The notes beneath the pieces are model-generated. The model saw only the letters and a program-made list of their open reading frames with translations. It was not told the origin of the DNA and ran no database searches. The position numbers were made by a program, and so were the translations under genes. 36,202 nt of DNA from Thermoprotei archaeon (GTDB lineage Archaea; Thermoproteota; Thermoprotei; Gearchaeales; Gearchaeaceae), in contig JAFMCU010000012.1 in NCBI GenBank assembly GCA_017857595.1, forward strand, positions 1 through 36,202, written 5' to 3'. Shown piece by piece: positions 1 through 36,202 of the stretch (within the stretch, counting starts at the first letter, position 1; each line of letters opens with the position of its first letter).

Positions 1-120
1 GCCGACTTAGCTAACTTCGCACGGCCTTTCGGACCGTACTACAGTTAGCTACGGAGGGCGGTTTAACTTCCGAGTTCGGAATGGGATCGGGTTGTTTCCG
101 CCCCCTATGGCCGGCGTGGC
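1..120 (-). rRNA. rrf: 5S ribosomal RNA (3' end cut off by window edge)
   Basis: The reverse complement starts GCCACGCCGGCCATAGGGG and carries the 5S hallmarks: CCCGATCCCATTCCGAACTC followed by GGAAGTTAAACC (loop B/C region and helix III). Helix I should close with a 3' strand complementary to GCCACGCCGGC. Only its inner part (GTCGGC) lies in the window, so about 5-6 nt of the 3' end fall before base 1. No 23S or 16S sequence is next to it on the visible side, which fits the unlinked 5S genes usual in Thermoproteota. The gene is GC-rich against an AT-rich background, as expected for a structured RNA in a thermophile. Confidence 0.96.
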
Positions 121-143
121 AATATTATTTTTTATTTTACTCC

Positions 144-155
144 TATTTAAAATTT
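144..155 (-). promoter_or_regulatory. TATA element of the 5S rRNA gene
   Basis: Read on the minus strand this is AAATTTTAAATA, centred about 26-29 nt upstream of the first base of the 5S RNA at 120. That is the standard archaeal TATA-to-start distance. Confidence 0.55.
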
Positions 156-187
156 GTTCTAATTTTAATTTATAAATAAGATTAACC

Positions 188-212
188 AATTAAATAATCA
201 GTAATTTAGGTG
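188..212 (+). promoter_or_regulatory. TATA element and Shine-Dalgarno-like site of the DUF1512 gene
   Basis: TTAAATAAT at 190-198 lies about 25 nt before the ATG at 219. AGGTG at 208-212 lies 6 nt before it and matches the archaeal anti-Shine-Dalgarno sequence. Either leaderless or SD-led initiation is possible. Confidence 0.45.
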
Positions 213-218
213 TATTAA

Positions 219-1403
219 ATGCAAATGGTGTTATTTAATAGTATAAATATAGTAATATACCAGCTATTACCACCTTCGCAAACAAACGATTTCTATTCAT
301 TTTTATTATCTTTGTTTTATTTTCTAATATTCATAATGTTTTTTGTGAGCATGTTGTTTCCTGGATTACAGCTTAGTCTGTTTACAACTTTTTCATTAAG
401 AAGAATAGGTGATAAAATAACAATCCTTGATGAGCTTGATCTTAAGAGCAAGAAAACTTTAGCTGAACAATTAAAAAAATTTGGAGCTGACGGGGAAAAA
501 TTAAGTGAACATGTAAGAGAATTAACAGAATTTTTCGAAATTAGTCCTGTAGATAGAGATCCAGCAGGGATTTTAAATAGATTAGAATATATTTTAGACT
601 TGACAAGATACAGATTTCGTTCTTTATTAAAACTATATGCCCCAAAGGTGGATGAAAATGCTCTTTCAACTTTAGAAGATACAGCTAGTATTGCACAAGT
701 TATTCATTTGATAAACAGAATTGCAAAACATTATTATAACATGGCAAAGAAATTCAAGAATTATTATATTGCTCAACAGGTTGAATTTATACTTCCATTC
801 TTAATAGATATGGCAAAAAATTATTTCAGAGCTTTACCTGCAACAACTTTAGAGGTTCCAATAGGTGATGGAATTGGTCCTATGGTAATAGCGCGTATGT
901 ATAAAGAGTTTGGAGTGAACGAAACAAAAGAATTGGGTAATGAAATGGTTGTGGGTGAGGCTGAGTTTCAAAATAGAAAGTTGCTTCTTATGAAAGCTTC
1001 AGGTCCGGCAGGCAGAGTAGGGAAACCTGGCGCGGCCGTAAAACAATTAGTTAAATCTTTAGAAGGTAAAGTAAATCTGATAGTTACGATAGATGCGGCT
1101 CTAAAATTAGAAGGTGAAGAGACAGGCGAAATCGCGCAAGGTGTGGGAGCGGCAATAGGTGACCCAGGTCCTGAAAAGTACAAAATAGAAGAAAGTGCAC
1201 TAGAATATAGGATTCCATTGGTAGCAATTATAATTAAACAAGGATTTAATGATGCAATTTCTCCCATGATAAAGACCATCGCTGATAAGGTGGATGATGT
1301 TGTAAATAGAGTCAAAAATCTTGTTCTAGAAACCGTTCCCGAAGGCGGAATAGCTTTAATAGTTGGGATAGGTAATACATTAGGAATAGGTAATGCATCA
1401 TGA
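219..1403 (+). CDS. DUF1512 family membrane-anchored protein
   Basis: A 394-residue protein with an N-terminal membrane region (about residues 25-52, very rich in Phe, Leu and Ile) followed by a soluble domain. I recognise it as DUF1512, a roughly 370-residue archaeal family of unknown function. The C-terminal half has several Gly-rich conserved stretches: GDGIGPMVIARMY near 218-230, ASGPAGRVGKPGAAV near 262-276 and a GxGNxxGxGN tail. These could form a nucleotide- or phosphate-binding site, but that is inference. The next gene starts inside its stop codon (ATGA), so the two are probably co-translated. A second in-frame ATG lies at 225. The family call is from memory of the sequence pattern. 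Confidence 0.8.
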   Translation: MQMVLFNSINIVIYQLLPPSQTNDFYSFLLSLFYFLIFIMFFVSMLFPGLQLSLFTTFSLRRIGDKITILDELDLKSKKTLAEQLKKFGADGEKLSEHVRELTEFFEISPVDRDPAGILNRLEYILDLTRYRFRSLLKLYAPKVDENALSTLEDTASIAQVIHLINRIAKHYYNMAKKFKNYYIAQQVEFILPFLIDMAKNYFRALPATTLEVPIGDGIGPMVIARMYKEFGVNETKELGNEMVVGEAEFQNRKLLLMKASGPAGRVGKPGAAVKQLVKSLEGKVNLIVTIDAALKLEGEETGEIAQGVGAAIGDPGPEKYKIEESALEYRIPLVAIIIKQGFNDAISPMIKTIADKVDDVVNRVKNLVLETVPEGGIALIVGIGNTLGIGNAS

Positions 1404-1609
1404 GTGAACGCATATCTGTATTTTTTGAGCAAGCTTTAAATATAAAACCTATTTCTCAACTAGAATGCATTCAATGTAAGCATAAACTAGAAAGGCCCTA
1501 TAAAGAGAAAGAATATGTAAATAAAGCAGTAGATGATAAATGTCCTAAATGTCAAAGCCCAATGTATGTAAAGGCGATTTACGTTTATCCTCAACCTAAA
1601 CAATTCTAA
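1400..1609 (+). CDS. small zinc-ribbon protein
   Basis: A 69-residue protein with two CxxC knuckles (Cys23/Cys26 and Cys48/Cys51), which should bind one zinc ion as a zinc ribbon. It has no membrane segment, and the ends are basic and polar. The start overlaps the DUF1512 stop as ATGA, the usual sign of translational coupling, so it probably works with that protein. The specific family and function are not recognised. Zinc ribbons of this size often serve in translation or transcription complexes, but nothing here decides that. Confidence 0.8.
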   Translation: MSERISVFFEQALNIKPISQLECIQCKHKLERPYKEKEYVNKAVDDKCPKCQSPMYVKAIYVYPQPKQF

Positions 1610-1610
1610 T

Positions 1611-2303
1611 ATTGAATCAGAAATAAAATTAAGGAAAGAATTAAAATCTTTTTATGAAAATTATGCAGAAGATTTTAGCTATACTAGAATAAGACCTTGG
1701 AGAGAAGTAGTTTATTATTATAAACTTTTTAAAGGGACTCAAGTTGTTTGTGATCTAGGTTGTGGAAATGGGAGGCATACAAAAGAATTATTCAAATTTT
1801 GCACGATTGTATTAGGAATTGACTTTTCCTTTAATCTTTTAAAAATAGCAAAATTAAAAAATTTAAGTAATTATCCATTATTCTTTCCAATTGTAGCTGA
1901 TGCTTTGAAATTGCCTATAAAAGATCAATTATTAGATGGCATAATTTCTGTTGCTGTCTTTCATCATATTCCGAATGAACATAATAGAATCGATTTTATC
2001 AAAGAATGTAAAAGAACACTCAAACGTAATGGAATTTTGATATTAACTGTCTGGAGTATTGTAAATATTAAAAATTTAATCCATTCTATAATACAAACAT
2101 TAAAATATTATAGAAGAATGTTTTATGAATTTGGAGACGCATATGTTTCTTGGGCTGGTAAATACAATAGATATTATCACTTTTTTTCAAAAAAAGAATT
2201 AAAAAATCTGTTTCTCAAAGCTGGTTTAAATAAATTTGTAATCATGCAATTTGGAACTTTTCCTAATAAGAAAAATTTTCTTTTACTTGCAATTAAAAGC
2301 TAA
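1611..2303 (+). CDS. Trm9-like SAM-dependent methyltransferase with a non-canonical start codon
   Basis: The open frame runs from just after the preceding stop (TAA 1607-1609) to 2303 and encodes about 230 residues of an intact class I methyltransferase. Numbered from ATT 1611, motif I is DLGCGNGR at 48-55, followed by GIDFS, the acidic ADALKLP motif and the AVFHHIP strand-4 motif. An RIRPW motif precedes motif I. This order resembles the Trm9/ALKBH8 tRNA-wobble-uridine methyltransferase group. The frame is closed by TAA at 1569 and holds no ATG, GTG or TTG before TTG 1905, which would delete the SAM site. Initiation is therefore probably at ATT 1611 or ATA 1623, or by +1 frameshift from the zinc-ribbon gene. 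A sequencing error is less likely but possible. It is the third gene of the DUF1512 operon. Confidence 0.82.
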   Translation: MESEIKLRKELKSFYENYAEDFSYTRIRPWREVVYYYKLFKGTQVVCDLGCGNGRHTKELFKFCTIVLGIDFSFNLLKIAKLKNLSNYPLFFPIVADALKLPIKDQLLDGIISVAVFHHIPNEHNRIDFIKECKRTLKRNGILILTVWSIVNIKNLIHSIIQTLKYYRRMFYEFGDAYVSWAGKYNRYYHFFSKKELKNLFLKAGLNKFVIMQFGTFPNKKNFLLLAIKS

Positions 2304-2335
2304 TTTGTTCTCTTACTTTACATTCCTTTTTCTTT

Positions 2336-3532
2336 TTATACAGTAAGACTTTCTCTTTCTGATATTTCTTTTACAATTTTTAATCTCTCTTCGATGAATT
2401 TCATGTTTATTAGTGTGAAGACAATAGTAACTAAGGAGATTAAGAAAGCTATATCATAGGATAAAAGAAGACCGAATTTATCTGCGATAAATCCATCTAA
2501 AACCGGTGCTATCGCAGCGCCTGACCATCTAATTAAGTTATAAGCAGCTGAGGATATTGACCTTGAATATGGTGATATAGAGATTGCATTAGACGTTAGT
2601 ATTGAATTATTTAAACCGCATGAAATTCCTGATAGTATAATCAAAAATGGTCGTACTAAGCTATTTGACATAGATAGTGATACTAAAATTATTGCGAACG
2701 AGGCTAGAGATGTTAAAAAAACTTTGATATTGGAAAACTTTTTAGTCATTAAATTAAAAATTACTACGGAGAAAAAAGCTACTAAAATTCCCCAATAGAA
2801 ATATATGGTGCCCAAAGTGAATGTGGATAAATCGGCTATTGTAAGAGGTGAATATGCTAAAATAGTGAAGAATCCAAAATTATAGCCAAGTGCAATTAAC
2901 GCGTTCAATTTAACGCCTCTATCTTTTAATGCCTTAAATACATCAGAAGGATTCTTTTTTACTTCTTTTATAGGAGGTTCTTTTATCATACTAATAGTAA
3001 GGATTAAACCTATTGTCATTAAAGTAGCAGTACCAAAGAATGGATACCTCCAACTAAAACTACCCAATATACCACCAAGCAAAGGCCCAGATGAAATACC
3101 GAGACCTAATGCAGCCTCATATAATGTTATTGATCTAATTATGTTTCCTTTAGACGAAAGACCAACAATTATGCTTAAAGCTGTTGTTGTAAATAGTGCA
3201 TTGCCCAATCCCCAAAATCCCCTGTAAATTGCAAATATAGGAATATTTGGAGAGAGCCCTGATAATGTTGAAAAAATAACCACGGTTGACAACCCAAAAA
3301 TTAGAGTTCTTCTATTACCTATCGTCGTGGATAACCACCCAGCAATGAGCATAGCGATTGCCATCACTGCAATATAACTTGTAAAGAGCCATTCAACATC
3401 AAAAGCTGATGCACCCATTTCTTTAGCTATCAACGGTAATAGCGGATCAACAACACCTATACCCATGAATGCAACAAAGGTAGCAAAAGCTACCACAATT
3501 GCTGATTTTTCAAACAAAGGTTCTTTTTTCAT
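2336..3532 (-). CDS. major facilitator superfamily transporter (DHA1-like)
   Basis: A 398-residue, very hydrophobic protein with about 12 predicted membrane helices in two halves joined by a charged cytoplasmic loop (roughly residues 184-210, Lys/Glu rich). The loop between helices 2 and 3 carries the MFS motif A variant GWLSTTIGNRRTL, and helix 1 has the GVVDPLLPLIA pattern typical of drug:proton antiporter-like MFS proteins. The substrate cannot be told from sequence. It is transcribed divergently from the DinB-like gene; on the minus strand a TATA-like AGCTTATATAA lies about 30-40 nt upstream of its ATG. It is monocistronic. Confidence 0.85.
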   Translation of the reverse strand: MKKEPLFEKSAIVVAFATFVAFMGIGVVDPLLPLIAKEMGASAFDVEWLFTSYIAVMAIAMLIAGWLSTTIGNRRTLIFGLSTVVIFSTLSGLSPNIPIFAIYRGFWGLGNALFTTTALSIIVGLSSKGNIIRSITLYEAALGLGISSGPLLGGILGSFSWRYPFFGTATLMTIGLILTISMIKEPPIKEVKKNPSDVFKALKDRGVKLNALIALGYNFGFFTILAYSPLTIADLSTFTLGTIYFYWGILVAFFSVVIFNLMTKKFSNIKVFLTSLASFAIILVSLSMSNSLVRPFLIILSGISCGLNNSILTSNAISISPYSRSISSAAYNLIRWSGAAIAPVLDGFIADKFGLLLSYDIAFLISLVTIVFTLINMKFIEERLKIVKEISERESLTV

Positions 3533-3612
3533 TGAAATTATTAAAAAGTGAATTCCCCAATTATATAAGCTTAAATTAAAATGTCTAAAATCTTTAAATT
3601 AAATGGAAATTC

Positions 3613-4116
3613 ATGGGTAATGAGTTAGATCTGATTAAAGAATACTTTGAATATAATACTTACGTAAGGAGAAAATACTTTGATAAGATATTCAAGGAAT
3701 TGCCTGAAACTGAAAGACATAAAGATAGAGGCGCTTCTTTTCCAAGTTTAGTTGATATATTTGTTCATGTGTTAGATGCTTACAGATACTGGCTTTATTA
3801 TACAATAAATGACAAAGTGAATGAATATTTTAGCTTGAGAGGAAAAATAAAATCTTCAGAAGATGTGGAGAAAGAGATGAAGAATGTGGAAAAATTAATT
3901 GATGATTTTTTCAATAATCTAAAAGAAGAAGATTTGGATAGGTTAATAGTTTATTCTTATAAAAATAGAAAATATCAAATAAAATTAAAAACTATTTTGC
4001 TTCATTTAATAGAAGAAGAATTGCAGCATAGAGGAGAGTTAAATGCCCTTTTATGGCAAATAAATATTGATCCACCAGTTACAGGTTATGATGAATGGAT
4101 TGAACAGAAAAAGTAG
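3613..4116 (+). CDS. DinB/YfiT-fold metal-binding protein
   Basis: A 167-residue, largely helical protein. The pattern VDIFVHVLDAYRYW around His52 and LLHLIEEELQHRGEL with His131 and His139 matches the three-histidine metal site of DinB/YfiT four-helix bundles. Members include bacillithiol- and mycothiol-dependent transferases and hydrolases, but archaea generally lack those thiols, so the substrate is unknown. It stands alone, divergent from the MFS gene and convergent with serS, with only 3 nt between the stop codons. An upstream ATG at 3603 is in another frame and soon hits a stop. Confidence 0.75.
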   Translation: MGNELDLIKEYFEYNTYVRRKYFDKIFKELPETERHKDRGASFPSLVDIFVHVLDAYRYWLYYTINDKVNEYFSLRGKIKSSEDVEKEMKNVEKLIDDFFNNLKEEDLDRLIVYSYKNRKYQIKLKTILLHLIEEELQHRGELNALLWQINIDPPVTGYDEWIEQKK

Positions 4117-4119
4117 AGA

Positions 4120-5373
4120 TTATTCAATCGCGTCAAATTTTGTATAAGGCCTTAAAATCTCAGGAATGATTATTTTATCCTTTTCTTGATAATTTTCTAA
4201 CAATACTGCCATCGTTCTACCTATTGCTAATCCTGAACCGTTTAACGTATGAACGTATTGCGATTCTTTTCTTCCGCCACCTACAAATTTTATATTTGCT
4301 CTTCTTGCTTGAAAATCAGTACAATTACTGCATGAAGATACTTCTAAATATCTATTCTGAGAAGGCAACCATGCTTCTATATCATAAGTTTTTGCAGACG
4401 CAAATCCAAGGTCACCAGTACATAATAATCTAACTCTATAAGGTATCTTTAACAATTTTAAGACTTCTTCCGCATCGTTAACAAGCATTTCTAACTCTTG
4501 AAAGCTTGTTTCAGGAGCTGTAATTTTAACAAGTTCAACTTTATTAAATTGATGCACTCTAAGTATTCCCTTTAAATCTACGTGTCTTCCAGCTTCTCTT
4601 CTAAAGCAAGGAGTATATGCAACGTATTTTAAAGGCAATTGTTTATAATTAAGTGTCTCATTTGCATGTAAGTTTACTAATGCTAATTCAGCTGTTGGAA
4701 GTAACCACAAGTCTTCTTTGCTTGTTCTATACATATCTTCTTCAAACTTTGGTAAATGTCCTGTTCCAAAAGCGCCTTTACCAGTTATCAGTATTGGAGG
4801 AAATATCTCTGTATATCCTCTACTTTTGTGCAAATCGAGCATAAAATTTATTAATGCCCTTTCTAAAGCTGCGCCTTTTCCTTTTAATGTGTAAAAACCA
4901 GAACCAGCTAACTTAACACCTCTTTCGAAATCTATTATATCAAAAGATTCACCTAATTCATAGTGCGCTTTAGGCTTAAAATTGAATTCTCTTTTTTCTC
5001 CTACTTCTCTAACAGTTATATTATCTTCATCTCCTTTACCATATGGAACAGATTCATGTGGTATATTAGGGAGTCTAAATAAAAGATAGTCACGTTTTTC
5101 CTTTAATTTTTCTACTTCTTCTTCCAAACTTTTTATTTGGTTCTCTATTTCATTGACTTTTAAAACTAATAATTCTTTTTCTGATTGTGAAACTTGTGGA
5201 TATTTTTCTGTGAGCTCATTTTTTTCATGTCTCTTTACCTCTAATTCTTTTAATCTCTTTCTATAGAGGTTATCAGCTTCTATTAGTTCATTTAAGGGAA
5301 AGTCTAAATTTCTTTTCTTTAGACTTGCTTCAATTATTAAAGGATTCTTTCTAATTAAATTTATATCAAGCAT
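4120..5373 (-). CDS. serS: seryl-tRNA synthetase
   Basis: A 417-residue class II synthetase that charges tRNA-Ser (and tRNA-Sec where present). Residues about 30-100 form the charged antiparallel coiled coil that grips the tRNA-Ser long variable arm. The catalytic domain shows the serine-pocket TAEL (227-230), motif 2 with FRREAG (257-262) and motif 3 with GSGLAIGRT (379-387). It is the common bacterial/eukaryal-like type, not the rare methanogen zinc-dependent type. It is slightly shorter than many family members but no motif is missing. Its ATG lies 8 nt inside the end of pyrG, so the two genes form an operon. Confidence 0.97.
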
Positions 5374-6991
5374 ATTCCTTTCTAATAACTTTAGATATCT
5401 TATTGTTCAATATGTATTTTACCAATGCAAAATATGGCGGTGAAGGCTTATTTGGTCTAGATTTAAATTCAGGATGAGCTTGAGTTAATAAAAAGAATCC
5501 GTTTTTCAATTCAGCAAATTCCAACCTTTTTCCTTCTAGGGAAAAACCGGAGAATATTAAACCGTGCTTTTGTAGTATTTCAAAATAATCAGGATTAACT
5601 TCATATCTATGTCTGTGTCTTTCATAGATTATTTCACTTCCATATATATCATAAGCTAAAGTGTTTTTTACTAGCTTTATTGGATAAGAACCTAAACGCA
5701 TTGTGCCACCTTTATTTATTAAATTTTTTTGTTCAGGCAATAGATCGATTACTGGATGATTCGTATTCGGATCTATCTCTGTTGTATTTGCATCTTTTAA
5801 CCCACATACATTCCTAGCAAATTCAACAATTGCTAGTTGAAATCCATAGCATATTCCTAAAAGAGGTATGTTATTTGCGCGTGCAATGTTTACAGCTTTT
5901 ATTTTTCCTTCAGCACCTCTTGCTCCAAACCCAGGTAAAATTATTATCGCATCTGAAGTTAATAATTGATTAATTACTTCACTATCATTGTTTTCAATTG
6001 ATTCAGAATCTATCCAAATCTTGTTAATTTTAACTTTTAGATTTATGCTTGCATGGTTCAAAGCTTCACTAATGCTTACGTATGAATCAACAAGTTTTGA
6101 ATATTTGCCCACCAATGCAATTTTAACTTCATATACGTATTTATTGTCACATAAATAAATCCAATCTTTCCAATCAGGTGCCCTATTTTCAAGTGCTAAC
6201 AGATTTATCAAAAGCTTGCTTAATCCTTGCCCCTCTAATAAAAGAGGTATTTTGTAAATGTTTTCTACATCATATGAATTAAATACGTATTCAGGTCTAA
6301 CATTTCCAAACAACGCTATCTTATTTCTTGCTTCTATCGAAAGAGGTTTGGCGCTTCTTGCTATTATTATATCTGGCTGTATACCTATTCTCCTTAGTTC
6401 ATTTACACTATGCTGTAATGGCTTAGTCTTTTGCTCACCTGAAATGGATAAAGTAGGAACTAAAGCTACATGTACAAAAACTATACTATGATTACTTTCT
6501 TCCAATCTCATTTGTCTTAATGCTTCTAAAAAGGGTAAGCTTTCGATATCTCCTACAGTACCTCCAACTTCTACAATAGCTATATCAGCGCCTGATTTCG
6601 AAGCTGTTGATCTTATTCTATTCTTAATTTCATCAGTAATATGTGGTATTATTTGAACGCATTGACCTAAATAATCACCTCTTCTTTCCTTTGCAATTAC
6701 TGTTTCATAAATTTGACCAGTTGTAATATTATGCTCTCTATTTAGATTAATTCCAAGAAATCTTTCATAATGTCCAAGATCCATATCAGTTTCTGCACCA
6801 TCTTCTGTTACAAAAACCTCTCCATGCATGAAAGGATTCATGGTTCCGCTGTCAAAATTCAGATAAGGATCTATTTTTATAGCAGTAACTTTATAATTTC
6901 TAACTTGCAAAATTTTCCCTATTGAAGAAGTGATGACACCTTTACCTACAGAAGATAAAACACCACCAGTTATGAATATGTATTTACTCAT
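5366..6991 (-). CDS. pyrG: CTP synthase (glutamine-hydrolysing)
   Basis: A 541-residue enzyme that aminates UTP to CTP with ATP and glutamine. The N-terminal synthetase domain opens with [11 protein letters not shown], the P-loop-like ATP site. The C-terminal class I glutaminase domain has the nucleophile Cys381 in GICYGFQ and the His506/Glu508 pair in QAHPEF. Length and architecture match the family. It is the first gene of a pyrG-serS operon and is divergent from the surface-protein gene at 7062, with about 70 nt between the two starts. Confidence 0.98.
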
Positions 6992-7028
6992 CAGTTAATA
7001 ACATGAATAATAACAATCCATTTTAAAA

Positions 7029-7040
7029 AGTTATAAATTT
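7029..7040 (+). promoter_or_regulatory. TATA element of the surface-protein gene
   Basis: The sequence AGTTATAAATTT is centred about 27 nt before the ATG at 7062, the spacing expected for a leaderless archaeal transcript. Confidence 0.5.
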
Positions 7041-7061
7041 ATCTTATAAAAAATAAAAATC

Positions 7062-8243
7062 ATGAAAATAAGCTTCTTGTCCTTCATAATTCTTATTTTA
7101 ATATTACTTACACCATTTCAAGTTCATTCTTTACCATTACAAAATAAATTCATTTCTTACAAGTATAGTACAAATTTCAAGTTATTAGGCAATAGCTCAC
7201 TTTCCCCTCTAGGCATTCATATAGGATATTCATTTGAACAAAACGTATCGGGAGTGATTAACATTCAAATTTTTTCTTCAAAAAAAGGATGTGATAATCT
7301 ATCTATAGCTTTAAACGGAAGTTCGAATTACGTTTATAAAATAGGCTTTATTTCTAAAACAGGTAAAAATTTTATTTCTCAATCTTTTACTAATACAACT
7401 TGCTATTTTAATAATTTGCTTTATAGCTTCCTCAAATTTCCTTCAAACTATACAGGATTTTTAAATTATCCAGTAGGAATCAATACGTTAATTTATAAAA
7501 ACTTAACTCTTGCATTTAACGGTTTAAAAATGATAGAAAATTTTCCTACTGTTAGCTATACCTTTTCTTTATACTATAAGTTTCTTAATAAGAATAATTT
7601 TTTCTTAAATGAGACAACAATTAAATTAAATTCCACTTTTTATAACAGCTTAGATTTTGGTTTTCCTATCTATGTAAATTTTACAATGAATGGCGTGTTT
7701 AATTCGAGTAAATTATCCAATCAAAAACAATTAAATTATATGACCTTATCATTCCTTTCTTATGGATCAATGGTATTATATTCAACGAATCTTAAGAGTA
7801 GTTCAAAGATTGATGATTTTAAATTTATTGAATTGAAAACATCCACCAATACAACATTCTTTGTTATATCTAACAAAACCATTCAAGGAATTAATATATT
7901 AGGAGATGAAATGAATATAACTTTAAATGGTAATGGAAATTCTTCTATTTTCATCATCTATGGTGGAGAGAATTTGCTTATAAGCTATAATAATTTTAAT
8001 ATCGTATATCCAAATAATTCTACAGAATTACTTTATTATTACTTCATAAATTATGCAACGTTTTTTATGGAACCCAATTCAAATAACATTGTAATAAATT
8101 TAGGAGCCAATGTTGGTTCAGCTAATTTTTCATCAACATCAAGCTATAAATTTTCCTATGGCTACATAATAATTATAATTCTAATAGCGATTTCAATTAT
8201 GTTAATATACATTGCTTTTATTAGAAAAAGGACTAAACGATAA
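7062..8243 (+). CDS. secreted, C-terminally anchored, heavily N-glycosylated surface protein
   Basis: A 393-residue protein with a signal peptide (residues 1-23; hydrophobic core FLSFIILILILL, probable cleavage after VHS) and a single C-terminal membrane helix (about 365-386) followed by the basic tail RKRTKR. The extracellular part is rich in Asn, Ser, Thr and aromatic residues and has about 17 N-x-S/T sequons, so it should be densely N-glycosylated. I recognise no enzymatic domain. The topology is that of an archaeal cell-surface protein, adhesin or solute-binding accessory protein. It lies 36 nt upstream of purA on the same strand. Confidence 0.75.
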   Translation: MKISFLSFIILILILLTPFQVHSLPLQNKFISYKYSTNFKLLGNSSLSPLGIHIGYSFEQNVSGVINIQIFSSKKGCDNLSIALNGSSNYVYKIGFISKTGKNFISQSFTNTTCYFNNLLYSFLKFPSNYTGFLNYPVGINTLIYKNLTLAFNGLKMIENFPTVSYTFSLYYKFLNKNNFFLNETTIKLNSTFYNSLDFGFPIYVNFTMNGVFNSSKLSNQKQLNYMTLSFLSYGSMVLYSTNLKSSSKIDDFKFIELKTSTNTTFFVISNKTIQGINILGDEMNITLNGNGNSSIFIIYGGENLLISYNNFNIVYPNNSTELLYYYFINYATFFMEPNSNNIVINLGANVGSANFSSTSSYKFSYGYIIIIILIAISIMLIYIAFIRKRTKR

Positions 8244-8279
8244 TATTAAAATAAGTGAATTTAATTTAAACTTTGGAAT

Positions 8280-9296
8280 ATGCTAGCAGTAATTGTAGGA
8301 GGAATGTTCGGAGATGAGGGAAAAGGTAAAATAATAAGTTATCTTTCTATAAAAGACGACGTTGATGTAGGTGTTAGAGCAGGTGTTGGAACGAATGCAG
8401 GTCATACAGTTGTTTATCAAAACAAGACTTATAAATTAAGACAAGTACCTTCTTCTTTTGTAAATCATAAAGCTAAATTATATGTAGGTGCGGGTGTTCT
8501 TGTAGATGTTGAAGTCTTTTTAAGCGAAGTCAAGAACTTTTCTTTAGAAGGAAGAGTATGGGTTGATGCAAATTGCACTGTGATTGAAGAACATCACAAA
8601 ACAAAAGATAAAAATGATCCTCACTTAGCAAAAGTGGTTGGTACTACTGGAACTGGTAATGGTCCAGCGATGGAAGATAGAGTTAGGAGAATAGCTAAAA
8701 CATGCAAAGATGTTGAAGTTCTTAAACCATATCTTGAGGACGTCTCCTTAAAGGTCAATGAAGCTATTGATAACAATAAAAAAGTACTAATTGAGGGGAG
8801 TCAAGGAACATTTTTATCTTTGTATCATGGCACTTATCCATATGTAACTTCAAAAGATACAACCGCATCTGCTGCATTATCTGATGTTGGTGTTGGACCA
8901 AAAAAGGTTGAAGATGTAATAGTTGTATTTAAATCTTATATAACAAGAGTAGGAGGCGGACCTTTAGAAAATGAGCTAAGTTTTGAAGAGGCTCAAAAAC
9001 TTAATTTATTAGAATATGGAACTGTGACAGGTAGGCCTAGAAGGGTTGCACCCTTTAATTTAAAGCTAGCAAAAAGAGCAGTTATGCTAAACAGTGCTAC
9101 ACAAATAGCTATAACAAAGATCGATGTTTTATATAAAGAAGCTGCAAAAATTAAAAACTACGAAAAGTTGCCAAAGGATGCAAAGAAATTTATTGAGGAA
9201 GTAGAGGCTGAATTAGGTGTTCCAATAACTTTAATTGGTACAGGTAGCGAAGCAGAAGACATTATTGATCTAAGAAACACAAAACTTAAAAAATAG
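8280..9296 (+). CDS. purA: adenylosuccinate synthetase
   Basis: A 338-residue enzyme that makes adenylosuccinate from IMP, aspartate and GTP, the first committed step to AMP. The GTP loop FGDEGKGK includes the catalytic Asp12, and NAGHTV carries the conserved His42. The IMP-binding segments GTTGTGNGPA and GTVTGRPRR are also present. It is the short archaeal form, about 90 residues shorter than the bacterial enzyme, with no sign of truncation because both termini are normal for that subgroup. Confidence 0.97.
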   Translation: MLAVIVGGMFGDEGKGKIISYLSIKDDVDVGVRAGVGTNAGHTVVYQNKTYKLRQVPSSFVNHKAKLYVGAGVLVDVEVFLSEVKNFSLEGRVWVDANCTVIEEHHKTKDKNDPHLAKVVGTTGTGNGPAMEDRVRRIAKTCKDVEVLKPYLEDVSLKVNEAIDNNKKVLIEGSQGTFLSLYHGTYPYVTSKDTTASAALSDVGVGPKKVEDVIVVFKSYITRVGGGPLENELSFEEAQKLNLLEYGTVTGRPRRVAPFNLKLAKRAVMLNSATQIAITKIDVLYKEAAKIKNYEKLPKDAKKFIEEVEAELGVPITLIGTGSEAEDIIDLRNTKLKK

Positions 9297-9337
9297 AAAT
9301 ATTGTTATATTCTTTATTTCTTATATAGCTTAAAATT

Positions 9338-9838
9338 ATGATTTTATCTGTAGACGAGTTAAAGAAATACATTAGCTGTGAATACGGAATAGAAAAAGAT
9401 CAGATACAGACAAATGGTATAGATTTAAGATTGGATAAGGTCTTTCAACCTATTTCCTTTGGAACAATTTTTTCCAAGGAAACTAAACTGCCACCTTATA
9501 GAGAAATAATGCCTGAAACAATCGAAGGCATGCAAGTATTTGCTTTATCTGAAGGATATTATATAATAGAATTCTTTGAAACTATTGAAGTACCTTTAAA
9601 CGCAATTGGAATTTGCTTTCCACGTTCATCATTGCTAAGAATGGGTTGTGATATAAGAACTGCTTTATGGGACAGCGGTTATAAAGGAAAATCTAGGGCT
9701 TTAATGGTTGTGTATAATAAAGTAATGATTGAAAGAGGCTCAAGAGTTGCTCAAATAATATTTGCTAGAACTGAAAGTAATGTAGAGAACCCTTATTCAG
9801 GTAAATATCAAAAGGAAGGTTTGTTGGAAAAAAGATAA
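9338..9838 (+). CDS. dCTP deaminase/dUTPase family protein, probable dUTPase
   Basis: A 166-residue member of the trimeric dUTPase/dCTP deaminase superfamily. It starts MILSVDELKKYI and has NGIDLRL (26-32), the substrate loop PRSSLLRMG (95-103), WDSGYKGK (111-118) and a C-terminal IFARTESNVENPYSGKYQ. In dCTP deaminases a catalytic Glu (Glu138 in E. coli) sits in the strand after the GxxG turn; here the aligned position, about Leu122 in RALMVV, is not acidic. That favours dUTP hydrolysis over deamination, although the alignment is by eye and one residue of slippage is possible. Either activity supplies dUMP for dTMP synthesis. Automated annotation would probably call it dcd. Confidence 0.85.
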   Translation: MILSVDELKKYISCEYGIEKDQIQTNGIDLRLDKVFQPISFGTIFSKETKLPPYREIMPETIEGMQVFALSEGYYIIEFFETIEVPLNAIGICFPRSSLLRMGCDIRTALWDSGYKGKSRALMVVYNKVMIERGSRVAQIIFARTESNVENPYSGKYQKEGLLEKR

Positions 9839-9854
9839 TCAATTTTTTCAACAT

Positions 9855-9868
9855 AAAATTTATTTATG
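9855..9868 (+). promoter_or_regulatory. TATA element of the 2-oxoacid:ferredoxin oxidoreductase operon
   Basis: The AT-rich AAAATTTATTTATG lies about 27-40 nt before ATG 9895. This position supports ATG 9895 over the in-frame TTG codons at 9883 and 9886. Confidence 0.45.
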
Positions 9869-9894
9869 AAGTAATATACTATTTGTTGAAGCTG

Positions 9895-11877
9895 ATGTCG
9901 AAAAATTTTGGATATTCATGGCTTATAGGTGGTGCTCAAGGAACAGGTATTGAAAGAGGAGCATCGATCTTTATAAACTCAGTTGCAGCAGCCGGTTATT
10001 ACGTTTTTGGTAAAAGAGAATATTACTCAAATATAATGGGAGAACATAGCTACTATTATGTTCGGTTTGATAAAAAACCTATTAGATCGCATGTAGAAAG
10101 GTATAATATATTAGCTGCATATGATGCAGAAACGATCTTTAGACATAGTACAGAAGCTTTACCTGAAGCTGCTATAATATACAACTCTTTACTTAAAGCT
10201 GTTCGATTATCCGAGATACCTACAATAGAGAAAAGGCTTAGAAATGAAATAAGTAAAAAATTCAATTTAGAACCTAATAAATTAAATTTAAGCTTAATTT
10301 TAGAAGAGGCGGAAAAAAACGGTGTAAAAGCTTTTCCTGTAGACTACACAGAAATTTTAACAACGGTATCCAAAAAAACAGGCGAGAGTTTATCAGAATT
10401 AACTATAATGAATAACATAATTGCTGTAGCTTCATCTTTAGCACTTTTAAAACTTGATTTTGAAGTATTAGTAAAAGCAATAAGTAAAACATTTGGAAAT
10501 AGAAAAAGAGTTATAGAACTAAATACTTTAGTTTCTGAATTGGCTTATAATCAAGTTAATTCAAAGGGATATTCTAATGAATTTAATTTATCTTTGCCAA
10601 AACTTGAGAATAATTCTAAAAGATACATATTGAATGGAAATCAAGCAGTAGCGATAGGTAAATTGGCTGCAGGCTGCCGCTTTCAAACTTATTATCCAAT
10701 AACTCCTGCCACAGATGAAAGTAATTTTTTAGAAGCTCACGAAAATATTGAAATAAAAGAAGAGATAAGCAATCTTATAAATGAAGAAAAAGAATTCTTA
10801 AAGACTGAAGGTTCGATAGTTGTTATGGAAACAGAAGATGAGATAGCAGCAATTACGATGGCTACAGGCGCTGCTTTAGCGGGCGCTAGGGCTTCAACTT
10901 CAACTTCCGGACCTGGTTTTTCATTAATGGTTGAGGGGTTAGGATGGGCAGGAATGAATGAAGTTCCGGTCGTTATAACATTATACCAAAGAGGAGGGCC
11001 TTCTACTGGAATGCCTACAAGAAATGAACAAGGAGATTTGAGATTTGCTATACATGCTGGTCATGGTGAATTTCCAAGAATTGTTTTAGCCCCTGGTGAT
11101 GTTGAAGAAGCTTTCTATGATACAATTAGAGCATTTAATTACGCTGAAAGGTATCAATTACCAGTTATACTTATGCTAGATAAATTCCTAGCGAATTCTG
11201 TAAAGACAATTGAAAAAATTGAAGCTAATAAAGTAAAAATTGATCGAGGAACAATTTTAAAAGAAGATGAATTGCTAAAATTAAAGCAAGCTGGTAAAGA
11301 ATACAAAAGGTTTGAGTTTACTGAAAATGGAATATCTCCCAGAGTATTTGTAGGTACGAATAATGCTGTATTTTGGAATACTGGAGATGAACACGACGAA
11401 TTGGGTCATATAACAGAAGATCCTATAATTAGGGATAAAATGATGGAAAAGAGAATGAGTAAGCTTTTAACAGCAAGTAAGGAAATTCCTATGGAAGAGA
11501 AGTTAAATTATCTTCCTGCTACAAAACCTGAAATAACTATAGTAAGTTGGGGTTCAAATAAAGGGCCTATTCTCGATTTAATAGAATTACTTAAAGATGA
11601 AGGAATAGAGGTTGATTATATTCAAGTTAGAATATTAAATCCTTTTCCGGCCAATGAATTAAGAGGTTTGCTAGAAGGTAAGAGATGGGTAGATGTTGAA
11701 AGCAATTATTCAGCTCAATTAGCTGGCTTAATTAGGGAAAACACTGGTTTAAAGCCTAATTATTACATAGTTAAGTACAATGGAAGGCCTATATCGTTAG
11801 ATGAACTTTATATAGCAGTTAAAAGAACCATAACTAGTGAAGCGCCTACTAGGCAGGTGTTGAGAAGTGGAGCTTAA
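9895..11877 (+). CDS. 2-oxoacid:ferredoxin oxidoreductase, alpha subunit (gamma-alpha fusion)
   Basis: From ATG 9895 the protein has 660 residues. Residues about 1-190 are the gamma domain, opening with WLIGGAQGTGIERGA. The rest is the pyrimidine-binding alpha domain with the signature YPITPATDES (YPITP at 267-271), which marks the broad-specificity archaeal enzymes. It partners the beta subunit encoded next to decarboxylate pyruvate, 2-oxoglutarate and other 2-oxoacids to acyl-CoA while reducing ferredoxin. The fused two-subunit form is best known from Sulfolobus and Aeropyrum. The in-frame TTG at 9883 was set aside because ATG 9895 fits the promoter. Confidence 0.96.
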   Translation: MSKNFGYSWLIGGAQGTGIERGASIFINSVAAAGYYVFGKREYYSNIMGEHSYYYVRFDKKPIRSHVERYNILAAYDAETIFRHSTEALPEAAIIYNSLLKAVRLSEIPTIEKRLRNEISKKFNLEPNKLNLSLILEEAEKNGVKAFPVDYTEILTTVSKKTGESLSELTIMNNIIAVASSLALLKLDFEVLVKAISKTFGNRKRVIELNTLVSELAYNQVNSKGYSNEFNLSLPKLENNSKRYILNGNQAVAIGKLAAGCRFQTYYPITPATDESNFLEAHENIEIKEEISNLINEEKEFLKTEGSIVVMETEDEIAAITMATGAALAGARASTSTSGPGFSLMVEGLGWAGMNEVPVVITLYQRGGPSTGMPTRNEQGDLRFAIHAGHGEFPRIVLAPGDVEEAFYDTIRAFNYAERYQLPVILMLDKFLANSVKTIEKIEANKVKIDRGTILKEDELLKLKQAGKEYKRFEFTENGISPRVFVGTNNAVFWNTGDEHDELGHITEDPIIRDKMMEKRMSKLLTASKEIPMEEKLNYLPATKPEITIVSWGSNKGPILDLIELLKDEGIEVDYIQVRILNPFPANELRGLLEGKRWVDVESNYSAQLAGLIRENTGLKPNYYIVKYNGRPISLDELYIAVKRTITSEAPTRQVLRSGA

Positions 11878-12844
11878 ACTTAAATTAACTGATTATAGAA
11901 CTGACGTTCATAATAACTGGTGCCCAGGATGTGGTGATTTTGGAATATTGAGTTCTATTCAGCAAGCATTGTTCGAAATGCAATTAAATCCAAGCAAAGT
12001 AGCTATTATATCAGGTATAGGATGCAGTGCAAAAACACCTCATTATATAAACGGTTATGGTATTCATACATTGCATGGCAGAGCCATACCTTATGCAACA
12101 GGATTAAAGCTTGCGAATCCAGAATTAGAAGTTATAGTAACGGTAGGCGATGGTGATGGGCTAGGCATCGGAGCAGGTCATTTTGTTCACGCAGGTCGAA
12201 GGAATGTTGATTTTACAGTAGTTCTTTATAATAATGAAGTTTATGGGCTCACAAAGGGGCAAGCTGCACCTACACTAAATATCGGTGTTAAAACAAAATC
12301 TCTACCAAAGCCAAACATAAATCAAGCAATTAACCCTATTTTATTAGCATTTGCAGCAGGATATACATTCATCGCTAGAGGTTATGCTTATGAAGTTAAG
12401 CATCTTAAAGAATTAATAAAACAAGCCATTTCGCATAAAGGTTCTGCTTTTGTTGAAGTTATTCAACCATGCCCTACTTACAACGATATTCATACGAAAG
12501 AATATTGGTCAGGCAAAGGAAATATAGATCCTAAAACAGGAAAAGAAGTGCCAAGATATTATAAGCTTGAGGAAACTGGTTATGAATGCATAATAACAGA
12601 TGAAACAACTGAAGAAGAATATCTAAACAAAATCACTAATTTCATAAAGAAAGCATATGAAAGTGGAAACAGAGTACCTATAGGTGTTTTTTATAGAGAT
12701 TTAAGATTTGCTACATATGAAGAAAGATTATCTTCAAGAATGCCCACATATAAAATTTCACCTCCTGCAAAACAAGAAATTGCTGATAAAAAAGGTAATT
12801 TAATAACTAATATTGATAAAATCTTAGAAGAATTTGCAATTTAA
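11867..12844 (+). CDS. 2-oxoacid:ferredoxin oxidoreductase, beta subunit
   Basis: A 325-residue thiamine-diphosphate and Fe4S4 subunit. WCPGCGDFG supplies Cys19 and Cys22 of the cluster and GIGCSA a further Cys. GDGDGLGIGAGH followed by LYNNEVYGLTKGQ is the ThDP/Mg motif. The start is GTG 11867, overlapping the alpha gene by 11 nt, with GGTG about 8-11 nt upstream as a possible ribosome site. The stop overlaps the convergent sufS stop through a shared TTAA. Confidence 0.96.
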   Translation: MELKLKLTDYRTDVHNNWCPGCGDFGILSSIQQALFEMQLNPSKVAIISGIGCSAKTPHYINGYGIHTLHGRAIPYATGLKLANPELEVIVTVGDGDGLGIGAGHFVHAGRRNVDFTVVLYNNEVYGLTKGQAAPTLNIGVKTKSLPKPNINQAINPILLAFAAGYTFIARGYAYEVKHLKELIKQAISHKGSAFVEVIQPCPTYNDIHTKEYWSGKGNIDPKTGKEVPRYYKLEETGYECIITDETTEEEYLNKITNFIKKAYESGNRVPIGVFYRDLRFATYEERLSSRMPTYKISPPAKQEIADKKGNLITNIDKILEEFAI

Positions 12845-14082
12845 ACATTAAAAATTTTTTTAACAAGCAGAATAGCTTCTTTTAATCTTTGAATCTCTTC
12901 TGAATCGTTATATAAGTAGAAACTTGCTCGAGCCATAGCTGGTACATTATATTTCTTCATAACGAGCTTTGCGCAATGATGTCCAGCCCTTATCTCAACT
13001 GCTTCCTGGTCTAAAATAGATGCCACATCATGCGCATGAACACCTTCAACATTAAAGGCTATAACGCCGCCTTTAATTTCAGGTTCCCTTGGACCATAAA
13101 TCTGCAATCCTTTTATTTCGCTTAAGATTTCTAATGCTTCTTTCACTAGTTTCTTTTCATGTTCTCTTATTCGATCCATACCTATATTTTCTAAATATTT
13201 AATTGCCTCACCCAATCCTATACCACCTTCTACATTTGGAGTTCCTGCCTCATATTTCCAAGGTAATTCATTCCAAGTTGATTCATAAAAATCCACTTCT
13301 TTAATCATTTCACCACCTGTAAGAAAAGGATCCATTTCTTCAAGAATTTCTTTTTTTGCATATAAAACACCTATTCCCATAGGTCCTAACATTTTATGTC
13401 CAGAAAATACCATAAAATCACAATCTATTTCTTTAACGTTTATAGGCATATGAGGAACTGATTGAGCGCCATCTATTATAGCTAGTGCTCCTGTTTCATG
13501 AGCCATTTTTACAAGTTTTGATACTGGATTTATAGTTCCTAATGTATTAGATACATGCGTAAAAGAGAAGACTTTTAAAGGTTTATCAATTTTATAAAAA
13601 TCTTCTTGATTAAGCAATCCATCCTCAGTCAAACCAATGTAATCTAACTTAGCCTTTTTTTCTTTAACCAAAATTTGCCACGGAACTATATTGCTATGAT
13701 GCTCCATTTGAGTTATTAATATTCTATCATTTTCGTTGATGTTTTTTCTTCCCCAAGCATACGCAATTAAATTTAAGGCTTCTGTTGAGTTTCTAACAAA
13801 TATTATTTCTTCATAACTCCTTGCATTTATAAATTTAGCAACACGTTTTCTACTTTCCTCATATTCCATTGTTGCTTCTTCAGCTAATGTATAAACGCCT
13901 CTATGAACGTTAGCATTAAAATTCATATAGTAATTTTCAATGGCTTTTATAACTTGCAATGGCTTTTGAGTGGTAGCAGCATTATCCAAATATACGATTT
14001 GCTTACCGTTAATTTTTCTGTTTAATATTGGAAAATCGTTTTTAATCTTTTTTACATCAATTACTTCGTATTCTTTCAGCAT
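12841..14082 (-). CDS. sufS: cysteine desulfurase, SufS/CsdA type
   Basis: A 413-residue PLP enzyme that releases sulfur from cysteine as a persulfide for Fe-S cluster or thio-modification pathways. The PLP lysine is Lys230 in FSGHKMLGP, the ring-stacking His is in QMEHHSN (128-129) and the active-site Cys370 lies in RAGHHCAK. This arrangement is that of class II desulfurases (SufS), with a short Cys loop. No sufBCD genes are adjacent. It is divergent from bcp, and the 89-nt gap holds a TATA element for each gene. Confidence 0.95.
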   Translation of the reverse strand: MLKEYEVIDVKKIKNDFPILNRKINGKQIVYLDNAATTQKPLQVIKAIENYYMNFNANVHRGVYTLAEEATMEYEESRKRVAKFINARSYEEIIFVRNSTEALNLIAYAWGRKNINENDRILITQMEHHSNIVPWQILVKEKKAKLDYIGLTEDGLLNQEDFYKIDKPLKVFSFTHVSNTLGTINPVSKLVKMAHETGALAIIDGAQSVPHMPINVKEIDCDFMVFSGHKMLGPMGIGVLYAKKEILEEMDPFLTGGEMIKEVDFYESTWNELPWKYEAGTPNVEGGIGLGEAIKYLENIGMDRIREHEKKLVKEALEILSEIKGLQIYGPREPEIKGGVIAFNVEGVHAHDVASILDQEAVEIRAGHHCAKLVMKKYNVPAMARASFYLYNDSEEIQRLKEAILLVKKIFNV

Positions 14083-14098
14083 TCTAGCTATTAGTGTT

Positions 14099-14148
14099 CT
14101 ATAAAATATATTTAATTAATTCTTTAGCCCTTCATAAATTTATATTTG
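14099..14148. promoter_or_regulatory. divergent promoters of sufS and bcp
   Basis: AAATATATTTAA (about 14104-14115) read on the minus strand is a TATA element about 25 nt before the sufS ATG at 14082. AAATTTATATTT (about 14136-14147) on the plus strand is about 29 nt before the bcp ATG at 14172. Confidence 0.5.
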
Positions 14149-14171
14149 ATAGTTTATAGATTAAAAAAGAA

Positions 14172-14636
14172 ATGACATCGTTAAAAGAGGGAGATTTGGC
14201 TCCTGATTTTAAAGCTGTAAATTCTGAAGGGAAAGAAGTTTCATTAAGTGAACTAGTAAAGTCAAACAAATATGTCGTTCTTTATTTTTATCCTAAGGAT
14301 TTTACATCAGGATGTACTAAAGAAGCCTGTAGTTTTAGGGATAACTTTGAATCAATTAGGAAGTTTGGTGCGCAGGTTGTTGGAATAAGCTTAGATGATC
14401 CTAAAACACATGCAGAATTTGCTAAAGAGTATAATCTTAATTTTATGCTAATTTCAGATTTAGATGGAAAGATAAGTGAGAAATACGGAGTTTTAAGACA
14501 AATGGGTGGTAGAAAGTTTGCAGCTAGAGTAACTTTTGTCATTGATTCATCAGGTAAAATTATAAAAATATTTAAAAACGTCAAGGCAGATACGCATGGA
14601 CAAGAAATTTACGAGTTCTTATCAAGCCTAAAATAA
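14172..14636 (+). CDS. bcp: peroxiredoxin, Bcp/PrxQ type
   Basis: A 154-residue thiol peroxidase that reduces hydrogen peroxide and alkyl hydroperoxides. The motif FTSGCTKEACSFRD gives the peroxidatic Cys48 and, five residues on, the resolving Cys53, so it is an atypical 2-Cys PrxQ. PxxFxxxCT is fully kept and the length is typical. Its gene is 8 nt before the next coding sequence, so the two are probably co-transcribed. Confidence 0.95.
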   Translation: MTSLKEGDLAPDFKAVNSEGKEVSLSELVKSNKYVVLYFYPKDFTSGCTKEACSFRDNFESIRKFGAQVVGISLDDPKTHAEFAKEYNLNFMLISDLDGKISEKYGVLRQMGGRKFAARVTFVIDSSGKIIKIFKNVKADTHGQEIYEFLSSLK

Positions 14637-14644
14637 TTAAAGAG

Positions 14645-15151
14645 ATGGATGAAAATAATATAAATAAACTTCTAAAGACTCTGAATGATATAATTTTACA
14701 ATATAGAAGCTTGATCAACGAACTTAATTCTAAAAACATTCAATCATTTATTTTTAATGATTCTTATCATGATTTGGAATATATAGTAAAAAGAATACAA
14801 TCAGAAACTAAAGTAATTCAGAAATCCAAATTGGAAATTAATAAGAAGCTTTTATCCAAAGAATTTCAATTTCTTAAACAAAATTATGGTATAAGTGAAG
14901 ATGAGCTGTTGCCTGAGAAAAATAAGTTTAGGAATTATGAAGATTTTGCAGAATATTTAAACAAAAAAGTTTATAGAGCTTATTCATGGGATTCATTTCT
15001 ATTTCCTTTCTCTGAATATTATAAATCAAAAGAAAAATTAGAAAAACTAATCTATGATTTAAAAGAAAAACTAAAGATGATCAATTTCTACCTCAATTCT
15101 TATAATAAAAAAATAGTGTATGATGAAGATTCTTTGAATATAACTTCCTAA
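14645..15151 (+). CDS. hypothetical coiled-coil protein
   Basis: A 168-residue charged protein without Cys, signal peptide or membrane helix. Residues about 1-75 and 125-160 are long amphipathic helices rich in Lys, Glu and Leu and are likely coiled coils. The central part has an aromatic cluster (YRAYSWDSFLFPFSEYY, about 113-129). I do not recognise a family. It follows bcp by 8 nt, suggesting co-expression in the same oxidative-stress or redox unit, but no function can be assigned. Confidence 0.65.
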   Translation: MDENNINKLLKTLNDIILQYRSLINELNSKNIQSFIFNDSYHDLEYIVKRIQSETKVIQKSKLEINKKLLSKEFQFLKQNYGISEDELLPEKNKFRNYEDFAEYLNKKVYRAYSWDSFLFPFSEYYKSKEKLEKLIYDLKEKLKMINFYLNSYNKKIVYDEDSLNITS

Positions 15152-15173
15152 AGAAATTGCTAAATTTCAAGAA

Positions 15174-15187
15174 AAAGCTTAAATATA
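15174..15187 (+). promoter_or_regulatory. BRE/TATA promoter of the structured RNA gene
   Basis: AAAAGCTTAAATAT is a textbook archaeal BRE plus TATA element. Its TATA part (about 15178-15187) is centred 25-27 nt before 15208, exactly where the outer RNA stem begins. It drives the plus strand and lies downstream of the stop codon of the preceding gene. Confidence 0.7.
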
Positions 15188-15207
15188 TTTAAATAAAACT
15201 TATATTT

Positions 15208-15359
15208 GCTAGACGCAAAGAAAACCTGCACGATACAAAGTTGTATCTGCTGGGTGCTGGTGTGAAGAACCCTGCGAGGGAGGCCGCAGGGTATGCCTCC
15301 CCTTCACACCAACTTCTAGCAGATACAGCTTTTGTCGTGCGGGCTTAAATGCGTCTAGC
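15208..15359 (+). ncRNA. unrecognised structured non-coding RNA: long rod-like hairpin with alternative or pseudoknotted tip
   Basis: This 152-nt segment is about 53% G+C in a strongly AT-rich setting. Stems read directly: P1 15208-15217 with 15350-15359 (10 bp); a 3-bp helix 15218-15220 with 15344-15346; P2 15225-15233 with 15335-15343 (9 bp); P2b 15234-15240 with 15329-15334 (6 bp, one bulged C); P3 15242-15251 with 15318-15327 (10 bp); P4 15259-15267 with 15302-15310 (9 bp). At the tip, P5 (15269-15276 with 15285-15292) competes or pseudoknots with P6 (15278-15284 with 15295-15301). Several pairs are G-U only if the plus strand is transcribed, which with the promoter fixes the strand. It lacks RNase P GAGGAAAGUC, SRP, C/D and H/ACA signatures. 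The function is unknown. Confidence 0.8.
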
Positions 15360-16001
15360 TTAATAAAAATTTTCTCTACATGAATATGTAATTTTAAAAT
15401 ATTCTTCAACTGTAACCCTTTTAATTTTCATTTTATCTACATTTATGATGTAAATATAATCTAATTTAGCATTTCTTAGCTCTTCAATTTCTATTGGTGA
15501 TGCCTTATAATAAAGATCTAATACTTTCTTAATATTTGAAAGTTCTTCATAAGTTCTTTCCTCAGGCTTTTTAAGTATCATTTCAGGCAATTGTAAAATA
15601 TGAAAAGGTGGACATGCCAATGAAAAATATCTTGTAAATTTACAATATCTTGCAATTTTACTTACTTCTCTTGCAAATCTATATGTAACAGGATCTCCTG
15701 AATATTCAGGAGGCACAAATCCAGTTTCAACTTCTATCAATTCAGAATAATTTTGATTGTAAACTATTAAGTCAGCGATAAGATTACCAACGTCTTTTTC
15801 TAACTCTATATTTTTACCCTGTTTTATAAACTCTAATGCTAAAACTAATTCCATCATTGTATGATTTGATTTGATATATTGTCTTAGGTAAAGTTGAACA
15901 ACCTTATCAATAATTTGCTTGAAAATTTGTCTTTTATCATCATCAAGTTCATAGGAATTTTTTAAATAAAATTCTTCCACCTCTAGCAAAAATTTATTCA
16001 T
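15360..16001 (-). CDS. hypothetical protein with PD-(D/E)XK-nuclease-like motif
   Basis: A 213-residue soluble protein. The segment ADLIVYNQNYSELIEVETG has Asp77, Glu90 and Glu92 spaced as D-x12-E-x-E after a helix containing Glu51 and Glu57. This resembles the PD-(D/E)XK core with the usual Lys replaced by Glu, as in BamHI-like active sites. It could also be an inactive or unrelated alpha/beta protein; the assignment rests on motif spacing only. The C-terminal half is helical with several Cys residues. The gene converges on the structured RNA and its stop codon begins at the base immediately after the outer RNA stem, so read-through transcription would be antisense to that RNA. Confidence 0.65.
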   Translation of the reverse strand: MNKFLLEVEEFYLKNSYELDDDKRQIFKQIIDKVVQLYLRQYIKSNHTMMELVLALEFIKQGKNIELEKDVGNLIADLIVYNQNYSELIEVETGFVPPEYSGDPVTYRFAREVSKIARYCKFTRYFSLACPPFHILQLPEMILKKPEERTYEELSNIKKVLDLYYKASPIEIEELRNAKLDYIYIINVDKMKIKRVTVEEYFKITYSCRENFY

Positions 16002-16031
16002 TTAACTACTTTATTCTATCTTTATCGTTCA

Positions 16032-16043
16032 AATTAAAATATT
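16032..16043 (+). promoter_or_regulatory. TATA element of the aldehyde dehydrogenase gene
   Basis: AATTAAAATATT is centred about 26 nt before the ATG at 16064, consistent with a leaderless transcript. Confidence 0.5.
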
Positions 16044-16063
16044 TTGCATTGATTAATTAGTAT

Positions 16064-17632
16064 ATGAGTCAAAAGGTAACCTATGTAACTTTATTGGCTG
16101 ATGAAAAAATTCATCCTGAATATGAAAAAGCTTTAAAGTCTGTTGAAGCAGAATTTGGAAAAACTTATCCTTTATACATAGGTAAGGATGAAGTTTTAAG
16201 CGACGAGACATTTGTAAAAACGAGTCCTATAGATAGAAGGATTGTAATGGGTTATTTTCAAAAAGCTAAAAGAGAGCATGTAGTAAAAGCAATAGAAGAA
16301 GCCAAGAATGCATTTGAATATTGGGGCAATCTAGATTATAAGAAAAGAATTGAAATATTTAAAAAAGTAGCTGAACTTCTAGAAGAAAATCGATTCAAGA
16401 TAGCAGCTTACATAACATATGAAGCAGGAAAAAATAGATTGGAAGCTTTGGCTGAAGTATATGAAGCTATAGATGCAATAAAATATTATTGCAAGGTATA
16501 TGAGGAAAATGAAGGTTATGTAAAAAGAATGAATACTGTTGTTCCGGGAGAAATATGCTACAGTGTTGCTAAACCTTATGGTGTTTGGGTTGTTATTTCA
16601 CCTTTTAACTTTCCCTTGATGTTATCCAGTGGTATGTGTCTTGGTGCATTACTTACTGGAAACACAGTTGTGATGAAACCTGCAAGTGATACACCCTTTG
16701 GTGTACTTTGGTTATATAGATTGTATCGTGAGGCAGGTGTACCTGCAGGTGCAATAAATTACTTAACAGGACCAGGCAATGTTTTCGAGGATGAGATTGT
16801 TACAAATAAGGATGTTGCAGGAATTGCTTTTACAGGGTCAAGAGAAGTTGGTATGCGTTTATATAGAAGATTTACTTCATCACAGCCTTATCCTAAACCA
16901 ATAGTTTTAGAAACTGGTAGCAAAAATCCTGTAATTGTTACTAAAAATGCAAGTATTGATAAAGCTGTGGAAGGAACAGTTCGTTCAGCATTTGGTTTTT
17001 CTAATCAAAAATGCAGTGCTGCATCTAGAGTTTACGTTCAAAGAGAAGTTGCTCAAGTATTTGTAGATAAACTTGTTGAAAGGACAAAAAAAATTATTAT
17101 TGGAGATCCAAGAAAAAGAGAAACATTTACAGGGCCAATCATAAACAAGAACGCTGTTGATAAGTACATTAAATATATAAACGATGCTATAAAAAACGGA
17201 GGAAAAATATTAGTAGGTGGAAATGTAATTGAAAAAGACGAATTTAAATACGGATACTATGTTGAACCTACCATTATTACAGGATTACCTCGAAATCACT
17301 ATTTATTTAAAGAAGAATTATTTGTACCAATTTTGTTGGTAGATACTTTTGATACATTAGATGAGGCTATAAAGTTAGCTAACGATACGGAATATGGTTT
17401 AACAGCAGGTATATTTTCTGAAGATGAGAACGAAATAAGATACTTCTTTAGTAAGATACAGTTCGGTGTTGTATACGCAAATAGAAGAGGCGGCGCTACA
17501 ACAGGTGCTTGGCCAGGTTCGCAAACATTTGTAGGTTGGAAGGCAAGTGGAGCAACTGGAAAAGGAGTAGGCGGTCCTTATTACTTGTTACTATATTTAA
17601 GAGAACAAGCTCAAACAATTGTAAAAGAATAA
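16064..17632 (+). CDS. aldehyde dehydrogenase, 1-pyrroline-5-carboxylate dehydrogenase-like
   Basis: A 522-residue NAD(P)-dependent aldehyde dehydrogenase. The catalytic Cys317 is in FSNQKCSAASR and the general-base Glu283 in LETGSKNP. The Rossmann motif FTGSREVG (256-263) and the cofactor Lys in VMKPAS are kept. The PLYIG N-terminus and the C-terminal NRRGGATTGAWPG followed by GWKASGATGKG are the pattern of P5C dehydrogenases, which oxidise glutamate-gamma-semialdehyde to glutamate. No proline dehydrogenase or arginine-catabolism gene is nearby, so a broader aldehyde range is possible. The gene is monocistronic and followed by a T-rich terminator. Confidence 0.88.
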   Translation: MSQKVTYVTLLADEKIHPEYEKALKSVEAEFGKTYPLYIGKDEVLSDETFVKTSPIDRRIVMGYFQKAKREHVVKAIEEAKNAFEYWGNLDYKKRIEIFKKVAELLEENRFKIAAYITYEAGKNRLEALAEVYEAIDAIKYYCKVYEENEGYVKRMNTVVPGEICYSVAKPYGVWVVISPFNFPLMLSSGMCLGALLTGNTVVMKPASDTPFGVLWLYRLYREAGVPAGAINYLTGPGNVFEDEIVTNKDVAGIAFTGSREVGMRLYRRFTSSQPYPKPIVLETGSKNPVIVTKNASIDKAVEGTVRSAFGFSNQKCSAASRVYVQREVAQVFVDKLVERTKKIIIGDPRKRETFTGPIINKNAVDKYIKYINDAIKNGGKILVGGNVIEKDEFKYGYYVEPTIITGLPRNHYLFKEELFVPILLVDTFDTLDEAIKLANDTEYGLTAGIFSEDENEIRYFFSKIQFGVVYANRRGGATTGAWPGSQTFVGWKASGATGKGVGGPYYLLLYLREQAQTIVKE

Positions 17633-17659
17633 CAAATATTTTAATTAAATTTTCTAAAA

Positions 17660-17672
17660 TTTTTCTTTTTTT
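17660..17672 (+). terminator. poly-T terminator after the aldehyde dehydrogenase gene
   Basis: A run of 12 T in 13 bases, interrupted by one C, starts 28 nt after the stop codon. Archaeal polymerase terminates at such oligo-T tracts without a hairpin. Confidence 0.6.
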
Positions 17673-17716
17673 GCAAAAAACTTAAAAATTATCAAAATAT
17701 ATTAATATTGTATTTT

Positions 17717-17932
17717 ATGAGTAAAAAAGGATATCCTTTGCATGAAGATATAATAAGGGCTATCAAGTTCGTGATTGCAAAGGGAACTTACAAACCTTTT
17801 GAGCTTTATAAAGAAGTAAGCACGATTTTAGATAAATGGGGTTATTATACAGGCCATATAAATGTAAAAAGAGTTTGGAAGTTATACTTAAATATAACGG
17901 GGCAAAATTATGTTAAGTTAAAGCTGAAATAA
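17717..17932 (+). CDS. small basic protein of unknown function
   Basis: From ATG 17717 it encodes 71 residues; an in-frame TTG lies at 17708. The TATA-like CTTAAAAATT at 17680-17689 is about 30 nt before the ATG. The sequence is basic, with a likely helical core (HEDIIRAIKFVIAKG, then PFELYKEVSTILDKWG) and an INVKRVWKLYL segment that could be a recognition helix. It may be a small DNA- or RNA-binding protein, but I do not recognise a family. Its last 20 nt overlap the convergent pncB gene. Dense hydrophobic/charged periodicity and its own promoter argue that it is real. Confidence 0.65.
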   Translation: MSKKGYPLHEDIIRAIKFVIAKGTYKPFELYKEVSTILDKWGYYTGHINVKRVWKLYLNITGQNYVKLKLK

Positions 17933-19100
17933 TTTTTAATTGTTCCAAGACATATTTTTTTACTTCTTTTTCGTTTTTTACTTCTCTTATTAGCTTACCA
18001 TTCTCTATGTATTTTTTTAATAATGGTTCTAGTTCGCCTCCACATTTTTTACATTTTTCAGGTGGTTGTTCATTAAATAAAAGAATTTCATCATTGAAAC
18101 AGTTTTTACATCTATAAACTTGTTTTCTACCAGGTAATTTTCCTCTTTTTGAATGTGGTTTTCCTTCCTTCTCCACGATGTCAAATGCAAGATCAATAGA
18201 TGGAGGAAAAGCTATCGATGTACCTATACCGTATATATCAACGAGATCTTTTGTTTGTAAAATTACATTTTCGTCTACGCCACTACTTAACACGATTTTT
18301 GTGTTTTTTAAACCGTTTAAATCGAGAATCCATCTTATTTCTTGTAATAGTTTTCTTATATCCCCTCTTCTAGAGCTTGGTGTATCAATTCTAACACCAG
18401 CCAATTTTTCTTTTAAGATTTGTGCCGCCATTTGTACTTCTGTTCTTTCATCATACATTGTATCGCATAACATTATTCTAGGTACATCTTCTTCTATAAC
18501 TTCATCGAAAGCTTTCCAAGCTTCCTTCACATCTTCAAATAAAAGTGTTAATTCATGTGGCATTGTTCCTACAGGATTTTCACCAATCATTTTAGAACCC
18601 AATATTCCAGATACTGCATCGCAGCCACCTATATATGCAGCTCTATCAGCCATTGGTGAAATTGCAGGATGCAATGCTCTTATACCAAAGAAAATTAGAG
18701 TTTTTGACATTGCTAATATTTTACATCTAGCCGCTTTCGTAGCTATACTTATATTATGCCTAAAAATTCCATCAATAATAGGTTCGTAAATTCCAAATTC
18801 ACCATAAGGCCCTGTGACACTTAGTATAGGTTCGTACAATTTAAAAATCGTTCCTTCATCCATTGCGTAAACATCTACTTTTTTACCCTGCAATATGTTT
18901 AAAACTTCAGGTAAGCCGCACATCACAGCCCAATTATAATCTTTAGGGAAATTGTATGCATGTACATCCATGGTAACGTTTGTATTAAGTTTATTTTTTT
19001 CCTTTAGAATTTTGTATGTTCTAATATAATATACATCTGTTGCTTTTCCATCTAGTATATCCTCTATTGTAGCTAAAGGAAACTTAAGTTCTTTTTTCAT
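17913..19100 (-). CDS. pncB: nicotinate phosphoribosyltransferase
   Basis: A 395-residue enzyme of NAD salvage that makes nicotinate mononucleotide from nicotinate and PRPP. It has GTMPHELTLLF (178-188), RALHPAISP around the conserved His144, and the phosphate-binding LSSGVDE (271-277) with YGIGTSIA (290-297). The C-terminus carries a four-Cys zinc knuckle (Cys331, Cys334, Cys350, Cys353), a feature of the archaeal form known from Thermoplasma. Upstream on the minus strand, CTATAAATG (19121-19129) is about 25 nt before the start. Confidence 0.92.
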   Translation of the reverse strand: MKKELKFPLATIEDILDGKATDVYYIRTYKILKEKNKLNTNVTMDVHAYNFPKDYNWAVMCGLPEVLNILQGKKVDVYAMDEGTIFKLYEPILSVTGPYGEFGIYEPIIDGIFRHNISIATKAARCKILAMSKTLIFFGIRALHPAISPMADRAAYIGGCDAVSGILGSKMIGENPVGTMPHELTLLFEDVKEAWKAFDEVIEEDVPRIMLCDTMYDERTEVQMAAQILKEKLAGVRIDTPSSRRGDIRKLLQEIRWILDLNGLKNTKIVLSSGVDENVILQTKDLVDIYGIGTSIAFPPSIDLAFDIVEKEGKPHSKRGKLPGRKQVYRCKNCFNDEILLFNEQPPEKCKKCGGELEPLLKKYIENGKLIREVKNEKEVKKYVLEQLKIISALT

Positions 19101-19120
19101 GTTTTATAAATAGTAATGAC

Positions 19121-19145
19121 AGCATTTATAGAAAAACTATATCAT
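19121..19145. promoter_or_regulatory. divergent TATA elements of pncB and the acyl-CoA dehydrogenase gene
   Basis: CATTTATAG at 19121-19129 (CTATAAATG on the minus strand) is about 25 nt from the pncB start at 19100. AAAAACTATATCATT at 19131-19145 is about 27 nt before the ATG at 19166. Confidence 0.45.
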
Positions 19146-19165
19146 TGTAGTATTTATTAAGTCAT

Positions 19166-20368
19166 ATGGATTTTGAATTATCTCAAGAAGAGCAAATTTT
19201 TATAGATACTTTAAGTAGTCTCTTAGAAAAGGAATTAATGCCCATAGCAAAGGATATAGACTCGAATAAAGTTACTACATATGATTTATTTAAAAAGTTA
19301 GGGAAACATGGTTTCTTAGGTCTATTAAATTCAGAAAAATATGGTGGAGCAAATTTGACGATGAAGTTAGCTGTACTAGCTGCGGAGCAGATAGGTAAAA
19401 ATGATCCTAGCTTAGCTACTGCAGTTCTCTATTTGCTAGATACAGCATGGTCATATATTGTAGAAAAATATGGTAAAGAAGAAGTTGTGGAGGAAATAAT
19501 ACCTAAAATGGCAAGGGGTGAAGCTTTTGTAGGAATTTGTTCAACAGAGCCAACTGGAGGTTCTGATGTTGCGTCGATCAGATCTGTTGCGCTTAAGAAA
19601 GGAGATAATTATGTAATTTCAGGTGAAAAAATTTACATTAGCGGTGTCAAGGAAATTTTAGAAAACGATGGTGGACTTGTAACATTAGTTAAGACGGATA
19701 TTGAAAAAGGGAGAAGAGGAATTTCAGCGATTTTTGTTCCTTTAAAACACGTAAAAAATTTCGAATATTCTAAAATTGAAAACATGGGAAGAATGGGAGT
19801 TTCAACGTCTATATTAAAATTTAATAATACGGAAGTGAATTTAAGATACCTTTTGGGCGAGGAAAACAAAGGTTTTTACTATGCAATGGAAGGATTTGTT
19901 ACCGCTCGTATTTTAGTTGCTGCTTCATGTATAGGTGCAGCAGAATCGATCTTAAACTATGGAATAAGCTATATTAAAAATAGAGTTGCTTTTGGAATGC
20001 CTATCGCAAAATATGAAGGTATTCAATTTCCTCTTGCTGATTTATATTCAAGATTAGAAGCATCAAGACTCCTCATCTATAAAACAGCATACTTATATGA
20101 TAAAATGAAGGAGAACAAAACAAGTATGAGCGAAGTTACTAAATATTCAGCGATGAGTAAATTAATTGCCCCTCAATTAGGTGTTGAGATAATCAGCGAG
20201 GTTATGAAATGGCTGGGCGCTTATGGTTATACTAAAGAAGCAGGAGTTGAAATGGCTTTAAGAGGAATTTATTCTTACTATATAGGAGCTGAAGGCACAC
20301 CCAATATTATGAGAATAATTATTACAAGAGAATTATTAGGAAGAGAATACTTGCCTTACAAAGAATAG
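19166..20368 (+). CDS. acyl-CoA dehydrogenase
   Basis: A 400-residue FAD flavoenzyme of the acyl-CoA dehydrogenase family that oxidises acyl-CoA to 2-enoyl-CoA. It shows the FAD/substrate signature CSTEPTGGSDVAS and GEKIYISG in the beta domain, the C-terminal helical domain with RVAFGMPIAKYEGIQFPLAD, and GAEGTPNIMR with Glu376 at the usual catalytic-base position. Its electrons should pass to an electron transfer flavoprotein; the two ETF genes lie directly downstream on the opposite strand, end to end with it. Chain-length specificity cannot be told. Confidence 0.94.
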   Translation: MDFELSQEEQIFIDTLSSLLEKELMPIAKDIDSNKVTTYDLFKKLGKHGFLGLLNSEKYGGANLTMKLAVLAAEQIGKNDPSLATAVLYLLDTAWSYIVEKYGKEEVVEEIIPKMARGEAFVGICSTEPTGGSDVASIRSVALKKGDNYVISGEKIYISGVKEILENDGGLVTLVKTDIEKGRRGISAIFVPLKHVKNFEYSKIENMGRMGVSTSILKFNNTEVNLRYLLGEENKGFYYAMEGFVTARILVAASCIGAAESILNYGISYIKNRVAFGMPIAKYEGIQFPLADLYSRLEASRLLIYKTAYLYDKMKENKTSMSEVTKYSAMSKLIAPQLGVEIISEVMKWLGAYGYTKEAGVEMALRGIYSYYIGAEGTPNIMRIIITRELLGREYLPYKE

Positions 20369-21328
20369 TTATGCATACCTAATAGATTTTCTTAATCTTT
20401 TAACAAGCTTCGGAATTATTTTATATATATCACATATAACAATATAATCTGCAAATTCAATAATTTCCGATTCTGGATCGGTAGTTATAGCTAAGATCTT
20501 TTTAGAATTTAGGATTCCTGCAACATGAAAAGGTTCTCCGGATATTCCCATACCAATGTATATATCTGGTTTAACTCTAACGCCGGATATTCCTATCCAC
20601 TCATCAAACCATTTTCTTCTTGTTGATAGAAACCTACTGCAACTAATTTCAGCACCTAAGTAATTTGCAATTTCGAACAAATCTTTAAGATCCGTTTTTT
20701 CTCTAATAGCTTCACCAACACAAATTATTCTTTTGGCGTTTCTCAGTTCTTTTATTCTCGCATTTAATTTCTTAACATGTCTAATAATTACCCTTGAAAC
20801 GTTTGTATTTACCAACATTTCTTCAAATTGTTTAGATCTGTTAATTTTGCTATTATAAGTTTCTTCTAATTCAAGAAAGCTCAAAATTAGCGGTAAACTT
20901 GTTTCATATTCCGCATAATAAACACCACCAGCAAATTCCTTTTTAACGATTATTTTTCCTTCAATAAAGTTTAATTCTTTTATATCTAACAAGGCTGGAA
21001 CATTGATTTTCGAAGATAATATAGTAGCCAATTCTTTAGAAGCAATTGAATTATTGAACAAAAATATATCAGATTTATACTTTTTATAATATTCAATTAT
21101 TGCATTAGCGAATGCTTCGTAATCATATTTCATCAAAAGTATATTATTTAAAAGTATGATTTTGTTAGCGTTTATTTCATTCTTTATTCTTTCTATTTCA
21201 GCTTCTTTAAAATAATACTTAAACAAAATAACATGAATTTCTGCATTTGTAATTTCCGCTATTTTATTTGACTGAATGACTAATTTATTTAAGTCTTCTA
21301 TATTATCAGCTATGCAAGTAATTATCAT
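20369..21328 (-). CDS. etfA: electron transfer flavoprotein, alpha subunit
   Basis: A 319-residue protein. The C-terminal FAD-binding domain is recognised by VGEAIREK, CSRFLSTRRKW, the GxxG-like IGISG, PDIYIGMGISGEPFHVAG and a late Asp in ADYIVICD. Compared with the family, the loop that usually reads AINxDPxAPIF is AITTDPESEII, and the usual QxGQTG loop is altered, so FAD contacts may differ. The N-terminal domain (about 1-190) is more diverged. It starts 4 nt inside the end of etfB and shares the operon. It likely accepts electrons from the adjacent acyl-CoA dehydrogenase. Confidence 0.9.
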   Translation of the reverse strand: MIITCIADNIEDLNKLVIQSNKIAEITNAEIHVILFKYYFKEAEIERIKNEINANKIILLNNILLMKYDYEAFANAIIEYYKKYKSDIFLFNNSIASKELATILSSKINVPALLDIKELNFIEGKIIVKKEFAGGVYYAEYETSLPLILSFLELEETYNSKINRSKQFEEMLVNTNVSRVIIRHVKKLNARIKELRNAKRIICVGEAIREKTDLKDLFEIANYLGAEISCSRFLSTRRKWFDEWIGISGVRVKPDIYIGMGISGEPFHVAGILNSKKILAITTDPESEIIEFADYIVICDIYKIIPKLVKRLRKSIRYA

Positions 21329-22074
21329 TTTTGCTGATTTATTATATTAATTATCTTTTCGCTTAATTCTTCGTAATCATTGAAATATATGAACTTTCTT
21401 TCTCTATTCTGAACTATTCTTTCAATATTTCTTAGTTTAATTTTATTTGTCAATTCCTCAGGCTTTAATCCTAAATATTTCAAATCCCATTTTAAGATTG
21501 GTTTGTTAACACTTTCAATCTCCTCTGTTTTGGGAATGTATTCAGGATTCAAATCAACAGTAACAATAGCAACCATGGGCATTCTAGCTTCGCAGGTTAT
21601 TATTTTATCTTCAGTTCTTTTTTCGCATACAATTTTGCTATCCTCATTCCAAATTCTTACTACATTGCTTATATGAGGCAGACCTAATTTATCAGCTACT
21701 ATAATTCCTAATTGTCCATGCATCGTATCTATTGAGGTATCTCCGAAGATTATTACATCATAGGGTTTCGATTTCTTTATAGCAGCTACAATAATTTTTG
21801 CCTTTGATAGAGTATCTATGTTTTCAATGATTGGATCACTTATTAGTATTCCTGAGTTGGCACCTAATGCTAAAGCTTCTTTTAAAACGTTTAATTGAGC
21901 TTCATTACCGATCATAAATACATTGACTTCTCCTCCATAGTTTTTTACGAGTTTAACTGCTTCAATTACAGCTCCTCTATCAGGATCATTCATGAAAAAT
22001 TCAAATTTTGTATATTTCTTTCTCTTTTCAAAGTAATTGATTGATATAGGTTTTACGAAAACCGCTATTCTCAT
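21325..22074 (-). CDS. etfB: electron transfer flavoprotein, beta subunit
   Basis: From ATG 22074 it has 249 residues and begins RIAVFVKPI, the normal ETF-beta N-terminus. A TTG start at 22095 is open but would add seven non-conserved residues. NDPDRGAVIEAVKL, GDTSIDTMHGQLGI (a degenerate form of GxxxxDxxxGQxGP) and the C-terminal recognition-loop region KPILKWDLKYLGL are typical. It pairs with ETF-alpha to carry electrons from flavin dehydrogenases to the membrane quinone pool; no ETF:quinone oxidoreductase is in the window. Confidence 0.92.
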   Translation of the reverse strand: MRIAVFVKPISINYFEKRKKYTKFEFFMNDPDRGAVIEAVKLVKNYGGEVNVFMIGNEAQLNVLKEALALGANSGILISDPIIENIDTLSKAKIIVAAIKKSKPYDVIIFGDTSIDTMHGQLGIIVADKLGLPHISNVVRIWNEDSKIVCEKRTEDKIITCEARMPMVAIVTVDLNPEYIPKTEEIESVNKPILKWDLKYLGLKPEELTNKIKLRNIERIVQNRERKFIYFNDYEELSEKIINIINQQK

Positions 22075-22137
22075 AATGAATATATCTAAATTCAAGAATT
22101 TTGGTTATATTTTTATCTGATTTTCAAGAACGAAATT

Positions 22138-22644
22138 TTATCTTAATTCAACTTCAATCTTTTTACAACATTTTTCACAGAATTTATAATCTTTATTATC
22201 TGTATCTATTATAGAATGGCTAAAGAACATTACACATTTGCTATTTGAACAATGATTCAATCCAATTAAATGTCCTAATTCATGCACAGCTTCTTTCTTA
22301 CATCTTAAACAATATGTATTTAAGTCTGCTTTATGTCTAAGTCTAAAAGTTGATATGATAGCTATTTTTCCCATTGCTAAGCCGAAGATATAATTTAAAT
22401 AGGAAATAAATATATCCTGATCAAAAACAATAAGTGAATAATATAATTGGCTCTCTAATCTTTTATTCTCTTCAATTATTTTTATTGCATCAAATTGATT
22501 TCTCTTTGAATCATATGCTTTTTGTAACGAAATTCTAACGATATAATCTTCAATTTCAGCAGAAAATACTTCTTTCAATGCAGCTATAATGCAATTTTTA
22601 GCAAACTCGTCGTTATATGTAAAAAAAATTCTAATCTTTATCAT
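22138..22644 (-). CDS. amzA: archaemetzincin-family zinc metalloprotease
   Basis: From ATG 22644 it has 168 residues. The motif HELGHLIGLNHC (His121, Glu122, His125, His131, Cys132) followed by Cys137-Val-Met and a later CxxC (Cys156/Cys159) is the archaemetzincin signature: three His bind the catalytic zinc and four Cys a structural zinc. A further CxxC at 112-115 is just upstream. The ATG overlaps the hjc stop as ATGA; the in-frame TTG at 22653 is less likely. Physiological substrates of archaemetzincins are unknown. Confidence 0.93.
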   Translation of the reverse strand: MIKIRIFFTYNDEFAKNCIIAALKEVFSAEIEDYIVRISLQKAYDSKRNQFDAIKIIEENKRLESQLYYSLIVFDQDIFISYLNYIFGLAMGKIAIISTFRLRHKADLNTYCLRCKKEAVHELGHLIGLNHCSNSKCVMFFSHSIIDTDNKDYKFCEKCCKKIEVELR

Positions 22645-22994
22645 GGAGTCCAATCGCTCGTATTCAAATATTCAATTTTATAATCACTTATATTATTTAC
22701 CTTTCTAAAGACCCATTCTTTATTTTTAAAACGAACAGCTATTACAGCTTCTTTTTCTTTATAATAATCAAATAAATTTAACCAATCAAATAAATTCTTA
22801 ATTTGTCTCCTATCAATTTTTATCTTATCCTTTTTAGTAAATTTAACTTCAAAAACAGCAATTCTATCGTTTTTAGTAGCGATAACATCTAATATACTTG
22901 CTGGTATTCTTCTACTTTTCCATCCATTTGCTTTGAGAATTTGAACAAGCTTTCTTTCATAGTTCCTTCCTTTTGCCTTGAAAGACATAAACAT
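22641..22994 (-). CDS. hjc: Holliday junction resolvase Hjc
   Basis: A 117-residue archaeal four-way-junction endonuclease. The active-site set of the Hjc/PD-(D/E)XK fold is visible: Glu13 in KGRNYERK, Asp36 in SILDVIA and Glu49-x-Lys51 in FEVKF. Length and motif spacing match Sulfolobus Hjc. It dimerises and makes paired nicks to resolve recombination or fork-reversal intermediates. It is the first gene of a two-gene unit with amzA and is divergent from ileS over 53 nt. Confidence 0.95.
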   Translation of the reverse strand: MFMSFKAKGRNYERKLVQILKANGWKSRRIPASILDVIATKNDRIAVFEVKFTKKDKIKIDRRQIKNLFDWLNLFDYYKEKEAVIAVRFKNKEWVFRKVNNISDYKIEYLNTSDWTP

Positions 22995-23047
22995 TAAAAA
23001 TAATTTTCTTCTATTATTAATATTAAAACTCTAAAAGCTGATAAAAT

Positions 23048-26000
23048 ATGAGTATAAAATTAATTGAAAATAAATACGATCATGAAAAAGTAGAAAAAGA
23101 GATTATACAATTTTGGGAAGAGAATAATATATATGAAAAATCAAAGAAAAAAAATGAAGGAAGGCCTAAGTTTTATTTTTTAGATGGGCCTCCTTATGTA
23201 ACAAATCCTATTCATGTAGGTACAGCATGGAATAAGATCATAAAAGATGTATTTTTGAGATACTATCGAATGAATGGTTATGATGTTTGGGATATTCCTG
23301 GTTATGACATGCACGGTCTACCTATAGAAGTTCAAGTAGAGCAACTCCTTAAATTTAAAACAAAAAAAGATGTCTTATCCTTTGGCGTTGATAATTTTAT
23401 AAGTAAATGTAGAAATTTTGCTCTTGAAAATTTGAAGGTACAAGAGAATCAATTCATAAACCTAGGAATTTGGATGGATTGGCAAAATCCTTACATGACT
23501 ATTAGAAATGAATATATTGAAGGTGTTTGGTATTTTGTAAAAAAGGCCGCAGAAAAGAACTTACTCTATAAAGGTGAAAAGATTGTTCATTGGTGTCCAA
23601 GATGTGAAACAGTTCTTGCTAATATAGAAGTTACAGAAGAATATAGAGAAAAACAGGATCCTTCAATATATGTAAAATTCAAATTAACGGATTCAAATTC
23701 AAGTTTATTAATTTGGACCACAACTCCTTGGACACTCCCTTCAAATGTTGCAGTTGCTGTTCATCCTTCTGAAAAATATGTATATGTAAAGGATGACATT
23801 GGTAATGAATTAATTTTTGCCTTTAAAAGGGTGCCAGAACTCGAAAAAGAAACAGGAAGAAAATTCACAATAATAAAAGAAGTTTTAGGTAAAGAATTGG
23901 AAGGTTTAACATATGAACATCCCTTATCAAATCTTATACCGTTTCAAGCTAAGGTAAAGCATCGTGTGATTCTGAGTGAAGAATATGTAACTATGCTTGA
24001 AGGTACTGGGTGCGTACATATAGCCCCAGGTCATGGTAAAGAAGACTTCGAATTAGGGAAATTATATGGATTGCCTATGATAAGTCCTGTTGATTCTTCA
24101 GGAAAATATACCGACGAGATTCCAATATATGAAGGTAAATATGTTTTTGAAGCAAATGAAGATATAGTAGAAGATTTAAAAAAAGTTAACGCACTATATT
24201 TTAATACAAAAATAATTCATAGATATCCCCATTGCTGGAGATGCAAAACTCCATTGATATTAAGACTTTCAGAACAGTGGTTCTTAGATGTTCCAAGGAT
24301 AAAGGATATACTGATTGAAAAAGCTAAAACAATACAATGGTTTCCTATAGATGCTTTAGAAAATCGAGTAATTCCTTGGTTGAAAAACATACATGAATGG
24401 GCGTTATCAAGACAAAGATTTTGGGGAATACCCTTACCTATATGGATATGCAGTAATTGTGAAAATGTAATAGTTATTGGTTCTTTAAATGAGCTGATTT
24501 CTAATGCAATGAATATCCCACCAACAGCACAAATGGATTTACATAAGCCTTGGATTGATAATGTAAACTTAAAATGCAATAAATGTGGCGGAATAGCTAA
24601 ACGAATCCCTGATGTTTTAGATGTATGGGTTGATTCAGGCGCTGCTTCATGGGCAAGTTTAAACTATCCACAAACAAAAGATTTATTTGATAGATTGTTT
24701 CCAAGTGATCTAGTTATTGAAGGGCCTGATCAAGTAAGAGCATGGTTTTATTCTTCTCTAGTTGCTAGTGTTATAACATTTGATCGAATACCTTTTAAAA
24801 GGGTAATAATACATGGATGGTCTCTAGATGAAACCGGTAGAGCGATGCATAAATCTCTTGGGAATGTAATATATCCTGAGGAGATTGCTCAAAAATTTGG
24901 AAGAGATGCTTTAAGAGTTTATGAATTGATGAATACAACATGGGAAGATCTTAAATTTTCTGTTAATTCCTTGAAAGAAATATATAGGATAATAAATATT
25001 GTTTGGAACACTTTTTATTTTGCTTCTCTTTATATGAGCGTAGATAATTTTGACCCAAACATAGAGGTGAAAGATGAAGAATTTGAAGCTGAAGATAAAT
25101 GGATTTTAGAAAGATTAGAAGAATTAAAATTTTTTGTGAATAAATCCTTTGAAAAAGCAGAAAGCTTCGAAGCTCTTAGGAACTTAATTTATTTCTTAAT
25201 TGAAGATGTAAGCAGATGGTATATAAGACTGATAAGAAGAAGGGTTTGGTTGGAGGAAAATTTAAGAACAAAAATTATAGCATACTATACTTTGTTTACA
25301 GTGTTGGGAGAATGGTTGACGATGTTTAGTGTATTTGCCCCATTCATGTCAGAATATATTTATCAGAGAATTTTTAGAGCAAAATTTAATGAAGAAAGTA
25401 TTCATTTAAGAGATTGGCCTAAGGTAAGAAGTTATGATTTAAAAATTTTAGAAGATATGAAAGTAGCAAGAGAAGTTGTATCGACCACATTATCTATAAG
25501 AATGAAGCGCGGTTATAAACTTCGAAAGCCTTTATATCAACTAGTCTTAATACCAAGTAACGAGTTTGTAAAAGAAGCGATAATAAAGTTTAACAATATC
25601 ATAAGGGAACAAGTAAACGTTAAAAATTTAAGAATAGAAAAAGGGGATGATTTTAGGAAAAAAGCAGTAGAAATAAAGCCTAAAATAAACTTTGAAGTAG
25701 CTGGACCAAAACTTAGAGATAAAATAAAAGAATTGACCAAATATTTAGATAAGCTAAATATTGATGAAGTAATTGAATCATTTAATAATAATGGTTTTTA
25801 TGAGTTAGAAACGCCTGGTGGGAAAATCGTTGTTACTAAAGAAATGTTAAGTTTTGAAGAAAAATTAAAAGGAGAATTTGAATATGCTAAAACAGACTCA
25901 TTTGAAATATTTGCAGATTTTACAACATCTCCAGAGCTTGAGAGTGAAATGTTAGTAAGAGAAATTGTAAGAAGAATACAAATAATGAGAAAATTGTTAA

Positions 26001-26215
26001 ATTTAAATGTATTGGATAGGATAGAAGTATACATTGCTGTTCCTACTGAGCAGGAAGTTAGCATAATAAATATAAATTTAAATTATATAAAAGAGGAGAC
26101 ATTAGCGGAACGAATCGAAATAGTAGCTAGAGAAAAAATAAAAGGAGAATTAGTAAGAGAATGGGAAATAGAAGATGAAAATTATATTATCGGTATAAAT
26201 AAAGCAAATAAATAA
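23048..26215 (+). CDS. ileS: isoleucyl-tRNA synthetase
   Basis: A 1055-residue class I synthetase. The HIGH-equivalent is HVGT (56-59) after GPPYVTNPI. The KMSKS loop reads AMHKS (599-603) in GRAMHKSLGN. The editing domain (about 190-400) contains WTTTPWTLPSNVAVAV. Zinc knuckles are CPRC (183-186), HCWRC in the middle and the pair ICSNC/KCNKC before the catalytic half ends. The anticodon-binding domain and long C-terminal extension fit the archaeal/eukaryal type, which is generally less sensitive to mupirocin. It is the largest gene in the window, with no frameshift. Confidence 0.98.
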   Translation: MSIKLIENKYDHEKVEKEIIQFWEENNIYEKSKKKNEGRPKFYFLDGPPYVTNPIHVGTAWNKIIKDVFLRYYRMNGYDVWDIPGYDMHGLPIEVQVEQLLKFKTKKDVLSFGVDNFISKCRNFALENLKVQENQFINLGIWMDWQNPYMTIRNEYIEGVWYFVKKAAEKNLLYKGEKIVHWCPRCETVLANIEVTEEYREKQDPSIYVKFKLTDSNSSLLIWTTTPWTLPSNVAVAVHPSEKYVYVKDDIGNELIFAFKRVPELEKETGRKFTIIKEVLGKELEGLTYEHPLSNLIPFQAKVKHRVILSEEYVTMLEGTGCVHIAPGHGKEDFELGKLYGLPMISPVDSSGKYTDEIPIYEGKYVFEANEDIVEDLKKVNALYFNTKIIHRYPHCWRCKTPLILRLSEQWFLDVPRIKDILIEKAKTIQWFPIDALENRVIPWLKNIHEWALSRQRFWGIPLPIWICSNCENVIVIGSLNELISNAMNIPPTAQMDLHKPWIDNVNLKCNKCGGIAKRIPDVLDVWVDSGAASWASLNYPQTKDLFDRLFPSDLVIEGPDQVRAWFYSSLVASVITFDRIPFKRVIIHGWSLDETGRAMHKSLGNVIYPEEIAQKFGRDALRVYELMNTTWEDLKFSVNSLKEIYRIINIVWNTFYFASLYMSVDNFDPNIEVKDEEFEAEDKWILERLEELKFFVNKSFEKAESFEALRNLIYFLIEDVSRWYIRLIRRRVWLEENLRTKIIAYYTLFTVLGEWLTMFSVFAPFMSEYIYQRIFRAKFNEESIHLRDWPKVRSYDLKILEDMKVAREVVSTTLSIRMKRGYKLRKPLYQLVLIPSNEFVKEAIIKFNNIIREQVNVKNLRIEKGDDFRKKAVEIKPKINFEVAGPKLRDKIKELTKYLDKLNIDEVIESFNNNGFYELETPGGKIVVTKEMLSFEEKLKGEFEYAKTDSFEIFADFTTSPELESEMLVREIVRRIQIMRKLLNLNVLDRIEVYIAVPTEQEVSIININLNYIKEETLAERIEIVAREKIKGELVREWEIEDENYIIGINKANK

Positions 26216-26238
26216 ATTTCATTCTAACAATTTATTCA

Positions 26239-27129
26239 ATGCAAAATATGTATGCAGCTGTAATTGATAATAACACAACTCCATCATATACAAGCTTAAG
26301 TTTGTTAAGAGAATTAAAGAGAAGAAATCATCATGCTTTCTATTTAACAATTGATAAATTTGCTTGTAATATAAAAGAAGGAAAAATAGAAGTTAATTAT
26401 CAAGGGAAGAGCATCGATAAAATTGATTTCTTCCTTTTAAGGACAATAGGAAATTCAATAAATTTTGACAAAATGGAATATAGAATTAATATTTTAAAAT
26501 GTATAGAAGCTTCGAATAAATTAATAATTAATCCTATTGATGCTTACTTAAAGGCAAGAAATAAATTCACGTGTTTAAGTATGCTGGCAGCGAAAGGATA
26601 TAAAGTTCCTGAAACTTTTGTTACAGAAAGTGAATTTTTAGCTTATGAATTTATAAAGAAGGTAGGGAAATGTGTTTTAAAGCCTATGATAGGTTCTCGA
26701 GGCATAGGTTCAATATTAATAGACGATGCTGACATTGGGTTTAGAAAGATTCAAGATCTTAAAGAAAAAGGTTATTCTTTGTATTTACAGAGATATGTTA
26801 ATAAGCCTAACAGAGATATAAGAGTGATAGTAGCTGGTGACGAGGTTATAGGCGGTATGGTAAGAGAATCGAATTATTGGAAAACGAATGTGTACCAAGG
26901 AGCAGAAGCCAAGGCTGCTAAGCTACCTAAAGAGGTGGAAGAGTTGTCCTTAAGAGTTACAAAAGATTTGGGATTAATTTATAGTGGAGTAGATGTAGCA
27001 GAAGAAAATGGCGAATTTTACATTCTAGAAGTTAATTCAGCTCCATTATGGCATGGTTTTCAATCATCAACTGGAATAAATCCAGCAGTAAAAATCATAG
27101 ACGTGGTAGAAAATATTCTAAAGAAATAA
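26239..27129 (+). CDS. RimK-like ATP-grasp ligase
   Basis: A 296-residue ATP-grasp enzyme of the RimK/LysX/MptN group. ATP-binding residues are in CVLKPMIGSRGIGSILI (about 149-165) and the metal-binding C-terminal motif is FYILEVNSAP. RimK-family enzymes join an amino acid, often glutamate, to a carboxylate or amine; known archaeal members are LysX/ArgX (lysine/arginine synthesis with LysW), MptN and CofF (cofactor tails). The C-terminal LWHGFQSSTGINPA resembles the RimK/MptN/CofF side more than LysX, and no lys genes are near, so the substrate stays open. It follows ileS by 23 nt. Confidence 0.85.
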   Translation: MQNMYAAVIDNNTTPSYTSLSLLRELKRRNHHAFYLTIDKFACNIKEGKIEVNYQGKSIDKIDFFLLRTIGNSINFDKMEYRINILKCIEASNKLIINPIDAYLKARNKFTCLSMLAAKGYKVPETFVTESEFLAYEFIKKVGKCVLKPMIGSRGIGSILIDDADIGFRKIQDLKEKGYSLYLQRYVNKPNRDIRVIVAGDEVIGGMVRESNYWKTNVYQGAEAKAAKLPKEVEELSLRVTKDLGLIYSGVDVAEENGEFYILEVNSAPLWHGFQSSTGINPAVKIIDVVENILKK

Positions 27130-27180
27130 TTTCTTATGGAAAAATAAATAATAAAAAAAGATTTTTCATGGAATAATACC

Positions 27181-27190
27181 TTTTAAATAA
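27181..27190 (+). promoter_or_regulatory. TATA element of the small membrane-protein gene
   Basis: TTTTAAATAA is centred 27 nt before ATG 27213, a near-ideal TATA box for a leaderless transcript. Confidence 0.55.
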
Positions 27191-27212
27191 ATATTTTAGA
27201 AGTTTTAGCAAC

Positions 27213-27530
27213 ATGATAAATAACGTATATCTAGTAAATGTAATGGTATGGCTAGCAATATTTTCTATTGTAGCTGTTGTTGTACAGAAAAAGATAGGCG
27301 TACTAGGGTTCACAATAGGTGTTGGAGGAGCCTTAATGGTACTTTTTGCTTCTATTCAAGATGCCTATAACTTAGGTCCAACTTTTCTTACAGTATTTCC
27401 ATTTAATTCCTTTGAAACTGCAGCAGTTTATATTTCACCAGCACTAACAACCTTTGCCTTTGCTGTAATTAGTTTCACGGTAACATTCTTAATGGAAAGA
27501 GCTTTCTACAAACCAGTAAGAACAGTCTAA
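27213..27530 (+). CDS. small three-helix membrane protein of unknown function
   Basis: A 105-residue hydrophobic protein with three likely membrane helices (about residues 5-24, 29-47 and 70-94) and a short basic C-terminus ([12 protein letters not shown]). The segment between helices 2 and 3 ([21 protein letters not shown]) should be a loop outside the membrane or at its surface. There is no Cys or His cluster for a cofactor. It has its own strong promoter and is followed by a long T tract, so it is a single-gene unit and probably well expressed. It could be a small subunit of a respiratory or transport complex; I do not recognise the family. Confidence 0.75.
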
Positions 27531-27534
27531 ATTT

Positions 27535-27559
27535 ATTTATTTTTTATATTTTTTTATTT
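27535..27559 (+). promoter_or_regulatory. combined poly-T terminator and ahcY TATA element
   Basis: A T-rich tract right after the small membrane-protein gene includes TTTATATTTTTTT. The TATA part (about 27543-27550) is 25 nt before the ahcY ATG at 27571, and the T runs can terminate the upstream transcript, so one short spacer seems to serve both jobs. Confidence 0.5.
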
Positions 27560-27570
27560 ATTCTAAGTAT

Positions 27571-28812
27571 ATGCCTTATAAAGTAAAGGATATTAGTTTA
27601 TCCAAAAGGGGGATATTAGATATAGAATGGGCATCTAATCACATGCCTGTTCTATCTTTAATTAGAGAAGATTTTAAATCAAGAAAGCCTCTTGAAGGTG
27701 TGAAAGTAAGTGCTTGTTTACATATAACTAAAGAGACTGCTGTGTTGTTGCTAACCTTAAAAGCCGCTGGTGCTGAAGTATATGCTTCTCCATCAAATCC
27801 ATTAAGTACGCAGGATCATGTTGCAGCTGCCTTAGCTGAAAGTGGAATTAATATATTTGCATGGAGAAATCAAACAGAGGAAGAATATTACTGGTGCATA
27901 AGTCAAATATTAAATAGTAATCCTTCAATAACGATAGATGATGGAGCAGATTTAACTGTTGAGGCACATAAAAGGAATATTAGAGTTTTAGGCGGTACTG
28001 AAGAAACAACTACAGGCGTTGTAAGGCTTAAATCTTTAGAAGCAAGCTCCCAACTTAAATATCCCATAATAAGTGTAAATGATGCAAATACAAAGTATCT
28101 ATTTGATAATAGATATGGAACAGGACAAAGTACGTTAGATGGAATATTAAGGGCAACATCTGTATTAATTGCTGGTAAAAATTTCGTAGTAGTAGGTTAT
28201 GGGTGGGTAGGAAGAGGAATAGCCTTAAGAGCTAAAGGAATGGGTGCTAATGTAATTGTTGTAGAGGTTGATCCAATAAGAGCACTTGAAGCAGCGATGG
28301 ATGGCTTTGCAGTTATGAATTTAGAAAATGCATCTAAAATAGGGGATATATTTGTTACTGCGACAGGCAATTATCATGTAATTAGGAAAGAGCACATGTT
28401 ATTGATGAAAAATGGAGCTATTTTGGCAAACGCCGGCCATTTCAACGTTGAAATCTCGTTGGAAGACCTAAATGATATTACTGTTTCAAAGGAAACAATC
28501 AGGGAATATGTTGTAAGACACAAATTAGTCAATGGAAAAAATGTTTATCTATTAGCTGAAGGTAGATTAGTAAATCTAGTATGTGCAGAAGGTCATCCCA
28601 GCGAAGTCATGGATATGTCTTTTTCATTACAAGCGCTTAGTGTTGAGTATTTATATTATAATTCTAAGAATCTACCAATTAAGGTTTTACGAGTTCCTTC
28701 AGAAATTGATAGAAAAGTAGCTTCCCTAAAGTTAGAAAGTATGGGAATTAAAATAGATAAGCTTACTTATGAACAAGAAAAATATTTAAAGAGCTGGGAA
28801 TATGGTACTTAA
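27571..28812 (+). CDS. ahcY: adenosylhomocysteinase
   Basis: A 413-residue enzyme that splits S-adenosylhomocysteine into homocysteine and adenosine (or inosylhomocysteine analogues in some archaea), clearing the product inhibitor of methyltransferases. The catalytic set is visible: His51 in ACLHIT, Asp124 in DDGAD, Glu144/Glu145 in GGTEETTTG, and Lys175 and Asp179 in NTKYLFDN. The NAD-binding Rossmann motif GYGWVGRG lies at 209-216. [13 protein letters not shown] is the family signature. It ends in a TTAA shared with the convergent gatE stop. Confidence 0.97.
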
Positions 28813-30701
28813 TTAATATAATTCTTTAATTTTTCTTTTATTATATTATAAGCTTCATTAGAGCTTATTTTTCCTCTATATTTACTCATTAAAATTTTCA
28901 TTGTATAATCTACGGCTTTTTCTTTTTTATCTAAAATATTTTTTAGATTCTCATTGATTAAATTATCTATTATCTTATCTGCTTCTTCTCTTGATAGCAA
29001 AGCAAGATCATATTTTTTAACAATATCTTCAACATTGAGATGTGGTTCCTTGGCTAAATAGCTTATTAGGGTTTCAATATTTTCTTTTGCAATGACATTT
29101 TCTTTTAATAATTTAAATATTTCAATAAATTTTTCCTCTGTAATCATTTCTATATTTATACCCGATCTTTTAAGATACTTCATAGTTTCTGTCAGTGTAG
29201 TTGCTATAACTGTTGGTTTAATTTGTAATTGACAAATTCTCTCAAAAAGGTCTTCCATTTGAGTATCAATAAGTTCTTGAGCTAATTGGTCACTCAGCTC
29301 ATATTTACTCTTTAAGTATTTTACTCTATCTTCTATTTTTTCAGGTAATTTCTTTCTTATTTCTTCAATAAATTCTTTTGTAACAACAAAAGGCGGTATA
29401 TCTGTTTCAGGATACATTCTAGCTGAGCCTGGTCTAGGTCTAGAATACTTTGTTGTTCCATCTTGTTGTGCATTTCTTGTTTCTTCAGGAACACCAATAA
29501 ATGCATATTTAATTCTTTCTATGACCTTTTCCATAGCTTCTTTACATTCGTTCTCGTGACCTGTTATTATAATAAATGCATCCTGTTCCGGGTTCAATTC
29601 AGCATACTTATATATTTCAAATACTTCCTCTTTTGTAATTCCATAATTTGGCAATTCATCACTGTGTAATAAACCTTCTAATGTAGTCCAATTTCTAACA
29701 TAATCAGCTAGTTCTGAGGCAAATCTTCTGTTAGGCTGTATTTGAAATCCTAGAAATCCCTTCATTTTATGTAACTTTTGTAAATATATTCTTTCACCTT
29801 TTTTCAAAGATTTCTGAATTAAGTTACTATTCGAATTTCTAAGTAAATCTGTTATATCCAATAAATTTAAATCAGGTTTTGGAATATTATTAGCGTTTAA
29901 TTTATCTTTCAATTCAAGAAGTTTAAGTTGCCTTTCAACCTCATATTCTATTACTTTAGGTATAAGCCCCAATTCTTGTACTCCTTTAATTTCAATCTTT
30001 GCACCTTTTGATATAGAAATATTAATATCTTGTCTTATTGTACCCAGTCCTCTTTTTACTCTACCTGTGTTTCTAAGAATCATACCTATTTTATAGGCAA
30101 TTTTTTTAGCTTGTTCAGGGTCATTAATGTAGGAAGTTGTAGCTATTTCTATCAATGGAATTCCCTGTCTATCCAATCTATATACAACTTCGTTTCTTGT
30201 TTCAGAAATTTTTCTTGAAGCATCTTCTTCTAATGTGATTGTCTCAATTCCAAATTTTTCGCCTTCGAAATCGATATAACCACCTAAAGCTATAATAGCT
30301 GTTCTTTGGAATCCTGTAATATTACTTCCATCGATCACTTCTTTCCTCATAACGTGAATTTCATCCAAGATATTGCTATTTAAAAGCATAGCTACAATAA
30401 TTGCTATTTCTACAGCTTCTTTGTTTATACTATGAGGTGGTTCTTCATCCAATTCTACAAGGCAGGTAGAATTTTTTGTTATTTCGTAAATATATGTTCT
30501 ATTATGTTTAAATTCCATTATAGCGGCAGGATCTATTTCCCCTAATTCACTTTTTGTCGGCCTTAATTTTCTCCTAATTCTATTTATAATTTCTTCTTCT
30601 AGTTGAGTTAAGCAAGAACAAAATAGCTTATTTTTAGTATCCAATTGTTGGTGAATTTCAAGTCCAACTCTCAGTCCTAAAGATTTATAATCGTATTTCA
30701 T
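28809..30701 (-). CDS. gatE: glutamyl-tRNA(Gln) amidotransferase subunit E
   Basis: A 630-residue archaea-specific kinase/amidotransferase subunit that activates Glu-tRNA(Gln) with ATP and converts it to Gln-tRNA(Gln), using ammonia from Gat[10 protein letters not shown] near the N-terminus and [12 protein letters not shown] in the middle are GatB/GatE signatures. The region about 280-410 is the AspRS-like insertion that separates GatE from GatB. The C-terminal 150 residues form the helical/YqeY-like tail that binds tRNA. It overlaps gatD by 4 nt. Confidence 0.97.
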
Positions 30702-32023
30702 TCCATATATTCGAGTCTTTCACTAATTTCTCCTGCAATATTAGTTAAAAACACTTTTTTGGCTACTTCTAAATCTCTATAATTTCCTAAAACCCACATC
30801 ATTTTAACAAGCGCTGTCTCAGGCAACATATCTTCACATCCCAATGCTCCACTTTTAATTAGCAATCTGCCTGTTTCATATACATGCATATTTATCCTAC
30901 CGTATAAACATTGTGAAGATATTGCAACCATAACACCCTTATCTGTAGCATATTTTATTGCATCTATTATTGAATGTGGAACATGCCCCAATCCTGTCCC
31001 TTCGAATAAAATCCCTTTGTAACCTTTATCAGTAAGATAAGTAATTATATCGCTCATTTCAGCTGGCATTGAAGCAAAAGTTTTAAGAAGAAAAACTTTA
31101 TTTTCAAAATTATCCATTAAACTAATTTCTCTTGAGTCATCTCTCTTTAATAACTCACTTACATCTTCATACTGTATTTCCCCTCTATGTATTCTAGCAA
31201 CTATTTTTGAGTTTATAGTTTTAAAAGCATCTCTTCTACTAGTATGCATTTTTCTAACTCTAGTCCCTTTATGAACAACGCAATATTCATCACTTATATC
31301 ACCATGCATTAAAACAAAAACACCACTGTATTCACTTTTTATTGCAAAATGATGTGCTGAGTATAAATTTAATGCAGCGTCTGAAGAAGGTCTATCTAAG
31401 CTTCTTTGTGCACCTACCAATATTACAGGGTGTGGTAAGTTTCTTAATGAAAAACTTAAAGCTGCAGCAGTATAACCCATTGTATCTGTTCCATGGGTAA
31501 TAATTATCCCCTTTGAGCCTGTTTTAATTTCGTTATAGATAGTTTGTGATATTTTCTTCCAATGTTCTGAATTTATATCCTCACTTAGAATTTTCATTAA
31601 TTCTATCATCCTTATATTTGTATAACTGATAGCATCAGGAATGAGATCTGTTAGATCTTCTAAATGGAATGAAGGTTTTACTGCCCCTGTTTTGTAATCA
31701 ATCCGACTCATTATAGTTCCTCCTGTTGCGATATAAGAAATTATTATTTTGTTCTTTTGTTCTTGAATTTCTTCTTTCTTAAGTGTTTGTTCTGGTTCCT
31801 TTTTATTCAATAATCTTATTTTTACATTTTCAGAAAATCTTATGCCTATATTATATCCGTTTGGGAGCTTTAATGTAAGATAGTTAGGTTCATATATTTC
31901 ATATCTTGGCATTAATCTTCCTTTATAACTTCCGTATTCAGTAATTACTTCAATTATATCGCCTATATCAATGTTATAATTTAGCAAAATATCTTTTATT
32001 TTTCCTGAGTAACCTTCAAGCAT
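30698..32023 (-). CDS. gatD: glutamyl-tRNA(Gln) amidotransferase subunit D
   Basis: A 441-residue asparaginase-like glutaminase that supplies ammonia to GatE. An N-terminal small barrel (about 1-75) and a charged linker precede the type I asparaginase domain. The catalytic threonines are Thr103 in IATGGTI and Thr179 in THGTDT, with Asp180 and a conserved Lys258 in RVRKMH. The gene starts 8 nt after the stop of the S30e gene and overlaps gatE, so S30e, GatD and GatE are made from one transcript. Confidence 0.97.
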   Translation of the reverse strand: MLEGYSGKIKDILLNYNIDIGDIIEVITEYGSYKGRLMPRYEIYEPNYLTLKLPNGYNIGIRFSENVKIRLLNKKEPEQTLKKEEIQEQKNKIIISYIATGGTIMSRIDYKTGAVKPSFHLEDLTDLIPDAISYTNIRMIELMKILSEDINSEHWKKISQTIYNEIKTGSKGIIITHGTDTMGYTAAALSFSLRNLPHPVILVGAQRSLDRPSSDAALNLYSAHHFAIKSEYSGVFVLMHGDISDEYCVVHKGTRVRKMHTSRRDAFKTINSKIVARIHRGEIQYEDVSELLKRDDSREISLMDNFENKVFLLKTFASMPAEMSDIITYLTDKGYKGILFEGTGLGHVPHSIIDAIKYATDKGVMVAISSQCLYGRINMHVYETGRLLIKSGALGCEDMLPETALVKMMWVLGNYRDLEVAKKVFLTNIAGEISERLEYME

Positions 32024-32031
32024 TAAAAAAA

Positions 32032-32214
32032 TTAAACTTGTTCTGCTGTAGTTTCAGCCTTAGATGCGGCAGAAATTTGTGGATAAATAATTCTCTTAAA
32101 ATACTTACTCCTAACATTTTGAATTGGATGTGGATTCTCTTTTGGTTTTGGAGGAATTTTAGGAGTAGCAGCTCTAACTTTACCAGCTTTTGTTAAACTT
32201 CCGTGAGATGGCAT
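32032..32214 (-). CDS. rps30e: 30S ribosomal protein S30e
   Basis: A 60-residue basic protein. The N-terminus MPSHGSLTKAGKVRAATPKI is the S30e signature (HGSLxxAGKVRxxTP). It lacks the ubiquitin-like fusion of eukaryotic FAU, as expected in archaea. The C-terminal tail (about 45-60) is Ala/Thr/Glu rich and unlike the usual short basic end, perhaps a lineage-specific extension. First gene of the S30e-gatD-gatE operon. Confidence 0.92.
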   Translation of the reverse strand: MPSHGSLTKAGKVRAATPKIPPKPKENPHPIQNVRSKYFKRIIYPQISAASKAETTAEQV

Positions 32215-32237
32215 ACTATATTATTTTATAAAAGAAG

Positions 32238-32253
32238 TAATATAAAAATAAGA
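32238..32253 (-). promoter_or_regulatory. promoter of the S30e-gatD-gatE operon
   Basis: Read on the minus strand this region contains TTTTTATATTAC, a TATA element about 28-35 nt before the S30e ATG at 32214. The divergent nop5 gene probably uses TTTAATTTG at 32258-32266 on the plus strand. Confidence 0.45.
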
Positions 32254-32291
32254 TTAGTTTAATTTGTCTTAATTGTTATATAATAACAACA

Positions 32292-33464
32292 ATGTACATA
32301 TACAGAACATTACTAGGATTCATATCCACAAAAAATAATATTGACGTTGATAAATTTTATTTGTTTAAAGATGTAAAAGACGCTATTGAAACAAACAATT
32401 CAATTGAAAGAGGAGAATTGCCTAAAAATCTAGAAGAGTTTTTATCTAATTTTACAAATGAAGAAATTTTTGTCATAGATAGGCATCTTTTTGAAATAGT
32501 CAAACATAAAGGTATGAATGTGAAGTTTATAGAATATAATGAATTAATCGCAAGATTTTTAACGAATTTAAAAGACTTTTTTATCAAAATTTATTTCCAA
32601 AAAGAACAGAATTATTACGACCATATAAGAACTCTATCTTTAGAATTAACTAGATATAGGATAAGACAAGCACAAAAATTTAGAGATAAACTGATTATTC
32701 AATCTATTGAAGCAATTGATGAAATCGATAAATCAATAAATATACTGATTGGACGTTTACAAGAATGGTATGGTCTACATTTTCCTGAACTATATAGCAA
32801 AATAGGGGACAATAAAATTTATGCCAAATTGATAGCAACTGAACCTAATAGAAATAAGATTGATTCAGAATTATTAAATCTATTAGGTTTCTCAAAAGAA
32901 AAGTCTAATCAAATAATTAGTTCTGCTAAACATTCATTAGGTGCTGATTTCCAAGAAGAAGATTTAGAAATATTAAAATCTTTTTCTCAGAAACTATTAG
33001 ATCTATTTGAACTTAGAAAGAAAATAGAAGATTATTTAGAAGACTTAATGATGCTTATCGCACCAAACATAACTTCCATAACAGGAGTAACTATAGGAGC
33101 AAGATTGATAGCTAAAGCGGGTAGTTTAGAAAAATTAGCTAGTATGCCTGCGAGTACTATTCAAGTTTTGGGTGCTGAGAAAGCTTTATTCAAACATTTA
33201 AAGTTTGGTTCAAAACCTCCTAAACATGGAATTTTATTCCAACATCCTTATGTTCATTCAGCTCCTAAATGGCAAAGAGGTAAAATAGCTAGAGCCATAG
33301 CGAATAAAATAGCGATTGCTGCAAGAGTTGATTTATATGGGCAAAAAGATTTATCAAAAGAAATAAATGAGGAATTAATGAAGAAGGTTGAATTGATAAA
33401 ATTACAAACAAAACCGCCTGTGAAAAAGAAAGTTGAAAAAATAAAGAAACATGGTCGTAGTTAA
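32292..33464 (+). CDS. nop5: box C/D RNP protein aNop5 (Nop56/58)
   Basis: A 390-residue scaffold of the archaeal C/D small RNP that guides 2'-O-methylation of rRNA and tRNA. The N-terminal domain (about 1-115) binds fibrillarin, a coiled coil (about 120-240) dimerises, and the Nop domain (about 245-365) contains GVTIGARLIAKAGSL, GAEKALFKHLK and HGILFQHP, which contact L7Ae and guide RNA. The Lys-rich C-terminal tail is typical. The next gene, fibrillarin, starts 14 nt before its end, the conserved archaeal nop5-flpA arrangement. Confidence 0.97.
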   Translation: MYIYRTLLGFISTKNNIDVDKFYLFKDVKDAIETNNSIERGELPKNLEEFLSNFTNEEIFVIDRHLFEIVKHKGMNVKFIEYNELIARFLTNLKDFFIKIYFQKEQNYYDHIRTLSLELTRYRIRQAQKFRDKLIIQSIEAIDEIDKSINILIGRLQEWYGLHFPELYSKIGDNKIYAKLIATEPNRNKIDSELLNLLGFSKEKSNQIISSAKHSLGADFQEEDLEILKSFSQKLLDLFELRKKIEDYLEDLMMLIAPNITSITGVTIGARLIAKAGSLEKLASMPASTIQVLGAEKALFKHLKFGSKPPKHGILFQHPYVHSAPKWQRGKIARAIANKIAIAARVDLYGQKDLSKEINEELMKKVELIKLQTKPPVKKKVEKIKKHGRS

Positions 33465-34143
33465 AAATCACGAAAAGTTTCAAGGAGTTTATAATGTATC
33501 AATGGAAGATGGTTCTATAGAGCTAGCTACAAAAAATCTATCAAAGGGCATAGCGGTATATGATGAAAAACTCGTACGTTATGATAATAATGAATATAGG
33601 CTATGGAATCCCTATAGAAGTAAGTTAGCTGCAGCAATTAAGAAAGGCTTGCAAGATTTACCTATCAGTTTAGGTAGTAAAGTATTATATTTAGGCTCCG
33701 CCACAGGTACAACAGTAAGTCATGTATCTGACATAATAGAAGAAAAAGGAATTGTGTATTCTGTTGAATTTTCTTCAAGAGTAATGAGAGAATTCTTGGA
33801 AAGGTGTGCTAAACACAGGAACAATGTAATTCCAATATTGGCCGATGCCAGAAAGCCTGAGGAATACCTTAATATCTTAGAAACTGTTGATGTTATTTAT
33901 TTAGATATAGCACAACCTGAGCAAGCAAAGGTTCTCATTGAGAATGCAAATCTTTATCTTAAAAAAGGAGGAAAGTGCCTATTTTTTATAAAGGCAATGA
34001 GTATAGACGCTACAGCGAAACCTGAAGATATTTTCAAAAAAGAAGAAGCATTGTTAATACAAGAAGGATTTGAAATAATAGAGGAAATAAGACTAGAGCC
34101 ATATGATAAGGATCATGAAATGATTCTTTGTAGAATGGGCTAA
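33451..34143 (+). CDS. flpA: fibrillarin-like rRNA/tRNA 2'-O-methyltransferase
   Basis: A 230-residue SAM-dependent methyltransferase, the catalytic subunit of C/D RNPs. The SAM site is YLGSATGTT (80-88); the following VYSVEFSSRVMRE and PILADARKPEEY are typical fibrillarin segments. The N-terminus with HEKFQGVYNV and ATKNLSKG matches archaeal fibrillarin. Its ATG lies inside nop5, so synthesis of the two partners is coupled. It needs L7Ae and guide RNAs encoded elsewhere. Confidence 0.97.
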   Translation: MVVVKNHEKFQGVYNVSMEDGSIELATKNLSKGIAVYDEKLVRYDNNEYRLWNPYRSKLAAAIKKGLQDLPISLGSKVLYLGSATGTTVSHVSDIIEEKGIVYSVEFSSRVMREFLERCAKHRNNVIPILADARKPEEYLNILETVDVIYLDIAQPEQAKVLIENANLYLKKGGKCLFFIKAMSIDATAKPEDIFKKEEALLIQEGFEIIEEIRLEPYDKDHEMILCRMG

Positions 34144-34754
34144 ATAAACTTTCTTAAGGTAGCCCAAGTCTTTCTAAAATCTTCGCTATTTATGATTTCT
34201 TTATGTTTCTTTATAAATTCAATAGTCCTTTGGTCGCTAGGATAACCTGAACCGAAATATCCATATTTTTTATGTAATTCTTTAATTTCTCTATCTCTGA
34301 TTACTTTAGCAACAATAGAGGCTGCAGATACTTCTATGTATTTTTCATCAGCTTTTATTTCACAAAAAATGCGAGGCTTAGATTTTATTTTTTCCTCAAT
34401 TATCTTTGCAAACTTTTCTGGATTATTTATTGGCGAATCTATATAAACTACATCGCTTTGAATATTATCAATAATCTTAGCAATATAATTTGCTTCTAAT
34501 CCTGTTATTTTTAAACCCGTGTTTATTGATTCATCGATTTCTTTAGGGGTAACCTTAATTATTTCATAATGCTCACAAAGTTTCAATATTAAAGGATATA
34601 ATCTTTCTCTTTTATAAGGAGAGACCTTTTTTGAATCCCTAACATTCAATTCTTTTAAATAGACTAAATTATCTTTTTTAAACGATAATCCAGCTATAAT
34701 CATCGGTCCAATCAATGGCCCTCTTCCTGCTTCATCTATTCCTAAGGTTATCAT
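34140..34754 (-). CDS. rnhB: ribonuclease HII
   Basis: A 204-residue endonuclease that cleaves RNA in RNA/DNA hybrids and at single ribonucleotides in DNA. The four acidic active-site residues are Asp7 and Glu8 in GIDEAGRG, Asp106 in VYIDSP and Asp136 in KADEKY. SAASIVAKVIRDR is the usual signature. Its stop codon overlaps the flpA stop by 4 nt in convergent orientation, and it is divergent from trm1 over 50 nt. Confidence 0.96.
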   Translation of the reverse strand: MITLGIDEAGRGPLIGPMIIAGLSFKKDNLVYLKELNVRDSKKVSPYKRERLYPLILKLCEHYEIIKVTPKEIDESINTGLKITGLEANYIAKIIDNIQSDVVYIDSPINNPEKFAKIIEEKIKSKPRIFCEIKADEKYIEVSAASIVAKVIRDREIKELHKKYGYFGSGYPSDQRTIEFIKKHKEIINSEDFRKTWATLRKFI

Positions 34755-34804
34755 ACAAACTTTTTCTTAAATTAAGAGGTTTTTATAATTAATAATTATA
34801 TTCA

Positions 34805-35902
34805 ATGTTGGAAGAAGGTAAAGCGAAAATAGAAGTATTTAATGGAGTTTTTTACAATCCTTATGCGAGATTATCTAGAGATATAGGTGTTAGTTTTTTA
34901 AACGCAGCATCTGAATTTCTAAGTAGGAAGCTTAATATTTGTGAGCCACTTTCAGCAACAGGAATTAGAGGAATAAGATATGTTTTGGAATGTGATAGAG
35001 TTCAAAAAATAATATTAAACGATAAATCTGAAGTAGCGTATGAAAACATTTTATACAATATCAAAATAAATAATTTAACTAAAATTTATGAAGTGCATAA
35101 TAAAGATGCAATAATTCTTTTATATGAACACTCACATAAAGGCGAACGTTTTGATTTAATAGACATTGATCCATTTGGTTCTCCTATGAAATTCATTATG
35201 CCTGCAATAAGTTCAATTGTCCATAAAGGTTTTCTTGCTGTAACAGCTACAGATACCGCAGCATTATGTGGCGTAGCTAAAAGGGCTGGATTAAGAAAAT
35301 ATTTAGCTAATCTTGAGAAAACTGAATTTTTACATGAAGTAGGTATAAGAGCTTTGGCTTCTGCTATTATTCGTATTGCAGCAATTAATGAAATAGCACT
35401 TGAACCGATATATTCTCATTCCACAAGACATTATATGAGAATATATTTTAGAGTTTATGTTAGTACGAGTAAATGCGATAGTATTTTAGAGAATATCGGG
35501 TTTCTTTTTTATTGTGAGAATTGTCTTTGGAGAGGATATACAAAAGGAATAATTTATAAAGATTATTTAATTTGTCCAATTTGTAATAACAAAAATTTAA
35601 TAATCGGGCCTATCTGGTTAGATAAAATTGTAAATAAAGAAGTTGCAACACTTATGAAGAAATTCTCCAATGACTATTCAAAAAATCTAATTCAAAAATT
35701 ATTTGATGAAGCTGAAATGCCTCCATTCTTTTATGAAATGGATAAAATAACTAGTAAACTAAAGATATCTGAACTTTCATTGAATTTTGTCATAGAAAAG
35801 TTAAGAAATATGGGTTATGTAGCATGTAGAACGCATTTTTCTAACAAAGGAATAAAGACTAACGCAGATATTATAACAATAAAGAACATACTAACTAAAT
35901 GA
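34805..35902 (+). CDS. trm1: tRNA (guanine26-N2)-dimethyltransferase
   Basis: A 365-residue archaeal Trm1 that makes m2,2G at position 26 of tRNA. SATGIRGIRY (50-59) is the SAM motif, LNDKS (71-75) the acidic loop and DIDPFGSP (120-127) the catalytic DPFG motif. A zinc knuckle Cys237/Cys240/Cys257/Cys260 separates the Rossmann domain from the C-terminal domain. The length is typical for archaeal Trm1 and no truncation is seen. Confidence 0.96.
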   Translation: MLEEGKAKIEVFNGVFYNPYARLSRDIGVSFLNAASEFLSRKLNICEPLSATGIRGIRYVLECDRVQKIILNDKSEVAYENILYNIKINNLTKIYEVHNKDAIILLYEHSHKGERFDLIDIDPFGSPMKFIMPAISSIVHKGFLAVTATDTAALCGVAKRAGLRKYLANLEKTEFLHEVGIRALASAIIRIAAINEIALEPIYSHSTRHYMRIYFRVYVSTSKCDSILENIGFLFYCENCLWRGYTKGIIYKDYLICPICNNKNLIIGPIWLDKIVNKEVATLMKKFSNDYSKNLIQKLFDEAEMPPFFYEMDKITSKLKISELSLNFVIEKLRNMGYVACRTHFSNKGIKTNADIITIKNILTK

Positions 35903-35945
35903 ATTTAAAAAATTAATAAAAAATGTTTGAAATATAATAATGAAT

Positions 35946-36017
35946 GCCGGGATGGCAGAGTGGTTATGCGGCGGCCTGCAGAGCCGTTTCACGGGGGTTC
36001 GAATCCCTCTCCCGGCT
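35946..36017 (+). tRNA. tRNA-Cys (GCA)
   Basis: A 72-nt cloverleaf: acceptor GCCGGGA with TCCCGGC, a D arm GCAGAGTGGTTATGC, anticodon stem GCGGC with GCCGT around loop CTGCAGA (anticodon GCA), and T arm GGGGG-TTCGAAT-CCCTC. Discriminator base 73 is U, the known identity element for tRNA-Cys. There is no intron and the 3' CCA is not encoded. Confidence 0.97.
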
Positions 36018-36202
36018 TTATGAATTATTATCTTTATGAAAAAACTTATATATTGTTAATTAATAAAGCATCATTTTTTGTTCAAATAAAAATGTTTTAT
36101 TGAAAAATATTTCGAAATAAACAATAATCAATTTTAAAATTTATTATCTCAATAAATATTAGCAAATAGCTTGTTAAATTATTAATGAAAGAGTATGACT
36201 TA
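36018..36202. other. AT-rich intergenic tail with TATA-like elements and a possible partial CDS start
   Basis: No ORF of note is seen after tRNA-Cys. AAAACTTATATATT at 36041-36054 looks like a BRE/TATA element without a gene at the expected distance. ATAAATATTA near 36152-36161 lies about 28 nt before an ATG at 36185, which opens a frame of six codons to the window edge and may be the start of the next gene. Confidence 0.35.

Follow-up and report, generated by a model that had tools for sequence, protein, structure and literature searches.

To our knowledge, new classes of RNA with a dedicated protein partner are rare, and very few are known in archaea beyond SRP RNA, RNase P RNA and the modification guides. 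The OLE RNA of bacteria has a dedicated protein partner, and type III toxin-antitoxin systems combine an RNA antitoxin with a nuclease toxin. We know of no link to a structured RNA gene for XisH, SfsA, NucS/EndoMS, Bax1 or Can2/Cdn1, members of the PD-(D/E)XK superfamily.

The locus described here lies within a window of 36,202 nucleotides (the whole stretch of archaeal DNA that was analysed) and comprises the gene of a rod-shaped RNA and a convergent gene whose product was modelled as a PD-(D/E)XK-fold protein. Like the archaeal SRP RNA (RF01857) and RNase P RNA (RF00373), which form ribonucleoproteins, the rod is single-copy, GC-rich and highly structured. It resembles ornate bacterial RNAs such as OLE (PMC12286853) in being a structured RNA of unclear function; however, the ornate bacterial RNAs are large, whereas the window RNA is archaeal and much smaller, shows no Rfam similarity and has a partner of a different fold. 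The position of an RNA gene beside a nuclease-like gene recalls type III toxin-antitoxin systems, but the window system has no tandem repeats, its RNA and protein are encoded on opposite strands, the fold is PD-(D/E)XK by the model and not that of ToxN, and the partner is a single-copy gene conserved across the phylum. With the PD-(D/E)XK proteins named above the partner shares conserved acidic residues and, as judged from the model, the fold; unlike them it forms a family of its own, with E-x-E where most members have E-x-K. Literature searches of open-access papers did not find a description of such an RNA.

A conserved rod-shaped RNA gene in the window

The window contains a real, evolutionarily conserved rod-shaped RNA gene, as confirmed by folding and by comparison with relatives. 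The features of the locus are as follows.

about 15174..15188, plus strand: predicted BRE/TATA-like promoter element, AAAGCTTAAATATAT
15208..15359, plus strand: rod-like structured non-coding RNA, 152 nt
15208..15217, plus strand: outer (basal) helix, 5' strand GCUAGACGCA, pairing with 15350-15359 in the folds
15218..15224, plus strand: basal asymmetric internal loop, 5' side AAGAAAA, in the register of the RRGY loop of related RNAs
15270..15301, plus strand: apical element, mutually exclusive or pseudoknotted helices CCCUGCG/CGCAGGG and GGGAGGC/GCCUCCC, invariant in two species
15341..15349, plus strand: basal internal loop, conserved 3' side GGGCUUAAA (GGCUUARA in related RNAs)
15350..15359, plus strand: outer helix, 3' strand UGCGUCUAGC, from the folds and the orthologue comparison
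15360..16001, minus strand: convergent partner gene, protein of 213 aa with a predicted PD-(D/E)XK fold (model with pLDDT 92.8, Foldseek)

Folded alone, the plus strand of 15208-15359 forms one rod of 58 pairs with -92.2 kcal/mol. Together with its flanks the rod reaches -93.6 kcal/mol, as compared to -44.7 +/- 3.9 kcal/mol in 200 dinucleotide shuffles (z = -12.7), and in 156 kb of its own genome the next-best 170-nt fold is weaker by 25 kcal/mol. Its GC content is 53.3%, versus 30.5% for the window, so that the nearly fully paired, GC-rich rod described in a first-pass annotation of the sequence is borne out. The same annotation had argued from G-U pairs that the plus strand is the RNA; the plus-strand fold is indeed more stable than that of the minus strand, both in the window (-92.2 vs -87.6 kcal/mol) and in the orthologue described below (-96.6 vs -80.8 kcal/mol). 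It had also placed a BRE/TATA element 25-27 nt before the stem, which agrees with the predicted promoter about 25 nt ahead of where the stem starts; an A/T-rich box occurs at a similar distance upstream of the orthologue, and likewise before most related RNAs. Its description of the RNA gene as isolated has to be abandoned, as the rod ends at 15359 and touches the stop codon of the convergent gene, which starts at 15360; the coding region is not overlapped.

The tip of the rod is more than a plain hairpin, since it contains competing or pseudoknotted helices. The helices 15270-15276/15285-15291 and 15278-15284/15295-15301 exclude each other when nested, and together they form a loop-bulge pseudoknot; the energies of the alternatives lie within 1.4 kcal/mol in the window and within 5.4 kcal/mol in the orthologue. 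Because of the short linker the full pseudoknot would be sterically tight, and a partial pseudoknot or a switch is therefore equally possible.

Comparison with known RNA families

None of the Rfam 15 covariance models, the search of which had been recommended in the first-pass annotation, matched the rod above its gathering threshold, and permissive thresholds gave only chance matches of miRNA precursors to the long hairpin. A divergent SRP or RNase P RNA was rejected, because both genes are found elsewhere in the genome above gathering scores (C60:77839-78154 and C60:373-676, respectively); the rod matches neither RF01857 nor RF00373, in keeping with the earlier statement that it has no features of either RNA. 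Excision and circularisation via a bulge-helix-bulge motif were considered because the topology in the window looked right, but the relatives carry a single 4x3 internal loop. In that motif a 4-bp helix separates two 3-nt bulges, one on each strand, whereas the basal loop of the window RNA yields at best 4 nt / 3 bp / 3 nt. The rod has a 10-bp perfect terminal repeat at its ends; a MITE or other repeat was discarded, since the genome contains only one copy.

A pattern search with the tip sequence in the whole collection retrieved only one related contig, that of crenarchaeote SCGC AAA261-N23; six bacterial matches to the pattern were dismissed, as they gave no significant model match. Model R1, built for the window type, found nothing beyond the genus when run on 81 genomes from the class and 398 from the phylum.

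Conservation within the genus

The only other available genome of the genus, that of crenarchaeote SCGC AAA261-N23, contains a syntenic orthologue of the rod between the same genes. When the two sequences are aligned, each of the 40 pairs that they have in common is preserved, and 11 of these have changed on both sides, including two pairs of the outer helix. The 3' side of the basal loop, GGGCUUAAA, is identical. The stems have diverged between the two species, while tip and basal loop show little or no change, which is the signature of a functional RNA. Synteny, structure and compensatory changes thus define the two RNAs as a genus-level orthologue set. These changes, like the strong covariation in the wider set of relatives (see below), are the opposite of the uncompensated stem changes that would have refuted the first-pass annotation, and together with the negative Rfam search they support its proposal of a new structured RNA.

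G002, which represents the other genus of this family, retains the flanking genes; it has no RNA at the site, and the partner protein was not found anywhere in its genome. A genome of the same order (G003) has a hairpin upstream of the gene (L034, about 1105-1255) with a perfect 18-bp terminal inverted repeat, GCTGACTGAAACCTAAGA, and a different internal layout. Upstream of the rod, the window encodes a 168-aa protein without any family match (14645-15151, plus strand); among 41 relatives examined, clear homologues of it occur only in the two further genomes of its family.

The product of the convergent gene

The 213-aa protein belongs to no family in Pfam, NCBIfam or PADLOC. Its gene is present in 180 of the 398 Thermoproteota genomes, nearly always once. 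The leading Foldseek matches of the model are mostly PD-(D/E)XK proteins, with probabilities up to 1.00, but since the best PDB match has an E-value of only 1.8e-3, they support an assignment of fold and not of function. The model resembles XisH, SfsA, NucS/EndoMS, Bax1 and Can2/Cdn1 and has the alpha-beta-beta-beta-alpha core together with similarity to solved PD-(D/E)XK members; as modelled, the protein is of the PD-(D/E)XK fold. The residues E51, E68, D77, E90 and E92 are invariant in 13 homologues. Of the D...E-x-K signature, D77 and E90-x-E92 are thus retained and the lysine of E-x-K is missing; its role could be taken over by K115, an invariant residue of the next helix.

A class of related RNAs in other families

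The commonest type of RNA found beside the gene, termed class 1, has members in f3, f15, f20, f24, f31, f33, f41, f53 and f58 (f1, f2 and so on are working labels of families; most of the genomes are draft assemblies). These RNAs combine a helix at the base with a 4x3 internal loop (RRGY / ARA), and their 3' strand carries GGCUU, which is invariant in 16 of 16 aligned RNAs. Covariation is pronounced: 21 sequences contain 44 double-change cells, as compared to 11.4 in shuffles, all seven pairs of the outer helix change on both sides, and f24 alone accounts for 18 double-change pairs in six sequences. Complementarity between the terminal loop and a 3' bulge marks one or two arms in many members, and loop and bulge covary (CGGCU:GGCCG, CAGC:GCUG, CGGU:ACCG); in 22 hand-picked arms this complementarity exceeded that of all 2000 partner shuffles. 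The predicted RNA strand gives the more stable fold in all 22 class-1-type RNAs, among them that of the window. Two-armed RNAs of about 220-230 nt occur in L179, L188, L144, L195 (7734-7956, plus strand) and L196 (7050-7269, minus strand), with the loop-bulge pseudoknot repeated in each arm.

Two covariance models were used to search for class-1 RNAs. Model R2, the build of which included the window RNA, was run on 398 genomes blind to the protein; it matched 30 of them, once each, and in 28 the match lay within about 0.5 kb of the gene. Among the 15 matched genomes outside the build set, 13 showed the linkage, six of these belonging to f15, a family absent from training. Model R3, from the build of which the window RNA and its orthologue were left out, matched 36 genomes, and the protein gene is present in 35 of them. 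At linked class-1 loci RNA and gene occupy opposite strands, with the RNA either upstream or downstream; it is therefore not an mRNA leader. R3 also recovered unlinked copies, of which the f36 genomes have two or three each and f15-g77, f53 and others have one, which makes it most likely that the RNA works in trans; no common neighbour was seen in the neighbourhoods of unlinked copies that were read. Two of the copies in f36 genomes are inverted and 10-17 kb apart, away from the nuclease gene (L193:4338-4474, minus strand, and 14549-14684, plus strand; L194:7575-7713, minus strand). The unlinked RNA of G251 (L199 / L176:1501-1637, plus strand) adjoins an open reading frame similar to the C-terminal portion of Cas6. 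No repeat array was seen nearby, and the connection with CRISPR that this neighbour had suggested was rejected, as five unlinked neighbourhoods had neither repeat arrays nor a common neighbour.

The window RNA shares with class 1 the partner gene, which it adjoins on the opposite strand, the rod shape and GGGCUUAAA in the right place. Its match to R2 holds by construction, as it was part of the build. R3 does not recover the window RNA or its orthologue: there was no match with filters on, and turning them off gave 2 bits in the wrong register. At the basal 4x3 loop the 3' strand GGGCUUAAA is in register, while the 5' strand AAGAAAACC departs, with an A-C mismatch. In view of the R3 result we assign the window RNA to the same system as a structured RNA linked to the gene, and treat its homology to class 1 as no more than probable, on the strength of the partner gene, the architecture and the GGCUUARA motif.

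Structured RNAs beside the gene across Thermoproteota

In other families, too, outstanding hairpins appeared beside the gene when the surrounding DNA was folded. A uniform folding re-scan covered 85 loci around the gene, a best segment with a robust z below -5 being regarded as outstanding. Such segments were found in 34 of the 85 loci, representing 17 families, and all 34 lay within 450 nt of the gene; about 28% per locus would be expected by chance. At least 17 archaeal families thus have a strongly structured RNA next to the gene. It occurs without a nearby outstanding segment in many lineages (f5, f9, f17, f25, f32), and as the RNA is sometimes away from the gene as well, the link is frequent and not absolute. 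A gathering-threshold scan with Rfam of the RNAs beside the gene at 40 loci found no known family except one tRNA, and a permissive search of eight loci gave nothing beyond chance miRNA-precursor matches.

The RNAs differ in shape. In f10, f52 and f66 an RNA of another shape is encoded downstream of the gene on the same strand; that of f52 is a different branched RNA (about 2220-2449, plus strand, in L097 and L098; about 1180-1409, minus strand, in L102). Branched RNAs in f23, f40, f27 and f30 are downstream of and convergent to the gene, the same arrangement as in the window, and may represent a further type. Those at L092:1249-1459 (plus strand), L093:2193-2402 (minus strand), L099:1298-1478 (plus strand) and L155:457-628 (plus strand), from f23, f40 and f27, are 170-215 nt long, lie just downstream of the gene, have the base CGGRAMA.../...CUCCGAAA and match no Rfam family. 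The f23 RNAs have a mean column identity of 90% and seven double-change pairs.

Proposed role and alternative explanations

We prefer, at roughly an even chance, the explanation that the locus encodes a structured non-coding RNA which acts in trans, and that this RNA and the predicted PD-(D/E)XK-fold protein function as a ribonucleoprotein. The RNA would have a promoter of its own and be transcribed from the opposite strand to that of the protein gene; its long helix, with the basal internal loop and the apical pseudoknot, would be the platform bound by the protein, and the RNA would either position or restrain the nuclease activity of the protein. The proposal builds on the RNA-like conserved rod, the fold of the protein model, the recurrent adjacency in at least 17 families and the lack of both partners in G002. 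From these we infer binding; the RNA might guide, scaffold or inhibit the protein.

Rather unlikely, in our estimation, is a trans-acting RNA with a function of its own, for example in RNA processing or protein targeting, with the adjacency being old gene order that was kept. RNAs unlinked in several genomes and the many protein genes without an RNA beside them would fit such a case, but adjacency in 17 families persists despite changing position and orientation (divergent upstream, convergent downstream), which inertia alone would not predict, and no other common neighbour was seen in the neighbourhoods read. Regulation of the nuclease gene in cis, be it by antisense overlap, transcriptional interference or a shared divergent promoter, appears improbable: interference needs no long compensating rod with conserved tip and loops, the RNA is also found far from the gene, and it leaves the coding region free, even though the opposite strand and close spacing at class-1 loci, and the window RNA abutting the stop codon of the convergent gene, would suit it.

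We regard it as very improbable that the inverted repeat acts as DNA or as a terminator, whether as a cruciform, as a site bound by a nuclease or, between the convergent genes, as a bidirectional terminator. The window rod does lie between convergent genes, and a PD-(D/E)XK protein could bind DNA; however, G-U pairs stabilise the RNA strand in all 22 class-1-type RNAs, while G-T would not pair in DNA, most relatives are located between divergent promoters, where a terminator would be pointless, and no terminator pattern was found. A miniature transposable element with terminal inverted repeats, as suggested by the terminal repeat of the rod, is largely refuted by the single copy in this genome and in nearly every genome with an RNA match, and by the syntenic orthologue with its compensatory changes.

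Implications

The adjacency of RNA and gene points to an RNA-protein partnership that is undescribed. Extending the preferred ribonucleoprotein reading to the phylum, we propose more tentatively that a PD-(D/E)XK-fold protein and a fast-evolving RNA, encoded side by side, could form an ancient, phylum-wide archaeal ribonucleoprotein, undescribed to date, which would rank like the housekeeping ribonucleoproteins; as part of the same tentative proposal, the RNA would be a rod, two-armed or branched depending on the lineage. The recurrence of an RNA beside one conserved protein of predicted nuclease fold across Thermoproteota suggests a directly testable role for both, and the covariance models supply many members to choose from.
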